A stretch of 64,000 bases of DNA from Anaerolineae bacterium (GTDB lineage Bacteria > Chloroflexota > Anaerolineae > B4-G1 > DUEL01): positions 1 through 64,000 of the forward strand of contig JANXCY010000010.1 in NCBI GenBank assembly GCA_025060135.1, read 5' to 3'. Shown piece after piece: positions 1 to 64,000 of this stretch; within the stretch, counting starts at the first letter, position 1; each line of letters starts with the position of its first letter. The position numbers were made by a program, and so were the translations under genes. Under the pieces are notes generated by a model. It did not search any database. It was not told where the DNA came from and saw nothing but the letters and a program-made list of their open reading frames with translations.

Positions 1-1
1 C

Positions 2-424
2 GGTGCTCGGTTTCTGGACCTTTTCGCCGGGACGGGGCAGGTGGGGATTGAGGCGCTCAGTCGGGGGGCGGCGGAGGCGGTCTTCGTGGAGCGAAATCCG
101 GCCGCATTGCGGACCATTCGGGAGAATCTGGTGTTGACCGGGCTGGCGGGGTCGGCGCGCGTGGTTCGGGCAGACGTGTTCGCCTTTCTGCGCCAGGAGC
201 CGGAGCCATTTGAGTATATTTACATTGCTCCGCCTCAGTACCAGGGCCTCTGGGTAGCCACTCTGGAGGCTATAGATGCTACCCCCGGATGGCTGGTTCC
301 TGGGGGCTACGCGATTGCCCAGATTCATCCCCGGGAGTATCAAGACTTGCTCCTGCGCCACCTGGGCCTGGTAGACCAGCGGCGGTACGGGAGCGTAATG
401 CTCTGCTTCTATCAGCGATATTGA
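2..424 (+). CDS. rsmD: 16S rRNA (guanine-N2)-methyltransferase RsmD, 5'-truncated by window edge
   Basis: Methylates a guanine (G966 in E. coli numbering) of 16S rRNA using S-adenosylmethionine. Only the C-terminal part lies in the window; the reading frame is open to the left edge, so the GTG at 41 is internal. The SAM-binding motif I FLDLFAGTG followed by GIEALSRGA is unmistakable for this family. The catalytic motif IV, normally (N/D)PP(F/Y), reads IAPPQY here, so the usual acidic/amide residue is Ala. The protein ends normally (MLCFYQRY) and the gene stops about 45 bp before the next promoter. The APPQ variant may be typical of this lineage; whether the enzyme stays active cannot be told from sequence. 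Confidence 0.88.
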   Translation, partial: GARFLDLFAGTGQVGIEALSRGAAEAVFVERNPAALRTIRENLVLTGLAGSARVVRADVFAFLRQEPEPFEYIYIAPPQYQGLWVATLEAIDATPGWLVPGGYAIAQIHPREYQDLLLRHLGLVDQRRYGSVMLCFYQRY

Positions 425-470
425 GGGAGAATTCACCTGGCACACTTGTGCTGAGGCGCGATTGTGCCCC

Positions 471-499
471 TTGACAAATTTTCAGGAGTGTGTTATAAG
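471..499 (+). promoter_or_regulatory. sigma70-type promoter
   Basis: TTGACA at 471-476, a 17-bp spacer, and TATAAG at 494-499. Predicted start near 506. It drives the structured RNA at about 506-695 and possibly the glutamate-synthase-like gene behind it. Confidence 0.75.
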
Positions 500-505
500 A
501 TAACA

Positions 506-695
506 AATTTCACCAGGGTGTCCGGAGCGATGGTTTCCCGTTACGGCCTGTGCACTTCCCAGACAGCGCGAGCGATTGCTGGAGCCGGGCCCCAAGAAGG
601 GGCTCTGGGGAGAGCGCGCGCCGGAAGTTAATACCCCATACCCTACCCGCATATCAACAAGCCGACTCCCCAGAGCAGAAGGGAGTCGGTTTTTT
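506..695 (+). ncRNA. structured leader or small RNA of unidentified class
   Basis: About 190 nt lie between a strong promoter and an intrinsic terminator, with no credible ORF. Visible pairings are a GC-rich apical hairpin (GGCCCC/GGGGCT around 587-605), a GCGCG/CGCGC stem around an internal loop, and short outer pairings (AGGGT with ACCCT, CCGG with CCGG). It could be a free-standing RNA, for example 6S-like, or a riboswitch/attenuator for the gene starting at 825. I could not match it to a named riboswitch family. Confidence 0.45.
662..695 (+). terminator. intrinsic terminator ahead of the glutamate-synthase-like gene
   Basis: Perfect 9-bp stem CCGACTCCC/GGGAGTCGG with a 10-nt loop, followed by six T (690-695). 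It sits 130 bp upstream of the next start codon, which suits attenuation or the end of a small RNA. Confidence 0.85.
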
Positions 696-824
696 ATACC
701 AGAGCGCGGTACTTGTCCGGTTTGCTGAGGCGATGGCGCGATGAATCCTGTCGGGTGGGCCATGCGCCTGATGGGCGCTGGAGGTTAAATCTTTTTACGA
801 AAAACAATAATGCAAGGAGGAGAG

Positions 825-2474
825 ATGAACCTGCAAAGACCTAACGCCAGCGATGCCACCTTAACGGTCAACCGGGCTCGGGACGTCTCGCCCAGTTCCG
901 GGATATGCGTCCGTTGTGTGGACGGATGCACGGGTAACTGCGAACTCTTCCAGGCTGCCATGCGGGGCCGGGAACTGCTCTATCCCAGCCCCTATGGCAT
1001 GATTACGGTGGGGGCCGATAAGGAATATCCGGTGGATTACTCCCACCTCAATATCCAGGGATATGCTCTGGGGGCTAAGGGCCTGCCTGAGGATGTAGAA
1101 CCGGGGCCCGACACCACTCTCTTCACCGCAGTGAATACCGAACTGACCATCGGATATCAGCACAAAGTGCGCCTCCAGATGCCCCTCGTTACCGGTGCCC
1201 TGGGCTCTACCGAGGTCGCGCGCCGGAACTGGGAGCATATCGCGGCTGGCGCTGCCATCTCCGGGGTCATCGTGGTCTGCGGAGAGAACGTCTGTGGCGT
1301 TGATCCCCAGGTTCAACTGGACCGCCATAACCGGGTCGTGGAGTCTCCCGAACTGCGGCGTCGGGTGGAAACATACCGGCGCTGGTACGAAGGGTACGGG
1401 GATCTGGTGGTCCAGTTAAATGTGGAAGACACCCGTTTCGGCGTCGCGGAGTACGCGATTGAGAAACTGGGGGTGGAGACCATTGAACTGAAATGGGGGC
1501 AGGGCGCCAAGTGCATCGGCGGCGAAATCAAAGTCCGCTCCCTGGAGGATGCCCTGGAACTCAAGCGCCGGGGCTACCTGGTGACCCCCGATCCTTCTTT
1601 GTCGGAAATCCAGGCCGCGTTCCGTGCCGGCGCGCTGAAGGAATTTGAACGCCACTCTCGGCTGGGCTTCATTGATTATGAGGCTTTTATCCAGCAAGTC
1701 GAGTACCTCCGCCAGTTAGGCGCTAAAAGAGTAACACTGAAGACCGGGGCATACTCCATGCGCGAACTGGCCATGGCCCTGAAATGGGCCTCGGACGCCC
1801 GATTGGACCTGGTTACCATTGACGGCGCCGGTGGTGGCACGGGGATGAGCCCCTGGCGGATGATGGCCGAGTGGGGGATCCCCACCTTTTATCTGGAGGC
1901 CATGACGTATGAACTCTGCCAGGAACTGGCCGTTCAGGGCGCCTATATCCCTCCCATCGCCATCGGCGGCGGCCTCTCCACTGAAGACCATATCTTCAAG
2001 GTCCTGGCTATGGGAGCTCCCTTTGTGAAGGCAGTGTGTATGGGCCGCGCCCTGATGACCCCCGCGATGGTGGCCAAGAACATCGGCGTCTGGATGTCCG
2101 AGGGCCGTTTGCCCAAGACCGTTGCCCAGTATGGCTCCACCGTAGAAGAAATTTTCATCAATTACGAAATCCTCAAAAAGAAGTATGGCGACCAGATCGA
2201 TGAACTCCCTCTGGGGGCTATCGGCTTCTATTCCTATGTGGATAAATTGAAGGTAGGATTGCAACAATTGATGGCTGGCAGCCGGAACTTCCGGCTTTCC
2301 ACCATCAGCCGCCAGGACCTGATGGCCCTCACCGAGGAGGCAGCGCGGGTTTCCGGTATCCCCTATGTGATGGAGGCGTACCGGGAAGAAGCGTTGAACA
2401 TCATCCGCGGCAACGGCTCCTATACTACGGCGGTCCCGTTACCCATACTCCGCTCGGTTGCAAAGTCCCAGTAA
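825..2474 (+). CDS. FMN-binding glutamate-synthase-like protein (GltB central-domain family)
   Basis: 549 aa. It corresponds to the FMN/(Fe-S) synthase barrel of glutamate synthase without the glutaminase domain. Family marks include GQGAKCIGGEIK, IDGAGGGTG near the middle, and AIGGGLSTEDHI followed by MGRALMTPAM, which form the flavin-phosphate end of a TIM barrel. The N-terminus carries four closely spaced cysteines (C28, C31, C35, C39), a likely Fe-S or metal site. ATG 825 is chosen over ATG 810 because GGAGG at 816-820 precedes it by 4 nt. No small NADPH-oxidising subunit or glutaminase lies nearby, so donor and substrate are unknown. Stand-alone members are common in anaerobes and archaea; glutamate synthase activity should not be assumed. 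Confidence 0.85.
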   Translation: MNLQRPNASDATLTVNRARDVSPSSGICVRCVDGCTGNCELFQAAMRGRELLYPSPYGMITVGADKEYPVDYSHLNIQGYALGAKGLPEDVEPGPDTTLFTAVNTELTIGYQHKVRLQMPLVTGALGSTEVARRNWEHIAAGAAISGVIVVCGENVCGVDPQVQLDRHNRVVESPELRRRVETYRRWYEGYGDLVVQLNVEDTRFGVAEYAIEKLGVETIELKWGQGAKCIGGEIKVRSLEDALELKRRGYLVTPDPSLSEIQAAFRAGALKEFERHSRLGFIDYEAFIQQVEYLRQLGAKRVTLKTGAYSMRELAMALKWASDARLDLVTIDGAGGGTGMSPWRMMAEWGIPTFYLEAMTYELCQELAVQGAYIPPIAIGGGLSTEDHIFKVLAMGAPFVKAVCMGRALMTPAMVAKNIGVWMSEGRLPKTVAQYGSTVEEIFINYEILKKKYGDQIDELPLGAIGFYSYVDKLKVGLQQLMAGSRNFRLSTISRQDLMALTEEAARVSGIPYVMEAYREEALNIIRGNGSYTTAVPLPILRSVAKSQ

Positions 2475-2533
2475 TTCCTCCGTCCGAGGCTGAGCATGGC
2501 CGGGAATGGCCTTCTGAAGGTCAAACAGAAAAC

Positions 2534-2572
2534 GTTGTTCACAGCGGCGGCTTCGTCGCCGCTGTGAACAAC
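2534..2572. terminator. perfect 16-bp hairpin after the glutamate-synthase-like gene
   Basis: Arms at 2534-2549 and 2557-2572 are exact reverse complements around a 7-nt loop. No U-tract follows, so it may be an RNA 3'-end stabiliser or a factor-dependent terminator. Confidence 0.5.
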
Positions 2573-2663
2573 TGTATAGCCATTGCTCGGAGCCCCCTGG
2601 GTGCCGCACACAGCCTCCTTCGGGTGCCGGGCAAACCGTTCAAGAGCAGAAAGCGCGAAACCC

Positions 2664-3173
2664 ATGGACGAGGCATCTGCGTCCGTATTGGCGCATGGCT
2701 TGCCCGATGAACTGGCTGGCAGTGCCTTAAACCGAGGAGCAAATACGGATAGGGCCAAAGACTTTTTCCCGGGAACCCTCCCCTCCCCATCTGGGAGGAG
2801 CGGAGCCTGGAGGGGCATTCTCCTGGGGCTGATCGGCCTGGTGGCGGGAGTTGCCTTAGGACTTCTGGTTGGCTGGGTGCTCTGGCCCGTCCAGTATACT
2901 AACACTGCCCCCGCCCAGTTGCGGCAGGACTATCGGACGGATTACATTCTGATGGTCGCCGCCGCATATCACGTGGAAGGAAATGCGGAGGCCGCGCTGG
3001 GCCGGCTGGCTTGGCTGGACCCGGAGACGCCGACTCGTCCGCTGGTGGAATTGACCGAGACACTGATTGCGGAGAACGGTCGCCCCGGCGACATCGCTAT
3101 GCTGGTGCGACTGGCAGAAGCCCTGGGCGCGACAACGTCTGCTATGGAGCCCTACCTGGGGGGAATACCGTGA
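2664..3173 (+). CDS. conserved membrane-anchored protein, paralogue A
   Basis: About 169 aa, function unknown. A hydrophobic helix (roughly residues 52-73, LLGLIGLVAGVALGLLVGWV) is followed by PVQYTNTAPAQLRQDYRTDY and a short helical region. The same layout recurs in the next gene (PVQLYNTTPPLLRSDYRHEW), so the two are tandem paralogues. The stop codon overlaps the GTG of the next gene (GTGA), indicating translational coupling. The start is uncertain: ATG 2664 has no clear ribosome-binding site, and the residues before the helix look weakly constrained, so the true start may be later. From memory, this helix-plus-DYR domain recurs in Chloroflexota as an unnamed family. Confidence 0.6.
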   Translation: MDEASASVLAHGLPDELAGSALNRGANTDRAKDFFPGTLPSPSGRSGAWRGILLGLIGLVAGVALGLLVGWVLWPVQYTNTAPAQLRQDYRTDYILMVAAAYHVEGNAEAALGRLAWLDPETPTRPLVELTETLIAENGRPGDIAMLVRLAEALGATTSAMEPYLGGIP

Positions 3174-4042
3174 GCCGCCTGGGCTATTTCCTCCCGCTGG
3201 TGCTCGGACTGGCTCTCGGCCTGGCGCTGGGGTTGGTCTATGCCTGGCTGATAGACCCGGTCCAACTCTATAACACCACCCCGCCTCTGCTCCGCAGCGA
3301 CTACCGGCATGAGTGGATCCGGCTGGCCGCGCTGGGATATGTCGCCGATGGAGATATGGACCGGGCACTCATCCGGTTGCGGGGCCTTTCCAAAAAGGAT
3401 ATCCAGGACGCACTGGCTGCAATGATCGAAGCGTACGCCGCGCATGGCCAGCCCGCGCCGACCATGCGCCGTCTGAGCCTGCTGGCCCGGCGGCTGGGCG
3501 TGGACACGCCAGCGATGGGGATATATCTGGAGACCCCGGCCCCGCCCGTTGGGGCCGTTCTCCCCACCCCGATGCCGACTTCTCCGGTACCGCCAGCCCT
3601 GCCGACTCCGCTGACACCAACGCCAGCTGTCCCCCCTTTTTTCTCCCCCGTGGCCACTCCGGCTCCTTCCCCCTACCGGGTGATCGCACAACACCTGGTC
3701 TGCGAGGGGGCACCTGGGCAATTGCGCGTGTGGGTGCAGGCAGCACCGCCGCTGGAGCCGACAGCGACCCCGGCTCCCCGCCGTCCCACACCTACTCCGA
3801 TGGGGCCTCAACCGCTACCCGGGGTGGTGCTCTGGCTCCTCTGGGCCGATGGGGCCGACCGGGCGGTCACCGGCCTGCGTCCCTGGGTGAGCCCTGGTTA
3901 TGCCGACTTTACCCTCCAGCCCGGTGTCTTCTACGCGCTGAGCGTGGAGGAACCCAACGCCCCTGTCCTTTCCGGGCTGACCCTTCAGCCATGCCCGGAT
4001 GGGGAGCGGATGGGCTCGTGGGAAATCGTGCTGGAGAAGTAA
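3170..4042 (+). CDS. conserved membrane-anchored protein, paralogue B with Pro/Thr-rich linker and C-terminal domain
   Basis: 290 aa, function unknown. The N-terminal helix (residues about 5-26) and the PVQLYNTTPP...DYRHEW segment repeat those of paralogue A; a helical segment follows. A Pro/Thr-rich linker with TPTP runs (about residues 125-170, and again near 195-210) leads to a C-terminal domain that looks all-beta and contains two widely spaced cysteines. The topology suggests a single-pass protein with the C-terminal part outside. GTG 3170 overlaps the preceding stop and places the helix right at the N-terminus. Confidence 0.65.
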   Translation: MSRLGYFLPLVLGLALGLALGLVYAWLIDPVQLYNTTPPLLRSDYRHEWIRLAALGYVADGDMDRALIRLRGLSKKDIQDALAAMIEAYAAHGQPAPTMRRLSLLARRLGVDTPAMGIYLETPAPPVGAVLPTPMPTSPVPPALPTPLTPTPAVPPFFSPVATPAPSPYRVIAQHLVCEGAPGQLRVWVQAAPPLEPTATPAPRRPTPTPMGPQPLPGVVLWLLWADGADRAVTGLRPWVSPGYADFTLQPGVFYALSVEEPNAPVLSGLTLQPCPDGERMGSWEIVLEK

Positions 4043-4094
4043 GGATGCGGCGGCCTGCCGGAGGCGGGCCGCCGCCGCAAGTACTTCGCTCAGA

Positions 4095-4139
4095 AAAGCC
4101 CAGGGGAGCAATGATGGCCTGGCGGCTTCCCTGGGCTTT
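4095..4139. terminator. bidirectional terminator between convergent genes
   Basis: AAAGCCCAGGG (4095-4105) pairs with CCCTGGGCTTT (4129-4139). A and T runs on the outer flanks let it serve both the plus-strand pair ending at 4042 and the minus-strand gene ending at 4182. Confidence 0.65.
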
Positions 4140-4181
4140 CCATTCGGTGGAGTAGCCGTACCGGTTGGAGTACAACAGGTT

Positions 4182-4877
4182 TCAGTGGGTGATCTTCCAG
4201 GAACTGACTGCGTCGTTCAGCGCGTGGAAGGTCGGGCAGTTCGGCCCCCAGGTGTAAAACGGCCCGTCATAGTCGGAGAAGTCGTAGACCGTGACGAGGT
4301 TGCAGGTGGAGAATCCCTGACCCGAAGCGAACCGGTTATCCACGCCGTCTACCCGAAGGTCGGGCCGGCCGTAACTGTACCCTGCGGAGCAGGGATACGC
4401 ACCGTAGTATTCTATCAGCGGCGACCCGTAGTTCGGATTATCGTAGAACCTGGCAATCAGGTACAGGGACGAAAGGGGAACACCGTCCACCGATTCAATC
4501 CGCCCCTTTCCGCAGACGGGCTCAGAGGCCCCTCCCCCTTCCTCCAGAGGCTTCAGCACCACTACGCAGCGGGATTTGGGCGAGTCGCTGGGGCCCTGCA
4601 CAATGGGGCTGGTCTCCGTGGGCCGATACGCGGGTTGCTCCAGTTCCTCCGGCCGCAGCGGTTCCAATACCACAACCGTGTTCTCGGGCGCCGTCTCTTC
4701 GCACCGCCGAGCGATCATTGGGGACGCCTGTTCGCCCGGCAGGACGGGGTCCAGCAAAACGACCAGGTGGGTTCCGGGGGGACACGGCCCCTTTACTTCC
4801 TGAGCCCTGACAATGGTGAAACCGGCCAGCAATATGCCCGCCAGGATCAGGATGCCGATAACAAGCCATTTCTTCAT
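4182..4877 (-). CDS. secreted protein with C-terminal beta/gamma-crystallin-like (peptidase inhibitor I36-like) domain
   Basis: 231 aa. The signal peptide is MKKWLVIGILILAGILLAG, with likely cleavage after the Ala in VRAQ. A low-complexity middle is followed by about 95 residues resembling a beta/gamma-crystallin or SMPI/I36 fold: FYDNPNYGS, a C-rich turn, NRFASGQG, YDFSDYDGP and a final ALNDAVSSWKI. Such domains bind Ca2+ or inhibit metalloproteases; neither is shown here. The start follows AGGAGGT with 5 nt spacing; longer upstream readings are not needed. Its promoter matches that of the next secreted gene (5142-5759), so the two are probably co-regulated. Specific role unknown. Confidence 0.7.
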   Translation of the reverse strand: MKKWLVIGILILAGILLAGFTIVRAQEVKGPCPPGTHLVVLLDPVLPGEQASPMIARRCEETAPENTVVVLEPLRPEELEQPAYRPTETSPIVQGPSDSPKSRCVVVLKPLEEGGGASEPVCGKGRIESVDGVPLSSLYLIARFYDNPNYGSPLIEYYGAYPCSAGYSYGRPDLRVDGVDNRFASGQGFSTCNLVTVYDFSDYDGPFYTWGPNCPTFHALNDAVSSWKITH

Positions 4878-4924
4878 TTTGCACCTCCTGGGATGGATTT
4901 CTGTACGGCCTCTCAACCGATTTA

Positions 4925-4957
4925 AGAATAGCACAGCCAGTGTTAAGCCTCGGTTAA
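4925..4957 (-). promoter_or_regulatory. TTAAC direct-repeat promoter, copy 1
   Basis: Read on the minus strand: TTAAC-N6-TTAAC (plus-strand GTTAA at 4953-4957 and 4942-4946, an 11-bp phase), then N11 and the -10 TATTCT (4930-4925). There is no good -35 box. An 11-bp-phased direct repeat is typical of OmpR/PhoB-type response regulators. Copy 2 has identical spacing. Confidence 0.7.
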
Positions 4958-5062
4958 GTTGAGCGTCCTGGGGCGGCGCTTTTGGACATCGCTCTCAAAA
5001 GGTCGCGTCGCGCAGGCGGTTCGCCGGTTCCTGCAGGCCAGGCGGCCTGCACTACAGCCTAC

Positions 5063-5101
5063 AAAAACCGAGGGTCTGGAAACCGGTTTCCAGACCCTCG
5101 G
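5063..5101 (-). terminator. intrinsic terminator of the second secreted-protein gene
   Basis: A perfect 34-bp palindrome (5068-5101, two 17-nt arms with no extra loop base) is followed on the minus strand by TTTTT (5067-5063). It separates the two co-regulated secreted genes. Confidence 0.8.
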
Positions 5102-5141
5102 GGCTGAGAAGTCCGCTTCGCCTTCGCAAACAGCGTTCTCC

Positions 5142-5759
5142 TTACCAAGGGACGAAGCCGCTGTAGGTGGCCGTAGCAGGCCCCAAGTTCCATACCATCG
5201 GGTAATACCAGCCTGCCTGGTTCACCCGCAACTGGCAGGTTCCCGCTCCCCCGGAAATCTGACAGCCGTAGAAGACCCCGGATTGCTGGCTGGTGAGCCC
5301 GATGCGGAAGGTGGAAGTCGTGGGAGTCCAGGTGATAGAGATCGTGACCCCATTTCCCGCGTTATACCAGTACGGCCCGTAGAGGTGAGCGGCACTGGGA
5401 TTCAGCGTGCCGCTGATCGGTACAGAGCCCAGGGGGGCCTCCACCTTCCGGTATTCCCGCTGCACCTTTGCGGCCTCCAGGTTTTCCTTGACCGCGCGGA
5501 TTTCTCCTGCGGCTCGTCCTTCCAGGGTTACATCGCCCAGGTCAGTGGAGGGGAGTTCTGCTCCCGGCCCGGATGTGGTTGTGACCGGGCTGTTTGGGGC
5601 GGTCGCATCTCCGACCTGCAACTCATCTCCGGAGACGGTCCGGGCAGGCTTCAACGGGGGCGCTTCCCCGTTCCCGGCCCCCTGAGCCCACGCCATTCCT
5701 CCCAGCGCCAGACTCCCTGCTACAAGGAGGACAACGATAACCGTCAGAACCTTTTTCAT
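5142..5759 (-). CDS. secreted protein with C-terminal beta-sandwich-like domain
   Basis: 205 aa, function unknown. The signal peptide (MKKVLTVIVVLLVAGSLALG, cut near AWAQG) is followed by a disordered acidic/Pro-rich stretch. A C-terminal domain of about 90 residues starts near PISGTLNPSAAHLYGPYW and contains alternating hydrophobic strands, two cysteines (YGCQISGGAGTCQ) and a WYYPMVWNLG strand, reminiscent of pre-peptidase C-terminal or carbohydrate-binding beta-sandwiches. ATG 5759 is preceded by AGGAGGTG. It is transcribed from its own TTAAC-repeat promoter and ends at a strong terminator. Confidence 0.7.
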   Translation of the reverse strand: MKKVLTVIVVLLVAGSLALGGMAWAQGAGNGEAPPLKPARTVSGDELQVGDATAPNSPVTTTSGPGAELPSTDLGDVTLEGRAAGEIRAVKENLEAAKVQREYRKVEAPLGSVPISGTLNPSAAHLYGPYWYNAGNGVTISITWTPTTSTFRIGLTSQQSGVFYGCQISGGAGTCQLRVNQAGWYYPMVWNLGPATATYSGFVPW

Positions 5760-5804
5760 CTCACACCTCCTGAAATCTGTTGAAGGGACTCCTCAACCCA
5801 TTTC

Positions 5805-5837
5805 AGGATAGCCGAATGGCCGTTAAGCGGTTGTTAA
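5805..5837 (-). promoter_or_regulatory. TTAAC direct-repeat promoter, copy 2
   Basis: Minus strand: TTAAC-N6-TTAAC (plus-strand GTTAA at 5833-5837 and 5822-5826), N11, then TATCCT (5810-5805). Spacing is identical to copy 1. A further shared block, AAATnGGTTGAG, lies just downstream in both. I see nothing else between about 5840 and 6004. Confidence 0.7.
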
Positions 5838-6004
5838 AAAGTGAGCCAGAGGGCCGGGGATTCCAGAATGACCGGATAAACCCTCCAGGCGCGCCCGAGC
5901 GAACGGGAGTATCGGGTGGCTGATTGACTGCCTGTGGGGTCTGGATACTCCGGGATGACGAGCCGACCGGAAAGGGGCCGAGGATGCACAGCCACGAGAG
6001 ACTC

Positions 6005-6033
6005 TTGACAAAATTCGCGTTTTGTGGTATAAA
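6005..6033 (+). promoter_or_regulatory. strong promoter with internal inverted repeat, upstream of lpd
   Basis: TTGACA (6005-6010), 17-bp spacer, TATAAA (6028-6033). An inverted repeat ACAAAA-N6-TTTTGT (6008-6025) fills the spacer and is a candidate operator. The 5' leader is about 107 nt, with no feature I recognise. Confidence 0.75.
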
Positions 6034-6147
6034 AAGAAAGCACATTTGCGCATCCTACGCACATATGTTCACCCCCGATAGTCCTCTCGGAACGCAGCGG
6101 ATAGATCGATTGGAAGTCACGAAGTTGGCTTCCGGATAAGGTTCCGG

Positions 6148-7554
6148 ATGACGGCGAACAGCACCTCCGACGTGGTCGTCCTTGGAGGGGGGCCCGGGGG
6201 ATATGTGGCGGCGATTCGGGCTGCCCAACTGGGTCTCCAAGTAACGCTGGTGGAAAAAGAGGCCCTCGGCGGTATCTGCCTCAACTGGGGATGCATTCCC
6301 ACCAAATCCCTTCTCCGAAACGCGGAAGTGATCTCCCTTTTACAACAGGGAGATCTTTATGGCTTTACATTTCGGGACCTCCAGGTAGATTACAGCGCAG
6401 CCGTAGACCGCAGCCGTCAGGTGGTGGACCGGATGCAGAAGGGGATCGCCTCTCTGATGCGAAAGCACCAGATTCGTGTGCTGGAGGGCGTGGGACGGCT
6501 GGTATCGCCCAGAGAGGTGGTCGTGACCCCGAATCAAGGTGCCGAAGCAATCCATATCCATGCCCGTGCTATCATTGTGGCAACGGGCGGACGGGCCCGG
6601 ACGCTTCCTGGTGTGGAGGTGGACGGGGATCGGGTGATGCATTTTCGCCATGCTCTGGCTATGCGCGCATTGCCGCGCTCTATGGTGATTATTGGGGCCG
6701 GCCCCATCGGCGTGGAGTTTGCCTCCATCTGGCGCGCGTACGGAGTGGACGTTACCCTGGTAGAAATGATGCCTCATCTTCTCCCTTTAGAAGATGAGGA
6801 AGTTGCCCGCGAACTGGAGCGAGCGTTTCGCCGTCGGCAGGTGCGAGTTTTGACCTCGGCGCGGGTAGAGGCGGTGAATGTTCACAGCGATGGGGTACAG
6901 GTTTCGGTACAAAAAGAGGGGGGAGAGAAAGAAACGCTCCAGGCCGAGAAGGTCCTGGTAGCCATTGGCATTCAACCCAACACAGAAGGGATTGGCTTGC
7001 AAGAGTGCGGCGTCGCATTGGATAGAGGGTGGGTGGTAGTGGATGAACACATGCGAACGACCGTTCCAGGTATCTGGGCAGTGGGCGACGTTACGGGGAA
7101 ACTTCCTCTGGCTCACGTGGCGTCCGCCCAGGGTATTCTTGCTGCCGAGGACATCGCGGGCCAATCCCCACTCGGCCTGGATTACGAGGCCATGCCCCGC
7201 TGCGTGTACACCTCTCCGCAGGTTGCCAGTTTTGGACTCACGGAAACCCAGGCCCGGGAGCGAGGGTATAACGTTCAGGTAGGTCGTTTTCCCTTCATTG
7301 CCAACGGGAAAGCCGTGGCTTTAGAGGAACGTTCCGGGTTTGTGAAACTCGTGGTGGACCGCGCGTCTGGGTGGCTGCTGGGCGCTCATCTGGTTGGCCC
7401 CGAGGTAACCGAACTGGTATCCGAATTGGTACTGGCGCGCACAGCGGAATTGGTCCCCGAAATCATGGTCCGGGCAGTGCACCCGCACCCCACATTGAGT
7501 GAGACCCTTAGCGAGGCGGTTCGCGCCGCATTGGGACAGGCGCTTCATGCGTAA
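6148..7554 (+). CDS. lpdA: dihydrolipoyl dehydrogenase (E3)
   Basis: 468 aa, normal length. Re-oxidises dihydrolipoyl groups of 2-oxoacid dehydrogenase complexes with NAD+. It shows the FAD motif LGGGPGGYVAA (residues 12-22), the redox-active disulfide in GGICLNWGCIPTK (C44, C49), the NAD-binding IIGAGPIGVEFASI, AVGDVTG for FAD, and the C-terminal HPHPTLSE with the catalytic His/Glu dyad. It precedes the PTS and E1/E2 genes, so it most likely supplies E3 for the complex at 11476-14791. It has its own strong promoter, and 134 bp separate it from the EIIC gene. The ribosome-binding site before ATG 6148 is weak. Confidence 0.93.
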   Translation: MTANSTSDVVVLGGGPGGYVAAIRAAQLGLQVTLVEKEALGGICLNWGCIPTKSLLRNAEVISLLQQGDLYGFTFRDLQVDYSAAVDRSRQVVDRMQKGIASLMRKHQIRVLEGVGRLVSPREVVVTPNQGAEAIHIHARAIIVATGGRARTLPGVEVDGDRVMHFRHALAMRALPRSMVIIGAGPIGVEFASIWRAYGVDVTLVEMMPHLLPLEDEEVARELERAFRRRQVRVLTSARVEAVNVHSDGVQVSVQKEGGEKETLQAEKVLVAIGIQPNTEGIGLQECGVALDRGWVVVDEHMRTTVPGIWAVGDVTGKLPLAHVASAQGILAAEDIAGQSPLGLDYEAMPRCVYTSPQVASFGLTETQARERGYNVQVGRFPFIANGKAVALEERSGFVKLVVDRASGWLLGAHLVGPEVTELVSELVLARTAELVPEIMVRAVHPHPTLSETLSEAVRAALGQALHA

Positions 7555-7688
7555 AGGCTCAAGGGTCGGGCTTGCCACCCATCCCTGGAAAGGAGGTGAT
7601 CGGTATCGGCCAGGTTGTCCTATAGCAATTCCCAGGCGGACCTCATTCTGCTTCCACGACCTCTATTCACCCACTAAAGGAGGTAAAT

Positions 7689-9122
7689 ATGAACTGGCTA
7701 TTCGCGATCATTGACTGGATCAAAGGGCTTGGCGCCTCGGTGATGCTGCCCATCATGATCTTCCTCATTGGCTTGATCCTAGGCGCCAAGGCGGGACGGG
7801 CCTTCCGCTCGGCGGTAACCATCGGTATTGCCTTCGTGGGTATCGGCCTGGTGATCAATCTGCTGTGGACTAACCTGGGCGATGCCGCGCAGGCGATGGT
7901 ATCCCGCACCGGGGTTTCCCTGGATGTGGTAGACGTGGGATGGCCCGCCGCGGCGGCGATCGCCTTCGGGGGGACAGTGGGCACCTGGATTATTCCCCTC
8001 TCCATCCTGGTGAACATTATCATGCTGGTGACCCGGGGCACGAAGACGCTGAACGTGGACATCTGGAACTTCTGGCATTTTGCGTTCACCGGTGCCCTGG
8101 TCTACGCCGTTTCCCAGAATCTGGCCCTGGCTCTGGCGGCCGCGGCTCTGAATGCCGCCATCGCCCTCTTCCTGGCAGACTGGACGGCTCCCGGGGTTCA
8201 GGATTTCTACGGCGTGCCGACCATCTCCATCCCCCACGGCTTCTCGGCAGCCTACGTGCCTATTGCTATCCCCCTGAACAAACTCATTGACGTGATTCCG
8301 GGGCTGAACAAACTGCAAGCCGATCCGGAAACGATCCAGCGCCGCCTGGGGGTCCTGGGTGAGCCCATCATCCTGGGTGTGGTGATCGGCCTGATCCTGG
8401 GCTGTCTGGCCTGGCTGGGAGACCCCAATGTGGGCACTTTCGGCACCCAGTTGCAGAAAATCCTGGTGTTGGCCATTAACCTGGGCGCGGTCATGCTCCT
8501 GATGCCCCGGATGGTGGCTATCCTGATGGAGGGCTTGATCCCCATCTCCGAAGCGGCCCGCGAGTTTATGAAGCGCCGGTTCGCAGGCGGGGAGTTCTAC
8601 ATCGGCCTGGATTCCGCCATCCTCATCGGCCACCCGGCGGCTATCGCCACCGCCTTGCTGCTGGTTCCCGTCACCATCGCACTGGCGATCGGGCTAAGCG
8701 CGGTCGGCCTGAACCGCATCCTGCCCTTCGCGGACCTGGCGGTGATCCCCTTCATGGTCTGTATGATTGCTCCCATCACCCGGGGGAACATCGTGCGCGG
8801 GGTCATTATCGGCACCATCGTGATCGCGGTTGGCCTGATCCTGGGCACCTCTATCGCGCCGCTCCACACCGCAGCCGCCATCGACGCCAAGTTCAAGATG
8901 CCCGAAGGTGCCACCCAGATCGCCAGCATCTGCGACGGGACCAATCCGCTGACCTGGCTCCTCTTGAACTTCAGCAAACTGGGCGGCTGGATTGGGTGGG
9001 CGATCGCGGTGATCATCTTCGGGGTCATCGTCTTCCTCTACAAGCGAAATCCGACCGGCTGGGAAATAGCGGCGGGAGGACCCAGGCCTGAAAGCCTGTC
9101 CGCTGGCTCGTCCGAGAGCTAA
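7689..9122 (+). CDS. gatC: PTS galactitol-type permease, EIIC subunit
   Basis: 477 aa, polytopic membrane protein with about ten hydrophobic segments. It imports a polyol or sugar coupled to phosphorylation by the cognate EIIB. Similarity to GatC-type EIIC proteins is seen in the N-terminal MLPIMIFLIGLILG, in TLNVDIWNFWHF, and in the late DGTNPLTWLL. AAAGGAGG precedes the ATG by 6 nt. EIIA and EIIB are separate downstream genes, as in gat systems. No galactitol-phosphate dehydrogenase or aldolase is nearby, so the true substrate is open; 'galactitol' is only the family name. Confidence 0.87.
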   Translation: MNWLFAIIDWIKGLGASVMLPIMIFLIGLILGAKAGRAFRSAVTIGIAFVGIGLVINLLWTNLGDAAQAMVSRTGVSLDVVDVGWPAAAAIAFGGTVGTWIIPLSILVNIIMLVTRGTKTLNVDIWNFWHFAFTGALVYAVSQNLALALAAAALNAAIALFLADWTAPGVQDFYGVPTISIPHGFSAAYVPIAIPLNKLIDVIPGLNKLQADPETIQRRLGVLGEPIILGVVIGLILGCLAWLGDPNVGTFGTQLQKILVLAINLGAVMLLMPRMVAILMEGLIPISEAAREFMKRRFAGGEFYIGLDSAILIGHPAAIATALLLVPVTIALAIGLSAVGLNRILPFADLAVIPFMVCMIAPITRGNIVRGVIIGTIVIAVGLILGTSIAPLHTAAAIDAKFKMPEGATQIASICDGTNPLTWLLLNFSKLGGWIGWAIAVIIFGVIVFLYKRNPTGWEIAAGGPRPESLSAGSSES

Positions 9123-9150
9123 TCCGGTTGGGAGGCTCTCCTCTACGCGG

Positions 9151-9179
9151 ACGCGCGGGGCTGGGAGAGCCCCGCGCGT
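9151..9179. terminator. 12-bp GC hairpin after EIIC
   Basis: ACGCGCGGGGCT (9151-9162) pairs exactly with AGCCCCGCGCGT (9168-9179) around GGGAG. No U-tract follows; it may attenuate transcription into the regulator gene or protect the EIIC mRNA 3' end. Confidence 0.45.
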
Positions 9180-9198
9180 CTCCCCCTCAGTATCTGAA

Positions 9199-10152
9199 GT
9201 GGAACGGGAAGATTTTCTGGCCTATATCGCCGGGCTATACTATGAGGAAAATCTCACCGAAGCCGAGATTGGGCATCGGGTAGGACTCTCCCGTTCCACG
9301 GTCTCCCGGCTGCTGCGCGCGGCCCGGGAGGCTGGCATTGTCAAAATCATCATTGATTATCCCTGGCGGGTATCTCCGGAACTGGAACAAAAACTGACCG
9401 AACGGTTTCAACTGACCGAAGCCATTGTGCTGAAAGGGCAAGAACGGCCATATCCGGATGTCCTGAAAGGGCTGGGTATTTTGGCCGCCCGATACATAGA
9501 GAGCGTTCTCACCGATGGAATGGTCCTGGGTATTTCGTGGGGAACCGCTGTTCACAGCACTATTTTGGCTCTCAAACCCAAACCGTACACCGGTGTAAAG
9601 GTGGTTCAGATGATCGGAGCCGTGGGGACCAGTGATCCCCAGATAGATGGGCCGGAACTGGCCCGTCATCTGGCCAGCGTTTGTAACGGGGAATATCGGT
9701 TCCTGCACGCGCCTTTGATTGTGGAGTCTCCCCAGGTCCGGGACGCACTGTTACAGGAGCCCCATATTCGGGAGACGCTGGAAATGGCCCGCCAGGCCGA
9801 TCTGGCCCTGGTGGGTATTGGCTCTCCCCGCCCTGAGGTCTCCAGCCTCCTGCGCGCAGGCTATCTACCCCGGGAAGCCCTGACCCGGCTGTGGGAAGAA
9901 GGAGCCGTAGGAGACATCTGCGCCCGACACTACGACATCCAAGGACGTTTTCTGGACATCCCGCTCAACCAGCGGATCGTCGGTATTGATCCGGAGGGCA
10001 TCTGTCGTATCAAACAGGTCATTGGAGTGGCCGGAGGAGAGGCCAAAGCGGAGGCAATTCTGGGCGCATTGCGTTCCGGGTGCCTGGATGTGCTGGTTAC
10101 CGATGAAGCCGCTGCCCGAAAAGTGTTGCAGCTGGACGAAATGACGAGGTAA
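9199..10152 (+). CDS. SorC/DeoR-family sugar-responsive transcriptional regulator
   Basis: 317 aa. An N-terminal helix-turn-helix (about residues 18-45, LTEAEIGHRVGLSRSTVSRL) precedes the SorC effector domain (about 60-315), which typically binds a phosphorylated sugar; LGISWGTAVH, VQMIGAVG and ALVGIGSP are family-type segments. It lies between PTS genes and is the probable regulator of the cluster, sensing the imported sugar phosphate (inference). The start is GTG 9199, with no strong ribosome-binding site. Candidate targets are the inverted repeat at 6008-6025 and the 7555-7688 gap. Confidence 0.87.
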   Translation: MEREDFLAYIAGLYYEENLTEAEIGHRVGLSRSTVSRLLRAAREAGIVKIIIDYPWRVSPELEQKLTERFQLTEAIVLKGQERPYPDVLKGLGILAARYIESVLTDGMVLGISWGTAVHSTILALKPKPYTGVKVVQMIGAVGTSDPQIDGPELARHLASVCNGEYRFLHAPLIVESPQVRDALLQEPHIRETLEMARQADLALVGIGSPRPEVSSLLRAGYLPREALTRLWEEGAVGDICARHYDIQGRFLDIPLNQRIVGIDPEGICRIKQVIGVAGGEAKAEAILGALRSGCLDVLVTDEAAARKVLQLDEMTR

Positions 10153-10155
10153 CCT

Positions 10156-10581
10156 ATGTTTGACGCCCTGCTTCGGATGATCCTGGGAGAATGGGTCAGC
10201 CGTCTCCTGGACTTCTTAAAAGCCCATCCCGATCTGGTAACCACGATTTTTGCGCTCTGGCTGGGGCTGTTTGCCGCAGGCCGCTACCAGTTGTGGCGAA
10301 TTGAACAGAAGACGACGGAACTGGTGCTGGAGATGGCCCGGGACCTGATCGCCCAGAAGCCGAATATGACTGCCCAGGGGCTGTACAAACGCATCTATCC
10401 CCGGTGGGCAGAATCCCTGAGGCGCTGGGCCTGGTTTGTCCCCCATCGGTTTGAACTCTGGCCCGTTCCAGTCCGCCCGGATACCGTTCAGCAGAAAATC
10501 CCCTTCTCCCCTCAGTGGATTGCCGAGACTCTACGGCGGCACGGAGTGAGCCTGGCGGAATCCCCCCGAAGTGTTCGTTAA
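10156..10581 (+). CDS. small membrane protein of unknown function inside the PTS operon
   Basis: 141 aa, not recognised. One hydrophobic helix (about residues 27-47, LVTTIFALWLGLFAAGRYQLW) is followed by a charged, probably cytoplasmic region rich in Arg and Trp (RRWAWFVPHRFELWPV). It starts 3 bp after the regulator stop and ends 14 bp before the EIIA start, so it belongs to the transcription unit. It could be an accessory to the permease or regulator. Confidence 0.6.
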   Translation: MFDALLRMILGEWVSRLLDFLKAHPDLVTTIFALWLGLFAAGRYQLWRIEQKTTELVLEMARDLIAQKPNMTAQGLYKRIYPRWAESLRRWAWFVPHRFELWPVPVRPDTVQQKIPFSPQWIAETLRRHGVSLAESPRSVR

Positions 10582-10595
10582 AGGCGGGCTCAGCG

Positions 10596-11093
10596 ATGAT
10601 GATGGAATGGGTCCGGGAAGAATTGGTGATCGTGCCGATGCGCGCGAGAAGCGCGGCGGAGGTTATTACCCAATTGGGCATACGGCTGGAACAAGGAGGG
10701 TTTGTCAAACCCACCTGGATCCCAGCCGTTCTGGAACGGGAGAAGGCGTTCGCAACGGGTCTGCCCACGCCGGATGTGGGCGTTGCCATTCCTCACACGG
10801 ACCCGGAACACGTCGTCCGTCCGGCCATCGCCGTAGGGGTGCTGGAAAAACCGGTGGCTTTTGGGGAAATGGGCAACCCAGAAGGCGTGGTGCCCGTACA
10901 GATTGTCTGCGCGCTGGCTGTGGCCCAATCGGATTTGCTGGTGGCTCTGTTACAGCGTCTGGTGGATATGTTCCAGACCCCCGGCGTATTACAGCGTATC
11001 GCGGCCGCGAAAAGCCCGAAGGAGGTAGTGCAAATCTTTCAACAATATCTCCAGTGGAGCCAGCCCGCCGGGGCCGAAGAGCCTGTCGGGTAG
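10596..11093 (+). CDS. gatA: PTS EIIA subunit (fructose/mannitol/galactitol type)
   Basis: 165 aa. Takes phosphate from HPr onto His67 in the family motif VAIPHTDPEHV and passes it to EIIB. Length and motif match the PTS EIIA type-2 family. Translation starts at one of three consecutive in-frame ATGs; 10596 is the first. Cytosolic. Confidence 0.87.
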   Translation: MMMEWVREELVIVPMRARSAAEVITQLGIRLEQGGFVKPTWIPAVLEREKAFATGLPTPDVGVAIPHTDPEHVVRPAIAVGVLEKPVAFGEMGNPEGVVPVQIVCALAVAQSDLLVALLQRLVDMFQTPGVLQRIAAAKSPKEVVQIFQQYLQWSQPAGAEEPVG

Positions 11094-11169
11094 CCCATAT
11101 GCTGACGCAGGCGGCCTGGCCCAGCGGAATCCAGACGACTATCACCGAATAGGAGGAATAAAAACAAAA

Positions 11170-11463
11170 ATGGAAGAAAAACGTGTGTTAATCGCCTGTG
11201 GAACCTCCATCGCGACGGCGACCGTAGTGGCAGAGAAGGTCAAGGAAATTGCCCAGAAAGCGGGTATTCCGGTCAAGGTTGCCCAATGTAAGGCAGCGGA
11301 GGTCAAAGGACGGATTGAGACCTTTCGTCCCCACATTATTGTAGCCACCACGCTGGTTCCCAAGGACCTGGGGATTCCGGTGTTCAACGGGATTCCTTTC
11401 CTTTCCGGCGTTGGGGTGGAAGCCGTAGAAGCCCAGATTGTGGAAGCGTTAAAGAAAGCCTGA
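11170..11463 (+). CDS. gatB: PTS EIIB subunit (galactitol type)
   Basis: 97 aa. Phosphate carrier with the P-loop-like active site IACGTSIATAT; Cys10 is the phosphorylated residue. It passes phosphate to the substrate bound by EIIC. AGGAGG at 11151-11156 lies rather far (13 nt) from the ATG, through an A-rich stretch. It ends 12 bp before the E1alpha start, which physically joins the PTS and dehydrogenase genes. Confidence 0.88.
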   Translation: MEEKRVLIACGTSIATATVVAEKVKEIAQKAGIPVKVAQCKAAEVKGRIETFRPHIIVATTLVPKDLGIPVFNGIPFLSGVGVEAVEAQIVEALKKA

Positions 11464-11475
11464 AGCCAACGATCT

Positions 11476-12447
11476 ATGGCAAACGTCAGCCGTCTCAGTT
11501 TGGGGCAGAAGCGAGAACTTCTGCGCCAAATGTACTTGATCCGCGCCTTTGAGGAGAAGGCGGAGGAACTCTATGCGATGGGCAAGGTGCACGGAACCAT
11601 GCACCTTTCCATCGGGATGGAGGCTTCTGCGGTGGGCGCGATTGCAGCACTCCGGCCCGATGATTTTATCCTCAGCACCCATCGGGGGCATGGGCACTGT
11701 ATTGCCAAAGGTGCCGACCTGAACCAGATGATGGCGGAGTTTATGGGGAAGGAGACCGGAACCTGCAGGGGCCGGGGCGGTTCCATGCACATTGCTGACC
11801 CGGAAAAGGGCAACCTGGGTGCCAATGGAGTGGTGGCTGGAGGCATCCCCATCGCGGTGGGCGTGGGACTGGCTCTCAAAATGCAACGGCGGGACCAGGT
11901 GGTCATGTGTTTCTTCGGCGACGGCGCGGCGAATACCGGGGCGTTCCATGAGTCGCTGAATATGGCCGCGATCTGGTCGCTGCCTGTGGTGTTTGTGTGC
12001 GAAAACAATCAATACGCCATGTCGTTCCCGGTCCAGAAAGCCTTCCGGATCGCGCGCATCTCCGATCGCGCCGCTGCCTACGGGATGCCCGGCGTAACCG
12101 TGGACGGGAACGACATCCTGGCCGTTTATGCGGCTGCAAAGGAAGCTGTGGATCGGGCTCGGGCCGGTGGCGGGCCCACACTGATAGAGAACGTTACCTA
12201 TCGCTGGCGGGGCCATTCCAAGAGCGACGCCGGGCGATACCGGACCCGGGAAGAGGTAGAAGAATGGAAAAGAAAGTGCCCGATCCAGCGCTTCCGCCAG
12301 AGGTTGATAGAAGAAGGAGCCCTAAGCCCGGAAGAAGCCGACCGCATCCGGGATGAAGCCTATGCCGCTGTGGAAGCCGCTGTTGCCTTTGCCGAGGCCA
12401 GCCCGGAGCCCGCACTGGAGAGCATTGAAGAGGGAGTATATGCCTGA
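11476..12447 (+). CDS. thiamine-diphosphate-dependent 2-oxoacid dehydrogenase E1 alpha (pyruvate/acetoin type)
   Basis: 323 aa. Decarboxylates a 2-oxo acid (or cleaves acetoin) on thiamine diphosphate and loads the acetyl group onto lipoyl-E2. It shows [15 protein letters not shown], the ThDP motif [15 protein letters not shown]...NN, and the phosphorylation-loop-like [10 protein letters not shown]. The compact size and GSMH context resemble AcoA/PdhA of bacteria. Substrate (pyruvate, acetoin or branched-chain) cannot be fixed from sequence; coupling to a PTS, which releases pyruvate, favours pyruvate. Its stop overlaps the E1beta start (TGATG). Confidence 0.9.
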
Positions 12448-13433
12448 TGCGAGAATTGAGTTATGCTGAGGCGATTCGGGAGGCCCTGCGGCAGGAAATG
12501 CAGCGCGACGAACGGGTGTTCATCATCGGCGAGGATGTTGGCGTCTACGGCGGGGCGTTCGGAGTTACGCTGGGGCTGGTGGAAGAGTTCGGCGAGGAGC
12601 GGGTCATTGACACTCCCATCAGCGAGTTGGGAGTCGTTGGAGCCATGACCGGCGCGGCGCTGGTCGGGATGCGGCCCGTTGGCGAGATCATGTTTATGGA
12701 CTTCATCACCCTGGCTTCCGAACAACTGGTCAACCAGGCCGCCAAAATCCATTTCATGTTCGGCGGTAAAGAAAAAGTCCCGTTTGTCCTTCGCACTCCG
12801 GCGGGCTCAGGAACCGGCGCAGCCGCCCAGCACTCTCAGAGCCTGGAAAACTGGTTCGTCCATATCCCTGGCCTCAAGGTAGTGATGCCCAGCACCCCCT
12901 ACGATGCCAAAGGTCTGCTGATCGCTTCCATTCGGGACGACAATCCGGTCGTTTTTGTGGAACACAAGTTGCTCTACAAAGTCCGGGGACCAGTGCCGGA
13001 AGAGCCGTACACCATCCCCCTCGGCACGGCGGACGTGAAAAGGGAAGGACGGGACCTTACCGTTATCGCCACTTCCATCATGGTTCAGCGTGCCCTTCAG
13101 GCAGCAACCCTCCTGGCCGAAGAGGGCATTGAAGCCGAGGTGATCGACCCCCGTACCCTGAAGCCCCTGGATAAAGAGACGATCATCCGGTCCGTCATTA
13201 AAACGGGACGGGTGCTGATCGTGCATGAGGCCTGCAAAACCGGTGGCTTCGGAGGAGAACTGGCCGCCGTGATTGTGGAGAGCGAGGCATTTGACTATCT
13301 GGACGCTCCGGTCATTCGGCTTGCAGGCCGGGACATTCCTATCCCATATAATCGGACCCTGGAGTATCATACTGTGCCTCAGGTGGAAGACATCGTAGAG
13401 GCGGCCCGTCGCCTGGCGCAGGGGAGGGTGTAA
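12447..13433 (+). CDS. 2-oxoacid dehydrogenase E1 beta
   Basis: 328 aa, standard size. Forms the alpha2beta2 E1 heterotetramer with the preceding gene. Typical segments are the N-terminal [39 protein letters not shown], the [19 protein letters not shown] loop and the C-terminal [18 protein letters not shown] overlaps the upstream TGA and the downstream GTG starts 2 bp after its stop, so translation is probably coupled. Confidence 0.92.
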
Positions 13434-13435
13434 CT

Positions 13436-14791
13436 GTGGCGACCCCAGTGATTATGCCCAAACTGGAGATGGCCCAGGAGACGGCCACCGTCGTGGAGTG
13501 GCTGAAACGGGAAGGCGAGTATGTGGAGAAAGGGGAGCCCCTCCTGGTGGTGGAGACGGAGAAAATCACGGTAGAGATAGAGGCACCCGCTTCGGGCATC
13601 CTGGCCGGAGTACGGGTGGGGCCAGGAGATGTGGTCCCGGTTACCCAGATCATTGCCTACATCCTGGAGCCGGGGGAAGAACTCCCCGATGAAGCGCGCA
13701 CGGGAGTGGCTCCCGTTTCTGTCCCAGCCCGGCCATCGGTATCTCCTCTCCCCGAAATTCCTCCATCTCCGTCCGTCCCACCGCTCCGGGCGCCAGCCGC
13801 CACGCCGGTAGCCCGACGGCTCGCGGAGACCTACGGGATAGATTTGGGGACCGTCGTGGGCACCGGCCCGGGAGGACAGATTACCCGGTCGGACGTGGAG
13901 GCTGTTCGGGCACGATCCCGCGAACCGATGGTAGCCCCGCCGTCCCCCGAGCCCGAAAAAGTCCGGGCCACCCCTGCTGCCCGGCGGATCGCGCGGGAAC
14001 AGGGTGTAGACCTCACAACCCTTCGGGGAACCGGCCCGCGCGGTCGGATTCAGGCCGCAGACGTGCTCCAGGCTATCCAGATGGCCCCTCCGGCAGCCGC
14101 TCCCGAGGTGATCCCTCTGACCGGAATGCGGCGAACCATCGCGGAGCGCATGACGGCCAGTTACCAGGCGGTGCCGCATATTATGTTTACTGTCTCCGTG
14201 GACGTGGGGGCTCTGGAAGAGATGCGTGCCCGATTGAACCGGATGGCGGAGGCAGAGGGAGGGCCTCATATCTCGCTGACGGCTCTGCTGGTGAAAGCGG
14301 TTGCCTGGACTCTCCGGCGGCATCCCTGGCTGAACAGCACCTTGCGCGGTGAGGAAATCCATCTGTTGCCGGAGATCAACATCGGAGTGGCGGTGGCTCT
14401 GGATACCGGGCTGATTGTCCCCGTGGTGCATCAGGCAGACCGGAAGGGACTGGCAGAAATTGCGGCGGCCGTGAACGACCGGGTACGACGGGCCCGCGAG
14501 GGCCGGCTGACTCCGACGGACGTAGCCGGAGGGACCTTTACGATTTCCAACCTGGGGCCATTCGGGATCGAGCAGTTCACGGCAATTATCAATCCTCCCC
14601 AGGTGGCCATTCTGGCCGTGGGTGCAGCGACGCGACAACCTGTAGCGGATGACACGGGAGGGGTCCGGGTCCGCCCGATTATGAAGATGACCCTCTCCGT
14701 AGACCATCGGGTAGTGGATGGGGCTCAGGCAGCCTTGTTCCTGAAGGACCTGAAAACAGCGCTGGAATTCCCCTATTTCCTTTTATGTTAA
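13436..14791 (+). CDS. dihydrolipoamide acyltransferase (E2) with two peripheral-subunit-binding domains
   Basis: 451 aa. Core of the complex: carries acyl groups on lipoyl-lysine and transfers them to CoA. Order of domains: lipoyl domain (1-80) with Lys43 in VETEKITVEI; linker; a first subunit-binding domain (about 121-157, ATPVARRLAETYGIDL...GPGGQI); a second (about 180-217, ATPAARRIAREQGVDL...GPRGRI); a Pro/Ala linker; and the catalytic domain (about 225-451) with SVDHRVVDG near the end, where His/Asp are catalytic. Two subunit-binding domains are unusual. GTG start 2 bp after E1beta; no separate ribosome-binding site needed. Confidence 0.92.
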   Translation: MATPVIMPKLEMAQETATVVEWLKREGEYVEKGEPLLVVETEKITVEIEAPASGILAGVRVGPGDVVPVTQIIAYILEPGEELPDEARTGVAPVSVPARPSVSPLPEIPPSPSVPPLRAPAATPVARRLAETYGIDLGTVVGTGPGGQITRSDVEAVRARSREPMVAPPSPEPEKVRATPAARRIAREQGVDLTTLRGTGPRGRIQAADVLQAIQMAPPAAAPEVIPLTGMRRTIAERMTASYQAVPHIMFTVSVDVGALEEMRARLNRMAEAEGGPHISLTALLVKAVAWTLRRHPWLNSTLRGEEIHLLPEINIGVAVALDTGLIVPVVHQADRKGLAEIAAAVNDRVRRAREGRLTPTDVAGGTFTISNLGPFGIEQFTAIINPPQVAILAVGAATRQPVADDTGGVRVRPIMKMTLSVDHRVVDGAQAALFLKDLKTALEFPYFLLC

Positions 14792-14836
14792 TGGTGGGTT
14801 TTGGGGACGGAAACCTGTATCAACATAGGATAACCC

Positions 14837-15106
14837 ATGCCGGAAATCACGCTCACTGTACGCCACGAAGTAGGATTGCACGCGCGACCTGCCGCACTGT
14901 TTGTGCAGACAGCCAATCGCTTTAAGAGCAACATCGTCGTGATCCACGGCGAACGGAGGGCCAACGCCAAGAGTATACTGGGCGTGTTAACTTTGGGTGC
15001 CAATCAGGGAGCCATTATTACAGTCCGCGCCGAAGGGGAAGACGCCGACGAAGCACTGAAGGCGCTGGAGTTGCTCGTAGAAAGCAATTTCGGAGAAGCC
15101 GTATGA
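14837..15106 (+). CDS. ptsH: phosphocarrier protein HPr
   Basis: 89 aa. Accepts phosphate from EI on His15 (GLHARPA) and donates it to EIIA. Ser46 in NAKSILGV, the site used by HPr kinase in Firmicutes, is also present, though no kinase gene lies in the window. The stop overlaps the ptsI start (ATGA). Confidence 0.93.
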   Translation: MPEITLTVRHEVGLHARPAALFVQTANRFKSNIVVIHGERRANAKSILGVLTLGANQGAIITVRAEGEDADEALKALELLVESNFGEAV

Positions 15107-16827
15107 GAACCATCTGTGGGATTCCTGCCTCCCCTGGCATTGCCATTGGCCCGGTGTTCCAGTATCAACGCTCCCAACTCTCGATTGAACCGCGCCGGGT
15201 GGAAGACCCGGACGCGGAATGGCACCGCCTACAGGTGGCAATAGAGAAGGCCCGCGAGCAACTTCTTGCGATCTGCGCTTCGGTAAAGGAGAGCGGCCAA
15301 GAGTACACCGCGATTTTCCAGGCCCAGGCCCTGATGCTGGAAGACCCCGAGTTATTGACTGCTGTCCGGATGGCCATTGGTGAGCAGCGACTGAATGCTG
15401 AGGCCGCTCTGGCAAAGGTGGCAGAACAGTACGCGGAAATGCTGGCGACGCTGGAAGATGAGTATCTACGGGCTCGCGCGGCGGATGTGCGAGATGTCAA
15501 AGACCGGGTGCTCCGGATTCTGCTGGGCGTGGAGGATGCCCCTGCCAGGGCTCTCCATATCCCCTCGGTGATTGTGGCCCGCGACCTGACCCCTTCGGAT
15601 ACTGCCCTGCTGGACAAGTCGCTGGTGCTGGGCTTCTGTACCGTCGAGGGGGGACCTACCTCTCACACCGCGATTCTGGCCCGGGGCCTTGGCCTGCCTG
15701 CTGTAGTGGGTGCAGGCCCTCAGGTCCTGGATGTCCCCAACGGCACGACGGTGATTCTGGATGGCACGCAGGGCATGTTGTTGACCGAACCGGACCGCGA
15801 GACCCTGGAAGCGTATCGGTCGCGCCAGTCTGCCTATGCCGCTTTCCTGTGCACGGCGAAAGAAGCGGCTCACCTCCCGGCCATCACCCGCGATGGCCAT
15901 CGGGTGGAGGTGGTGGCCAACATCGGGAATGTGGAAGGGGCCCGAACTGCTCTGGAAGCCGGGGCCGAAGGCGTGGGATTGCTCCGAACGGAGTTCCTCT
16001 ATCTGGAGCGAGACCATCTCCCGGATGAGGAGGAACAGTATCAGGCCTATCGGGCCATTGTGGAGGTGTTTGGCGACCGGCCCGTCATTCTGCGCACGCT
16101 GGATATTGGTGGGGATAAAGACCTGCCCTACCTGTCATTGCCTCGGGAATTGAATCCTTTTCTGGGCCTGCGGGCTGTGCGCCTCTGCCTGGCCTATCCG
16201 GACCTCTTTCGTCCCCAATTACGGGCGGCCCTGCGGGCCGCTGTGGCTGGCAATCTCAAAATTATGTTCCCCATGATCGCCACTGTGGGGGAAGTGCGGC
16301 TGGCCAAAGCCATACTGGAGGAGTGCCGGGCCGAACTGCAAGCGGAGGGGAAACCGGTACCGGATCGGGTAGACGTGGGTATTATGGTGGAAATCCCCGC
16401 AGCGGCAGTTATGGCAGACCACCTGGCGGCGGAAGTGGACTTCTTCTCCATCGGCACCAACGACCTGAGCCAGTACACCATGGCCGCCGATCGGACCAAT
16501 GCCTCGGTCGCCCATCTGGCTTCGGCCTTCCACCCGGCTGTGTTGCGCCTGGTGCGAGACGTCATTTACGCGGCCCATGCCCAAGGAAAGTGGGTTGGCC
16601 TCTGTGGGGAACTGGCCGGAGAGCCCCTGGCTATCCCGATCCTGCTGGGGCTGGGGTTGGACGAATTCAGTATGAACCCCTCCGCCATTCCGGTGGCCAA
16701 GCACATCATCCGCTCACTGACCTGGGAAGAGACCCGGGAGATCGCCCGGGTCGCCCTGGAACTGGAGAGCGCCGATGCAGTGCAGGAATGGGTTCGGACC
16801 CAGATCCCGGAGGTCGCGAAGTTCTAA
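15103..16827 (+). CDS. ptsI: PTS enzyme I (PEP-protein phosphotransferase)
   Basis: 574 aa, standard length. Autophosphorylates from phosphoenolpyruvate, releasing pyruvate, and phosphorylates HPr. Active-site His188 lies in EGGPTSHTAILAR; PEP-binding segments include LRTEFLYL, RTLDIGGDKDLPY and FSIGTNDLSQYTMAADR, and the late GLCGELAGEP carries the active-site Cys. Having HPr and EI at the end of the operon makes the PTS self-contained. Confidence 0.95.
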   Translation: MRTICGIPASPGIAIGPVFQYQRSQLSIEPRRVEDPDAEWHRLQVAIEKAREQLLAICASVKESGQEYTAIFQAQALMLEDPELLTAVRMAIGEQRLNAEAALAKVAEQYAEMLATLEDEYLRARAADVRDVKDRVLRILLGVEDAPARALHIPSVIVARDLTPSDTALLDKSLVLGFCTVEGGPTSHTAILARGLGLPAVVGAGPQVLDVPNGTTVILDGTQGMLLTEPDRETLEAYRSRQSAYAAFLCTAKEAAHLPAITRDGHRVEVVANIGNVEGARTALEAGAEGVGLLRTEFLYLERDHLPDEEEQYQAYRAIVEVFGDRPVILRTLDIGGDKDLPYLSLPRELNPFLGLRAVRLCLAYPDLFRPQLRAALRAAVAGNLKIMFPMIATVGEVRLAKAILEECRAELQAEGKPVPDRVDVGIMVEIPAAAVMADHLAAEVDFFSIGTNDLSQYTMAADRTNASVAHLASAFHPAVLRLVRDVIYAAHAQGKWVGLCGELAGEPLAIPILLGLGLDEFSMNPSAIPVAKHIIRSLTWEETREIARVALELESADAVQEWVRTQIPEVAKF

Positions 16828-16913
16828 CTTGCCGAACCTGTGCATTGCTTCTTCGCGAAGGGAAGCCCAGGCGTTCTCTGGATGAAACCTGAGGGATGGG
16901 CAGGGAGGGGCTT

Positions 16914-16946
16914 AGAAAAAACGTGCGGGCAGTTTTCCTGCCCGCC
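16914..16946 (-). terminator. intrinsic terminator of gcvPA (minus strand)
   Basis: GCGGGCA (16925-16931) pairs with TGCCCGC (16939-16945). On the minus strand the hairpin is followed, after ACG, by a run of T (complement of A16915-16921). It may also stop plus-strand transcripts from ptsI. Confidence 0.7.
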
Positions 16947-16987
16947 CATAGCGCGATCGGTTCCTCATCAGAGCATTGGAGAGACCG

Positions 16988-18322
16988 TTACGCGGCCTCC
17001 TCCAGGGCCTCCACCAGCATGTCAATTTCCTGGCGCGGGTTCATCTCCGTTACACAAACCAGCATATGGTTCTGGAGATGAGGGTAATCCCGGCCCAGGT
17101 CGTATCCCCCGATGATGCCCCACTCGTCCAACAGATAATCGTTGATCTCCTTCACCGGCTTCGGGCAGCGGACGACAAACTCCTTGAAAAAAGGCTGGTC
17201 CCGCAGAACGGTATACGCGTCCAGCCGATCAATCCGGTCGGCAGCATAGTGGGCCTTGTGATAACAGATTTCGGCTACCCGACGCATCCCACAGCGGCCC
17301 AGCGCGGCCATATAGACCGCTGCGGCCAGCGCGACCAGCCCCTGGTTGGTGCAGATATTGGAGGTCGCCTTCTCTCGCCGGATATGCTGTTCCCGGGTGG
17401 AGAGGGTGAGCACAAACCCCCGTTTCCCCTCCACGTCCACCGTCTGCCCCACCAGACGTCCCGCCATTCGCCGGACGTACTCCATCCGGGTGGCGAAGAA
17501 ACCCAGATACGGGCCGCCGAAGTTGAGCCCGGCTCCCATCCCCTGCCCCTCACCCACCACGATGTCGGCGCCGAACGCCCCGGGGGGCTTCAGCAACCCC
17601 AGCGCGATGGGGTCGGCGACCACTACCAGGAGCGCGCCGACGCGATGGGCGGCTTCCGCATACGGGCTCAGGTCCTCAATCCGCCCCAGGAAATCCGGAT
17701 ACTGGATAATCAGACAGGCCGTCTCCTCGTCTACCCGTTCGGTTACCGGAGGGGCTCCGTCGCCCTCATCTCCGACGATGGTCAACCCCATCCCCTGGGT
17801 ATACGTGCGCACGACGGCGCGGTACTCAGGATGAACCCAGGGGGAAAGGACAACCCGGCGTCGCTTCAGACGGTGGACGTTAATGGCCGTGATGACCGCC
17901 TCGGCGGTGGCGGTGGCCCCATCGTAGTGGGACGCGTTGGAGACCTCCATACCGGTCAATTCGCAAATCATCGTCTGGTATTCAAAGATGGCCTGAAGGG
18001 TCCCCTGGCTGACCTCGGGTTGATAAGGGGTGTAGGCCGTGTAGAACTCCCCCCGGCGCAGGACCGCATCTACTACGGCGGGGACGTAGTGGCGATAGGC
18101 CCCTGCGCCCAGGAAGCAAGGGCCCTCAGCCGTGGTAAAATTCGCCGCGGCCAGGGCTTCCACCTCCCACCGAACCTCCATTTCCGAAACCGCCGGGGGA
18201 AGGTTCAGGTGGGGGAAACGGAATCGCTCGGGAACATCCTGAAACAGTTCTTCCACCGACTGGACGCCGATGGCTTCCAGCATCGCCTTACGGTCTTCTT
18301 CGGAATGCGGGATAAAGGGCAT
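16988..18322 (-). CDS. gcvPA: glycine dehydrogenase (decarboxylating) subunit 1
   Basis: 444 aa, standard for the split P-protein. With subunit 2 it decarboxylates glycine and loads aminomethyl onto GcvH. Recognisable are FLGAGAYRHYVPAVVD, FYTAYTPYQPEVSQGTLQ, NASHYDGATA and STREQHIRREKATSNICTNQ. The PLP lysine resides in subunit 2, which is not in this window; gcvT and gcvH are also absent. The gene follows the double-HTH regulator by 12 bp and shares its promoter and leader. GGGAGG precedes the ATG. Confidence 0.93.
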   Translation of the reverse strand: MPFIPHSEEDRKAMLEAIGVQSVEELFQDVPERFRFPHLNLPPAVSEMEVRWEVEALAAANFTTAEGPCFLGAGAYRHYVPAVVDAVLRRGEFYTAYTPYQPEVSQGTLQAIFEYQTMICELTGMEVSNASHYDGATATAEAVITAINVHRLKRRRVVLSPWVHPEYRAVVRTYTQGMGLTIVGDEGDGAPPVTERVDEETACLIIQYPDFLGRIEDLSPYAEAAHRVGALLVVVADPIALGLLKPPGAFGADIVVGEGQGMGAGLNFGGPYLGFFATRMEYVRRMAGRLVGQTVDVEGKRGFVLTLSTREQHIRREKATSNICTNQGLVALAAAVYMAALGRCGMRRVAEICYHKAHYAADRIDRLDAYTVLRDQPFFKEFVVRCPKPVKEINDYLLDEWGIIGGYDLGRDYPHLQNHMLVCVTEMNPRQEIDMLVEALEEAA

Positions 18323-18334
18323 GAGACCTCCCGA

Positions 18335-19003
18335 TTAGTATGTGATTTCCAGCAACCCCTCGGCAATCTGGCGCAACGCGCCCGCGGGCATCTCTGCCAG
18401 TTTCATAGCCACTTCCAGATAACTCCGATTAATGGGCCGGGAGACGAATTCCCGAATCTCCGGCGGCAGTTCCCGGAAGGCCCGAAAGGCCCGTTGTTCC
18501 TCCTCCCATTCTCCGATGGGCCCGGCCTGATCCAGGAAGTATTCCAGTGGACGGCCCAGCGCGCGCGCCAGCACTTCCAGTTCCGCTATCGGGACTGGGC
18601 GCTCGCCGCGTTCGTACGCCATGATACGGTCGGTGGAACAACCCAGAAGCCGGGCCAGGTCCTTACGGCTCTTCCCGGCTTCCTGACGGGCCGTCTGAAG
18701 AAGAACGCCGATGATGCGGTGGCGAAGGGCAACGATTTCCCGTACCGGAGGAGGGGACGCCTCGCTCAGCAACCTGGCATCGTACTCCCAGAAATGCTGG
18801 ATCGGCACATCCAGGAAGAATGCCAGAACCTCCAGTTCCGGCAGCGAGATGGGCTTCCGTCCTTCCTCATAGGCTGTGATGGTACTGACAGGGACTCCCA
18901 GCAGGCTCGCACACTCCTGTTTGGTGCGGCCCGCCTGGATTCGGGCATCTCGCAACAGAACACCGATCATCCGATTGCGCAGCGTGATGGCTTCTTTGTC
19001 CAT
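18335..19003 (-). CDS. XRE-family regulator with two tandem helix-turn-helix domains
   Basis: 222 aa. Two Cro/C1-type domains (about 8-65 and 84-140) have closely parallel sequences: LRNRMIGVLLRDARIQAGRT and LRHRIIGVLLQTARQEAGKS. A C-terminal helical region (about 150-222) follows. Such an internal duplication could bind a direct repeat as a monomer or bridge two half-sites. ATG 19003 has GGAGG 6 nt upstream. It is first in the operon with gcvPA, so autoregulation or control of glycine cleavage is plausible but not shown. Confidence 0.85.
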   Translation of the reverse strand: MDKEAITLRNRMIGVLLRDARIQAGRTKQECASLLGVPVSTITAYEEGRKPISLPELEVLAFFLDVPIQHFWEYDARLLSEASPPPVREIVALRHRIIGVLLQTARQEAGKSRKDLARLLGCSTDRIMAYERGERPVPIAELEVLARALGRPLEYFLDQAGPIGEWEEEQRAFRAFRELPPEIREFVSRPINRSYLEVAMKLAEMPAGALRQIAEGLLEITY

Positions 19004-19084
19004 CCGTTTCCTCCCCGGTCTGAATCTCAACTTTGACCTTTTTACCTGTGGCGCTTCTGCATAGCCTGTGGCCGGTCCCGCGAT

Positions 19085-19141
19085 TAATAAAAAACATTGT
19101 TTTCCATTGCGGTGGCAAAGCCGTCGCAATGGAAAACAATT
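19085..19141 (-). terminator. intrinsic terminator within the XRE-gcvPA leader, symmetric on both strands
   Basis: The 16-nt arms 19096-19111 and 19125-19140 are exact reverse complements, with an inner GGC-AAA-GCC extension. T-runs follow on both strands (GTTTTTTA on the minus side). It can cap minus-strand leader RNA from 19261. Confidence 0.8.
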
Positions 19142-19261
19142 GTTTTTATTCTTTTCTGACCGATGGAGGCGGTTTTCGGATATTTTTCAGCCACCCCTTG
19201 AAAAGGCCACACTTCAGGGGATGCGGCAGTTGTATTCCGCTGCTATCCCTTCCTCCTTGTA
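19085..19261 (-). ncRNA. structured leader (attenuator) or small RNA upstream of the XRE-gcvPA operon
   Basis: About 175 nt from the predicted start near 19261 to a U-tract terminator. Pairings seen are a 12-bp-scale hairpin (GGGAT...ATCCC around 19215-19246, with GC-rich interior) and the terminator stem. The coding region begins 82 nt after the terminator. It lacks the conserved CUCUCAGG core of glycine riboswitches, so if it senses a ligand the class is unknown. Confidence 0.45.
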
Positions 19262-19267
19262 GGAGTT

Positions 19268-19295
19268 ATTATAGCACAAAGTGATTTGACCACAA
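19268..19295 (-). promoter_or_regulatory. promoter of the XRE-gcvPA leader, extended -10
   Basis: Minus strand: TTGTGG (19295-19290), 16-bp spacer, TATAAT (19273-19268) preceded by TGC, an extended -10. Its -35 overlaps that of the divergent promoter at 19286-19314. Confidence 0.75.
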
Positions 19296-19314
19296 AACGA
19301 AGGCGCGGTATACT
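19286..19314 (+). promoter_or_regulatory. promoter of the DUF362 gene
   Basis: TTGACC (19286-19291), 17-bp spacer, TATACT (19309-19314). It overlaps the minus-strand promoter by two bases of the -35, so simultaneous use is unlikely. Confidence 0.75.
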
Positions 19315-19391
19315 GGGCAATGTTCCGACCAGGGGGTGGTAACGAAAACGTGGCCATCCTCTGGAATTCCCGAAACTGAGGAGGTGCCGGA

Positions 19392-20630
19392 ATGAAAGAC
19401 CGGTTCCCCGGATGGGGACGGGTGGCTGTATTGCGTACACGGCCTGAGACTGTTCTGGAAGATTACGCGCGCCTGATGGAACTGGCGGGATTTCGGGAGG
19501 CCCTTCCTCCCGATAAAGAGACCATCCTCAAAGTCAATATTTCCTGGCAGACCTGGTATCCGGCCTGCTCCACGGCCCCCTGGCAACTGGAGGGCGTCAT
19601 CCGAGCGCTCCTGGCCGCTGGGTACCGCCACCTCATTGCGGCCCAGAACAACACCGTGGTGGTGGACGCGTACGTGGGCGAGCGGAATAATAAGCATCTC
19701 TACGTGGTTCAGAAGTATGGCCTCCGCAACGTTCATCTCTACGAATCCCAGTACCGCTGGGTGCTCTACGAACCCCAACGACCGTTCCTGGTGCTGGACC
19801 AGGTGTATCCCGAGGGAGTCTACATCCCAGAGATTCTCATTGGGCGGAATATTATCCAACTGCCCACTGTCAAAACCCATGTCTTTACCACCATTACCGG
19901 CGCGATGAAAAACGCGTTTGGGGGGCTACTGGGGACCCGGCGGCACTGGACCCATTCGGTCATCCACGAGACGCTGGTGGACTTACTGATGATTCAGCAG
20001 GACATCCACCCCGGCCTCTTTGCGGTGATGGATGGGACCTTTGCCGGGGACGGCCCGGGCCCCCGGGCGATGCGCTGGCACGAGAAGGACGTCATTCTGG
20101 CGTCCGCCGACCAGGTGGCCATTGATGCGATTTCAGCCCACATGCAGGGGTTTGATCCCCTCTCTATTCCGTTTATCCGCATTGCTCACGAGATGGGCCT
20201 GGGCGTGGGCGACCCGCGCCAGATAGAAATTGTCGGGGAAGACCCCGAGTGGGTGCTTTCCCAGAATTGGGGATTCGTCCAGGAAGACACCTTCGCCAGC
20301 CGGGGGCAGAAGATGATCTACCATGGCCCCCTCAAGCCGTTGGAGAAACTGCTCCTGCGCACCCCCCTGGTCCCCTGGTCGTACCTGGCCTCTAACTTCT
20401 ACCACAACGTGTACTGGTATCCGTTTGTGGGGCGCAAGCGGGTGGAGGCCGCCCTGCAGACGAAGTGGGGACAGTTATTCATGGAATATGGCCGAGAGGC
20501 GGGCTACGGAGGCGTAGTGATGCCCGGGGTGGAACCCCGGACTGCTTTGACCGTTGCGGCGGGTCTGGCGTTGCTGATGGCGGGGGTTATAGCAGGAGTC
20601 TGGTGGCTCGTGGGGCGGAGGAGAACATGA
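19392..20630 (+). CDS. DUF362-family protein with C-terminal membrane anchor
   Basis: 412 aa. DUF362 proteins are often linked to Fe-S chemistry, but no ferredoxin-type cysteine motif is visible here. Family-like segments are LKVNISWQTWYP, QLPTVKTHVFTTITGAMKN, FGGLLG and ASADQVAIDAISAHMQGFDP. One helix near the C-terminus (about 387-407, ALTVAAGLALLMAGVIAGVW) and a basic tail (GRRRT) anchor it, probably with the domain in the cytoplasm. AGGAGGTGCCGGA precedes the ATG. Biochemical role unknown. Confidence 0.82.
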   Translation: MKDRFPGWGRVAVLRTRPETVLEDYARLMELAGFREALPPDKETILKVNISWQTWYPACSTAPWQLEGVIRALLAAGYRHLIAAQNNTVVVDAYVGERNNKHLYVVQKYGLRNVHLYESQYRWVLYEPQRPFLVLDQVYPEGVYIPEILIGRNIIQLPTVKTHVFTTITGAMKNAFGGLLGTRRHWTHSVIHETLVDLLMIQQDIHPGLFAVMDGTFAGDGPGPRAMRWHEKDVILASADQVAIDAISAHMQGFDPLSIPFIRIAHEMGLGVGDPRQIEIVGEDPEWVLSQNWGFVQEDTFASRGQKMIYHGPLKPLEKLLLRTPLVPWSYLASNFYHNVYWYPFVGRKRVEAALQTKWGQLFMEYGREAGYGGVVMPGVEPRTALTVAAGLALLMAGVIAGVWWLVGRRRT

Positions 20631-20651
20631 TCCGCACCGGTCGCCGGAGGC

Positions 20652-20692
20652 GAAGTAGGGGGATGGCAGCCTTGCCGCCATCCCCCTACTTC
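20652..20692. terminator. 16-bp hairpin between convergent genes
   Basis: Arms 20652-20667 and 20677-20692 pair perfectly. It is placed between the DUF362 gene and rpoD, which converge. No U-tract on either side. Confidence 0.55.
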
Positions 20693-20720
20693 TCTCCCGG
20701 AGAGCCCGACCTGCGCGCCG

Positions 20721-21956
20721 CTACCGGAGAAAGTCTTTCAGACGGCGGGCATGGGCTGGGTGGCGCAGGCGGCTCAGGGCCTGTGCCTCTATCTGCCGCA
20801 CCCGTTCCCGGGTGACGCCCAGTTTCCGGCCCACTTCTTCCAAAGTGTACGTTTCTCCGTCCACCAGCCCATACCGGAGTTGCAGGACGCGTACTTCCCG
20901 TGGGGGAAGTTCCTGGAGAATCTCCTGAATCACCTCCCGGAGCATGGAGTTACTGACGGCCTCCACCGGCATCACGGCCCCTTCGTCCTCAATGAAGTCT
21001 CCCAGGGCGCTTTCTTCCTCATCGTCCGTTGGCATATCCAGGCTGAGCGGCCGACGGGCGAAGGTAATCATCTGCTCCGCCTTCTGGGTAGGGATGTCCA
21101 TTGCCTGAGCCAGTTCCTCGCTGCTGGGCTCCCGACCCAGTTCCTGTGTCAGCCGGTGGGAGACTCGCATCAGGCGGTTGATCTGATCGCCCATGTGGAC
21201 GGGGACGCGGATGGTGCGCGATTGGTCAGCAATGGCCCGGGTGACCGCCTGGCGGATCCACCACGTCGCGTAGGTGGAGAATTTGTGCCCTAAACGGTAG
21301 TTGAATTTATTGGCCGCGCGGATCAGGCCGATATTCCCCTCTTGGATGAGGTCCAAGAACGAAACCCCACGGCCGATGTACTTTTTGGCCACCGATATCA
21401 CCAGACGGGCATTGGCGCGAATGAGGTGGTCCCGGGCCGCCAGACCGTCTTCCACCAAGGCCTGCAGTTCCCGACGCCGCTCCGGGTCCAACCCGTCTTT
21501 CTTGAGTTCTTTTTCCGCCAGCCGCCCGCGCTCCATCCGCTTCGCCAGTTCAATTTCCTCTTCCTGGGTCAGCAGAGGAACCTGCCCGATCTCTTTCAGA
21601 TAGAGGCCAATGGTATCATCAATTTCTACGGCGCGAAAGTAGGTTTCCTCGTCCGGGGTGAGCGCGCCCTCTCGCTCCAGTAATTCCTCTTCCTCCTCCA
21701 GGAGTTCCTCTTCCGGGACCTCCAGTCCCAGTTCCTCGGGATCGCCCACGGGAATCCCGGCGCTCATCAGGAGGGCAAAAATCTCCTCCAGTTGGTCCAG
21801 GTTCTCCTCTGCCTCCGGGAAGAGGTTCAGGATTTCATCAAACGTGACATAGCCCTGCGCGCGGCCCAGGGCCAGCAGATGGTCCACGCCGCTCTCTTCC
21901 GCGGGTTCTGGGGTTTCCCGCAACTCGTCGTCCAGGAGAATCTCTTCCTCGCCCAT
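20721..21956 (-). CDS. rpoD: primary sigma factor (sigma70, RpoD/SigA)
   Basis: 411 aa. Directs RNA polymerase to -35/-10 promoters like those seen across this window. A short acidic region 1.1 remnant is followed by region 1.2 ([18 protein letters not shown]), region 2 ([32 protein letters not shown]), region 3, and region 4 ([35 protein letters not shown]). ATG 21956 is preferred: the promoter at 21979-22007 would give a leader of about 16 nt, which excludes upstream starts. No clear ribosome-binding site precedes it. Confidence 0.95.
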
Positions 21957-21978
21957 ATTCGTTGCTAACCCGCTACTT

Positions 21979-22007
21979 AATATACACCAGTTTCCCGTAG
22001 TAAGCAA
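21979..22007 (-). promoter_or_regulatory. promoter of rpoD
   Basis: Minus strand: TTGCTT (22007-22002), 17-bp spacer, TATATT (21984-21979). It lies immediately after the stop of the preceding gene on the same strand. Confidence 0.65.
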
Positions 22008-22010
22008 TGG

Positions 22011-23540
22011 TCAGGAAACCTTCAGCCGCAGGCCAAAAGCCTCTGCGGCCCGGATCACTTCCTCTCCCAGCCCAGCCTCCAGCCGCCGCAGCGCGCTGTT
22101 CACCTGGTCCGCCGGGGCTACCACCAAGGTGTATTCCAGTATCTGCTGGAGCAGTTCCCGGCAGACGCCAATGTCCTCCAGGCGGCCTGACTGCCATATC
22201 TCCTCACAGACACAGGCCTGAGGGCCAAACCGCCGAACAAATTGTAGCCGGACTTCTTCTCCTCCGGAGCGAGCACAGAGAAGTGAGAGCAGGTGGAAGA
22301 CTGCCTGAAAGTATGCCTGCACCCAGGCTCCAGAGATCCGGGCAGTGCCCCGGACCGCCTGGGCCAGCAGGGCCTCCAGGGCCGGTCGCTCCTCCGGCCG
22401 CAACTCCAAACGAGCCTCCCACGGGGTCAGCAACCAGTAAATCTCTCCAGAAGTGGTCTCCGGTTCTCTCATCGTCTGCAGCGCATAGAACTGCCCGGCC
22501 AGCAGAACTTTTCGTGGCTGGCTGTATCCCTGAGCCTGCACTTCTTCCAAGATCTGTTCATCCAGGTCCGTTCGTAGCCCCAGAGCGGCTCCCGCGAATT
22601 CGCCGAGAAATGCTCCTACGTCGGTTGTGCCCAACACTGGAGGCAAGCGCGGGTCCACAAACGAAATCCGCCCGTTCCGATCGGACAGCAAAACCCATGT
22701 CTCTTGGGGACGGAATTTCGGCATGGATACCAGGATCTCTTCCACCTGAAGGGCGGGAAACGGCAGGGCCCACCGCAGGTAAAGGCCGCTCAGGATCAGG
22801 AGGTCCCCTGCAATGTATAACAGATCACAAGCAACGCTGAGAAACGTAGCCTGGTCGCCAGGATAATAGAGACCATACCAGTTCGCATAGAAGAACATCT
22901 GGCTGGAGAGTGCGTCCAGCCAAAGCCCCGCCACCAGCACTACCCATCGCCGGCCCAGAATCCCTTCATGTACAGCCAGGGCCAGAACGGTCGAGCCAAT
23001 CAGGATGAGGAGGTATTCCGTCTCGTAAAGGAGGTTCACACTGAATGTTAGCCAGTCCCGGGAAGGCCTGGCGAACATCGGCGCGTAGACCAGGACACCC
23101 GCTACTACCAGGAACAGAAGTATGAGCCCCATTGCCAGAAAGGCCTTCCACCCCCGCAGGGCCAGTCGGAGGAAACGGACCTGGACAACGAAAAAGGCCA
23201 CCAGGAACAGGCCACCCACCAGATACAGCAGGTCGGTCCAGGACGGATACGGTGCTATCGGAAGGAAGAAGTCATACAGAGCCCAACCCATTTCAGCCAG
23301 GGTCCAGAGACCCATGGCAACAGCCAGCAACATCCATATCCGGCGGGCCTGTTGCCCCCGCTCCAGAGAGCGGTAAATCCGATACGCCAGCCAGGTGCTC
23401 AGCCCGCTCAGCACAGGGGGATATAAGTCCGTGATCAGCCGGGCCGTGCGACCCGGGAACAGAACAAATATTGCCACTGCGCTGGCCCACACCATAATAT
23501 TGATCGCCACCACACGATATACAAGGGCCCTGCTGTTCAT
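22011..23540 (-). CDS. 8-TM membrane protein with PAS-like cytoplasmic region, function unknown
   Basis: 509 aa. About eight hydrophobic helices fill residues 8-250. They are followed by a PAS-like stretch (ETWVLLSDRNGRISFVDPRL, about 268-320) and a C-terminal helical domain with no recognisable kinase, cyclase or phosphodiesterase motif. The layout suggests a membrane sensor whose output is protein-protein contact. It is transcribed towards rpoD, 54 bp upstream of its start codon, from the promoter at 23644-23671. Cysteines are scattered, with CVCE near 449. Could also be a modified histidine-kinase sensor half. Confidence 0.7.
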   Translation of the reverse strand: MNSRALVYRVVAINIMVWASAVAIFVLFPGRTARLITDLYPPVLSGLSTWLAYRIYRSLERGQQARRIWMLLAVAMGLWTLAEMGWALYDFFLPIAPYPSWTDLLYLVGGLFLVAFFVVQVRFLRLALRGWKAFLAMGLILLFLVVAGVLVYAPMFARPSRDWLTFSVNLLYETEYLLILIGSTVLALAVHEGILGRRWVVLVAGLWLDALSSQMFFYANWYGLYYPGDQATFLSVACDLLYIAGDLLILSGLYLRWALPFPALQVEEILVSMPKFRPQETWVLLSDRNGRISFVDPRLPPVLGTTDVGAFLGEFAGAALGLRTDLDEQILEEVQAQGYSQPRKVLLAGQFYALQTMREPETTSGEIYWLLTPWEARLELRPEERPALEALLAQAVRGTARISGAWVQAYFQAVFHLLSLLCARSGGEEVRLQFVRRFGPQACVCEEIWQSGRLEDIGVCRELLQQILEYTLVVAPADQVNSALRRLEAGLGEEVIRAAEAFGLRLKVS

Positions 23541-23643
23541 CTGCCCCTCCCGTAGGGTTCAGCGCATGCCGGAAAATCCCGCTCGTTGCTATTGCTAACC
23601 GGGCCAGGATACGCCTCGCGTATAGATGCTCGTAATGTTCATG

Positions 23644-23671
23644 AATATACACCCTTTGGTCTACTTGTCAA
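23644..23671 (-). promoter_or_regulatory. promoter of the 8-TM sensor-like gene
   Basis: Minus strand: TTGACA (23671-23666), 16-bp spacer, TATATT (23649-23644). An inverted repeat ATACGC-CTC-GCGTAT (23609-23623) lies in the leader and may be an operator. Confidence 0.7.
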
Positions 23672-23693
23672 ATCCGCAATGTCTCCCGTTCAT

Positions 23694-23722
23694 TTGACGG
23701 AATTCCCGAAGCGTGCCATAAT
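23694..23722 (+). promoter_or_regulatory. promoter of the KimA-like permease
   Basis: TTGACG (23694-23699), 17-bp spacer, CATAAT (23717-23722). Transcription would start only 3-5 nt before ATG 23733, so the mRNA may be leaderless, unless translation begins at ATG 23754. Confidence 0.65.
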
Positions 23723-23732
23723 AAACGAAACC

Positions 23733-25592
23733 ATGATTTTGGGGACTCAGGAAATGCTGGAGCGTCTCCGGTTGCTGTTGATCGGCCCACCATTGCCCAC
23801 TCAGCAATTAGCCCATAAGCGGTTGAGTAAACTCCGGGCGCTGGCGGCCTTTTCCCCCGATGCCCTTTCTTCCGTCGCGTACGCCAATCAGGAAATCTAC
23901 CTGGGGTTGGCGGTCGCGGGAGCGGCAGGACTTTCTCGGGCTCTCCCGGTTGGCCTGGCGATCACGGGTCTGCTGGTCCTAGTGGCCCTTTCCTACTTCC
24001 AGACCATCCACGGCTACCCTACCGGCGGCGGCTCCTATACAGTAGCGAAGGAGAATCTGGGGACGATTCCGGGCCTGACTGCGGCGGCCGCGCTGATGAT
24101 GGACTACGTCCTGACGGCGGCGGTCAGCCTGACGGCAGGTGTGGAGGCCATCGCTTCGGCTTTCCCCGTTCTGTGGCCCTACCGGGTAGACCTGGCCCTG
24201 CTGATGCTGGTGATCATCGCGCTGCTCAACCTGCGCGGGCTTCAGGAGACGGGCACGGCGATGGCGGTTCCGGTCTACCTGTTTCTCTTCACCTTTCTGC
24301 CCATGCTGGCCTGGGGGGCTCTGCGCTTGATGCGAGAAGGAATGGGCTCACTGACATCGGTGGCCCCGCCTGCGGCGCAACCGTTAACCCTCTTGCTCAT
24401 CCTGCACACTTTCTCGTCCGGCTGTACCGCGCTGACCGGAATTGAGGCCATCAGCAACGGAGTGCCGTATTTCCAGTCGCCGGAGGCCCGTAACGCTGGG
24501 AGAACGCTCATCGCGATGGCCATCCTGATGGCCATACTCTTTGCCGGAAGTGTTGGCCTGGCTCAGGCCTTCGCCGTCATTCCCCGCCCGAATGAGACCA
24601 TCCTCTCTGCACTGGCCCGACGGGTCCTGGGCGAGGGGCCAGCCTACATCGTGATCCAGGTCGGTACGATGCTGATCTTGGCAGTCGCTGCCAACACCAG
24701 TTTCACTGGATTCCCGCGCTTGGCGGCCATCCTGGCCCGGGACGGCTTCCTTCCCCGGCAATTGACCCACCTGGGGGACCGGTTGGTCTATTCCAACGGC
24801 ATTATGCTCTTGGCAGCAGCCGCTGGTGGACTGATGCTCCTTTTCGGGGGAGAGACCCATGCTCTGATCCCTCTCTTTGCCGTCGGGGCTTTTCTGGCCT
24901 TCACCCTATCCCAGGCTGGGATGGTCATCCACTGGGCGCGCGAAAAGGGTCGGGGATGGGCCGTGAAGGCCGCGCTGAACGGCCTGGGTGCGCTGGCGAC
25001 CGCCCTGGCCCTGCTGATTATCGCCATTAGCAAATTCCTGGAGGGGGCCTGGATTACCATCCTGGTCCTCCCAATCCTGGTTATCTGGTTCCTTCGGGTT
25101 CGGGCTCACTACCAGGAGTTGGCCCGCGAACTTTCCATGCATGGCCTGCCGCCTCCTCTGGAAGTCCCCCCGCGCCCCCGGGTGGTGATCCCGATCTCCG
25201 GTGTCCATCGGGGAGTCGTGGACGCTGTCAATTTTGCCCGCTCCATCGCCCGGGAGGTAACGGCGGTCTACGTGGAACTGGAGCCGGGGAGCGGGGAACG
25301 CGTGCGTCGGAAGTGGGAATGCTGGTGGCCCGACGTGCCGCTGGTCGTGCTCCCTTCGCCCTACCGTTCCGTCATCGGGCCACTGATGGACTTTCTGGAC
25401 GAGACCGACCGTCAGCACAACGATGGCCAGCAGGCTACGGTCATCCTGCCGGAGTTTGTCCCAGCGCGGTGGTGGCACAACCTGCTCCACAACCAGACGG
25501 CCTGGCTGCTGAAGGCCGCGCTCCTCTACCGACGGCGCCGCCTGGGCTTCCAGCGGGTCATCATAGACATCCCCTATCACCTGCGCCGGTGA
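23733..25592 (+). CDS. APC-superfamily permease with C-terminal cytoplasmic domain (KimA-like)
   Basis: 619 aa. About twelve hydrophobic helices, then a soluble C-terminal domain of about 130 residues beginning near RPRVVIPISGVHRGVVDAV, which resembles a universal-stress-like fold. PDALSSVAYANQEIYLGL at the first helix and GYPTGGGSYTVAKENLG correspond to the KimA/YdaO high-affinity K+ transporter group of the amino-acid permease superfamily. K+ uptake is likely, amino-acid transport possible. No c-di-AMP riboswitch is visible upstream. Start: ATG 23733 (near-leaderless) or ATG 23754. Confidence 0.8.
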   Translation: MILGTQEMLERLRLLLIGPPLPTQQLAHKRLSKLRALAAFSPDALSSVAYANQEIYLGLAVAGAAGLSRALPVGLAITGLLVLVALSYFQTIHGYPTGGGSYTVAKENLGTIPGLTAAAALMMDYVLTAAVSLTAGVEAIASAFPVLWPYRVDLALLMLVIIALLNLRGLQETGTAMAVPVYLFLFTFLPMLAWGALRLMREGMGSLTSVAPPAAQPLTLLLILHTFSSGCTALTGIEAISNGVPYFQSPEARNAGRTLIAMAILMAILFAGSVGLAQAFAVIPRPNETILSALARRVLGEGPAYIVIQVGTMLILAVAANTSFTGFPRLAAILARDGFLPRQLTHLGDRLVYSNGIMLLAAAAGGLMLLFGGETHALIPLFAVGAFLAFTLSQAGMVIHWAREKGRGWAVKAALNGLGALATALALLIIAISKFLEGAWITILVLPILVIWFLRVRAHYQELARELSMHGLPPPLEVPPRPRVVIPISGVHRGVVDAVNFARSIAREVTAVYVELEPGSGERVRRKWECWWPDVPLVVLPSPYRSVIGPLMDFLDETDRQHNDGQQATVILPEFVPARWWHNLLHNQTAWLLKAALLYRRRRLGFQRVIIDIPYHLRR

Positions 25593-25620
25593 TCGGGGTA
25601 CGTGCGGAGGCGCATCCCAG

Positions 25621-26955
25621 ATGCTGATTATCCATGCCCGCCTGGCCACGCTGGGGAGTACCCCCCAACTGATAGAAGACGGTGCCTTGCGGATAGAAGG
25701 CGAGACCATCACCGACCTCGGTACCACCGCGGACCTGATTCAGCGTTACCCCGATGAGGAACGCTGGGACGCCGAAGGCCAACTGGTCATGCCCGCGGCT
25801 ATCTGCGGGCACACCCACTTTTATGGCGCGTTCGCTCGGGGGATGGCTGTTCCCGGGGAGCCGCCGGCCAACTTTCCCCAGATTCTGGAACGGCTGTGGT
25901 GGCGGCTGGATCGGGCCCTCACCCTGGAGGATGTCCGGTATTCCGCGCTGGTTTGCCTGATAGATGCTATCCGGCACGGCACCACCACACTGATAGACCA
26001 CCACGCCAGCCCCAACGCCATTGAGGGGAGTCTGGAGGCCATTGCGGAGGCAGTGGAGGAGGCTGGCCTGCGGGCCGCTCTCTGTTACGAGGTAACCGAC
26101 CGGGACGGGCCCCAGCGCGCACAGGCCGGTATAGCGGAGAATGTTCACTTTGCCCGTTCGCTGACCCCCCAACGTCGTCGCCATCTGGCGGCCTCCTTTG
26201 GCCTCCACGCCTCGCTCACCCTCTCTGATCAGACACTGGCCGCATGTGTCGCTGCGGCACAGGACCTGGGTCTGGGATTCCACATCCACGTTGCTGAGGA
26301 CATCGCTGACCAGGAGGATAGCCTTCGCCGAAGCGGCAAACGGGTCGTCCACCGCCTGGGGGATGCGGGAATCCTGGGCCCGCAGACGATCGCTGTCCAC
26401 TGCGTCCATGTGGACCCCGATGAAATTGCCCGGCTGGCTGAAACTGGCACCTGGGTTACCCATCAACCCCGGTCCAACATGAATAACGGTGTCGGCGTGG
26501 CACCGGTGGAGGAGATGCTGGCCGCCGGGGTGCGGGTGGCTTTGGGGAACGATGGCTTCTCCAACAACATGTTCGCCGAGATGAAGGCGGCGTATCTGGT
26601 GCACAAACTGGCCCGCCGGGACCCCCGGGCTATGCCGGGCGACAGGGTGATGCGAATGGCCTTTGAGAACAACGCCGCGCTGGCCCGGGCCTTCTGGCCG
26701 AATGTGCGACTGGGAGAACTGGCTCCCGGCGCGGCAGCGGACCTGGTCTTTCTGGATTATTACCCTACGACCCCGCTGACGGCGGAGAACCTGCCCGGGC
26801 ATCTCCTTTTTGGAGTGGAAGCATCGATGGTTACCGCCACCGTTTGCGCCGGGCGGGTGCTGATGCGGGACCGGAAGTTGCTGACGCTGGACGAAGAGGC
26901 GATCACCGCGCGCTCCCGCGTCCTGGCCGCGCGGGCCTGGAGGCGAATCGGGTAG
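25621..26955 (+). CDS. metal-dependent amidohydrolase (SsnA/chlorohydrolase group)
   Basis: 444 aa. Hydrolyses C-N bonds of an unknown, probably heterocyclic, substrate. A TIM barrel metal site is indicated by CGHTHFYGAF (His64, His66), a FHIHVAED strand, HCVHVD, and the late VALGNDGFSNNMF with the catalytic Asp; the beta-sandwich ends at AADLVFLDY. Closest recognisable group is putative aminohydrolase SsnA. It follows the permease by 28 bp, so co-transcription is likely. Confidence 0.85.
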   Translation: MLIIHARLATLGSTPQLIEDGALRIEGETITDLGTTADLIQRYPDEERWDAEGQLVMPAAICGHTHFYGAFARGMAVPGEPPANFPQILERLWWRLDRALTLEDVRYSALVCLIDAIRHGTTTLIDHHASPNAIEGSLEAIAEAVEEAGLRAALCYEVTDRDGPQRAQAGIAENVHFARSLTPQRRRHLAASFGLHASLTLSDQTLAACVAAAQDLGLGFHIHVAEDIADQEDSLRRSGKRVVHRLGDAGILGPQTIAVHCVHVDPDEIARLAETGTWVTHQPRSNMNNGVGVAPVEEMLAAGVRVALGNDGFSNNMFAEMKAAYLVHKLARRDPRAMPGDRVMRMAFENNAALARAFWPNVRLGELAPGAAADLVFLDYYPTTPLTAENLPGHLLFGVEASMVTATVCAGRVLMRDRKLLTLDEEAITARSRVLAARAWRRIG

Positions 26956-27054
26956 TCCGGGGGAGCAATGCAGCGGGCGACCCAGCCGTCCGTTGCGCTC
27001 ACGGTTCTCGGGAGGAGCAATGATTGATCCAGGAGCCCCTATCCGGAGGCGACT

Positions 27055-28137
27055 ATGCTGGAGATACTGAAAACCATTCTGGCCTCACCCTTTGAGGTCA
27101 TCCTCTTCATCTGCGGATTCTTTGTGTTTCTCCTGGGCGTCCTGCCGATTAAGGGGAAACTGGACGGATTGCCCCTGGAGGGGCCGTTGGCTCCCGATAC
27201 CCGTCGCCTCCTCTGGATCATGGGGACCATCCTGATGTTGCTTTCTATGGGGCTGTGGGTCCTCAAGACCTACCCGCCGGAGCCGCCGCCGACGATTCCG
27301 TCCCCTATCTCGCCGACAGTAACCCTATCCCCCTCGCCAACCACGACCCCTTCGCCGACGGCGACTCCCTCGCCGACGTTCACCCCCACTCCGACGGCCA
27401 CACCTTCGCCCACCCCGGTCTGCCGGTACGACGCCTATGTCATCGACGAGGGAAGATACCCCGACCCCCGGGAGGGCCCCCTGGTTCCGGGGCAGCAGAT
27501 GATTGTGGAGTGGACCATCACGAACAAGAGCACCTGTGCTTGGGGGACTGGTCTCCGGTGGACGTTCAGCGGGAGCAGGGCCATCGGCGTTCCGCCCTTC
27601 CTCTCTATTCGGGGGGTTGGCATCGGGGAGAGCATCAAAATCCATGAGCGCATTTCGGCCCCCAATACCCCCGGGCACTATGAGGGTTGGTGGCAGATGA
27701 AGGACCCTGCCGGGAATCCCTTTGGGGACCGATCCCGCATAGAAATGGACGTCCAAGTGCCCGAGTTGCCGCCTGCTCCGCCCCATTGCACCCACAGCGC
27801 GCTGTTCCTGGCCGACCTGACGTACGAAGATAACCCCGCGCAGGGGATTATCCCGGTCGTCAGCCCCGGGCAGAGAATCTACAAGGCATGGCTCCTCAAG
27901 AATACAGGGACCTGCCACTGGGGGGAGGGATACCATCTGGTGTACGCGGGCGGGGCCGAACTGGCGTGGGAATCCCCCTATGTGCCACCCACGGCCAGCG
28001 GGAGCAAAGCGGTGGTGCTGGTTACCCTTTTTGCGCCCACTGCCCCGGGGGAGTACAAAATGTACTGGCAAATGCAGGATCCCTTGGGGAACCGCTTCGG
28101 GGATACCATTTGGGTACGGATTCGGGTGCAGGAGTGA
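27055..28137 (+). CDS. membrane protein with Pro/Thr linker and two NBR1-type Ig domains
   Basis: 360 aa. Two N-terminal helices (about 10-32 and 50-70), a Thr/Ser/Pro linker built from TPSPTATPSPT-like repeats (about 75-120), then two immunoglobulin-like domains of the NBR1 (FW/Trp-rich) type: about 121-240, with TITNKSTCAWG, APNTPGHYEGWWQMKDPAGN and FGD; and about 243-358, with LLKNTGTCHWG, APGEYKMYWQMQDPLGN and FGD. Such domains are widespread in Chloroflexota surface proteins; ligand unknown. GGAGG lies upstream of the ATG. Confidence 0.83.
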   Translation: MLEILKTILASPFEVILFICGFFVFLLGVLPIKGKLDGLPLEGPLAPDTRRLLWIMGTILMLLSMGLWVLKTYPPEPPPTIPSPISPTVTLSPSPTTTPSPTATPSPTFTPTPTATPSPTPVCRYDAYVIDEGRYPDPREGPLVPGQQMIVEWTITNKSTCAWGTGLRWTFSGSRAIGVPPFLSIRGVGIGESIKIHERISAPNTPGHYEGWWQMKDPAGNPFGDRSRIEMDVQVPELPPAPPHCTHSALFLADLTYEDNPAQGIIPVVSPGQRIYKAWLLKNTGTCHWGEGYHLVYAGGAELAWESPYVPPTASGSKAVVLVTLFAPTAPGEYKMYWQMQDPLGNRFGDTIWVRIRVQE

Positions 28138-28168
28138 TGAGCCCGGCGACCTGCGCGTGGGGCTCATC
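28136..28168 (+). terminator. hairpin at the end of the NBR1-Ig gene
   Basis: GATGAGCCC (28136-28144) pairs with GGGCTCATC (28160-28168), followed by GTTGTT. Moderate intrinsic-terminator character. Confidence 0.5.
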
Positions 28169-28202
28169 GTTGTTCAAAACTGTTCGGGAATCAGAGGAGC
28201 CA

Positions 28203-28664
28203 ATGCGTCCCCAACCGACTTCCCGCATGTGCTTCGTCTGCGGACGGGAAAACCCCTGCGGCTTGAAACTCAAATTCTACGAGGACCCGGAGAGTCGAGT
28301 GGTGCGGGCCGAGTTGACCCTCCCGGAGTACTACCAGGGCTACCCAGGCATTGCCCATGGAGGAGTGATTGCGGCCATCCTGGATGAAATTTCCGGGCGG
28401 GCGGTGATGCTCCAGACCTCCACGGAGACCTTTATGGTCACTCTTCGCCTGATCGTCCGCTATCGCCGCCCGACGCCGGTCGGCGTCCCTCTGGTCGCGG
28501 TGGGATGGGTGGAGCAACTTGGTCAGGCCGGCGCGAGGGTCGCGGGACAGATTCGCCTGCCCGATGGTACGATAACGGCTGAGGGGGAGGCCCTGCTGGC
28601 AGTTGCCCCCGAGGAGTTTCGCGCCCGCTGGGAGGCAGAACGGTCCTACTGGCGGATCGAGTAG
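28203..28664 (+). CDS. PaaI-type hotdog-fold acyl-CoA thioesterase
   Basis: 153 aa. The N-terminal CFVCGRENPCGLKLKFY and the hotdog core GYPGIAHGGVIAAILDEISG, with HGG and D/E catalytic positions, identify the family; it probably hydrolyses an acyl-CoA thioester. GAGGAG stands just before ATG 28203. A longer in-frame extension overlaps the previous gene and is rejected. Confidence 0.83.
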   Translation: MRPQPTSRMCFVCGRENPCGLKLKFYEDPESRVVRAELTLPEYYQGYPGIAHGGVIAAILDEISGRAVMLQTSTETFMVTLRLIVRYRRPTPVGVPLVAVGWVEQLGQAGARVAGQIRLPDGTITAEGEALLAVAPEEFRARWEAERSYWRIE

Positions 28665-28787
28665 AAGATAAAGCGCCCGAATGCCCTTCCAGCGCAGCGA
28701 CTCTTGACGGTCTGCTGGACCCGGAGCGGGGTTATGCTGGGGTGAGCGATTGGGGCGGGAAGGGGTCGGACCAACGTCCAGGGGCAT

Positions 28788-29504
28788 CTACCCCGCCCCA
28801 TACACGGGAATGGCCGCTCCGTGGACAGCGCGCGCCGCGTCCGAAGCCAGGAAGAGAATCACATCGGCGATCGCCTCCGGCTTCACCCAGCGCGTCGGAT
28901 CGGCTTTGGGCATCGCTGCCCGGTTCTGGGGCGTATCTATGGTAGAGGGCAGGACACCGTTGACTGTTATGCCCGTCCCCCGCAGTTCCGCTGCCAGGCT
29001 CTCCATCAAACGCAGCAGCGCGCTCTTGGCCGCGCTGTAGGCGGCTGTGTGCTTCCCGCCCTCCAGTCCGGCCTTGGCCGCCACGTAGACCAGCCGCCCG
29101 GCCCTTTGCGCCACCATCACCGGCACCACCGCGCGCGTTACCGTCAGCGCGGTGCGGACGTTGAGGTCAAAGAGGTCCTGCCAGGTTTCCAGAGGCGTCT
29201 CGTGGACCGGCTGACCGCCCCGGTACCCCCCTACCGTGTGTACCAGGACGTCTATCCGCCCCAGGCGCTGCCGGGCTTCCTGGACCATCTGCTCGGCGGC
29301 ATCCGCATCCATCAGGTCCATAGAGGTCGCCAGGTAGTGGTCCGGGGAATTGGTCAGTTCGGGGAACATAGCCGGCAACCGGTCCGGCGCCCGGTCTACC
29401 AGGACCAGATGGGCACCAGCGCTGTGGAACGCGCGAGCGACGGCGGAGCCCAGGTTCCCCGCTGCGCCAGTAATCATCACCACACGATCGGAGAAATCCC
29501 ACAT
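28788..29504 (-). CDS. short-chain dehydrogenase/reductase (SDR)
   Basis: 238 aa. NAD(P)-binding TGAAGNLGSAVA near the N-terminus, HTVGGYRGG in place of NNAG, and the catalytic YSAAKSALLRL (Tyr-x3-Lys). The C-terminal ILFLASDAARAVHGAAIPV matches the classic SDR pattern. Substrate unknown. It is 92 bp downstream of the korC stop. ATG 29504, preceded by GAGGG, is preferred to a longer reading. Confidence 0.85.
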   Translation of the reverse strand: MWDFSDRVVMITGAAGNLGSAVARAFHSAGAHLVLVDRAPDRLPAMFPELTNSPDHYLATSMDLMDADAAEQMVQEARQRLGRIDVLVHTVGGYRGGQPVHETPLETWQDLFDLNVRTALTVTRAVVPVMVAQRAGRLVYVAAKAGLEGGKHTAAYSAAKSALLRLMESLAAELRGTGITVNGVLPSTIDTPQNRAAMPKADPTRWVKPEAIADVILFLASDAARAVHGAAIPVYGAG

Positions 29505-29596
29505 GTTACCCTCGGGCAATAAGAATAGCGACAAGGTACACCTACTGCGGCGAAGGCCGCCGCCCTGGGCGCCCCCACAGACGTCGACCGGCGGAG

Positions 29597-30136
29597 TCAA
29601 CCCTGCCCCAGACGGTGGGCATACTCCAGGCCGACCTCCAGCGCTTTCAGGTTGATCTCCACCGTCCCGTCCGGAGCCCGGGCGCGTACCGCTGCCTCCA
29701 GCGACTCCCGGGAGACCACACCTGTCAATCCGACCAGCAGTCCCAGGGCAACCATATTGGCTGTGATTTCCCTACCGGTGGCCTGACGGGCCAGTTCCGT
29801 GATAGGCACCCGGACGGCTCCAATCAGCGGCGCGCGGTACACATGGGTGGTATCCAGAATCAGCATCCCCCCTTTTTTCAATCTGCTGGCATATCGGTCA
29901 CAGGCATCCTGGCTCAGACAGAGGAGGATGTCGGCATCCAGGACCTCGGGGTAATCAATCTCCTGGTCGGAGATAATAACTTCGGACCGGCTGGCGCTCC
30001 CTCGCGCGGAAGGACCGTAGGCCTGGGTCTGAACGACCTGTTTGCCATCGCGCACAGCGGCTTCGGCCAGCAGGATACCTGCCAGAATTACTCCCTGACC
30101 GCCCGTACCGGCAATACGGATTTCGGTACGATCCAT
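29597..30136 (-). CDS. korC: 2-oxoacid:ferredoxin oxidoreductase, gamma subunit
   Basis: 179 aa. Contains the gamma-domain signature RIAGTGGQGVILAG at the N-terminus, TQAYGPSARGSASRSEVIIS and NMVALGLLVGLTGVV. With alpha and beta subunits it oxidatively decarboxylates a 2-oxo acid to acyl-CoA, reducing ferredoxin. Its start overlaps the korB 3' end by 49 nt. Confidence 0.9.
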   Translation of the reverse strand: MDRTEIRIAGTGGQGVILAGILLAEAAVRDGKQVVQTQAYGPSARGSASRSEVIISDQEIDYPEVLDADILLCLSQDACDRYASRLKKGGMLILDTTHVYRAPLIGAVRVPITELARQATGREITANMVALGLLVGLTGVVSRESLEAAVRARAPDGTVEINLKALEVGLEYAHRLGQG

Positions 30137-30978
30137 TCCATCTCCCTCCGGGCGCGCTGGACCACTTCCTCATAGTACCTTCGGGTGTATTCGGTCAGGT
30201 CATCCCGGTCGGCCAGGATCCCCCGAATAATTTTGCCGGCCCGCTCCTCCGGACTCATTCGCTCGGCCAGCGAGAGGGGGATGCTATCGTCTTTCAGACG
30301 GCGCATCATCTCCGGCGCTGTCCCCCATTGGTTGAGCCGGCCGATGGTGGTATGGCAGTAACTGATGGCCTCTACCAGCGAGAAGCCCTCTTTCTGGAGC
30401 GCGCGGGTCATATACTCCTGGAGTTCCTCCACGTGGTAGACAGTACTCCGGGCGACAAACGCCGCTCCCGCACATCGGGCCAGTTCCGCGATCTGGAACG
30501 GGGGTTCAATGTGGCCGTAGGGGGTGGTGGAGGTGATGGCTCCCAGGGGGGTTGTCGGCGAATATTGCCCACCGGTCATCCCGTAGGTCGCGTTATTGAC
30601 CACAATGGTCGTCAGACCGATGTTCCGTCGGGCAGCGTGGATAAAATGGTTGCCCCCGATGGCCAGGGCATCGCCGTCGCCCATCACCACGATGACCTTC
30701 ATCTCGGGGCGCACCAGTTTGAGGCCGGTGGCGAAGGCCAGGGCTCGCCCATGAGTGGTGTGGAGCGTGTTGAAGTCCACATAAACGGGCATGCGGCCGG
30801 TGCATCCAATGCCGGAGACCATCGCGACTTCGTCTTTATCCAGCCCCAGGGCATCCACCGCTCGGATGATGGCACCCAGGACAATGCCGATACCGCATCC
30901 GGCACACCAGATGTTGGGGAATTTCTTTGTATGGCGGAGATACCGTTCGTGGATGCGGGATTCGCGCTGGGGTCTCAT
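30088..30978 (-). CDS. korB: 2-oxoacid:ferredoxin oxidoreductase, beta (ThDP-binding) subunit
   Basis: 296 aa. WCAGCGIG and GIGCTGR supply Fe-S-type cysteines; VVMGDGDALAIGGNHFIHA...NN is the ThDP/Mg site. The alpha subunit gene, normally immediately upstream, is absent: tRNA-Leu ends 14 bp before this start. The gene is therefore probably co-transcribed with the tRNA operon. GGGGGTG precedes the ATG. Confidence 0.9.
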   Translation of the reverse strand: MRPQRESRIHERYLRHTKKFPNIWCAGCGIGIVLGAIIRAVDALGLDKDEVAMVSGIGCTGRMPVYVDFNTLHTTHGRALAFATGLKLVRPEMKVIVVMGDGDALAIGGNHFIHAARRNIGLTTIVVNNATYGMTGGQYSPTTPLGAITSTTPYGHIEPPFQIAELARCAGAAFVARSTVYHVEELQEYMTRALQKEGFSLVEAISYCHTTIGRLNQWGTAPEMMRRLKDDSIPLSLAERMSPEERAGKIIRGILADRDDLTEYTRRYYEEVVQRARREMEWIVPKSVLPVRAVRE

Positions 30979-30991
30979 CGTTCACCCCCAG

Positions 30992-31075
30992 TAGGGCGGG
31001 TGGGATTTGAACCCACACGTCCTCACCGGACAGAGGATTTTAAGTCCCCCGCGGCTGCCGTTTCGCCACCGCCCC
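30992..31075 (-). tRNA. tRNA-Leu (anticodon TAA)
   Basis: 84 nt, cloverleaf complete: acceptor GGGGCGG/CCGCCCT with a G1-U72 wobble, anticodon loop CTTAAAA, long variable arm GTCC/GGAC, T-arm GTGGG-TTCAAAT-CCCAC. CCA is not encoded. Confidence 0.93.
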
Positions 31076-31128
31076 AGATAGAAACGGGCAGCCCTCCGGA
31101 CTGCCCGTCTGTCCAACACCCGGTTAGG

Positions 31129-31200
31129 AGGCGGCGGTCGGATTTGAACCGACGTATGAGGGTTTTGCAGACCCTTGCCTTTCCCCTTGGCTACGCCGCC
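31129..31200 (-). tRNA. tRNA-Cys (anticodon GCA)
   Basis: Acceptor GGCGGCG/CGCCGCC, anticodon loop CTGCAAA with stem AGGGT/ACCCT, T-arm GTCGG-TTCAAAT-CCGAC, discriminator U as expected for Cys. CCA not encoded. Confidence 0.94.
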
Positions 31201-31211
31201 ACACCATAGTG

Positions 31212-31284
31212 AGCGGGCGACGGGATTCGAACCCGTGGCCTTCTCCTTGGCAAGGAGACGTTCTACCAGCTGAACCACGCCCGC
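31212..31284 (-). tRNA. tRNA-Gly (anticodon GCC)
   Basis: Acceptor GCGGGCG/CGCCCGC, anticodon loop TTGCCAA with stem TCTCC/GGAGA, T-loop TTCGAAT. First tRNA of the Gly-Cys-Leu operon. CCA not encoded. Confidence 0.95.
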
Positions 31285-31296
31285 TTTTCAGTATAG

Positions 31297-31325
31297 ATTG
31301 TACCACATTTGCGCCAAATTGGCAA
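31297..31325 (-). promoter_or_regulatory. promoter of the tRNA (and probably korBC) operon
   Basis: Minus strand: TTGCCA (31325-31320), 17-bp spacer, TACAAT (31302-31297). Its -35 almost completely overlaps that of the divergent promoter. Confidence 0.75.
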
Positions 31326-31347
31326 GCAGACCGTTTGGGAGTATAAT
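31319..31347 (+). promoter_or_regulatory. promoter of the phosphoesterase gene
   Basis: TTGGCA (31319-31324), 17-bp spacer, TATAAT (31342-31347). Five bases of the -35 are shared with the minus-strand tRNA promoter. Confidence 0.78.
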
Positions 31348-31389
31348 TACAACAGTATGCTGGCAAATTAGAAAACTGGAGTGATCCCC

Positions 31390-32118
31390 GTGCGCTACCT
31401 GGTCATCTCCGACATCCATGCCAACCGCGCGGCTCTGGAAACGGTACTGAGAGACGCGGCTCCCTTTGACATGATCTGGTGCCTGGGAGACCTCGTCGGA
31501 TACGGCCCGGACCCGAACGAGTGTGTGGCCCGCATCCAGGACTTTGAGCATCTCTGCGTGGCTGGAAATCACGACTGGGCCGCCCTCGGCCTGCTAACCC
31601 TGGACGACTTCAACACGGAGGCCCGGATGGCTCACCTCTGGACTCGGGAGGAATTGACTCCCGTCAGCCGGGAATATCTGGAAACGCTCCCGACTCGCCT
31701 GGAACAGGGAGAGTTCACCCTGGTCCATGGCAGTCCCCGAGAACCCATCTGGGAATACGTGTTGGACCTGGGATCTGCGCTGCTCAGTTTCTCCTACTTC
31801 TCCACCCCGTACTGCCTGGTAGGCCACACCCATCTTCCGCTGATGTTCGTGCTGGACGAGAACCAGGGCCGCCCTTGCGCGATGATTCCGGAGGTCGGTG
31901 TGCCTGTCCCCCTGCGCCGCCATCGGATGATCCTGAACCCCGGAAGCGTAGGACAACCCAGAGACGGCGACCCGCGCGCCAGTTATGCCATTCTGGATAC
32001 CGATGCCATGACCTGGGAACTGCGCCGCGTCTCCTATCCGATAGAGATCACCCAGGAACGCATGCGAGCCCGGGGCCTCCCCCGCCGCCTCATTGCCCGT
32101 TTGGAAGTGGGACGATAA
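31390..32118 (+). CDS. calcineurin-like metallophosphoesterase
   Basis: 242 aa. All metal-binding motifs are present: ISDIHANRAAL, LGDLVGYGPDP, VAGNHDWA and VGHTHLP, with NPGSVGQPRDGDP typical of the YfcE-like/DeoR-type phosphodiesterase group. Hydrolyses phosphomonoesters or phosphodiesters; substrate unknown. GTG 31390 is favoured over GTG 31381 because a GGAG lies about 8 nt upstream. Confidence 0.88.
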   Translation: MRYLVISDIHANRAALETVLRDAAPFDMIWCLGDLVGYGPDPNECVARIQDFEHLCVAGNHDWAALGLLTLDDFNTEARMAHLWTREELTPVSREYLETLPTRLEQGEFTLVHGSPREPIWEYVLDLGSALLSFSYFSTPYCLVGHTHLPLMFVLDENQGRPCAMIPEVGVPVPLRRHRMILNPGSVGQPRDGDPRASYAILDTDAMTWELRRVSYPIEITQERMRARGLPRRLIARLEVGR

Positions 32119-32154
32119 TTTAGGGAACGGCTCGGCATCCCCTGGCGTCTGATT

Positions 32155-32195
32155 AATGACTGAATGGCCCAATGACCCAATGACGGAATGATGAT
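32155..32195. repeat. ATGA-rich degenerate tandem repeat
   Basis: Loose array of AATGACnn-like units just before the next ribosome-binding site. It shares AATGACGGAATGA with the array at 50565-50640. Confidence 0.55.
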
Positions 32196-32208
32196 TGCAG
32201 GAGGGGAG

Positions 32209-33108
32209 ATGAAGAAATATCTGTGGAGCTGGATGGGAATCGCCGCGTGGCTGGTGGTTGCTGGGGGATGCGCGCTTCGCCCAACAGCGACGGCAGTGCC
32301 CGCTCCAGCACAGCCCGTCCCGGTCCCTATGCTGGGCATGGCGCAGGATAGAGAAAAGAGCGCGTACCCGCAAAGCGGCGGGGATACGGCTACCACGGTT
32401 CACTTCGGGATGCCCACCCCCGACCGGATGGTCGTCCGAACCGCCCACCTGGACCTCGTTGTCCCGGATACCGAGAAAGCCCTGGACGACATCCAGACCC
32501 TGGCCCAGGAACTGGGCGGCTACGTGGTCTCCGTAGAGGCGTATCAGTACCAGGAAGGCCGACAGGCTACAATAACGTTCCGGGTCCCGACGGAACAACT
32601 GGATGCCGCACTGGACCGCCTGCGCGCAATGGCCACGACCGTCCGGCGGGAATCCGTCTCCGGGCAGGACGTAACGGACCAGTACGTGGACCTTCGGTCC
32701 CGCCTGCGCCACCTGGAAGCGAAAGAGAAGCAACTGCTGGAATTCCTGGACCGGGCAGAAGACACCGAAGCCGTTCTGGAGGTCTACGAGCACCTTAGCG
32801 CGACCCAGGCAGAGATTGAACAGGTAAAGGGACGGATGCAGTACCTGGAGAACCAGGCCGCGCTGGCGACGATCACCGTCAGCCTGACGCCGGACGTGAT
32901 GGCCCAGCCGCTGGAGACGGGCGGCTGGAACCTACCTGCCACCGTCCGCAATGCAGTGGAGACCCTCCTGGCCGTTCTGGAGTTCTTCGTCAAGGCGCTG
33001 ATCTACATCGTTATCGTCGTCCTGCCCGCGCTGATCCTGGCCGCGCTGCCCGTTGTGGGTATCGTCCTGCTGGTGCGCTGGTTGGTCCGGCGACGGCGAC
33101 ATCCGTAA
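32209..33108 (+). CDS. DUF4349-family lipoprotein/membrane protein
   Basis: 299 aa. N-terminal signal with possible lipobox (VVAGGC, Cys near residue 21), a DUF4349 domain with DLVVPDTEKALDDIQTLAQELGGYV and a TFRVPTEQLDAALDRL strand-helix unit, a coiled coil (about 165-210, RLRHLEAKEKQLLEFLDRAEDTEAVLEVYEHL region), then a C-terminal helix (about 265-292) and basic tail. The domain is therefore extracytoplasmic, tethered at both ends. GGAGGGGAG precedes the ATG. Function of the family unknown. Confidence 0.82.
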   Translation: MKKYLWSWMGIAAWLVVAGGCALRPTATAVPAPAQPVPVPMLGMAQDREKSAYPQSGGDTATTVHFGMPTPDRMVVRTAHLDLVVPDTEKALDDIQTLAQELGGYVVSVEAYQYQEGRQATITFRVPTEQLDAALDRLRAMATTVRRESVSGQDVTDQYVDLRSRLRHLEAKEKQLLEFLDRAEDTEAVLEVYEHLSATQAEIEQVKGRMQYLENQAALATITVSLTPDVMAQPLETGGWNLPATVRNAVETLLAVLEFFVKALIYIVIVVLPALILAALPVVGIVLLVRWLVRRRRHP

Positions 33109-33198
33109 CCGATGGGGAATCTCACCGCAGAGGGCATGGCGATAGCAGGAATTCCCCTGCGCGCGGTGCCTTCTGCGGTCGTTTTTCCAGGAGGTGTA

Positions 33199-34683
33199 AT
33201 GGACGTTACGATTGTGGGGTTGGGGCCGGGAGACCCCCGCCACCTGACGCGTGAGGCATGGGAGGTACTCTCGGCGGGTCAGGAGGTCTGGCTGCGGACC
33301 GCCTGTCATCCTACCGTTGCTCATCTACCTGCTCATCTGACTCTTCGCTCCTTTGATGATCTCTACGAGTCGGCCGAGCATTTCGCCCAGGTCTACCGGG
33401 CCATCGTGGAGCGAGTATTGGAACTGGCCCGCCGTCCCGGGGGGGTCATCTACGCCGTGCCGGGCCACCCCATGGTGGGTGAGGCAACGGTCCGGCAAAT
33501 CCTGCAGGCGGCGCGGGAGGTCGGTCTGTCGGTGCGCCTGGTGGAAGGGCTCAGTTTCGTGGAGGTGGTCCTGACCGCACTGGAACGGGATGCCCTGGAG
33601 CCAGGTCTGCAGGTCTATGACGGGATAGAGATGGCTGCTCTTCACCATCCCCCTCTGAATCCTGATCTTCCTGCTCTGATTGCCCAGGTCTACAGCCGCC
33701 GCCTGGCCAGCGACCTGAAACTTACCCTGATGAATCAGTACCCCGACGAGCATCCCGTTACCCTCATCATCGCTGCCGGAACCGAGACACAGCGCTTGAT
33801 CCATCTGCCCCTCTACGAACTGGATCGCCAGGAGGTGGACCATCTGACCACTCTGTACGTCCCCCCTCTCTCGCCGGTCAGCAGTTTTGAGGGGTTTCAG
33901 GAGACCATTGCTCGCCTGCGAGCGCCTGATGGCTGTCCATGGGACCGGGAGCAGACGCACGAGAGCCTGCGGAGCAACTTGCTGGAAGAGGCATACGAGG
34001 TCGTTGCAGCGATTGACGCCGGAGATATGCCCAGCCTGCGGGAGGAACTGGGCGACCTGCTCCTGCAAGTGGTGCTCCATGCCCAGATGGCAACGGAGGC
34101 GGGGGAATTCCGGATGGCCGACATCATCGCGGCCGTAGACCGGAAACTGAAGGGGCGCCACCCTCACGTGTGGGGCAACCAGAAAGTGAAAGGGGCACAG
34201 GAGGTACTGATCCGCTGGGAGCACCTCAAGCGGGAGGAGCGAGAAGGAAAGGGGTCCTTGCTGGATAGTGTCCCGCAGGCGGTCCCGGCTCTCCTGCAGG
34301 CCCACATTTACGGCAAGCGGGTGGCGCGGGTAGGCTTTGATTGGGCCCGACCGGAGGAAGTGGCCCGGAAAGTGCGGGAAGAGATAGCAGAAGTGGAGGC
34401 GGCCCGCACACCGGAGGAGATGGAGGCCGAGGTGGGCGACCTGCTATTTGCCGTTGCCAACTGGGCCCGCCACCTGGGAGTGGACCCGGAGACAGCCCTG
34501 CGGAAAGCCAATGCCCGCTTCGCCCGTCGCTTTCGGGCGATGGAGGCGCTGGCCAGCCAGCGTGGCCTGAATATGAGCCAGATGGAGATCACCGAACTGG
34601 ACCGGTTGTGGGAAGAGGTGAAAGAGTTCCCGAACCCCGGAGAGGATGATGGTCAGGAAGCCAAAGCCCCGTCCAATCTTTGA
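33199..34683 (+). CDS. MazG nucleoside-triphosphate pyrophosphohydrolase fused to tetrapyrrole (SAM) methylase domain (YabN-like)
   Basis: 494 aa. N-terminal tetrapyrrole-methylase fold (about 1-225: VTIVGLGPGDP, YAVPGHPMVGE). The C-terminal MazG part has two repeats (about 230-480: CPWDREQTHESLRSNLLEEAYE, EELGDLLLQVVLHAQMA, then VREEIAEVEAA, EVGDLLFAVANWARHL) whose acidic residues bind Mg2+. Probably removes non-canonical NTPs; the methylase domain is often non-catalytic in this fusion. AGGAGGT stands 5 nt before ATG 33199, so the longer frame from 33112 is rejected. Confidence 0.92.
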   Translation: MDVTIVGLGPGDPRHLTREAWEVLSAGQEVWLRTACHPTVAHLPAHLTLRSFDDLYESAEHFAQVYRAIVERVLELARRPGGVIYAVPGHPMVGEATVRQILQAAREVGLSVRLVEGLSFVEVVLTALERDALEPGLQVYDGIEMAALHHPPLNPDLPALIAQVYSRRLASDLKLTLMNQYPDEHPVTLIIAAGTETQRLIHLPLYELDRQEVDHLTTLYVPPLSPVSSFEGFQETIARLRAPDGCPWDREQTHESLRSNLLEEAYEVVAAIDAGDMPSLREELGDLLLQVVLHAQMATEAGEFRMADIIAAVDRKLKGRHPHVWGNQKVKGAQEVLIRWEHLKREEREGKGSLLDSVPQAVPALLQAHIYGKRVARVGFDWARPEEVARKVREEIAEVEAARTPEEMEAEVGDLLFAVANWARHLGVDPETALRKANARFARRFRAMEALASQRGLNMSQMEITELDRLWEEVKEFPNPGEDDGQEAKAPSNL

Positions 34684-34736
34684 CCCTTATTTCTGGAAAC
34701 GACGGATTCTCAGCGGTCGGGCGGAACGGCCAGCCA

Positions 34737-35297
34737 TCACAGCCGGGGGAGTACCACCCCCTGCTGGGCCTGGTATTTGCCCTTTTTGTCCGCGTAGGAG
34801 ACCTGACAGACTTCGTCGGCCTCAAAGAAGAGCACCTGAGCAATTCCCTCGTTGGCGTAAATTCTCGCCGGGAGGGGGGTGGTGTTGGAGATTTCCAGTG
34901 TTACATATCCCTCCCATTCCGGCTCAAACGGTGTGATGTTGACGATAATCCCGCACCGGGCGTAGGTGGATTTCCCCAGGCAGACACACAGCACGTTGCG
35001 GGGAACCCGGAAGTACTCCACCGATCGCCCCAAGGCGAAGGAATTGGGCGGAATCACACAGACTTCCCCTTTGAAATCCACCATAGCCCGGGTATCAAAC
35101 CGCTTCGGGTCCACAACGGTCAGGTCTCCCAGGCCAGGGGTGAAGATTTTGAATTCGTCCGCGACGCGAATGTCGTAGCCGTACGATGAGAGACCGTAGG
35201 AGATGACTCCATCCCGCACCTGATGATCCACGAAGGGTTCTATCATCCGGTGCTCCAGAGCCATCCGGCGGATCCAGTGGTCAGGCTTCAGTCCCAT
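34737..35297 (-). CDS. dcd: dCTP deaminase
   Basis: 186 aa. Deaminates dCTP to dUTP for thymidylate synthesis (or directly to dUMP if bifunctional). Signature segments are [62 protein letters not shown] and the C-terminal YQAQQGV. Convergent with the MazG gene, another nucleotide-pool enzyme, 53 bp apart. Confidence 0.94.
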
Positions 35298-35348
35298 TGC
35301 TGCTCCTTCGGGTCGGGTTTTGCGGTAGTGTCCGAACCGCCAGGGGTA

Positions 35349-36263
35349 TCATTCCCACAGGCGGCAGAATGCACAGAGGCCTGGTACAGTGGTGGGCTGA
35401 CCGCACCGGGGGCAGGGATGCATCGGTGGAGGCTCCATGGCCTCTTCACAGAAGAAGCCTTCCTCGCGGGCCCGTAAAAACCCCTGATAGAACTGCAGTT
35501 TCGCCCCTGGCGACTCCATCTCGATCCGCGCCAGCAGGTCCTTGTAGAAATTGGTCAGATTGCCGACCGCGTAGGGGCACTCTTCATAAATGTAATCGAT
35601 GCCCCGGACCAGGGCGTAGGCAGCCACCTCCCGTTCGTAGGACCGGCAGAATGGTTTGACCTTGCGGGTCATCCCTTCCCGCTCCGTCAACACCGGTGCC
35701 TGACGGGCCAGGTATCCTGTCTGCCAGTGGAGCAGATTGCTCAGAAGGACCGCCACCTCGTCGTCCAGGTTGTGGCCGGTTGCCAGGACAGTGTAACCAT
35801 AGGCCTGGGCAATGCGGTTCATCTCATGTCGTTTGATGAGGCCGCACACTGAGCATGGCTTGCCCCGGCCGCGCAGTTTCCGGCTGGCGACCTCCGGAAT
35901 CGTCTCGCCGTAGAGTGCTGCTACATCCACCATGTGGAGTTGAATACCCGGGCGGTCGGCTATGAAGGCCTGGATTTTTTCGTAGGAGAGGCGAGAATAG
36001 CCAAAACCGCCGTCAATCCCCAGGTGGATATAGAGGCCGTCGGCCGGATAGCCCAGGCGCAGGAGCACGTCCCAGAGACTAAGGCTATCCTTGCCGCCGG
36101 AGACGGCGACCAGAATTCGTTCCTCCCGGCGAAACATACGGTACCTGCGGATGGCCCGTTCGGTGTAGGAGAGGAACCACTCCGGGAAGTGCTCCTCACA
36201 GAGGGCCAGTTTGTGATGCCGCATATTGATGGCGGCGGGCCGGCTACATTTCCGGCACTTCAT
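35349..36263 (-). CDS. TtuA/Ncs6-type tRNA 2-thiolation ATPase
   Basis: 304 aa. N-terminal zinc site C3-x2-C6...C22-x2-H25; PP-loop AVSGGKDSLSL (residues 53-63) binding ATP; CSVC (C137, C140) and C229 in EECPYA, matching the three [4Fe-4S]-binding cysteines of Thermus TtuA; and a C-terminal zinc ribbon CPRCGQP...CAFC. Likely thiolates a tRNA uridine (U54 in thermophiles, or wobble U34 for the Ncs6 branch). The ATG is preceded by GGAGGAAGTCCC. If it is the U54 enzyme, it hints at a thermophilic host. Confidence 0.87.
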   Translation of the reverse strand: MKCRKCSRPAAINMRHHKLALCEEHFPEWFLSYTERAIRRYRMFRREERILVAVSGGKDSLSLWDVLLRLGYPADGLYIHLGIDGGFGYSRLSYEKIQAFIADRPGIQLHMVDVAALYGETIPEVASRKLRGRGKPCSVCGLIKRHEMNRIAQAYGYTVLATGHNLDDEVAVLLSNLLHWQTGYLARQAPVLTEREGMTRKVKPFCRSYEREVAAYALVRGIDYIYEECPYAVGNLTNFYKDLLARIEMESPGAKLQFYQGFLRAREEGFFCEEAMEPPPMHPCPRCGQPTTVPGLCAFCRLWE

Positions 36264-36327
36264 GGGACTTCCTCCCATCGGGGCACACAGGTTTGTTTGC
36301 TCTGGCGTTCGTGCTCTGCGGACGTGC

Positions 36328-36888
36328 TCATCGGCGGGCGCGCCGGGCCCGATAGGCGCTGATCGCGCCATCCAGTTGCTGGGAGAGGCCCATCCAGTCC
36401 TCCACCAGCAACACCAGCCCGGTCCCGCTGGGCAGGAAAAGGTGGCGGTCAAACCAAAGACGGAGCCACCAGGGCGGCACCGGATACCCCTTCAGGTCCA
36501 CCAGTACAGCGGTCATCCCCCAATAGGCCTGGGGCCAGCGGCGGGCCGCCCGGTCTTTTTGAGGATCAAAGACCTTCGCCATCGGCGCCAATCGGGTCCG
36601 CTCCACTCGCCGGTAGGAAATGAGCAGAGGCATCAGTGGCCCCTGCAGCCGCAGGCCGGTGGGTTCGCAGCGGACATGCGCGACGCGAGGCGCGAAGCGG
36701 CCGTACACGAAAAGGACCATGCCCGCCAGGGCGGCCAGCAGGGCCAGCGGACGTAGCGGGGTGGGCCCCAGGATGCGCGGCATCCATAGCCAGAACGCGC
36801 CCACAATGAGCGCTGTCAACAACCCCAGAGAGCCCCATCGCCGTAACGGGGTGTAAATCAGGAGAGGGAACCGGATGCGCTTTTTCAT
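36328..36888 (-). CDS. membrane protein, two N-terminal helices, PH-like soluble part
   Basis: 186 aa, not recognised. Two hydrophobic helices (about 19-37 and 46-63) are followed by a soluble domain of about 110 residues with Arg-rich segments and a GTGLVLLVEDWMGL strand. The pattern resembles bacterial PH-like membrane proteins, but weakly. It lies upstream of the thiolase gene on the same strand, with a 64-bp gap. Confidence 0.6.
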   Translation of the reverse strand: MKKRIRFPLLIYTPLRRWGSLGLLTALIVGAFWLWMPRILGPTPLRPLALLAALAGMVLFVYGRFAPRVAHVRCEPTGLRLQGPLMPLLISYRRVERTRLAPMAKVFDPQKDRAARRWPQAYWGMTAVLVDLKGYPVPPWWLRLWFDRHLFLPSGTGLVLLVEDWMGLSQQLDGAISAYRARRARR

Positions 36889-37026
36889 CCAGCGTCAAAC
36901 CGAGCCTATGAGAAGCAAGAAGCCCGTAAAACGTCCGGATACTTATCCTTCACTCGGGCTATGCTTCTTGTCCTTGCTTCCGAACTTGGATGTCAATCCA
37001 CTCCTTCCCAACCGTGTCAGTCCGGT

Positions 37027-37191
37027 TTATACCTCTGGCAAGGGGGCGGTTGGACTGATACGGCGGATTTTCTCGATTAGCCGTCGCCGCTGGCTTGGGT
37101 CTTTTGTCTGCGCCAGCCGCTGACGCAGATAGCGGAGTTTCCGTTTCCGGTTCTGTCGGCGAATTCGTTCCCGATCCGGTTCTCGTCGCAT
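37027..37191 (-). CDS. 54-residue arginine-rich basic protein
   Basis: Small gene of 54 codons from ATG 37191 to TAA 37027, with a strong ribosome-binding site AAGGAGG 4 nt before the ATG. About a third of residues are Arg or Lys; segments include RRQNRKRKLRYLRQRLAQT and LIEKIRRISP, predicting one or two amphipathic basic helices that would suit RNA or ribosome binding. I do not recognise a named family. It sits alone between the PH-like gene and a minisatellite; no Pro/Gly-rich or cysteine features. Confidence 0.6.
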   Translation of the reverse strand: MRREPDRERIRRQNRKRKLRYLRQRLAQTKDPSQRRRLIEKIRRISPTAPLPEV

Positions 37192-37270
37192 CCAGCCTCC
37201 TTGTATATGGAATGTTACAGATTGCGGATGGTAGGCCCACGACCGGTTGCGCTTCTGCTTAACCCTATCA

Positions 37271-37333
37271 GTCCTGTTACTCCTGTTAATCTTGTTAATC
37301 CTGTCAATCCTGTCAATCCTGTCAATCCTGTCA
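37271..37333. repeat. 9-bp minisatellite, seven units
   Basis: Seven head-to-tail copies of a 9-mer, consensus ATCCTGT(C/T)A; the last four are identical. It lies between the stop of the USP gene and the 54-aa gene. Not a CRISPR: no spacers. Confidence 0.85.
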
Positions 37334-37340
37334 ATTCCCT

Positions 37341-38168
37341 CTACCCCGCCTCCTCTGGCGGCGCGCGGGCGATCAAGACAGGCCGTCCGGCGGCTTCCGC
37401 TACCTCTATGGCGACGTTGGGCCGGTAGAGCCGTCGCAGGCTACGCGCTGCGTACGGTGAGCCCACTCCTACGAGATCATATTCTCCCTCCCGAATCTCG
37501 TGAAGAATCTCGTGGACGACGGGGCCATGTCGCACGCGCACCTCGGTCTCCACGCCCATCCCCGACAGTAGTGCCAGCGCCTCTTTCAGCCGACGGGCCT
37601 GTGGAGTATCGGTCTCCAGCAGATGCGTCCAGTGAATCTTCACCTGATTGGCCACCGGATACTCCAGGGTAACCGGCTCCACGACGTGGAGGAGGGTAAC
37701 GGTTGCCCCAAGGGCTTGTGCCAGATACCCGCCGGTCCGGACCACTCCCTCCGCGTAGCGCAGCCCTCCGGTACAGAGCAGCATCCGCTCCAGCCGCATA
37801 GGGGCCTCGGCGACGTGGAGGACCGGTGTCTCCATCGCGGCCAGCAACTGGCAAAGGGTGTGGGCCCAGACCAGGCGAGACGTCATCGGGCCAACGACGG
37901 TCAGTACCCCCTCCCGGGCCAGAGGGGGGATGACCTTCTCGGGCCGGCCTGTCTGGATCCGGCGCTCATAGGGAATATCCGCTCCCGCCAGACGGTCCGC
38001 CGTCTCCGTCAGCAATTCCTCCACTTCCTGTAGGCGAGCCGGTTTCCCCACTACTCCCAGCAGGATCACTGCCTGGACCAGGACCCGCCCAGTCTCTGCC
38101 AACCAGACCCCGTACTCTAACGCTGGGCGGGTATCGGGATGCCCATTGGTACACAGAAGCAGGTTCAT
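37341..38168 (-). CDS. double universal-stress-protein domain protein
   Basis: 275 aa. Two USP folds: residues about 1-125 (LLLCTNGHPDTRPALEYGVWLAE...VVGPMT) and about 130-275 (RMLLCTGGLRYAEGVVRTGGYLAQ...YDLVGVGSP). GxxG nucleotide-binding features at the domain ends are incomplete, so ATP binding is uncertain. ATG 38168 overlaps the stop of the transporter gene (ATGA), indicating coupling. Cytosolic. Confidence 0.82.
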   Translation of the reverse strand: MNLLLCTNGHPDTRPALEYGVWLAETGRVLVQAVILLGVVGKPARLQEVEELLTETADRLAGADIPYERRIQTGRPEKVIPPLAREGVLTVVGPMTSRLVWAHTLCQLLAAMETPVLHVAEAPMRLERMLLCTGGLRYAEGVVRTGGYLAQALGATVTLLHVVEPVTLEYPVANQVKIHWTHLLETDTPQARRLKEALALLSGMGVETEVRVRHGPVVHEILHEIREGEYDLVGVGSPYAARSLRRLYRPNVAIEVAEAAGRPVLIARAPPEEAG

Positions 38169-38677
38169 CGGAAAAGCCAAATGCCCACCAGCCCGGCGGC
38201 CAGGAGCACCAGGGCGGGTGGAACCTTGAGTTGAAAGGCGATAAGACTAACCCCAGCCAGGAGGATGGCCTTCCAGTTGCGGGCATCTTCGCCGAAGATT
38301 TTCCAGGCTACCAGGATCATCAGGACGGCTACAGCAGGTGCCAGGCCCTGGACAAAGTTGCTAACCCAGGCCTCGCCCCGCATCCGTTGCAACAGGGAGA
38401 CGATGAGGAGCATCAGGACAGTGGGCGGCAGGATGGAGCCCAGGAGCGCGACGAGCGCGCCGGGCACCCCTCCCACTGAATAACCAACGAACATCGCCAG
38501 TTGCAGCGCGTCGCTGCCGGGCAAGACGCTGGAGAAGCCCACTGCTTCAATGAATTCCTCCTCGGTCATCAGGTGTCCCACCGCTTCTTTGTAGAGAAGA
38601 CCCGCCGAGGCTGGTCCTGAGGTAGTCAGCAGGTTAATTTTGATGAACATCCAGAAGAGCCGAAGCCATTGATCCAT
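38165..38677 (-). CDS. chromate-transporter (CHR) family membrane protein, single-domain half
   Basis: 170 aa, about five helices. Matches one CHR domain: FIKINLLTTSGPASAGLLYKE, EEFIEAVGFSSVLPGSDALQLAMFVGY and a GALVALLGSILPPTVL helix. Short CHR proteins normally act as pairs; no second half is adjacent. Anion specificity is unknown. Start ATG 38677 has GGAGG 8 nt upstream; an ATG at 38701 is possible. Confidence 0.8.
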   Translation of the reverse strand: MDQWLRLFWMFIKINLLTTSGPASAGLLYKEAVGHLMTEEEFIEAVGFSSVLPGSDALQLAMFVGYSVGGVPGALVALLGSILPPTVLMLLIVSLLQRMRGEAWVSNFVQGLAPAVAVLMILVAWKIFGEDARNWKAILLAGVSLIAFQLKVPPALVLLAAGLVGIWLFR

Positions 38678-38843
38678 TTTGCCCGCCTCCTCAAGCCTCA
38701 CCGCGCCATACGGTATCCGGTTGGGCGAAGAACCCCACTATGAAGGCGTGCCGCTCTTCGGCCAGCGCCCGATGTGCGGGATGCAGGACTGGACAGGCGA
38801 GGCCAATTCTGTGGCCTGTCATGGGTCGCTTGTAACGATCTCC

Positions 38844-39257
38844 CTATCCCAAGCGGCGGCTCATCCAGATGGCCAGGAAGGTGAGCAGAATCCCCAGCAT
38901 CAGGACGATCAGGACAGTGGCGATGACCCGGCGGCGAATCTGCCAGGCATGGTAGCGCCCGGTAACCCAGAGGAAGAGGCCCAGGGCCAGCCCGGCACCG
39001 CCCAGCACTCCCACCGTATAGGCCAGGGCAGTAGCCATCAGGCGGGGGAGGTCTACCCGAACAATCAGGTCTCCGAAGAGCATGATGGAATATCGGCTGG
39101 CCAGCAAAGCATAGCCCGCACCCACCAGCAATCCCAGCAGGGTCGCTGCGATCCCCTGCCAACGCCCCGGCCCCCGCTCCAGCCACAACGTCAGCAATCC
39201 CAGTAGGACCAGGGTCAGGGAGAAAGTCAGGACCAGGATGGATAAGAGTTGAATCAT
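38844..39257 (-). CDS. four-helix membrane protein of unknown function
   Basis: 137 aa. Four hydrophobic segments (about 4-24, 35-54, 73-97, 112-132) and no conserved motif that I recognise. GGAGGGGGC precedes ATG 39257. About 165 bp upstream of the CHR gene on the same strand; might substitute for a missing CHR partner, though it does not resemble that family. Confidence 0.6.
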   Translation of the reverse strand: MIQLLSILVLTFSLTLVLLGLLTLWLERGPGRWQGIAATLLGLLVGAGYALLASRYSIMLFGDLIVRVDLPRLMATALAYTVGVLGGAGLALGLFLWVTGRYHAWQIRRRVIATVLIVLMLGILLTFLAIWMSRRLG

Positions 39258-39346
39258 GCCCCCTCCCGCGCCCGATGCGGAGCATCCCGATATGAGTATT
39301 ATTATAGCCCAATCACCGATAGAGGCAACCGGGAAATGGCGAAAAG

Positions 39347-39369
39347 AAAAAGCCCCCGAGGAAGGGGGC
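39347..39369 (-). terminator. intrinsic terminator of tRNA-Ser
   Basis: GCCCCC (minus) pairs with GGGGGC around TTCCTC (plus-strand stem 39352-39357/39364-39369), followed by five T. Confidence 0.8.
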
Positions 39370-39373
39370 CCGG

Positions 39374-39463
39374 TGGCGGAGAGGGTGGGATTTGAACCCA
39401 CGGAGCCTTTCGGCTCACGCGCTCTCCAGGCGCGCGCGTTAGGCCAGACTACGCTACCTCTCC
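39374..39463 (-). tRNA. tRNA-Ser (anticodon GGA), CCA encoded
   Basis: Acceptor GGAGAGG/CCTCTCC, anticodon loop CTGGAGA with stem CGCGC/GCGCG, long variable arm GAGCC-GAAA-GGCTC, T-loop TTCAAAT. Unlike the three tRNAs at 31 kb, the 3' CCA is genomically encoded (39374-39376). Confidence 0.94.
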
Positions 39464-39470
39464 GTCTCTA

Positions 39471-39499
39471 ATTATACCCAACCCGGCCCATTTTGACAA
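39471..39499 (-). promoter_or_regulatory. promoter of tRNA-Ser
   Basis: Minus strand: TTGTCA (39499-39494), 17-bp spacer, TATAAT (39476-39471), 8 bp before the tRNA. Confidence 0.8.
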
Positions 39500-39580
39500 G
39501 GGCAACAGAATACCGACCCGGAGCGTGCCCTGCTTACTTCTCCCGTTGCCGCCCGACAGCCATCCCAACCGTACTTTCTG

Positions 39581-41215
39581 TTACGGGGCGATCGACCATT
39601 CCCCGATGTTCCAGAATGGAGCCCCGCGCCAGGGGCGCGGGCCCGAGAGGTCTGACCGCACCAGCCAGGCATCCTCCCACCGGCAGAGGGGCATCCACCA
39701 GACTTTCTGGCGAGCCTCCTCCTGGATCTCTGCCAGGATCGCCGCGCGCTCATCGGGGTCCGTCGCGGCGGCCTGGGCCAGCCACAACTCATCCAGCGCC
39801 TCATCGCAGACCCCGGCGGGGTTCTGCCCGCCGGGTCGCGCCTCCGCGCAGAGCCAGCGGGCGTCATCCGGGTCGGGGTAGCCGGAGGACTGCCCTGCCC
39901 ACTGGGCCAGGTCCCACGCCGCCGGGTCCTCCCAGGGATGCTCCCGAATGGCGGTCTCCACGACGATGCCCAGGGGCCGCAGGGTCTGAGTCATGGCTGC
40001 CAGGGCGGCCTCTCGCCCTGGCGGGGCCGCATAGCGCAGGCGCAGGCTCACTCCCTCCCGTTCCCGCACTCCGTCCCCGTCCGTATCCCGCCAGCCAACC
40101 TCGTCCAGCATCTGGGCCGCCCGTCGGACGGAAGGGATAGATGGGGGAGCGGGGCTTTCCCAGACGGTGCCGCTGTAGAGGCTTTCGGCAGGGACCGCCC
40201 GGGCTGGCAGCGCTGTGCAGACCGACTCCCGGTCCAGCGCGATCGCCAGGGCTGCCCGGATGCGCGCTTCCTGGAGGGCTGGATGTCCTCGCCGGGGATC
40301 GAGGTTGAAAAAGAGGGTTTCCACGTAACCGGAGGGGGAAAAGAGGAGTCTCATCCCTTCTGGCGGCTCCAGCCCGGGCAGACCTTCTGGTGCCAGGAAA
40401 GGGGCCAGGTCAGCATGGCCGAAGGCCATCACCTGCCAGCGGGCCCGAGCGTCCGGCTGGGCGAAGACGCGCACCCGTTCAACCGCTGGCAGGCCCCGCC
40501 AGCAATGCGGATTGGCGACGAAAACCAGTGCTCCTCCCTCTTCCCCGACGAAGACGTAAGGGCCGTTGCTCACCCGGCCTGGGCTATCCGGAGCGTGGCG
40601 CGGCAGAACGAAGGGGAACAACATGGTCGGCCAGGGGGCAAAGGGGCGGGAGAAGGTTACCTGGACCGTCCGGCTATCCAGCGCCATGACTGCTTCAACG
40701 AAGGACGCGTGGGGAAAAATCCCCCGCTCAGCGGCCTGTTCGTGGGTGAAGACCAGGTCATTGGCGGTGAGGGGGGTGCCGTCCGACCAGAAGAGATTCT
40801 CCCGCAGGCGGACCGTCAACACGCGGCCTTCGGCAGAGATGCCCCCATTGGCGCGGGAGGGGAGTTCTGCCGCCAGTTCGGGCGCAACCCCCAGCCGGTC
40901 ATCCACCCGCCACAGGCCGACCAGGAAGAGGTCCTGGAGCGCTCGCTCCGACCAGGAGCGAGCGCGGAAGGGGCTCAACGTCCGAGGCCATTCTGGGAGC
41001 AGAAGGCGCAGTTCTCGGACCGGGGCGGGCGAGGGAACCGGCGTGAGGGCCCGAAGCGGCTCATGAGCGGGAGGAGAGGGGGTAACTGCCACGCAGGCGG
41101 CCAGGAACAGGGCGATCAGGGCACAGAAAGCCCATGGCAGGGAGCCCATCGCACAGCGCATGGCGCAGGTTGCGGGGCATAGGGGACGTCCCTCCGCTCC
41201 GGCTTCGGGGCTCAC
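39581..41215 (-). CDS. ABC-type peptide/oligosaccharide substrate-binding lipoprotein (SBP family 5)
   Basis: 544 aa. Signal and lipobox FLAAC (Cys near residue 41). Family-5 features: PRTLSPFRARSWSERALQDLFLVGLW, LRENLFWSDGTPLTANDLVF, YVETLFFNLD and RIRAALAIALDRESV. Captures a peptide or sugar outside the membrane. No permease or ATPase genes are near, so it is an orphan binding protein. The GTG at 41215 has GGAGG 6 nt upstream; a start at ATG 41161 would also leave a full signal peptide. Confidence 0.86.
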   Translation of the reverse strand: MSPEAGAEGRPLCPATCAMRCAMGSLPWAFCALIALFLAACVAVTPSPPAHEPLRALTPVPSPAPVRELRLLLPEWPRTLSPFRARSWSERALQDLFLVGLWRVDDRLGVAPELAAELPSRANGGISAEGRVLTVRLRENLFWSDGTPLTANDLVFTHEQAAERGIFPHASFVEAVMALDSRTVQVTFSRPFAPWPTMLFPFVLPRHAPDSPGRVSNGPYVFVGEEGGALVFVANPHCWRGLPAVERVRVFAQPDARARWQVMAFGHADLAPFLAPEGLPGLEPPEGMRLLFSPSGYVETLFFNLDPRRGHPALQEARIRAALAIALDRESVCTALPARAVPAESLYSGTVWESPAPPSIPSVRRAAQMLDEVGWRDTDGDGVREREGVSLRLRYAAPPGREAALAAMTQTLRPLGIVVETAIREHPWEDPAAWDLAQWAGQSSGYPDPDDARWLCAEARPGGQNPAGVCDEALDELWLAQAAATDPDERAAILAEIQEEARQKVWWMPLCRWEDAWLVRSDLSGPRPWRGAPFWNIGEWSIAP

Positions 41216-41245
41216 CAGAATCCTCCGGAATCTGCCGCCCGTTTC

Positions 41246-41641
41246 CTATGCTGCGACCACTTTGACCAGCACCCGACGGTGGCGGGGGCCGTCAAATTCA
41301 GCCAGAAACACCCCCTGCCAAGAGCCCAGCACCAACCGCCCCTCGCTCACGAAGAGGGTCAGGTGGCTCCCGACCAGCGTGGTCTTGGCATGGGCCGGCG
41401 CGTTCCCCTCTGTATGCTGGAAATCGGGCCGGTCCGGCACCAGCCCATCCAGCACCAGCCCCAGGTCATGGCGAACCGTGGGGTCCCAGTTCTCGTTGAG
41501 GGTCAGGCCGGCTGTAGTGTGCGGGCAGAAGAGATAGCAGAGCCCTTCCCGTACCCCGCTGCGCCGGATGATTTCCTGGACCTGCGGAGTGATGTCCCGG
41601 AACTCCTGACGGGATTGGGTGGAGATTTCTATCGTGTCCAT
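41246..41641 (-). CDS. YjbQ-family protein (secondary thiamine-phosphate synthase-like)
   Basis: 131 aa. UPF0047/YjbQ signature: YLFCPHTTAGLTLNENWDP, GNAPAHAKTTLVGS and LVLGSWQGVFLAEFDGPR; the His residues form a likely metal site. Weak thiamine-phosphate synthase activity is reported for the family; true role uncertain. 22 bp after the lipid-synthase gene, so likely in the same operon. Confidence 0.9.
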   Translation of the reverse strand: MDTIEISTQSRQEFRDITPQVQEIIRRSGVREGLCYLFCPHTTAGLTLNENWDPTVRHDLGLVLDGLVPDRPDFQHTEGNAPAHAKTTLVGSHLTLFVSEGRLVLGSWQGVFLAEFDGPRHRRVLVKVVAA

Positions 41642-41663
41642 ATAGGCGAACGACGCGCAGAGG

Positions 41664-42296
41664 TTATTCGGAAGAATCCCGACGGGCCTGGGAGTAGACG
41701 TACAGGATGCGCCAGAGGGCCGTCAGGTTGGAGCCGACGGCCAGTACCCACAGGGCAATCGTGGGAACGTTCAAAATCAGGCCGACCGCCAACAGAGCCA
41801 TTCGTTCCAGGCGGGTGAAGAAACCGATCTTGCAGGCATAGCCGCTGGCTTCGGCCCGGGCACGGGTATAACTGACCAGGTTGGCCCCGATGAGCGTCAG
41901 GAAAGCCAACAGAACCTCGGTGGTGGCCCCGCGCCAGAGGTAGTGGGCCGCCAGACAGAGCAAGAGAACAGCCTCAGAGACCCGGTCCAGGGTGGAATCC
42001 AGGAAAGCGCCGAAGCGGCTGCTGCGGCCTGTGAGCCGGGCCAGCGCGCCATCCAGCGCGTCCATCGGGGCAACTATCGTCAGCAACCAGCCGCCCAGCG
42101 TCAGGCGACCGCTGGCGATGACTCCGCCCACTCCGATGCTCAGCAGACATCCCAGCAGGGTAAGGGTGTTGGGATGGACTCTCCAGCGGGCCAGGACCCG
42201 GGCCATCGGGACAGTGAGGACCTGCGCCGCGTCCCGCGCCCATTCGGCCAGCGATTCGTATACCTGCGCCGGTTTCCCGCTCTGCGCCTTTTCCAT
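41664..42296 (-). CDS. CDP-alcohol phosphatidyltransferase (probable phosphatidylinositol-phosphate synthase)
   Basis: 210 aa, about six helices. The CDP-alcohol signature D-x2-D-G-x2-A-R...G-x3-D-x3-D is complete (from Asp79, DALDGALARLTG, then FGAFLDSTLD). Transfers the phosphatidyl group of CDP-diacylglycerol to an alcohol. The inositol-1-phosphate synthase gene lies just upstream, so the acceptor is most likely inositol phosphate (inference). Start ATG 42296, preceded by GGGAGC. Confidence 0.88.
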   Translation of the reverse strand: MEKAQSGKPAQVYESLAEWARDAAQVLTVPMARVLARWRVHPNTLTLLGCLLSIGVGGVIASGRLTLGGWLLTIVAPMDALDGALARLTGRSSRFGAFLDSTLDRVSEAVLLLCLAAHYLWRGATTEVLLAFLTLIGANLVSYTRARAEASGYACKIGFFTRLERMALLAVGLILNVPTIALWVLAVGSNLTALWRILYVYSQARRDSSE

Positions 42297-42392
42297 TTTG
42301 CTCCCTGTCCGACTACGGATCACAGACCGCGGACCACAGACGACCTGGCAATTCCTCGGTGGCGCGGTGCGGAACGAAAGGCGTCTACTTTC

Positions 42393-43493
42393 TCATCCCT
42401 TGAGTGTCTGTTGGTCCTCCCCGGCGATGAATGCCTCCACGGCTTGGTGGGCCTGGTCGTCGCTCATCTGCACCGGCGGCGATTTCATAAAATAGGCCGA
42501 CGGTGCCACCACGGCCCCGCTCAGGCCCCGGTCCATCGCCAGTTTGCAGCAGCGAAGGGCGTCTATGACCACTCCAGCGGAGTTGGGACTATCCCAGACC
42601 TCCAGTTTCAACTCAATATTCAATGGCACCTCGCCGAACGTTGTCCCCTCAATGCGAATGTAGCACCACTTTCGGTCGGTCAACCAGGGGACATAATCCG
42701 AAGGCCCTACATGGATGTTCTCCGGCGGCAGTTCGTAATCTAACTGGCTGGTTACCGCGCTGGTCTTGGAGATTTTCTTGGATTCCAGCCGTTCCCGTTC
42801 CAGCATATTGAAAAAGTCCATGTTGCCGCCAAAATTCAACTGGTACGTCCGATCAATCCGGACTCCCCGGTCTCGCAGCAGGCGGGTGAGTACCCGGTGG
42901 ACAATGGTCGCTCCTACCTGGCTCTTGATGTCGTCTCCGATAACGGGCAGCCCCCGTTCGGCAAACCGTTTCTGCCAGTAGGGTTCCCGGGCGATGAAGA
43001 CCGGAATGCCGTTGACGAAACCGCATCCGGCTTCCAGAATCTGCTCAATGTACCACTTGGTCGCCATTTCGCTGCCCACCGGCAGGAAGTTGACCACCAC
43101 ATCGGTGCCGGTGTCCTTCAGGATGCGGACAATGTCGGCGGTGGGGCCGGGGGCCTTCCGGATGACCTGACGGAGATACTGCCCCAGGCCATCGTGGGTC
43201 ATCCCTCGGCTGACCGGGACGCCCAGATGGGGGACATCGCAGAAGCGGATGGTGTTGTTCGGCCCGGAGAAAATGGCCTCTGAGAGGTCCTTCCCGACTT
43301 TCTCTATGTCAATATCAAATGCGGCGGAGAACTCGATGTCCCGGATATGGTATCCCCCCAGAACCGGGTGCATCAGGCCCGGGACCACGCCATCATCCGG
43401 GATGTTTCGGTAGAAGAACACCCCCTGCACCAGGGATGAAGCACAGTTTCCAACGCCGATGATGGCCACACGTACCTTGCGGCTCTCTCCCAT
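42393..43493 (-). CDS. ino1: inositol-3-phosphate synthase (myo-inositol-1-phosphate synthase)
   Basis: 366 aa. NAD-dependent cyclisation of glucose 6-phosphate to inositol phosphate. The Rossmann start [47 protein letters not shown] and [11 protein letters not shown] match the short actinobacterial/archaeal type. ATG 43493 has GGAGGT 5 nt upstream. The regulator stop is only 11 bp before it, so they form one mRNA with the phosphatidyltransferase downstream. Confidence 0.93.
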
Positions 43494-43504
43494 TCCGACC
43501 TCCT

Positions 43505-43813
43505 TCAGCGCGAGGCTTCTTGCAGTAAGGCCAGAAAGTCGGCCCATTGCCGTTCTAGGGCGTTCCGGTCCAGTGTGTAGCGAGCCAGCCTCCCATCCCG
43601 CGTTACCTGCACCAGGGCGGCGGCCCGCAGGCGAGCCAGGTGCCAGGAGACCAGTGGCTGGGCCAGGCGCACTGCCTGCACGATTTCGGTAACGGTCATC
43701 TCTCCGGCTCGCGCCAGCGCGAGCAGAATCCGCAACCGCACCGGGTCTTTCAACGCGTAAAAGAACCGCACCGCCTGGCGCAGACGGGCCTCCAGGTCTC
43801 GGCTGGCCTCCAT
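43505..43813 (-). CDS. ArsR-type winged-helix repressor of the inositol-lipid operon
   Basis: 102 aa. Winged helix with [20 protein letters not shown] and [20 protein letters not shown] (recognition helix), then a GRLARYTLD wing. There is no cysteine at all, so it is not a classic metal sensor. It is first in the operon ahead of ino1, and a 16-bp palindrome at its promoter is the obvious operator. GGGGGC precedes ATG 43813. Confidence 0.85.
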
Positions 43814-43844
43814 GTCCGCCCCCTGATATATAAACAGGTGCTTA

Positions 43845-43860
43845 ATAAATGGGCATTTAT
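43845..43860. promoter_or_regulatory. candidate ArsR operator
   Basis: Perfect inverted repeat ATAAATG-GG-CATTTAT (43845-43860), abutting the -10 box of the ino1 operon and covering its transcription start. The position suits repression by the first gene product. Confidence 0.65.
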
Positions 43861-43889
43861 ACAATACCACAATTCCGGTCTTCTGTCAA
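43861..43889 (-). promoter_or_regulatory. promoter of the arsR-ino1 operon
   Basis: Minus strand: TTGACA (43889-43884), 17-bp spacer, TATTGT (43866-43861). Confidence 0.75.
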
Positions 43890-43913
43890 GCCGCTCCTGC
43901 GGTTACAGCCAGT

Positions 43914-43942
43914 TTGCGCTCCGGTCGTTTTGAGGGTACAAT
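43914..43942 (+). promoter_or_regulatory. promoter of asnS
   Basis: TTGCGC (43914-43919), 17-bp spacer, TACAAT (43937-43942); divergent from the ino1 promoter but not overlapping it. Confidence 0.7.
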
Positions 43943-43973
43943 CCTTTTATATCCTGCTGGGAGCGCGTTGGCT

Positions 43974-45311
<1,338 letters not shown>

Positions 45312-45421
45312 CGGGACGCAGGCAGCGGAGAGACGAAACGTGAGAGCCTACATTTAGAGGACGGTGAGAAACGCGGACGGCGTGGATTCCCCTTAGAGGG
45401 GATGGCGCTCCGCTTCTTCCA

Positions 45422-45443
45422 TTGCTGACTTCCATGTCAGCAA
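45422..45443. other. 8-bp inverted repeat upstream of the slipin promoter
   Basis: TTGCTGAC-TTCCAT-GTCAGCAA, ending 13 bp before the -35. Could be an operator, or the tail of asnS termination; a GC hairpin around CCCC-TTAGA-GGGG lies at about 45373-45415 ahead of it. Confidence 0.4.
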
Positions 45444-45456
45444 ATGGCGTGCGGGG

Positions 45457-45485
45457 TTGCGCTTCCTGCATCCTTGAAGTATAAT
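45457..45485 (+). promoter_or_regulatory. promoter of the slipin-bicupin pair
   Basis: TTGCGC (45457-45462), 17-bp spacer, TATAAT (45480-45485). Confidence 0.75.
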
Positions 45486-45547
45486 CTTCCTACACGGTTA
45501 GCGGAGCTGTCGGTGTTCTCCCTGATCAGGAACAGGAGGCTGTCGTT

Positions 45548-46342
45548 ATGCCAGGTGTACTGACAACATTAGGTTGCGTGGTGGCCGCTGTTGTTCTGTT
45601 TCTGATTACTATTGCCAGCGCGGCCATCAAAATTGTCCAAGAGTACGAACGCGGGGTCATCTTCCGTCTGGGCCGACTGGTCGGCGCCAAAGGGCCGGGC
45701 CTCTTCTTCATCATCCCCTTCATTGACCGGATGGTCAAGGTGGACCTGCGGGTGGTAACCCTGGATGTCCCGGCGCAGGAATGCATCACTCGGGATAATG
45801 TTACCGTGAAGGTCAATGCGGTGGCCTATTTCCGGGTCGTGGAGCCGACCAACGCCATTGTCCAGGTGGAGGACTACAAGCGGGCTACCTGGCAGATCGC
45901 CCAGACCACGCTACGGAATGTGATCGGGCAATCGGAACTGGATGAACTGCTGGCTCACCGGGAGCGAATCAACACCAAACTCCAGCAGATTATCGACGAA
46001 CAGACCGAGCCCTGGGGGGTGAAAGTCAGCATCGTGGAGATTAAAGACGTGGAACTCCCGGCGACGATGCAGCGGGCGATGGCCCGGCAGGCAGAGGCAG
46101 AGCGGGAGAAGCGGGCGAAAATCATCCACGCCGAGGGCGAATATCAGGCTGCCCAGACCCTGGCCCAGGCTGCCGAGACCATTGCTCGGGTGCCCGCCGC
46201 GATTCAACTCCGTTACCTGCAGACGCTTACCGAAATCGCTACGGAGAAGAACTCTACGATCATTTTCCCTGTACCAGTGGAGTTTCTGCGCGGGCTGGCA
46301 GGCGTCCTGGGGATCACCCCAGAAGGGGAGAGGAAAGTATAG
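45548..46342 (+). CDS. slipin family (SPFH/band 7) membrane protein
   Basis: 264 aa. One N-terminal helix (about 7-27), then a stomatin-like SPFH domain ([29 protein letters not shown]-type core [23 protein letters not shown]) and a coiled coil (about 165-215, [24 protein letters not shown] region). Forms membrane oligomers, probably scaffolding. No NfeD protease partner is adjacent. AGGAGG precedes the ATG. Confidence 0.92.
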
Positions 46343-46347
46343 CGCGA

Positions 46348-47022
46348 ATGCGCCTGGAGAAACTGAACCTGAGGGACGTGGCCCGTCGGCTGGACCGTCC
46401 CTTCGCGATGATTGATATGGCTCTCGTTGGCGATATGACGGTGAGCCTTTATCTCTGCCAGGGGGTGCTGGCCTGGCACCGGCATCTGGATCAAGATGAA
46501 CTCTTCTGGGTCCACCAGGGCGTTATCCTGCTGGAGACCGAGCGAGGGGAGGTCCGCCTGCGACCCGGCGAGATGTCCATCGTCCACAAAGGGTTGGCCC
46601 ACCGCTCCAGTTCCGCGTTTCCCTCCACGGTCATCCTGATTCGGTGCACCGTCTTCCCGGAGCGGAAGAACGGGCGTCGCTTTCTCTACGGGACGCGCGA
46701 GGGGCCTCCCCAGCGAATCAGCCTGACCACGATCGCGGGGAATTTGTTGGTTCCGTTCCAGCCCCAGACGGTTGCCCATATAGAGGACGCTGTCCTTCAG
46801 GTGATGCGCGGGGCAGGGGAATGGCCGCTCATAGAGCCGCATGCGCACGACGCACTCCTGCTCTCGCTGGCAGGTACGGCTATTATTTACGAGGTGGGGG
46901 CATCCCGCACCGCTCCGATGACCCTGGGCCCGGAGGAGTTGACGGTGCTGTATAAGGACACGCCGTACCAGATTTTTACCAAAGGCGAGGGCATCTTGGT
47001 GCGGCTGACCCGGGAAACGTAA
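46348..47022 (+). CDS. double cupin (bicupin) protein
   Basis: 224 aa. First cupin about 20-105 with the metal ligands in WHRHLDQDELFWVHQG and RPGEMSIVHKGLAHR; a second cupin-like half follows (about 125-222, EPHAHDALLLSLAG). Small-molecule binding or metal enzyme; substrate unknown. Starts 5 bp after the slipin stop, so co-transcribed. Confidence 0.8.
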   Translation: MRLEKLNLRDVARRLDRPFAMIDMALVGDMTVSLYLCQGVLAWHRHLDQDELFWVHQGVILLETERGEVRLRPGEMSIVHKGLAHRSSSAFPSTVILIRCTVFPERKNGRRFLYGTREGPPQRISLTTIAGNLLVPFQPQTVAHIEDAVLQVMRGAGEWPLIEPHAHDALLLSLAGTAIIYEVGASRTAPMTLGPEELTVLYKDTPYQIFTKGEGILVRLTRET

Positions 47023-47136
47023 GCGGTTTCAGCGTTCTGCGGCGCGCCGGGTAGCCGACCTTGGTTCTATCCGGGCTCTGAGAGGGTTTTCTGCTCCGGC
47101 GGAAGCATTCTTTGGTAGGGGCGAGGGAAAACCCAC

Positions 47137-47185
47137 AGGGGATGGGGCATTATCCAGAGGCCGTTGCTCCATCCCCTCTTTGTTC
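47137..47185 (+). terminator. intrinsic terminator of the slipin-bicupin unit
   Basis: AGGGGATGGGGC (47137-47148) pairs with GCTCCATCCCCT (47166-47177) with one wobble, followed by a T-rich stretch CTTTGTTCTT. Confidence 0.7.
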
Positions 47186-47241
47186 TTCGGCATTTGGGCC
47201 TGGGGAGCCAGGCGAAGGGGGGACAAGCCGCTGCGGGCAGG

Positions 47242-48405
47242 TCAGAAATCCACTTCTCGGCCCTCGTAGGCGTACTGGAAAAGGAGGCGGAGTTCGTCGT
47301 AGGACGGTGCGCGGACGGCGGTAACCATCTGGGTATCGTTGAAGGCATCGTCCACCATCTTATCCAGTTGGGCTTCGTGGGCTTCTCGTTCCACGCCGGC
47401 TTCAGCCACAGAGAGGGGGCTGCCGATCTCTCGGGCCAGGTCCCGAATGCGGCGGGCCAGGGCGCGTGCCCCCTCTTCCCCTCCAGCCTGGGAACACTCA
47501 GTCAGCGTGGCCAGTTCGGCGAATCGTTCCGGTGCCTCCCGGGCGCAGAACTCAATGGTGTATGGCAGATAGATACCCACGGCGCGCCCGTGATGGATGT
47601 GGAAGGTCGCGCCCAGGGTGTGGCCCATCGCGTGGGCCATCGAGGCCATGGCGTTGCCAAAGCCCAGGCCAGCAATCGCAGCGGCGTTGTGCATCCGTTC
47701 CCGGGCCTCCATGTCGGAGCCGTCAGCCACTGCGCGGGGCAAGTACTGGAAGATCAGGCGCACTGCCTGGATACAGAGGCCGTCGCTGATGTCGTTGTGC
47801 CAGGTGCAGGTGTACCCCTCCACCGCGTGGGCCAGCGCGTCCATCCCGGTGTCCGCTGTTAGGCGAGGGGGCATACCAACGGTCAGGACAGGGTCCACAA
47901 TAGCCAGATCGGCGACGTTCTCCCGATTCCCCAGTCCCATCTTCCGCTGTTCTGCCTTGTCGGTGAGAACGATGGCCCAGGTAGTCTCCGAGCCGGTGCC
48001 GCTGGTGGTGGGGATGGTAACCAGGCGGGCCTTCCGGCGCAAACCCAGCCGGATGAAGGGGTTGATTTCTGCCGGATGGAGGTCGGGCCGCTCGTAAAGA
48101 ATCCAGATGGCCTTGGCGGCATCCATCGGCGAACCACCACCCAGGCCGATGATCCAATCCGGCTCAAAGGCGCGGGCGATCTCCGCGCCCCGCATGACCG
48201 TTGCGATGCTGGGATCAGGCTCCACCTCGTCAAAGACCCGAACCTCCAGGCCTGCGTTTTTCAGATGGAGCAGGACTCTCTCCACAATGCCCAGTTGGAC
48301 CAGGGTGGTATCAGTAATAATGAGGGCCCGACGACCCTCCAGTTCGTCCAGCGCGTCCAGCGCGCCTTCGCCGAAAATAATCTGAGGGGCGATAAAGTAC
48401 CACAT
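47242..48405 (-). CDS. iron-containing alcohol dehydrogenase
   Basis: 387 aa. NAD(P)-binding GLGGGSPMDAAKA and TIPTTSGTGSETTWAIVLTD; iron ligands in DTGMDALAHAVEGY and AMAHAMGHTLGATFHIHHGRAVG. Interconverts alcohols and aldehydes/ketones; substrate not deducible. AGGAGG lies 6 nt before the ATG. Confidence 0.93.
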   Translation of the reverse strand: MWYFIAPQIIFGEGALDALDELEGRRALIITDTTLVQLGIVERVLLHLKNAGLEVRVFDEVEPDPSIATVMRGAEIARAFEPDWIIGLGGGSPMDAAKAIWILYERPDLHPAEINPFIRLGLRRKARLVTIPTTSGTGSETTWAIVLTDKAEQRKMGLGNRENVADLAIVDPVLTVGMPPRLTADTGMDALAHAVEGYTCTWHNDISDGLCIQAVRLIFQYLPRAVADGSDMEARERMHNAAAIAGLGFGNAMASMAHAMGHTLGATFHIHHGRAVGIYLPYTIEFCAREAPERFAELATLTECSQAGGEEGARALARRIRDLAREIGSPLSVAEAGVEREAHEAQLDKMVDDAFNDTQMVTAVRAPSYDELRLLFQYAYEGREVDF

Positions 48406-48649
48406 AGAGGCCTCCTGAAGGGGGGTGGGATTCTCGACTCTATCTGCGCGACGCGGTACCGGCGAATGGCCTTATAGCACGAATATTGGCTACCCGCGGC
48501 GCGTGGCTGCCGTTTGCGCCAACGGACGGGCCACGCTAAGGTCGCTTCGCTGCCGAAGCGCCCGGGAAGGTTGATGTCTCCTCAGCGCCGCGAGACGGAT
48601 GTAAAAGGCGATGTCATTGGGCGAACCATCCGCGCGACCCGCCTGGTCG

Positions 48650-51600
48650 CTATGGGCGAAATACCGCGATCCGGTGGCCTCCCGCGTCAGTGATGTAGAG
48701 ATCGCCCTCGGGCCCCACAGCCACTCCCATCGGGAGGACGAACGCTGTCGGCTCAAAGCCGAACTGGCCGAAACTGTAGAGGTATTCTCCTTCCGAACTG
48801 AAGGCCAGTACCCGATAGTGGCCTGGGTCAGTTACGTAGACTCGGCCCGCACGGTCTACCGCCAGATAGGGTTTCTCCTCCGCTGCCGGGTTGTTCCAGC
48901 CAGCAATGGGCCATTGTCGGATGGGTTTTCCCAAGGGGTTCAGCACCTGGACCCGGTAGTTCCAGGTGTCGGCGACGTAGAGATTGCCATCGGGCCCCAG
49001 GGCAATCCCCACTGGCTCGCTTAGCTGGCCCGGGGATGATCCCGGACTGCCCCACATCCGTACGAAGGTCCCATCGGCGGTGAAGACCTGGACTCGCTTG
49101 TTGCCGGTGTCGGTAACGTAGACGGAGCCGTCGGGGGCAACGGCGATCCCGCGCGGGCCGTAGAAGGCGCCGGGCCGCAGGTCGGCGCCGTAATTGCTGG
49201 AAAAGCCCCACTGGGCCAGGAACTCCCCATCCGGGGAGAACTTCTGCACCCGGTGGGCCCAGAGGTCCGCCACGTAGACCGCGCCATCTGGCCCCACGGC
49301 CACCCCCCAGGGCTCGCAGAAGGTTCCCGGCGGTGGAGTCCGGTCGGGACAGCCCCCGAAACTTCCCCACGCGGTAATGAACTCCCCTGCAGCGGTGAAT
49401 TTCTGGATGCGGTGGTTGCCAGAATCGGCGACGTAGACGGAGCCGTCGGGGGCAACGGCGATGCCCCGGGGTCGCAGGAACTGGCCAGGATCACTTCCTT
49501 CGGAGCCCCAGGTCCGTATCGGTGCGAGCGCCCGCCATCCAGCGGCGTACGGGTCCGGCGCGGCCGTTTCCTCCTCCGGCGGCTTCGGCCCCAGAGAGTA
49601 TTCCCAGAGGCGGTCCACCACGTCCTTACGAATGTAGAGGCGAAACTCCTGGCGCATCGGCCATTTTTCTGGGACCCGCTTCCCGCCGGTGATTTCGTCG
49701 TAGAGGCGGTAGTCCATCGCATAGAAAATCCGCCAGAGGGCCAGCCGCTTCTTCCCCTCCGTCAGCCACTCCCAGAGTTTAGGCCCCGTCAGCCGCCGGT
49801 AGTCCTCTATCGGCCACCAGAGGAAGAAATAGTCAAAGCGGTAATAGTCGTCTCCCAAATAGGGCTCCACCACGCCCCACTGTTGTTGCCCGACGATGAT
49901 GACGGTCGCCAGAACCTGGTCGCGGGTGGGTTTATCCGGATAGTAGCGCGCGTTGGGGTAGTTGCGCAGGTACCAGATGAAGGGCCAGGAGCCATCCGGC
50001 CCGTAGGCAACATCGATTCGGTATGGCCCTCCGGCAACGCGCAGAGAGAGTTCTTCGATCTGCTGCATTGCAGTACGGACGTCCGGGCCCTCATGGGCAT
50101 AGACCAGGAACTCGGCGGGACGGTCGTAGTTGACGAAGTTGAGCCGGTGGGCAATGCGGATGGTCAGCAGGGAAAGGAGCAGGAAAATGGTCAGCCCGGT
50201 CAGGAGGAGACCATTGCGCCAGCCCACACGCACCCAGAAGTAGACAACCGCGCTGCTGAGAATCAGCACACCGACGATGCCGCCGAGTAGTTCGCCCAGG
50301 TTGAGGAGGTTCTCCAGGGTATCTGTCGCCAGGGGGCTCTGAGTCGCCTGGGCCAGCGTTGCCGCCGCCGCGACCAGCATGGGCAGCAACAGAACCATCA
50401 GCCAGCCATACCGCTTCCAGACAGTCTCCCACTCCACCACCTCTATCAGAAGGCCCAGCAGCCAGCCCGAAAGGAGGGCCATCGGCGTGGTGATGTGGAC
50501 GACCAGCCAGGGCATCTTCTCGCCGGCGTAGGAGTAGCCGAACCAGGAGAGGAATGACCAAATGAGCAATGAGAGAATGAACAAATGACGGAATGACCAA
50601 TGAGAGGATGACGGATGCCCGGATGACTGATGATGGGATTGGGGACGGAGGGCGTTGCGGATAGCGCGCGCGACCAGGAAGAGGGTGGCAGAGAGGAAGC
50701 CGATGAGGGGGAGGAAGTCGTACATAGGAAGGATGACCAGGTAGTAGAACCAAGGTTGGCCGCCCCGCTGGACCTCCTGCTGTTCCAGCCAGTAGCCCAG
50801 GGAGCCGACCCAGCCGGAGGCGATGCCCGCGCCGTTGGTGAAGACGGTGGTGAAGAGGACCAGGAAGATACCGGTGTGGATAGCAGCGGCAATTGGCCAG
50901 CGGCGCCGGTCCCAGAGGAGGCCCAGAGCCACCGCGGCCGCGATGGTCAGCGCTAGGATGACGCCGGAGTAATAAATGGCGGGGGCAGTGTAGTCCGTGG
51001 GGTGCAGCCGGGAGAGGTGGAGCCAGAAGGGGACGCTCCCCAGGTGAGGGGCGCGCTCCACCAGCCGGGCGGCCAGCCAAGCCGCGCCGTGGATGGGAAT
51101 CGGGCTCAGGAAGGGAAGGGTGAGGGTGCCAATAAGGAAAATCAGGTCCAGGGTGCGGTACTCCGTCCGGCGGGGCCAGAGGCCATAGGGGAGGGCCACT
51201 GCGCCCACCAGCAGGGAAAGGATGACCACCCCGCCGCCCAGGCGGATCAGGAGAGCCAGGTTCGCCTCGCGCCCTGCCAGGCCCACCCCTATCAGGAGCA
51301 ATCCCACCGCCAGCCCGATCAGCGCGCCACGGACGGTCTTTTTCGCCCCCGGGCGTTCCCAGGGCTGGCTCTGGGCCTGGACCACCAGCAGGCCCACCAG
51401 GAAGAGGCCGAAGATGGCCGTGTAAATGAAAGCGGTCTCTTTGACGGCGAACATCAGGGAGAGCGCGGCTGCCAGGATGTAGAGGTGGCGGTCCCGGCCT
51501 TCTTCCAGGTAGCGGAAGACTGCCCAGAGAACCCAGACGGCGAAGAGGACGCAGGGGATGTCCTGACGGATGTGGCGGGAGTAGTAGGAGATGGAGGGGG

Positions 51601-51997
51601 AGATGAGCAGGAGGAACGAGGCCAAAAGCGCCCCCCACCGTCCCATCCAGCGGCGCATGAAGTAGGGGAAGGCCACCAGGACCACCCCAGAGAGGGCGTC
51701 AAAGAGGCGGGCCGTGAAGTCGCTATCTCCGAAGAGGAAGAACATCAGGGCTGTGGCGTGGAATTCCAAGGGTCCGTGCATCATCGGATTGTGCTGGAAT
51801 CCCAGACCGGCGTAGAGGTCCCAGGAGAACTTGCAGTGCAGGCTCTCGTCGTGGGTCTGGACCCGGTAGCCCAGCATGACCAGCCGGGAAATCAGGCAGA
51901 CCAGAAGGAGCAGGAGATATAGACCCTGCTCACGGGTGATAGGGATTCCTGTCAGGATAGGACGATCCAGCCAAGGTTGGGTTTCGGGTTGGGCCAT
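48650..51997 (-). CDS. Agl23-like (TIGR03663) GT39-type glycosyltransferase fused to six NHL repeats
   Basis: 1115 aa. The N-terminal part (to about residue 650) has about twelve helices with the acidic loop VQTHDESLHCKF near residue 47 (donor/catalytic carboxylates) and HNPMMHGPLEFHATA. A periplasmic region follows (about 650-830), then about six NHL repeats (about 835-1115) with recurring GIAVAPDGSVYVADSGNHRI, forming a beta-propeller. It likely transfers sugars from lipid-linked donors to secreted or surface proteins. First-in-operon gene is at 56409; this is the last. The coding region contains an ATGA repeat (50565-50640). Confidence 0.9.
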   Translation of the reverse strand: MAQPETQPWLDRPILTGIPITREQGLYLLLLLVCLISRLVMLGYRVQTHDESLHCKFSWDLYAGLGFQHNPMMHGPLEFHATALMFFLFGDSDFTARLFDALSGVVLVAFPYFMRRWMGRWGALLASFLLLISPSISYYSRHIRQDIPCVLFAVWVLWAVFRYLEEGRDRHLYILAAALSLMFAVKETAFIYTAIFGLFLVGLLVVQAQSQPWERPGAKKTVRGALIGLAVGLLLIGVGLAGREANLALLIRLGGGVVILSLLVGAVALPYGLWPRRTEYRTLDLIFLIGTLTLPFLSPIPIHGAAWLAARLVERAPHLGSVPFWLHLSRLHPTDYTAPAIYYSGVILALTIAAAVALGLLWDRRRWPIAAAIHTGIFLVLFTTVFTNGAGIASGWVGSLGYWLEQQEVQRGGQPWFYYLVILPMYDFLPLIGFLSATLFLVARAIRNALRPQSHHQSSGHPSSSHWSFRHLFILSLLIWSFLSWFGYSYAGEKMPWLVVHITTPMALLSGWLLGLLIEVVEWETVWKRYGWLMVLLLPMLVAAAATLAQATQSPLATDTLENLLNLGELLGGIVGVLILSSAVVYFWVRVGWRNGLLLTGLTIFLLLSLLTIRIAHRLNFVNYDRPAEFLVYAHEGPDVRTAMQQIEELSLRVAGGPYRIDVAYGPDGSWPFIWYLRNYPNARYYPDKPTRDQVLATVIIVGQQQWGVVEPYLGDDYYRFDYFFLWWPIEDYRRLTGPKLWEWLTEGKKRLALWRIFYAMDYRLYDEITGGKRVPEKWPMRQEFRLYIRKDVVDRLWEYSLGPKPPEEETAAPDPYAAGWRALAPIRTWGSEGSDPGQFLRPRGIAVAPDGSVYVADSGNHRIQKFTAAGEFITAWGSFGGCPDRTPPPGTFCEPWGVAVGPDGAVYVADLWAHRVQKFSPDGEFLAQWGFSSNYGADLRPGAFYGPRGIAVAPDGSVYVTDTGNKRVQVFTADGTFVRMWGSPGSSPGQLSEPVGIALGPDGNLYVADTWNYRVQVLNPLGKPIRQWPIAGWNNPAAEEKPYLAVDRAGRVYVTDPGHYRVLAFSSEGEYLYSFGQFGFEPTAFVLPMGVAVGPEGDLYITDAGGHRIAVFRP
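50565..50640. repeat. ATGA-rich degenerate repeat inside the Agl23-like gene
   Basis: Loose tandem AATGACnn/GATGACnn units; shares AATGACGGAATGA with 32155-32195. On the minus strand it is translated in-frame as a Ser/His-rich loop (QSHHQSSGHPSSSHWSF). Confidence 0.55.
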
Positions 51998-52072
51998 GTT
52001 CTTCCCTCAAGGTCGCGGGTTGCAGGTTACGGAGCGCGGGTTTCGGGCGCCCTCTGCGTTTTTTGCAGTGAG

Positions 52073-53830
52073 TCAATCTCCTCCCACTGTCAGGTCTTCC
52101 CGTACCCAGAGGATGGTCTGTTCAGCCGGTGGGAGCGGGGACAGGGGAGCCCGATAGAGCCACCAGCGGGCCCATTCGTAGCCGCTTCGGGGCGGAGTCC
52201 AGGCCCGGCGAAGGGTAAAGGCCGTGCCGTAGTAGCCCTCAGAAATGGAAACCCCAGCAGGAGCGACGATGAGGGCAGGCTTCTCGTCCCATGCAGAGGC
52301 GCCTGAATCCGCAGACGCGGCCCCTGCAGGGGTTGGAGCCTGGTGTGGGCAAAACTGGGATCGCAGGTCGCGCAGGGCCCAGGATACCGCCGGGTCGGGG
52401 TTCACCAGCCGCAGGCGGCACCCTGCTTCGCTGCGGGCCGGGGTCTGGGTCAGGACCCGCTCCGTCTCCGCCACCAGCAGACGCAGGTCGGAGGCTGTGG
52501 GCTCCGGAACCCCTCCGGGCGCGCAGGTTGGCTCGCCCGGGCAGACCTGGGCCACTCGCCACCCCGCCGCGAAAGTGATCGCCAGCAGAAGCACGCCCAT
52601 CACCAGCGCGGCCCGATGGAGGACGAAGCGGAGGGCACGCCGGGTCGTTTCCTCCGGGGGTTCATCGCGCTCAGGGACGGAGAGGGCCATCCCAAAGAGC
52701 AGAATCAGCAGCACCTGAAGCGCCAGCCCGATGCCTACCAGGAACAGGTCGGCGGGCTGCCCATAGCGGGAGTAGCGGGCCAGGACCAGGCCGGAGTGGG
52801 TCCAGAGGACCAGAGAGAGGGCGCCGTAGACCCACCCGGAGACCCCCCACGCGCTGTTCTGGAGCGCGCGGGCCAGTTCCTCTACCGCCAGACCTCCGAG
52901 CCCGGCCAGCGGGACCAGCCACAGGACAGGGGAGGCGGGGGTGGGCATCAAAAGGGTCTCCGCCATTCCCACCCCAGCCCAGAAGAGCCAGAGAAGCCCC
53001 ATTCCATGGCGCCGGGAGAGGGCCAGAGCGGCGCCGGCGATGCCGGTCAGCAGAATCAGGGGTTCAGATAGTATCTGTAGCACAAAAGGGATATTGTGTC
53101 CCGCCCCCGGAGCCAGCCAGCGCAGGAACTGTTCTCCCGTTGCGGCCAGGCCAGCGGGATGGAGACCTAATCCCGCGCCGAAGGCGAAAAGGCCCAGGGC
53201 GAAAGCCCCCAGTGCGCGCCCCAACGCGGGGCGGAGTATGGGCCAGACCCACTGGGTCTGGCCCCGCCAGATCCAGAGGCCAGCGGCCAGCGCCAGGACC
53301 AGTCCCAGGAGTAGCCCCCAGGCCATAGGCCCGGCGGTCAGAGCCAGTGCCAGCCCGATCCCGCCCAGGGGAATCCAGACCGACTGCCAGGAGTCCAGGT
53401 AGCGCGCGACCGCGCCCACCAGGAGCATCACTCCCAGCGTGGCCGGAATGGCACTGTCCAGTGTGCGGGAGAGAGCCAGGAGGGTGGGGGAGAGAGCCAG
53501 TAGAAGGCCGCTGCCTAGCGTACCCCAGGGGCCCAGGTACCGCCGGAGGAGGAGCGGGGTCAGCATCAGCCCGATCCCGCAGAGGGCCGGGACCAGACGG
53601 GCCAGTCCATCGCTACCGTGAAAGAGAGCGAAGAGCAGGACATTGGCGTGGAAGAGGAGCGGGGAAATCTCCCGCGCTTCGGGCGGGATTCCGCTTCCGT
53701 GGGCTGCCTGGTATGCTGCCAAAGCCTGGACTGCCTCAGTAGAGGAAAGAGGCGCAACGCCCAAGCCGACCAGCCGCAGGGTGGCGGCGAGGAGGAGGAT
53801 GGCAAACCAGAGAAGTCGTTCGTTGCGCAT
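52073..53830 (-). CDS. polytopic GT39-like membrane protein
   Basis: 585 aa, about eleven helices. Dolichyl-phosphate-mannose-type fold: RLVGLGVAPLSSTEAVQALAAY at the first loop, LARLVPALCGIGLML, then LSPTLLALSRTLDSAI. The first loop usually reads DEA; here STEA keeps Glu but lacks Asp. A C-terminal periplasmic domain follows (about 435-585). Middle gene of the three-gene membrane operon. Confidence 0.75.
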   Translation of the reverse strand: MRNERLLWFAILLLAATLRLVGLGVAPLSSTEAVQALAAYQAAHGSGIPPEAREISPLLFHANVLLFALFHGSDGLARLVPALCGIGLMLTPLLLRRYLGPWGTLGSGLLLALSPTLLALSRTLDSAIPATLGVMLLVGAVARYLDSWQSVWIPLGGIGLALALTAGPMAWGLLLGLVLALAAGLWIWRGQTQWVWPILRPALGRALGAFALGLFAFGAGLGLHPAGLAATGEQFLRWLAPGAGHNIPFVLQILSEPLILLTGIAGAALALSRRHGMGLLWLFWAGVGMAETLLMPTPASPVLWLVPLAGLGGLAVEELARALQNSAWGVSGWVYGALSLVLWTHSGLVLARYSRYGQPADLFLVGIGLALQVLLILLFGMALSVPERDEPPEETTRRALRFVLHRAALVMGVLLLAITFAAGWRVAQVCPGEPTCAPGGVPEPTASDLRLLVAETERVLTQTPARSEAGCRLRLVNPDPAVSWALRDLRSQFCPHQAPTPAGAASADSGASAWDEKPALIVAPAGVSISEGYYGTAFTLRRAWTPPRSGYEWARWWLYRAPLSPLPPAEQTILWVREDLTVGGD

Positions 53831-53892
53831 AGCGTATTGCGTTTGCGTATTCCCTGTCGCGTATCCCCAGGTGACGGAGTACAGAATACGGA

Positions 53893-56409
53893 CTACGGAA
53901 TCCGAAATATCTTTACTCCGTTTGCGTCGTAGACGATTTCGCCAATCCGGGCAAACTTCTCCAGCCCCTCCGGCGGATAGCGGGATCGCTCCACCAGGCC
54001 CACATAGATATATTGTATACCATATCGCTTCAAAAGGGTCAAGGCCTGGTCGGGATCGGGGGTGGTGTAGAGGGTCTGGATGTCCGGCTCGCGGCGGGCG
54101 GGCTCATCATAGTCCCCGCGCCACTGATGCTCGTGTCCGCCCCAACCTAACAGCGTCGGCAAACCGGTGAAAGCAGAGACCCGTCCCTCGTAGACGTAGG
54201 CTTGGTAGCGGTCGCCGGGGGCTTCCAGGATGACGGGGGTACCTTTTACGTGTGCGTTCAGCCATTCTATGGCCGCCATGTCGGCCCCGTAGAGGGCACG
54301 GAGGTGAGCCGCGCCGTCCAGCGTGGGCGGACCGCCGTATTCCCGCGCGCGGGTGGGAATCGCCAGGGCCGGATAGACCAGCCCCAGAACAACCAGGAGC
54401 ACGCCCACCCACGCGGCCCAGCGGGGACCTCGGAGCCAGCAATGGGCCAGCGCGCAGGCAGCAGCGATTCCCCACATCGTCCAGGCCTGGAAGTAGAACT
54501 TGAAGACGGTGTTCATCCGGGTGCCAAAGTGGTCCCGGAGGTAGAAGAACTCCACAGCCAGGGTCAGCGCGGCACCGGCGGCGACCAGCAGGAGAGTAAA
54601 GGCGGTAGGAGAGGGTGAGCAGGCAGCGAGGGGTGGGAAACGGGGAGCGGAGATATTTTGGGCGGATATGTGTCCCCGGAGGGCCAGCCCAGCGGTGGTC
54701 AGCAGCGCGGTCAGGAAGAGGGCCGTCCAGGGGAACAGAAACCGCTTCTGGAGTCGTTCAGCGATCAGGCGAGAGGCGTCGGGGATGGACTCCAGGCCAG
54801 GGATGGGCCCACCGCGCTGCAGCGCGCTCAGGTAGAACCGGCCCTGAGGGTGCATCAGGACGGCGAACAGAAGGACGACCAGCAGCCCCAGGGCGATGGT
54901 CAGCGTCCAGAGCGCCACGTCTTTCCAGCGAATGCCCCGCTCCCGGGCCTGTCCTACCGTCCACACAATAACCGGAAAAAGCAGAGGTCCAAACATCACC
55001 AGGAACTGGGGCAAACGGGTCGGGTTAAAGAGGTTGGGGAGGATGCCCGACGCCTGGGAGCGAAGGCCCAGCCAGAAGGGAAGGTAAAGAAGGATGCAGG
55101 AAGCAAGAAGTAGGAAAAGAGTGGAAAAGACCTGTTTCCAGCGTTGGAGGCCGGAAGAAAGGAGAAAGGCCATGGCGAAGAGGGCGAAGTAAACCGGGAG
55201 GTCCCAGGTGTTCAGGAAACCCAGGCCGCCCAGACAGAGAGAAGAAAGAATCAGCAGAATCCAGGCAGGTCGCTGCGTCCTCTGCGGTGAGAAAAAAAGG
55301 TTTAAAGCGAGGGCGAGAGCCAGGAGGGTGAAGGGAAGGGAGAGAAGGTGGGGGTGCATATCCCCCAAAATGAAGGAGAAGGCCGGGAATTCGTCAATGA
55401 CTTCCCAGTCCACCGGATGCTCCGGAGTGCTCCAGGGAGCCGTATCGTGGAGGACCCGGGAGGCTTGCCACCACCACATAAACCGATTCGGCATCCAGGA
55501 ACCTTCGGCGAAGGGTGGGGGCGGAACATTAATGGAGCGGATATCCAGCCACTCCCAGAACGCGGTCGGAAAGAGGCCGCGCGCGTGCAGAACTTCCAGG
55601 ACCCCCTCCAAGTTGCCCATCAGCACCAGTACCAGTGGCCCCAGCAGCGCGCCCCAGCAGGCCACGCGCTCGGAAACGGACGCGGATGAACGAGGATGAA
55701 CGCGGATTGGATGGCTCTCTGGGGAATCCGCGCCATCCGCTGGGCTTTTCCCTCCTACCAGCAGCGCGTAGACCAGCCCGTAAGCGCCAGCAACGGTGAG
55801 GGCAAAGAGGGTCGCGATGCCCAGGTTGAAGGCGATGGGGGCGGGGACAGCGACCAGATGAGTCAGCATGCCCACCAACACGTAGCCGAAATAATAGTAG
55901 GAGATGGCGAAGCCCGAAAGCCAGGGGTCGTGGGGCGGGAAGCGGGGGGCCCGGAGGACGGCGTTCAGAAAGGCGATTTCCATCCACTTTTCCCCGCCCG
56001 CCGTCTCAATGCGGGGCATATAGGCGCGGACGACGCACCAGAGGGCAAAGGCCAGGGCGAAGAGAAGTTCTACAAAGGTCGCATGGCGCAGGGTCGCCGG
56101 ACATCGGGCACAGGGCGCAGCGCGCAAGAGCGCGGGGTCATCGGAAGAAGGGCGGGCGAAGAGCCACAGGGCAGCGCCAGCCAGGGCCATTAGGAGCAGG
56201 GTTGCCGCAACCCCACCGGGAGTATTTGGCAGCCAGCCGAAGACGGAGAGAATCCAGAAGAGATACCCTCCCACCATCAGCCCCAGGGGACGGGCGAAGG
56301 CGTAGCCCCGGCCAGGCATCTGCCGGAAGAGGCACAGCGCCAGCGGCAGCGCAGCCAGGCCGAAGAGTTGCAGGGCCAGATACCAGCGAAACGCGTAGAG
56401 CAGTTCCAT
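53893..56409 (-). CDS. DUF2298 (YYY-family) large membrane protein
   Basis: 838 aa. About fifteen helices. [15 protein letters not shown] is the namesake motif, and [22 protein letters not shown] and a [19 protein letters not shown] segment are family-typical (TIGR03662, shared by Chloroflexi and archaea). Presumed glycosyltransferase or glycolipid flippase partner of the Agl23-like protein. ATG 56409 is chosen because the promoter at 56449-56477 lies inside the longer reading. First gene of the operon; C-terminal domain ends [13 protein letters not shown]. Confidence 0.85.
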
Positions 56410-56448
56410 CAATCTTGCGGCCCGAGCCGGTGAGCGGAGACGACCAGC

Positions 56449-56477
56449 ATTATAATCTGCCTGGCGGATTTCCGCAA
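56449..56477 (-). promoter_or_regulatory. promoter of the three-gene membrane glycosylation operon
   Basis: Minus strand: TTGCGG (56477-56472), 17-bp spacer, TATAAT (56454-56449). Confidence 0.75.
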
Positions 56478-56498
56478 ACAGGGTGCTGGTTGTATAAT
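56470..56498 (+). promoter_or_regulatory. promoter of guaB
   Basis: TATAAT (56493-56498) with a poor -35, TTCCGC (56470-56475), which overlaps the -35 of the divergent promoter. Confidence 0.65.
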
Positions 56499-56537
56499 AA
56501 GTATTTAACTGATAGACCATTTCGTGAGGAGGGGAAT

Positions 56538-58022
56538 ATGAATCAGAACGCCGATTTATTTAACCACTTTGAAGCCCTGACCTTTGACGACGTCCTGGTC
56601 GTCCCTGGCTACAGCGAAGTACTTCCGGCTCAGACCGACGTCAGTGTCCAGTTGACTCCGGCAATTCGGCTCAATATCCCCATTCTTTCAGCGGCGATGG
56701 ACACGGTAACCGAGGCTCCGATGGCCATTGCGCTGGCCCGAGAGGGAGGATTGGGAGTGATCCATCGGAATATGTCCCCCCAGGCCCAGGCCCGGGAAGT
56801 CGCCCGGGTTAAGCGGGCGCAGTCCGGGATGATTCTGGACCCTATCACCCTGCCCCCTACCGCCACTGTCCGACAGGCTGAGGAGATTATGACCACCTAC
56901 CATATCAGTGGAGTCCCCATCACGGATGAAGGGCATCGGCTGGTAGGCATCCTCACCAACCGGGACATCCGTTTTCTGGAAGCGGAGGACCTGGACCGTC
57001 CGGTGAGCGATTTTATGACCCGCGCGCCGCTGATTACTGCCCCGGTTGGGATTACCCTGGAGGAGGCGAAGGCCATTCTGCAGCGGCACCGCATTGAGAA
57101 ACTGCCGCTGGTGGACGAGGAGGGGGTCCTACAGGGGCTGATTACCGTGAAGGACATCCAGAAGGCCCGTCAGTATCCCAACGCGGCCCGGGATGCGCAG
57201 GGGCGGCTGTTGGTCGGAGCGGCGGTGGGCGTGGGCGAAGACCTGGAAGAGCGGACCCAACTGCTGGTAGATGCCGGGGTGGACATCGTGGTGATTGATA
57301 CTGCCCATGGGCATTCCGAGGGAGTAATCCGGGCCATTCACCGTATCCGCCATTACTGGCCCGATCTGCCCATCATGGCCGGAAACGTGGTAACCGCCGA
57401 GGGAACCGAAGCGCTCATCCGCGCGGGCGCCGATGTGGTGAAGGTGGGAGTCGGGGCAGGGTCTATCTGCACGACGCGCGTGGTTGCCGGGGCGGGGATG
57501 CCCCAGTTGAGCGCCATCTATACCTGCGCGCAGGCCGCGCTGCCCTTCGGAATCCCCGTTATTGCCGATGGGGGGATCAAATATAGCGGGGATATTGTGA
57601 AGGCTATCGTTGCCGGAGCATCGGCAGTGATGCTGGGGAACCTGCTGGCAGGACTGGACGAGGCGCCGGGAGAGATTGTCTTCTACGAGGGGCGTCGGTT
57701 CAAGGAATACCGGGGCATGGGGAGCCTGGGGGCCATGCATGGCTACGGGCGAGACCGCTACGGCTCCGGGCAGACCCCGGGGGGGAAACTGGTACCCGAG
57801 GGCGTGGAAGGGCGGGTGCCCTACAAAGGCCCCCTGCACGATTACATCTACCAACTGGTGGGGGGCCTGAAGGCCGGTATGGGGTACGCGGGCGCGGCCA
57901 GTCTGGAAGATCTCCGGCAGCGTGGACGGCTGATCCGCATCACCAACGCCGGCCTGATAGAGAGCCACCCCCACGACGTCATCATCACCAAAGAGGCCCC
58001 CAATTACCAGCTCAATCCCTAA
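56538..58022 (+). CDS. guaB: IMP dehydrogenase
   Basis: 494 aa, standard. Oxidises IMP to XMP, the committed step to GMP. N-terminal barrel half ([15 protein letters not shown]), two CBS domains (about 97-210), catalytic Cys311 in [22 protein letters not shown], and the flap [26 protein letters not shown] precedes ATG 56538; the longer frame overlapping the divergent gene is rejected. Confidence 0.96.
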
Positions 58023-58150
58023 GGGAGTGCGCGAATACTGACGGGTAGTGGATACCGTGAGGGCTGTTTGCCTCGGGGGACTCTTATCGCGCGGGGGATT
58101 CCTGCTGATGCAACAGATGCCAGGCCTGGGAGACACCCCGAACCCTGCAG

Positions 58151-58260
58151 GCGAACCGTCTGGGCTCCATTGTGCCGGCTCATCGCCTGGGCTACCTCGG
58201 GCGAACCGCCTGGGCTCCATTGTGCCGGCTGATGTAGAGGCTAACCGCCTGGGCTATGCC
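58151..58260. repeat. short direct repeats in the guaB 3' intergenic region
   Basis: A 30-bp block at 58151-58180 recurs at 58201-58230 with one mismatch (50-bp period). The core CGCCTGGGCT occurs twice more nearby (about 58184 and 58245). Nothing else is seen between 58023 and 58286. Confidence 0.75.
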
Positions 58261-58286
58261 CCCGTGTGCTCTGATGCGGATGGGGG

Positions 58287-58793
58287 TCAGGCAATGCTAT
58301 AATTTCCGGCCCTCTGAATGCCCCGCCTCCATTCGGTCGTCCGCAGACCGTACAGGCGGTCCACATGCTCCTGGAGCATACTGCGGACAAAATCGGCCTG
58401 CAGCGGCCGGGGGAAGTACTCGGACATCACAAACTCAAAGAGGGCATTGACCTCCGAGTTCTCTATGGCGTGGGCTTCCTGATAGGCGTCCTCCAGCGTG
58501 CGGATGCGGGCCAGCGTCTGCTCGGGGGAGAAGCGGGTGGCCGCGCGGGCCTTTTCCAGCCAGAGCGGGTCCGCTGGGGCCTGAGATTGCTCTGGGGAGA
58601 GAGACTCCCGGATTTGTTCCAGCAGCCGGATGTGCGCGGCTTCGTCCGCTCCCATCTTCCACCAGATCCGGGCCGCGTCTGGTTCGTGGGCGAAGGCCTC
58701 CATCAACTGCAGATAGAAGGTCTGGGCCGCAGTCTCTGCCTGCAACAGCAGATGAATCAGGGTCTCCACTGTTGGGGGATCGGATACGGACAT
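58287..58793 (-). CDS. ferritin-like diiron protein (rubrerythrin-type)
   Basis: 168 aa. Four-helix pattern with metal ligands: AETAAQTFYLQLMEAF (Glu), GADEAAHIRLLEQI (ExxH), AIENSEVNALFEFV (Glu) and MLQEHVDRLYGL (ExxH). No rubredoxin domain. Probably handles peroxide or iron. Strong AAAGGAGG before ATG 58793. Confidence 0.82.
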   Translation of the reverse strand: MSVSDPPTVETLIHLLLQAETAAQTFYLQLMEAFAHEPDAARIWWKMGADEAAHIRLLEQIRESLSPEQSQAPADPLWLEKARAATRFSPEQTLARIRTLEDAYQEAHAIENSEVNALFEFVMSEYFPRPLQADFVRSMLQEHVDRLYGLRTTEWRRGIQRAGNYSIA

Positions 58794-58836
58794 CGGTCCT
58801 CCTTTCCGGGTGCTTCCCGCCGGACCAGTCGGATGG

Positions 58837-60294
<1,458 letters not shown>

Positions 60295-60309
60295 TCACCG
60301 GTCCTCTAC

Positions 60310-60339
60310 AAAAAACCAGCCTCCGGGTCTGGAGGCTGG
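60310..60339 (-). terminator. intrinsic terminator in the proS leader
   Basis: CCAGCCTCC pairs with GGAGGCTGG around a 6-nt loop, followed by six T on the minus strand. It lies 40 nt before the start codon. Confidence 0.85.
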
Positions 60340-60542
60340 CTGGCACAGCCTGAAGCACGAGGGGGCCCAGCACGCCTGACCAGACCATCAGGTCCGGTGC
60401 TCCGGGGCCGGCAGGCTGGGCGGGCGAATAGCGGGCATGGTACTCTTTCCCGAATACTGAATGAGTGAACTCGTAGCGCAGGCGGGTTCACCTGCATCAG
60501 AGAGGCCTGGTGGCCTGTGTTACGCCTGCATGAGTCCCTGTG
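60310..60542 (-). ncRNA. proS leader RNA with attenuator
   Basis: About 230 nt between the promoter at 60549-60577 and the terminator at 60310-60339. Hairpins visible on the minus strand: GTGAAC...GTTCAC, AGGCC-ACCA-GGCCT, and a long composite stem (60365-60409). A second copy of the terminator's 5' arm (CCAGCCT, near 60413-60419) could pair instead with the 3' arm. A regulated leader is likely; I cannot find the conserved T-box AGGGUGGNACCGCG. Confidence 0.55.
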
Positions 60543-60548
60543 AGGGGA

Positions 60549-60577
60549 AGTATACACTGAAAAGGGAATATTGTCAA
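60549..60577 (-). promoter_or_regulatory. promoter of the proS leader
   Basis: Minus strand: TTGACA (60577-60572), 17-bp spacer, TATACT (60554-60549). The best consensus promoter in the window. Confidence 0.82.
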
Positions 60578-60652
60578 TTCGCGCACCGTTGTTGAGGGTG
60601 TTCTATTTCACGAGGAAAGATCGGTCTTGGTATGGATAAGGGAATCTGTACA

Positions 60653-62029
60653 CTATCGCAGAATCTCATCCAGCAGGTCAGCCCCGGTGCGGCCCGTTCG
60701 CCAACTGACTGCCAGGCGCAGGTCGCGGCGGAAGCCTGCCGTCAGGTCCTCGCCGGTGGCGTAGCGCGTGAGCGCCAGGGCGCGGACAGCGTTGGCGATG
60801 GCGTAGCGCGGCTCGTGCCGGTCCAGGTCCTCAAAGAAAAAGGTGCAACTGGCATACATCCGTTGCCGGTAAAACTGGGCCTCCAGTAGCCACAGGAGTC
60901 GTTGGGTTTGTTCTGTGCTCAGATGGCTCAGGCCGCTCTCGCGCAGGAAGGCCTCGCCGCTGATCCGTCCCAGGATGACCGCGATATAGGCATCCCGCAG
61001 GGGCCAGGGGGCCAGCCCCAGCCGTTTAGCCTCACAGGAGAAGACTTCATCCAGTTCGCTAGTCAGGTTGTCCAGCGCGCGCCGCAGTGCTGCCTTCCAG
61101 CGGCCATCCCCAGGGGTGCAGGGACAACCCAGTGCCCAGCGGCTCAGATGGTGGTTGCAACTCCAGGCGCTGTTCTCCACCACCTCCACTTCGGCCCGGG
61201 GCGGGTGCTCCCGGAAATACGTCCCCAGCGTTACCGGGGGGCATCCCACCGCTGCCGCGCCATCCAGGATGCGCTCCAGAACCTCCACGCCCTCGGGATG
61301 GTGATGGCCGAAGGTCTCCCCGTCGGTGGCAATCAGGATCAACCCCCCACGCCGGCAACGCCACTCCAGTTGTTCCCGCAACCACTTCTCCGTATCCTCC
61401 GGCTCGGGCATCCCGAAGGCCAGCATGTCCGAAAGGACATGGTCCCGCACAAATACGGCGATTTCCCGTCCTCCAGAAAGCCGGACCCGGTACGGCCCGG
61501 CCCCATCGGTCAGGTCGCCCCGGACCTGCTGGTCGGAAAGGATGGTGAACCGGACCCCCTCGGCGGCCATAACCTCCAGCGTCTCCAGGTCCACCGCCAT
61601 TTCCGGCAACCACATCCCTTCCGGCGGATGGCCGAAACGGTGGGTGAAACTGGCGATCCCCCAGCGAACCTGGCAGATTTTATCCCGACGACGGGCCAGA
61701 GGGAGGATAGTGTGGTGCACAGCCTGAGCCAGGCCGTTCCCAACGCCGCATGCCTGGTAGACAGCGCGCTCAGCGGCAACGATCCGCTCGTAGGTATCGT
61801 GGGCGTATTCATCCATCCAGCGGGCCAGGGTGGCGCCCAGGTTGAAACTGATGCGGCCAAAGAGCCCGCGCCGGGCCAGCGGTTCGTAGCACTCGGCGGT
61901 GATGCGCTCGTTCCAGTTGGCGTACGGTGCCGCGTCGGGTTCGCGCGGGACCTTCCCGGTGAACGGGTCCACCCGAGGAGGCTGGTAGAAATGGCCGTGA
62001 ATGCAGAATGCTGCCGGTCTCATAGGCAT
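60653..62029 (-). CDS. GH57-type glycoside hydrolase (DUF3536 group)
   Basis: 458 aa. CIHGHFYQPPRVDPF at the N-terminus, MWLPEMAVDLETL, TDGETFGHHHPEGVEVL and SAWSCNHHLSRW characterise the DUF3536-bearing GH57 family (alpha-glucan-active or unknown). The first HGHFYQPPR strand and ATDGETFGHH contain the likely catalytic residues. Start ATG 62029 (or 62023) is tentative as no ribosome-binding site is evident. Confidence 0.87.
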   Translation of the reverse strand: MPMRPAAFCIHGHFYQPPRVDPFTGKVPREPDAAPYANWNERITAECYEPLARRGLFGRISFNLGATLARWMDEYAHDTYERIVAAERAVYQACGVGNGLAQAVHHTILPLARRRDKICQVRWGIASFTHRFGHPPEGMWLPEMAVDLETLEVMAAEGVRFTILSDQQVRGDLTDGAGPYRVRLSGGREIAVFVRDHVLSDMLAFGMPEPEDTEKWLREQLEWRCRRGGLILIATDGETFGHHHPEGVEVLERILDGAAAVGCPPVTLGTYFREHPPRAEVEVVENSAWSCNHHLSRWALGCPCTPGDGRWKAALRRALDNLTSELDEVFSCEAKRLGLAPWPLRDAYIAVILGRISGEAFLRESGLSHLSTEQTQRLLWLLEAQFYRQRMYASCTFFFEDLDRHEPRYAIANAVRALALTRYATGEDLTAGFRRDLRLAVSWRTGRTGADLLDEILR

Positions 62030-62066
62030 GGTACCGGGTGGGTAAAGATCACGCACGCGGATCTCT

Positions 62067-62767
62067 ACCGTGCAACCGTGAGGATGCAGTTCATAGTGTC
62101 CGGGTCATATCCGATCAGGCCCGCCGCTCTCAAACGTTCCAGCAGGGCAGCCCAGAGGGGTTGCGGGCGAAGACTTCCTGGAAGAGGGGCAGCGCTTCCT
62201 CCCACCGCCCGGCGTCAGCCAGCGTTACCGCATGCCAGAAGCGGATTTCTCCGTGATCCGGAGCGATCTGGTCGGCGGCGCGGTATTCCTCCAGGGCCCG
62301 CTCCACTTCCCCGCAGCCAGCAGCCGCTCCGCCAGGTCGCCGGACGATTCCCGATAGGCGGGCCATGTGGCCGGCCAGACCTCGGGCCCCCGCATCATGT
62401 TGGCCTGGACGGAGAAGCCCTCGCCGACTTCATGCCCAGCCTCCGGGATGCACCGGCTTCCGGTGTGGACCGCGACTCGTCCCTGGGCATCCGCCATAGC
62501 GACCTGCCGGAGGTCCCGACCGTCGTCAGCGGCCAGGAGGGCGGAAAGGGCCTGAGGGGCGGAGTAGCCTGCGCGCATCCGGGCCAGCCCCAGCGGGCCG
62601 TAGCGGACGTCCACCAGTGCCTGGGTGGCAACGGCACCCACCCCGGCCTCCGTCCAGGATACCACCGACCCAACGGAGAACCAGTGGGACTGTACGGCCA
62701 CCCCCAGTTGTCCGGTCTGAGGATCACGGGCAACAATGGAGAAGGTACAGGCCAGGGGGAATCGCAT
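62067..62767 (-). pseudogene. DUF1028 protein, decayed by an internal deletion and two frame changes
   Basis: The intact first part, 62767 to about 62320, is the Ntn-like DUF1028 core (FSIVARDPQTGQLGVAVQSHWF, ATQALVDVRYGPLGL, QANMM). The frame then runs into GKWSGPWRN. The expected TPR-like tail continues in another frame (GEVERALEEYRAADQIAPD...GRWEEALPLFQEVFARNP, about 62320-62165), and the family-type end (PLWAALLERLRAAGLI, stopping at TAG 62067-62069) is in a third frame. The stretch between core and tail appears to be missing. Sequencing or assembly error is possible for the single-base slip near 62160. ATG 62767 has AGGAGGTCCC. Confidence 0.75.
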
Positions 62768-62775
62768 GGGACCTC

Positions 62776-64000
62776 CTACACCAGCGCGCGCTCCAGCGCT
62801 TCAGCGACCGATCGGACGGGGATCAGTTCCAGCCCTTCCGGGATGGAGAAGGTGGCCCGGCGGATGGTGCGGGGGACCAGGCAGCGCTGGAAGCCCAGGC
62901 GGGCTGCCTCCTTCAGCCGGGCGGCCATCTGTCCCACCGCCCGGACCTCTCCGGAGAGGCCCACTTCGCCGATGACGGCCAGGTCTGCCGCCACTGGTCG
63001 CTCCCGGAGGCTGGAGCCAATGGCCACCGCCACTGCCAGATCAGCCGCCGGTTCTTCTATCTGTAACCCGCCCACCACGTTGACAAAGACGTCTTGGTCA
63101 AAGAGCCGCAGCCCCACTCGTCGGGTCAGGACGGCGACGATCAGGAGCAGGCGGTACATGTCTATCCCGTTGGCGGTCCGGCGGGGATGACCGAAACTGG
63201 TATGGCTGGTGAGGGCCTGGACCTCCACCAGCAGTGGTCGCGTCCCCTCCATTGTAACAGCGATGGCGGAGCCAGGTGCCTGGACCATCCGTTCGGCCAG
63301 GAATGCCTCGGAGGGGTTCTCCACCTCCACCAGACCTTCTTCCCGCATCTCAAAGACGCCGACTTCCGACGTGGCCCCGAAGCGGTTCTTCGTCGTCCGC
63401 AGAAGACGGTAGGTGTGGAACGGGTCGCCCTCCAGGTAGAGAACGGTATCCACGATGTGTTCCAGGACCTTGGGGCCAGCGATGGCGCCTTCTTTGGTAA
63501 CATGCCCCACCAGGAAGACCACGACGCCGGTGGACTTGGCCCACCATTGCAGGCGTGCAGCGGCCTCCCGAACCTGCGTAACCGATCCTGCTGCCGAGGG
63601 TAGGTCGCCGGAGGTAACCGTCTGGATAGAATCCACCACCATCATTACTGGCGAGAGCCGTTCGGCGTGGTGGAGGATGGCTTCCAGGACGGTTTCCGAG
63701 AGGACGTAGAGGCCGTCGGTGGAGATGCCCAGCCGGTCGGCGCGCATTTTGATCTGCCGCACCGACTCTTCGCCGGAGACGTAGAGGACCGGGCGCTTCA
63801 GGCTCGTGGCAACGATGGAGGAGACCTGGAGGAGGAGGGTGGACTTGCCGATGCCCGGTTCTCCGCCGACCAGAATGAGGGAGCCCGGGACCAGTCCACC
63901 GCCCAGGACCCGGGAAAACTCCTCCAGGGGGATGGGGAACCGTTCCAGGCCTTCGGCCCGGATCTCAGCCAACGGTTGGGGTTCGCTGCGGATGATGGGA
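62776..64000 (-). CDS. radA: DNA repair protein RadA (Sms), 5' end beyond the window
   Basis: At least 408 codons, frame open to the window edge. Walker A GGEPGIGKSTLLLQ, Walker B VMMVVDSIQTV, the RadA-specific KNRFG, and a C-terminal Lon-like domain (GGLQIEEPAADLAVAVAIGSS). The N-terminal zinc finger lies outside. A branch-migration helicase in recombination. It is 8 bp upstream of the DUF1028 remnant. Confidence 0.93.
   Translation of the reverse strand, partial: PIIRSEPQPLAEIRAEGLERFPIPLEEFSRVLGGGLVPGSLILVGGEPGIGKSTLLLQVSSIVATSLKRPVLYVSGEESVRQIKMRADRLGISTDGLYVLSETVLEAILHHAERLSPVMMVVDSIQTVTSGDLPSAAGSVTQVREAAARLQWWAKSTGVVVFLVGHVTKEGAIAGPKVLEHIVDTVLYLEGDPFHTYRLLRTTKNRFGATSEVGVFEMREEGLVEVENPSEAFLAERMVQAPGSAIAVTMEGTRPLLVEVQALTSHTSFGHPRRTANGIDMYRLLLIVAVLTRRVGLRLFDQDVFVNVVGGLQIEEPAADLAVAVAIGSSLRERPVAADLAVIGEVGLSGEVRAVGQMAARLKEAARLGFQRCLVPRTIRRATFSIPEGLELIPVRSVAEALERALV

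Follow-up and report, generated by a model that had tools for sequence, protein, structure and literature searches.

Two described systems come closest to the promoters analysed here. PmrA binds CTTAAG/T half-sites that are arranged head to tail, five base pairs apart (PMC3973317), and the cyanobacterial SphR box has the consensus CTTAACCT with 3-bp linkers (PMC1906773). In the literature searched, no response-regulator box was described for the bacterial group studied here. Promoters A and B of the window (the whole stretch of DNA analysed, 64,000 nucleotides from genome G000) share features with both systems. Like the Pho box of SphR (cyanobacteria) and PhoB (E. coli), they have 8-bp direct repeats with a 3-bp linker and an 11-bp period just upstream of the -10 element; CTTAAC is common to their box and the SphR consensus (PMC1906773), and the same repeat precedes pstS in this genus. 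Unlike the Pho box, they have two half-sites, not three or more, and are separated from the -10 element by N11; the regulator to which they are linked in relatives is also another one. With the PmrA (BasR) box of enterobacteria they share the CTTAA core, the five-bp separation and the head-to-tail order (PMC3973317), but their half-sites end in C throughout, not in G/T, and do not fit CTTAAG/T-N5-XTTAAT.

The initial annotation read both minus-strand promoters as TTAAC-N6-TTAAC-N11-TAT(T/C)CT, and this reading proved exact. A pattern search of the window with TTAAC-N6-TTAAC-N11-TATnCT gave matches without mismatch at 4957..4925 and 5837..5805 (both minus strand) and no further match at up to two mismatches; 100 dinucleotide shuffles of the window contained none at the same tolerance. 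In the whole assembly of G000 (2.29 Mb, 94.9% complete), also scanned by pattern search, promoters A and B were the only matches at up to one mismatch and the reversed control pattern gave none, with 0.005 exact copies expected from composition as compared with the two observed. The module is real and not a product of chance, and the element common to the two promoters is larger than first stated, as it includes the extended -10. A consensus scan for sigma-70 promoters found none with a proper -35 at either site. A strong terminator (5101-5068, minus strand) lies between gene B and promoter A, so each promoter has its own transcription unit (Table 1).

Table 1. Positions of features at promoters A and B in the window, and boxes at regulator promoters of relatives.
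Feature	Position	Strand	Sequence	Remark or basis
Gene A	4182..4877	-		231-aa secreted protein, no Pfam family
Conserved block at predicted transcript start of A	4907..4918	-	GGTTGAGAGGCC	possible 4-bp hairpin
Copy of shared block, promoter A	4912-4923	-	AAATCGGTTGAG	sequence
Extended -10, promoter A	4925..4933	-	TGC TATTCT	sequence and 13 aligned promoters
Downstream half-site, promoter A	4942..4946	-	TTAAC	exact match; 11-bp phase
Upstream half-site, promoter A	4953..4957	-	TTAAC	exact match
Intrinsic terminator after gene B	5068..5101	-		15-bp stem, TTTTTG tail
Gene B	5142..5759	-		205-aa secreted protein, predicted C-terminal beta-sandwich, no Pfam family
Conserved block at predicted transcript start of B	5787..5798	-	GGTTGAGGAGTC	possible 4-bp hairpin
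Copy of shared block, promoter B	5792-5803	-	AAATGGGTTGAG	sequence
-10, promoter B	5805..5810	-	TATCCT	GGC before; extended -10 G retained
Downstream half-site, promoter B	5822..5826	-	TTAAC	exact match; 11-bp phase
Upstream half-site, promoter B	5833..5837	-	TTAAC	exact match
Regulator promoter box, G239			CTTAACAGAAATTTAAC-N11-TATGAT	
Regulator promoter box, G403			GTAACACGTAGTTAAC-N11-TATCCT	
Regulator promoter box, G004			CTTAACAGGAGTTTAAC-N10-TATACT	

Genes A and B each have a strong Shine-Dalgarno sequence and a signal-peptide-like N terminus and are otherwise unlike, as had been annotated; the N termini suggest a role in the envelope or outside the cell. Pfam assigned no family to A, B or their homologues. 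Protein A contains two CPPG..C-like (Cys-Pro-Pro-Gly...Cys) repeats. A likeness of its C-terminal domain to beta/gamma-crystallins was at chance level (E 0.3) and was discarded, as was its structure model, which was too weak for use (pLDDT 63; no match to a PDB fold had an E below 2.9). For protein B the model predicts a beta-sandwich that resembles pre-peptidase C-terminal/collagen-binding domains and periplasmic lysozyme-inhibitor domains, in both cases too weakly for a function to be named. Elsewhere in the window (2583-4042, plus strand), the membrane proteins of two reading frames that lie side by side resemble each other (PVQYTNTAPAQLRQDYR and PVQLYNTTPPLLRSDYR); the pair is probably a tandem duplication.

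A search of 40 relatives at one mismatch recovered the box in G004, G017 and G020 and at two promoters of G001 that lie 440 bp apart. The full module precedes the A and B homologues of G001, the A homologue of G004 and the B homologue of G017. In G004 the box is also found before an unrelated secreted amidase gene (amidase by Pfam), and in G020 (L029) CTTAAC-N5-CTTAAC-N11-CAT precedes a different, large secreted protein, which may be one more target, in another family. Searching for gene A through the class yielded homologues in other families, among them those of G239, with the box CTTAACAAAGACTTGAC-N11-TATCCTGAAATCGGTGGAG, and G094, with CTTAACACGGATTTAAC-N11-CATAAT; within the class, the module occurs before A and B homologues of other genera and other families. 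An exact class-wide search (396 genomes) found ten forward sites as against one for the reversed control. In G045, the gene A homologue is cut off from its box by an insertion sequence that lies inside the start block; this element (L147, 8044-9533) carries a transposase, ISL3-like by eye, and an apparent target duplication, AACTGGTT(G).

Thirteen boxes were aligned, those of promoters A and B plus 11 promoters of relatives. They are direct repeats over the -35 region, with TTAAC twice in strict 11-bp phase, TATnCT in most and variable spacers; the upstream half-site is degenerate in one of the thirteen, the gene A promoter of G403. A G stands two bases before TAT in 13/13 and is preceded by T in 10/13. 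The fixed-phase box is kept across A, B, amidase and regulator promoters in G000, G001, G004, G017, G045, G094, G239 and G403, and its spacers are free to vary even where it overlaps the end of a kinase gene (G239, G017). We are confident of the box, the extended -10 and the regulator family (OmpR/PhoB); this is a real, conserved regulatory module of an already known kind. In the stretches read, the A homologues of G131, G384 and the Thermoflexus-type loci (L038-L040/G214) had neither a box nor a two-component neighbour, so the link between box and two-component system is not universal. Sigma-70-like (ECF-type) genes are found near the A homologue in G131 and near the B homologue in L039, as would suit a reading in which an ECF-type sigma factor recognises TTAAC as its -35. 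We regard that reading as extremely improbable: neither of these loci has the box, a TG-extended TATnCT behind two phased half-sites fits a regulator acting with the housekeeping sigma factor and not an ECF promoter, and the distance from half-site to -10 varies by 1 bp.

The comparison with relatives also revealed a neighbourhood that goes beyond the first reading. A or B lies directly behind a response regulator and a histidine kinase in G239, G403, G094, G017, G001 and G045, and probably also in G004, where the kinase end lies at one contig end and the regulator, in the matching order, at another, giving seven genomes with G004 as the probable case. The promoter of the regulator operon itself carries a box in three of the seven (G239, G403, G004; Table 1), and no obvious box was seen directly upstream of the regulator in G001, G017, G094 and G045. 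Linkage and a box at the regulator's own promoter, as expected for an OmpR/PhoB-family box, are thus found in relatives, not in G000. The annotated regulator class, deduced from the 11-bp repeats, is borne out by this linkage and by the boxes at the operon promoters. The local regulators of the seven genomes group together at 55-80% identity, and no regulator of G000 exceeds 45% identity to any of them. Among 15 relatives searched, an orthologue of at least 74% identity was present only in G001, G004 and G017, that is, in 3/4 of the genomes carrying A or B and in 0/11 of the others (Fisher p 0.009). The adjacent two-component system is therefore the probable ancestral regulator of A and B, as judged from gene order and co-occurrence.

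The local regulators are closest to the RppA, CopR and PmrA models, with scores below the NCBIfam cut-offs of all three. The regulators of G017 and G239 reach 245.7 and 223.1 of 250 against RppA (245.7 being the best score of the local regulator), and 197.6 and 189.8 of 330 bits against PmrA, in each case below the cut-off; the best score of the local kinase is CopS-type (251.8 of 292.6), also below its cut-off. These affinities recall the RppA-RppB and CopR-CopS systems, from which the local system differs in having no adjacent copper or redox genes in the loci read and in its targets, secreted proteins without known family. Similarly, the regulators score among the PmrA-type models, but below the PmrA cut-off and with no lipid A modification genes seen beside them. 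In G124 (L143, 3696-6765) and G323 (L144), the same box is found upstream of a gene for a small secreted protein rich in Gly and Trp, behind which come a response regulator and a kinase of another type. This regulator shares 62% identity with C133 of G000, which suggests a second two-component system with the same half-site.

The block AAATnGGTTGAG, which the initial annotation noted downstream of both promoters, was recovered at an equal distance from each (Table 1). In the nine leaders that were aligned (A, B and seven in relatives), its GGYTGAG begins exactly 12 nt from the -10 start, at or near the predicted +1; it is absent from the pstS promoter and from the regulator promoters read. Pairing of the form GGYT-GAGN-RGYC is possible, and variation in the stem is nearly all pair-preserving: in the GGYTGAGNRGYC stem 97% of cells pair, far above slid controls. 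There was no double-sided change and no excess over column shuffles, and single-strand folds of the GGYTGAGNRGYC leaders were no better than shuffles, with ordinary folding energies. In view of the column shuffles and folding energies, an RNA hairpin was dropped as a firm claim; GGYTGAG is a second conserved element, located at the predicted start site, and perhaps forms a 5' stabilising hairpin. The A and B leaders also agree in the Shine-Dalgarno stretch and the start of the signal peptide (81% over 21 nt). This agreement, together with the extended type of the -10, could be explained if promoter, leader and signal-peptide start had been copied between A and B as a constitutive extended -10 promoter with no regulator. 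Such an origin is very unlikely, because between A and B the motifs were retained while the intervening spacers diverged, and because the motifs occur without the leader block at the regulator promoters, for which copying from A or B offers no obvious explanation.

Apart from those of A and B, G000 has a single exact TTAAC-N6-TTAAC, which stands before pstS (C111:32511-32526; L005, L078). It is part of an 11-bp ladder, TTAAC-N6-TTAAC-N6-TTGCT-N6-TTAAC-N10-TATGAT, with three TTAAC and one degenerate half-site, which recurs at pstS in G001, G002, G003 and G005 and also in G004, there with its first half-site degenerate, and is apparently the Pho box of this genus. Exact matches in G000 are thus limited to A, B and pstS, and other repeat pairs at up to one mismatch were not in matching promoters; the secretome regulon that had been proposed is not borne out as stated, none of any size being seen in this genome, and the genome-wide search suggested with it returned the repeat pair at pstS and no full pattern beyond A and B.

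The box at pstS raises the alternative that A and B belong to the Pho regulon, with the PhoB-like regulator C78 binding the TTAAC repeats at pstS and at A and B, and the secreted proteins being made under phosphate limitation. The C78 regulator-kinase pair is likely PhoB-PhoR because the C78 orthologue adjoins pstSCAB-phoU in G005, a case made by synteny only; the 11-bp period also matches that of the SphR boxes (CTTAACCT, 3-bp linkers; PMC1906773), and the dedicated regulator was not found in G000. Against this, the spacing to the -10 is unequal (N11 at A and B, N10 at pstS), the pstS promoter has no GGYTGAG block, and C78 scores below the curated cut-off of the PhoB model (229 of 296 bits). 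Moreover, A and B adjoin a dedicated regulator elsewhere, and relatives that have pstS and a C78-type regulator but not the local two-component system also lack A and B. We consider membership of the Pho regulon a serious alternative, though the less probable one. Of the PhoB-like biology initially envisaged, the exact repeat pair at pstS speaks in favour, while the comparative evidence points first to the dedicated local system, ahead of control by a nutrient. It seems that 11-bp-phased TTAAC is read by more than one OmpR/PhoB-type regulator in this group, and PhoB may act on A and B in G000.

Taken as a whole, the evidence is best explained, with moderate confidence, by promoters activated by an OmpR/PhoB-family regulator, ancestrally that of the adjacent two-component system. 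The box and its conservation, its gene order and co-occurrence with the two-component system, and its copies at the regulator's own promoter in three relatives were observed directly; the binding, the activation, the signal and the regulator acting in G000 are inferred. The following course is proposed. Promoters A and B would be activator-dependent and sigma-70-type without a -35 consensus, the box taking the place of the -35. A phosphorylated OmpR/PhoB-family regulator would bind as a head-to-tail dimer to CTTAAC-N5-YTTAAC over the -35 region and recruit RNA polymerase, which would then melt the extended -10 (TGnTATnCT). The ancestral regulator would have been RppA/CopR/PmrA-like, its gene and that of its histidine kinase standing directly before A and B, as in relatives, and would use the same box to activate its own operon as well.

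In G000, A and B would have moved away from the two-component operon. No two-component genes lie beside A and B in the window, no orthologue of the local regulator was found in the genome (best match 43%), and none of the eight Trans_reg_C matches in G000 is of the local-regulator type. The operon may be in the unassembled part (about 5%) or lost. The boxes of G000 are intact, so something presumably still reads them; if the operon was lost, another regulator with a similar half-site would have taken over, because both boxes remain intact, with the PhoB-like C78 as first candidate. Neither the C78 operon nor the C133 regulator of G000 showed a box of its own. A more specific course of events, which we hold to be unlikely, is that A and B left their own two-component system, since lost in the lineage, and were kept by C78 reading the same CTTAAC half-site, so that a local circuit passed into the phosphate response.

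These results define a regulatory motif that can be put to the test, in bacteria represented here largely by metagenome assemblies. Sequence, synteny and co-occurrence together link one family of secreted proteins with a particular two-component system. In G000 the A/B pair, orphaned as it is, would offer a natural test of regulon rewiring between regulators with near-identical half-sites.

Follow-up and report, generated by a model that had tools for sequence, protein, structure and literature searches.

The present study identifies a cluster of 11 co-directional genes at positions 6148-16827 of the window, the whole 64,000-nucleotide stretch of Anaerolineae DNA analyzed, that encodes a dihydrolipoyl dehydrogenase (E3), a Gat-type phosphotransferase system (PTS), a SorC regulator, a membrane protein, the E1α, E1β, and E2 subunits of a dehydrogenase complex, HPr, and enzyme I (EI). 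Judged from sequence, the chances are about even that these genes form a compact operon for breaking down a 1-deoxyketose, with 1-deoxy-D-xylulose (DX) the most likely one. Slightly more tentatively, we propose a route by which members of the Chloroflexota, Spirochaetota, Bacillota, and Alphaproteobacteria would degrade sugars of the MEP pathway, in which DX and, with the DXP/MEP-interconverting enzyme DRL (DXR-II), probably 2-C-methyl-D-erythritol would be imported, turned into DXP, and passed to a lipoyl-linked "DXP dehydrogenase (acetyl-transferring)". This putative enzyme would in effect run the chemistry of DXP synthase in reverse, as part of a previously undescribed route that we hold, as a whole, to be a little short of an even prospect. 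Such a pathway did not turn up in literature searches on methylerythritol/deoxyxylulose catabolism, on acetoin dehydrogenase with deoxyxylulose, or on the degradation of 2-methyltetrols. The features are as follows.

6005..6033, + strand: promoter-like TTGACA-17-TATAAA upstream of lpd (direct reading of the sequence; consensus match only)
6148..7554, + strand: lpd, dihydrolipoyl dehydrogenase, E3 (TIGR01350, 563 bits, cut-off 409)
7689..9122, + strand: PTS EIIC, Gat family, of the clade linked to E1/E2 (PF03611, 2e-88)
9149..9181, + strand: GC hairpin in the EIIC-SorC gap, stem of 14 bp (fold z-score -3.3)
9199..10152, + strand: SorC/DeoR-type regulator, predicted to respond to a sugar phosphate (SorC sugar-binding domain PF04198, 1e-74)
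10156..10581, + strand: small helical membrane protein of a new PTS-linked family (profile search, AlphaFold2)
10596..11093, + strand: PTS EIIA, EIIA-2 family, His67 (PF00359, 1.5e-28; IPHTD motif)
11170..11463, + strand: PTS EIIB, Gat-like, Cys10 (PF02302, 1e-7; ACGTS motif)
11476..12447, + strand: E1α, TPP-dependent dehydrogenase of the sugar-operon type (PF00676, 8e-98)
12447..13433, + strand: E1β (NF006667, 410 bits)
13436..14791, + strand: E2 acyltransferase (PF00364, PF02817 in two stretches, PF00198, 1e-84)
14837..15106, + strand: HPr (PF00381, 3e-31)
15103..16827, + strand: PTS enzyme I (TIGR01417, 631 bits; GGPTSH motif)

The gene order from lpd to EI given by the original prediction was recovered for all eleven reading frames, ten of which match the expected families, the exception being the membrane protein at 10156-10581. 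The close packing it described, with 12 bp or less between neighbors, also holds, the gaps being 12 nt (EIIB-E1α), -1 nt (E1α-E1β), 2 nt (E1β-E2), and -4 nt (HPr-EI). SorC and the membrane protein are separated by 3 nt, the membrane protein and EIIA by 14 nt, and E2 and HPr by 45 nt; larger gaps follow lpd (134 nt to EIIC), EIIC (76 nt to SorC), and EIIA (76 nt to EIIB). The promoter-like site at 6005 is near-consensus and was overlooked by the scanner, as its second hexamer ends in A. The hairpin at 9149..9181 is strong, with no T-run after its stem. Since the pattern scan returned no more promoter and terminator sites than shuffled sequences did, the scan does not decide the operon boundaries. 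An Rfam scan of 5700-17300 matched no RNA family.

The PTS is self-contained, as had been supposed: the full set is present, and the EI is the only copy in the genome (a single PF05524 match). Phospho-acceptor and catalytic motifs are intact across the PTS proteins and E2. EIIA and EIIB carry the active histidine and cysteine of Gat-type systems, and HPr has a His15-type motif (GLHARP) and a Ser46-like site (in AKSILGVL). EIIC scores 297 bits against the EIIC-GAT family model PF03611 (cut-off 24) and 480 bits against the stricter galactitol model TIGR00827, under its cut-off of 542; in the IIC tree, it falls in the E1/E2-linked clade (support 97/94). The top NCBIfam match of EIIB is the galactitol EIIB model (6e-20), and that of the SorC regulator is a Bacillus DeoR model, at a score under the cut-off. 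None of the ORFs listed for the cluster is a gene of galactitol catabolism, and ORF and family searches show no sugar-catabolic enzyme there besides E1/E2/E3. The membrane protein has no match in Pfam, and a fold search of its AlphaFold2 model (pLDDT 88.5) against the PDB gave nothing with E below 3. Its profile finds homologs in 43 loci, every one of which has at least a Gat PTS or an E1 cluster.

The E1, E2, and E3 subunits, with their TPP and lipoyl motifs, have the make-up of a pyruvate dehydrogenase (PDH) complex. The lpd product has a CLNWGC redox motif, and lpd lies upstream of EIIC in locus L013 as well. E2 comprises one lipoyl domain (ETEK), two E3/E1-binding domains (ATPVARR at 122 and ATPAARR at 178), and a catalytic domain (DHRVVDG). 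The E1α signature, HGTMHL...THRGHGH...GHSKSD, is unlike that of PDH: GTMHL and THRGHG stand in place of the PDH residues GFCHL and AYRAHG, and HGTMHL and GHSKSD in place of the Aco-type PGFVHL and GHFEGD. Searched against PDB sequences, E1α matched PDH and branched-chain enzymes and no acetoin dehydrogenase, so its specificity is not readable from a template.

Comparison with other genomes shows that the linkage of PTS and dehydrogenase is kept, in the same or a shuffled order, in many Chloroflexota, some Spirochaetota, Neobacillus, and alphaproteobacterial plasmids. The original prediction had named missing synteny as a potential refutation; this recurrence indicates that the cluster is more than chance. 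Loci whose E1 bears the window's signature have SorC in 40 of 47 cases and a PTS in 36 of 47, and none of the 13 non-signature E1 loci with enough context has SorC, a PTS, or DRL. The window has the SorC regulator and sugar importer next to a signature E1/E2 that mark a proposed DXP-linked operon group. Across this group, SorC and E1/E2 are constant and the importer varies (Gat-PTS, glucitol-PTS, or ABC, some with a kinase). Specifically, rhizobial plasmids carry a SorC-DRL-E1α-E1β-E2-E3 operon with ABC transporters, some with a kinase, and no PTS. Not all close E1s belong to sugar-transport operons (L146 and L174 do not). Among the neighbors of PTS-less E1s (L146, L152, L159, L174, and one of L137), Pfam searches picked out a sugar kinase adjoining E1/E2 (L152) and a xylose-isomerase-like barrel (L174); no clear pathway emerged from the rest. 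Three relatives (L044, L045, L053) have added UlaE/UlaD-like enzymes, which a pathway of two steps leaves unaccounted for. PTS sets had also been thought uncommon in Chloroflexota; this proved incorrect, as 34 of 60 relatives encode an EI N-domain and only the Gat EIIC is patchy (10/60). With the Gat EIIC so scattered and E1 absent or weakly matched in most genus mates, the suggested acquisition of the cluster as a block is plausible.

DRL is encoded in 18 of the 47 signature E1 loci; in ten alphaproteobacterial plasmid loci, a DRL of ~440 aa lies directly upstream of E1α. All 12 loci with a glucitol-type PTS have DRL, and 24 of 30 with a Gat-type PTS do not; in locus L157, a single run of genes encodes both PTSs together with DRL, E1/E2, HPr, and EI. 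Over supported independent tree pairs, the association of glucitol PTS and DRL is 5:0 (p=0.0625). This distribution suggests that DRL is required to convert the product of the glucitol PTS into the E1 substrate and is dispensable for that of the Gat PTS, as expected for MEP and DXP, respectively. Over its full length, the Sinorhizobium DRL aligns with the Brucella DRL structures 3UPL/3UPY (E 1.8e-202), and all E1-linked DRLs that cover both sites keep T229 and R320, which are DXR-II-specific residues (PMC3847144). DRL homologs may have other substrates.

In the proposed mechanism, DX taken up by the Gat PTS would arrive in the cell directly as DXP. E1, through TPP, would attack the C2 ketone of DXP and, acting as acetoin dehydrogenase does, split the C2-C3 bond to free D-glyceraldehyde 3-phosphate. 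The remaining hydroxyethyl group would be oxidized onto the lipoyl arm of E2 to give acetyl-CoA, E3 would hand the electrons to NAD+, and SorC would sense the sugar phosphate. We infer the substrate, the cleavage chemistry, and the SorC ligand; for the window, the DXP link is drawn from its relatives, as DRL is found neither in the cluster nor in the host genome. Family-by-family searches of this genome, a 95% complete assembly of 144 contigs in which absences are thus not absolute, found no DXS, DXR-I, DRL, or true ThiG and did find HMG-CoA reductase. No biosynthetic use of DXP is therefore evident in this host, where DXP would be purely catabolic.

The original prediction held that the pyruvate which EI forms from PEP is channeled to the dehydrogenase. 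The PTS-dehydrogenase linkage it described stands and is conserved; the purpose it assigned to that linkage is doubtful, although the complex may oxidize pyruvate, and an ordinary PDH complex, co-expressed with the PTS to turn this pyruvate into acetyl-CoA during sugar import, is unlikely. E1α does pass the PDH model TIGR03182, narrowly (395.5 bits against 393.85), the closest solved structures of E1β are PDH E1β chains, a PTS adjoins E1/E2 in many Chloroflexota, and HPr and EI directly follow E2. However, the E1 signature differs, most genus mates have no E1 of this kind, operons of the same type with ABC transport generate no pyruvate from PEP, and the DRL association is left unexplained. 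Furthermore, POR-type pyruvate oxidoreductase domains occur in all 21 genomes tested, the host included; housekeeping PDH as the sole role was rejected on this ground.

Quite improbably, the complex could cleave another acyloin-type sugar phosphate (e.g., a 1-deoxyhexulose phosphate or a stereoisomer from 2-methylthreitol), DXP and MEP being the wrong members of the class. The diverse importers, the UlaE/UlaD-type enzymes, and the only about 40% identity of DRLs outside Brucella-type sequences would suit this; the conserved T229/R320 and the DXR-II activity verified in distant DRLs, including one from Chloroflexus (PMC3847144), argue against it. That the complex is an acetoin dehydrogenase beside a PTS for an unrelated polyol is very unlikely: E1s of acetoin operons share a motif with the window E1, but those encoded beside an AcoR-type regulator or a 2,3-butanediol dehydrogenase (L095, L097) bear PGFVHL and GHFEGD and can be placed outside a clade of sugar-linked E1s (p-AU 0.53), and the window cluster has SorC and a PTS instead of AcoR or butanediol genes. 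A chance joining of housekeeping HPr/EI to a dehydrogenase operon, which the patchy distribution might suggest, is hardly credible and already contradicted by linkage across phyla in different gene orders and by the 0/13 non-signature loci.

The known roles of DXP and MEP are biosynthetic: both are intermediates on the way to isoprenoids, and DXP also to vitamins B1 and B6. A DXR-II survey did not resolve why MEP-less bacteria (Chloroflexus, Finegoldia) carry a working enzyme (PMC3847144). A catabolic DXP-cleaving complex, if true, would explain this, and "pyruvate dehydrogenase" annotations of window-type E1/E2 would need correction. Methylerythritol occurs as a sugar of plants, and the oxidation of isoprene gives rise to 2-methyltetrols in aerosols; with such sources, the route could matter for carbon turnover in soil and on leaves.

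Like the acetoin dehydrogenase complex (AcoABCL), the window complex has a TPP-dependent α2β2 E1, E2, and E3 and the THRGHGH motif, and it is predicted to break a methyl-ketol at a C-C bond into acetyl-CoA and an aldehyde. It differs in E1 signature, in having SorC for AcoR, a sugar importer, and two subunit-binding domains in E2, and in the DRL of related operons elsewhere. With PdhABCD it shares domain make-up and the narrowly passed E1α model, and differs in operon context, signature residues, and the POR-type enzymes elsewhere in its genome. Galactitol/arabitol-type PTSs of the Gat family (TC 4.A.5) have the same EIIA, EIIB, and EIIC architecture and family membership; the window system has an EIIC clade of its own, the small membrane protein, and no polyol-phosphate dehydrogenase in the cluster, and its Bacillota relatives have zinc dehydrogenases in place of E1/E2. 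The Brucella-type DRL, encoded next to E1/E2 in related operons, is missing here. The Lsr system for AI-2 degradation comprises the SorC-family regulator LsrR, an ABC importer and kinase, and the thiolase LsrF, which makes acetyl-CoA. AI-2 itself, brought to mind by the SorC regulator, was set aside as substrate, since relatives are accompanied by DRL and not by Lsr genes, none of which was seen in the window cluster. The Lsr system imports a C5 methyl-ketone sugar, phosphorylates it, and splits it to acetyl-CoA and a triose phosphate under a SorC-family regulator; the window cluster would do so with a PTS rather than an ABC importer and kinase, and with a TPP-lipoyl complex rather than a thiolase.

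Family searches and reading of the sequence bear out the original prediction of eleven real genes, running in one direction at 6148-16827 and encoding E3 (lpd), EIIC, a SorC regulator, a small membrane protein, EIIA, EIIB, E1alpha, E1beta, E2, HPr and EI. All PTS phosphorylation sites and the lipoyl lysine and catalytic motifs of E2 are intact. Spacing is tightest over EIIB-12-E1alpha-(-1)-E1beta-2-E2-45-HPr-(-4)-EI (nt), and the membrane protein gene lies 3 nt from SorC and 14 nt from EIIA. Consensus scans gave no grounds for a promoter or terminator inside the cluster. Two features are listed:

6005: promoter-like TTGACA-17-TATAAA, read from the sequence
EIIC-SorC gap: GC hairpin with a 14-bp stem, lacking a T-run

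A Shine-Dalgarno-like AAGGRGGTG(A) at 7587-7600, roughly 80-140 nt 5' of EIIC, is kept in eight loci (the window, L012-L016, L018 and L019) despite diverged flanking sequence; no conserved leader peptide was seen by eye near it in these eight. E2 (13436-14791) has a single lipoyl domain and two tandem peripheral subunit-binding domains (residues about 122-160 and 178-213). Just 3' of EI, the minus-strand gene at 16988-18322 is likely gcvPA (glycine decarboxylase subunit 1), judged from its sequence.

GTDB genomes searched with EIIC yielded 80 loci, onto which the window proteins were mapped. The predicted interleaving proved not to be confined to the window, as its gene order was found again in three Thermoflexia/Anaerolineae contigs (L012, L013, L018). 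Many other Anaerolineae have SorC-E1alpha-E1beta-E2-EIIA-EIIB-EIIC-(HPr-EI) or a similar arrangement, Spirochaetes have EIIC-EIIA-EI-EIIB-..-HPr (E1/E2 also in L024 and L041), and E1/E2 are also present in Neobacillus (L073). This recurrence of the same partners despite differing gene order argues for functional linkage. The E1-linked Chloroflexota EIICs form one clade (31 rows, support 97/94), which takes in an EIIC from an alphaproteobacterial plasmid locus (L178) also carrying E1/E2 and DRL (DXR-II, the DXP/MEP interconverting enzyme); polyol-type Bacillota EIICs fall outside it. Genes for a UlaE-like 3-epimerase and a UlaD/HPS-like decarboxylase lie directly 5' of E1alpha inside three Gat-PTS clusters (L044, L045, L053). 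In five others from Spirochaetes and Verrucomicrobiota (L034, L035, L040, L051, L088), a DeoR regulator, in several with a DUF498 protein, separates EIIB from the small membrane protein.

This membrane protein defines a new family without a Pfam entry (window 10156-10581, L035:7966-8325, L044:11436-11939), linked with the Gat PTS clusters of Chloroflexota and Spirochaetota. A profile built from it and 15 Chloroflexota homologs matched 43 loci, Spirochaetes and one Verrucomicrobiota record among them, with E-values to 1e-48; the reversed-sequence control gave nothing below E 1.7. The listed loci carry a Gat PTS, an E1 cluster or both. Its AlphaFold2 model is confident and largely helical (pLDDT 88.5), and a PDB fold search returned no match. 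One possible role is that of an accessory EII subunit.

The original prediction had PTS-derived pyruvate passed to the dehydrogenase, but we consider it unlikely that pyruvate is the substrate of the complex. POR-type pyruvate oxidoreductase domains occur in this genome and in 20 of 20 relatives tested, and in most genus mates E1_dh finds either nothing or a weak transketolase-like match alone. Here, besides the window E1, there are a fragment at the edge of contig C70, with 46% identity to that E1, and a weak transketolase-like match. The window E1alpha signature (HGTMHL...THRGHGH...GHSKSD) differs from that of human PDH (GFCHL..AYRAHG..GHSMSD), and E1s of acetoin-type operons (PGFVHL..THRGHGH..GHFEGD) are unlike it too. 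Because the signature was picked after the loci were seen, any argument from its two defining residues is circular; E1alpha Lys249 and E1beta Ser121 and Thr123, near the QHSQ motif, separate the E1 groups and were not chosen for that. A tree uniting all 53 signature E1s is not rejected (p-AU 0.53), which is compatible with a clade but no proof of one. SorC lies near 40 and a PTS near 36 of 47 signature loci, fractions somewhat inflated because some loci were retained for having DRL or Gat; SorC, PTS or DRL occurs in 0/13 non-signature loci with at least 3.5 kb of context. We conclude that the complex is probably not simply a pyruvate dehydrogenase.

An unnamed recurring gene encodes DRL, with Pfam matches to DRL_cat (E 6e-62 to 4e-65) and to SAF. 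It lies beside E1/E2 and a glucitol-type PTS in L032 and L073, and beside a Gat EIIC and a glucitol-type PTS in L014. In ten alphaproteobacterial plasmid loci, a ~440-aa DRL is directly 5' of E1alpha-E1beta-E2 (E1alpha about 60% identical to that of the window), followed in several by E3, lipoyl synthase or class II aldolase. Along its entire length, the DRL of Sinorhizobium aligns with crystal structures of Brucella DRL (E 1.8e-202), and Thr229 and Arg320, singled out as DXR-II residues (PMC3847144), are retained in all E1-linked DRLs spanning both sites.

On a Rhizobium rhododendri plasmid (L093), a thiC-thiO-thiS-thiazole synthase-thiE-thiD operon adjoins the DRL-E1-E2 operon; DXP is a substrate of thiazole synthase, and E1 requires TPP. 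Chloroflexota relatives of the same class (L137-L140) have FGGY kinase-DRL-zinc dehydrogenase clusters without E1/E2 nearby, two of them near a SorC gene, possibly another DRL pathway. One genome (G049) combines a cluster of this kind with E1/E2 on a separate contig (L174), which share 78-84% identity with those of the window.

DRL accompanies the glucitol-type PTS in 12/12 of the signature loci that have one (12/47), and is absent from 24 of the 30 with a Gat-type PTS. Six signature loci, mostly rhizobial, have DRL without a glucitol-type PTS, with ABC importers or no importer seen. Over the 47 loci, the glucitol-DRL association has a Fisher value of 3.6e-7; supported independent tree pairs give 5 agreeing and 0 disagreeing (p 0.0625). 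In L157, SorC, GutM, glucitol PTS, DRL, Gat PTS, E1, E2, HPr and EI form a single run. On the simplest interpretation of this pattern, the glucitol-type product needs conversion by DRL before use by E1 and the Gat product does not. Since DRL turns MEP and DXP into each other, the glucitol-type product would be MEP and the Gat product DXP, which would then be what E1 acts on. We give DXP about an even chance of being the E1 substrate; another 1-deoxyketose phosphate is improbable.

Neither DRL nor DXR-I above the cut-off was found in this genome, the DXS search gave a weak match to the window E1 alone, and the ThiG search turned up a single weak and incomplete match, although single absences could be gaps in an assembly 95% complete in 144 contigs. 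DXR-I is also absent from 19/20 other relatives tested. HMG-CoA reductase is present, cut at a contig end, and complete in several relatives. Thus, DXP has no evident part in biosynthesis here, and isoprenoid synthesis would face no competition from a complex that consumes DXP.

Building on the observed genes, motifs, linkage and co-occurrence of the cluster parts, we propose that the PTS would phosphorylate 1-deoxy-D-xylulose at O5, TPP would attack C2, and C2-C3 cleavage would follow, by analogy with acetoin dehydrogenase. The acetyl group would then pass to CoA through E2, with NADH formed by way of E3. A literature search, subscription papers lying outside it, found neither the pathway nor the linkage of E1 with DRL described. 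The proposed chemistry has precedent in purified PDH making 1-deoxy-D-xylulose from pyruvate and glyceraldehyde, and in aceE mutants making DXP in vivo (PMC3424233). The component parts are of known kinds; their combination and the predicted substrate are new.
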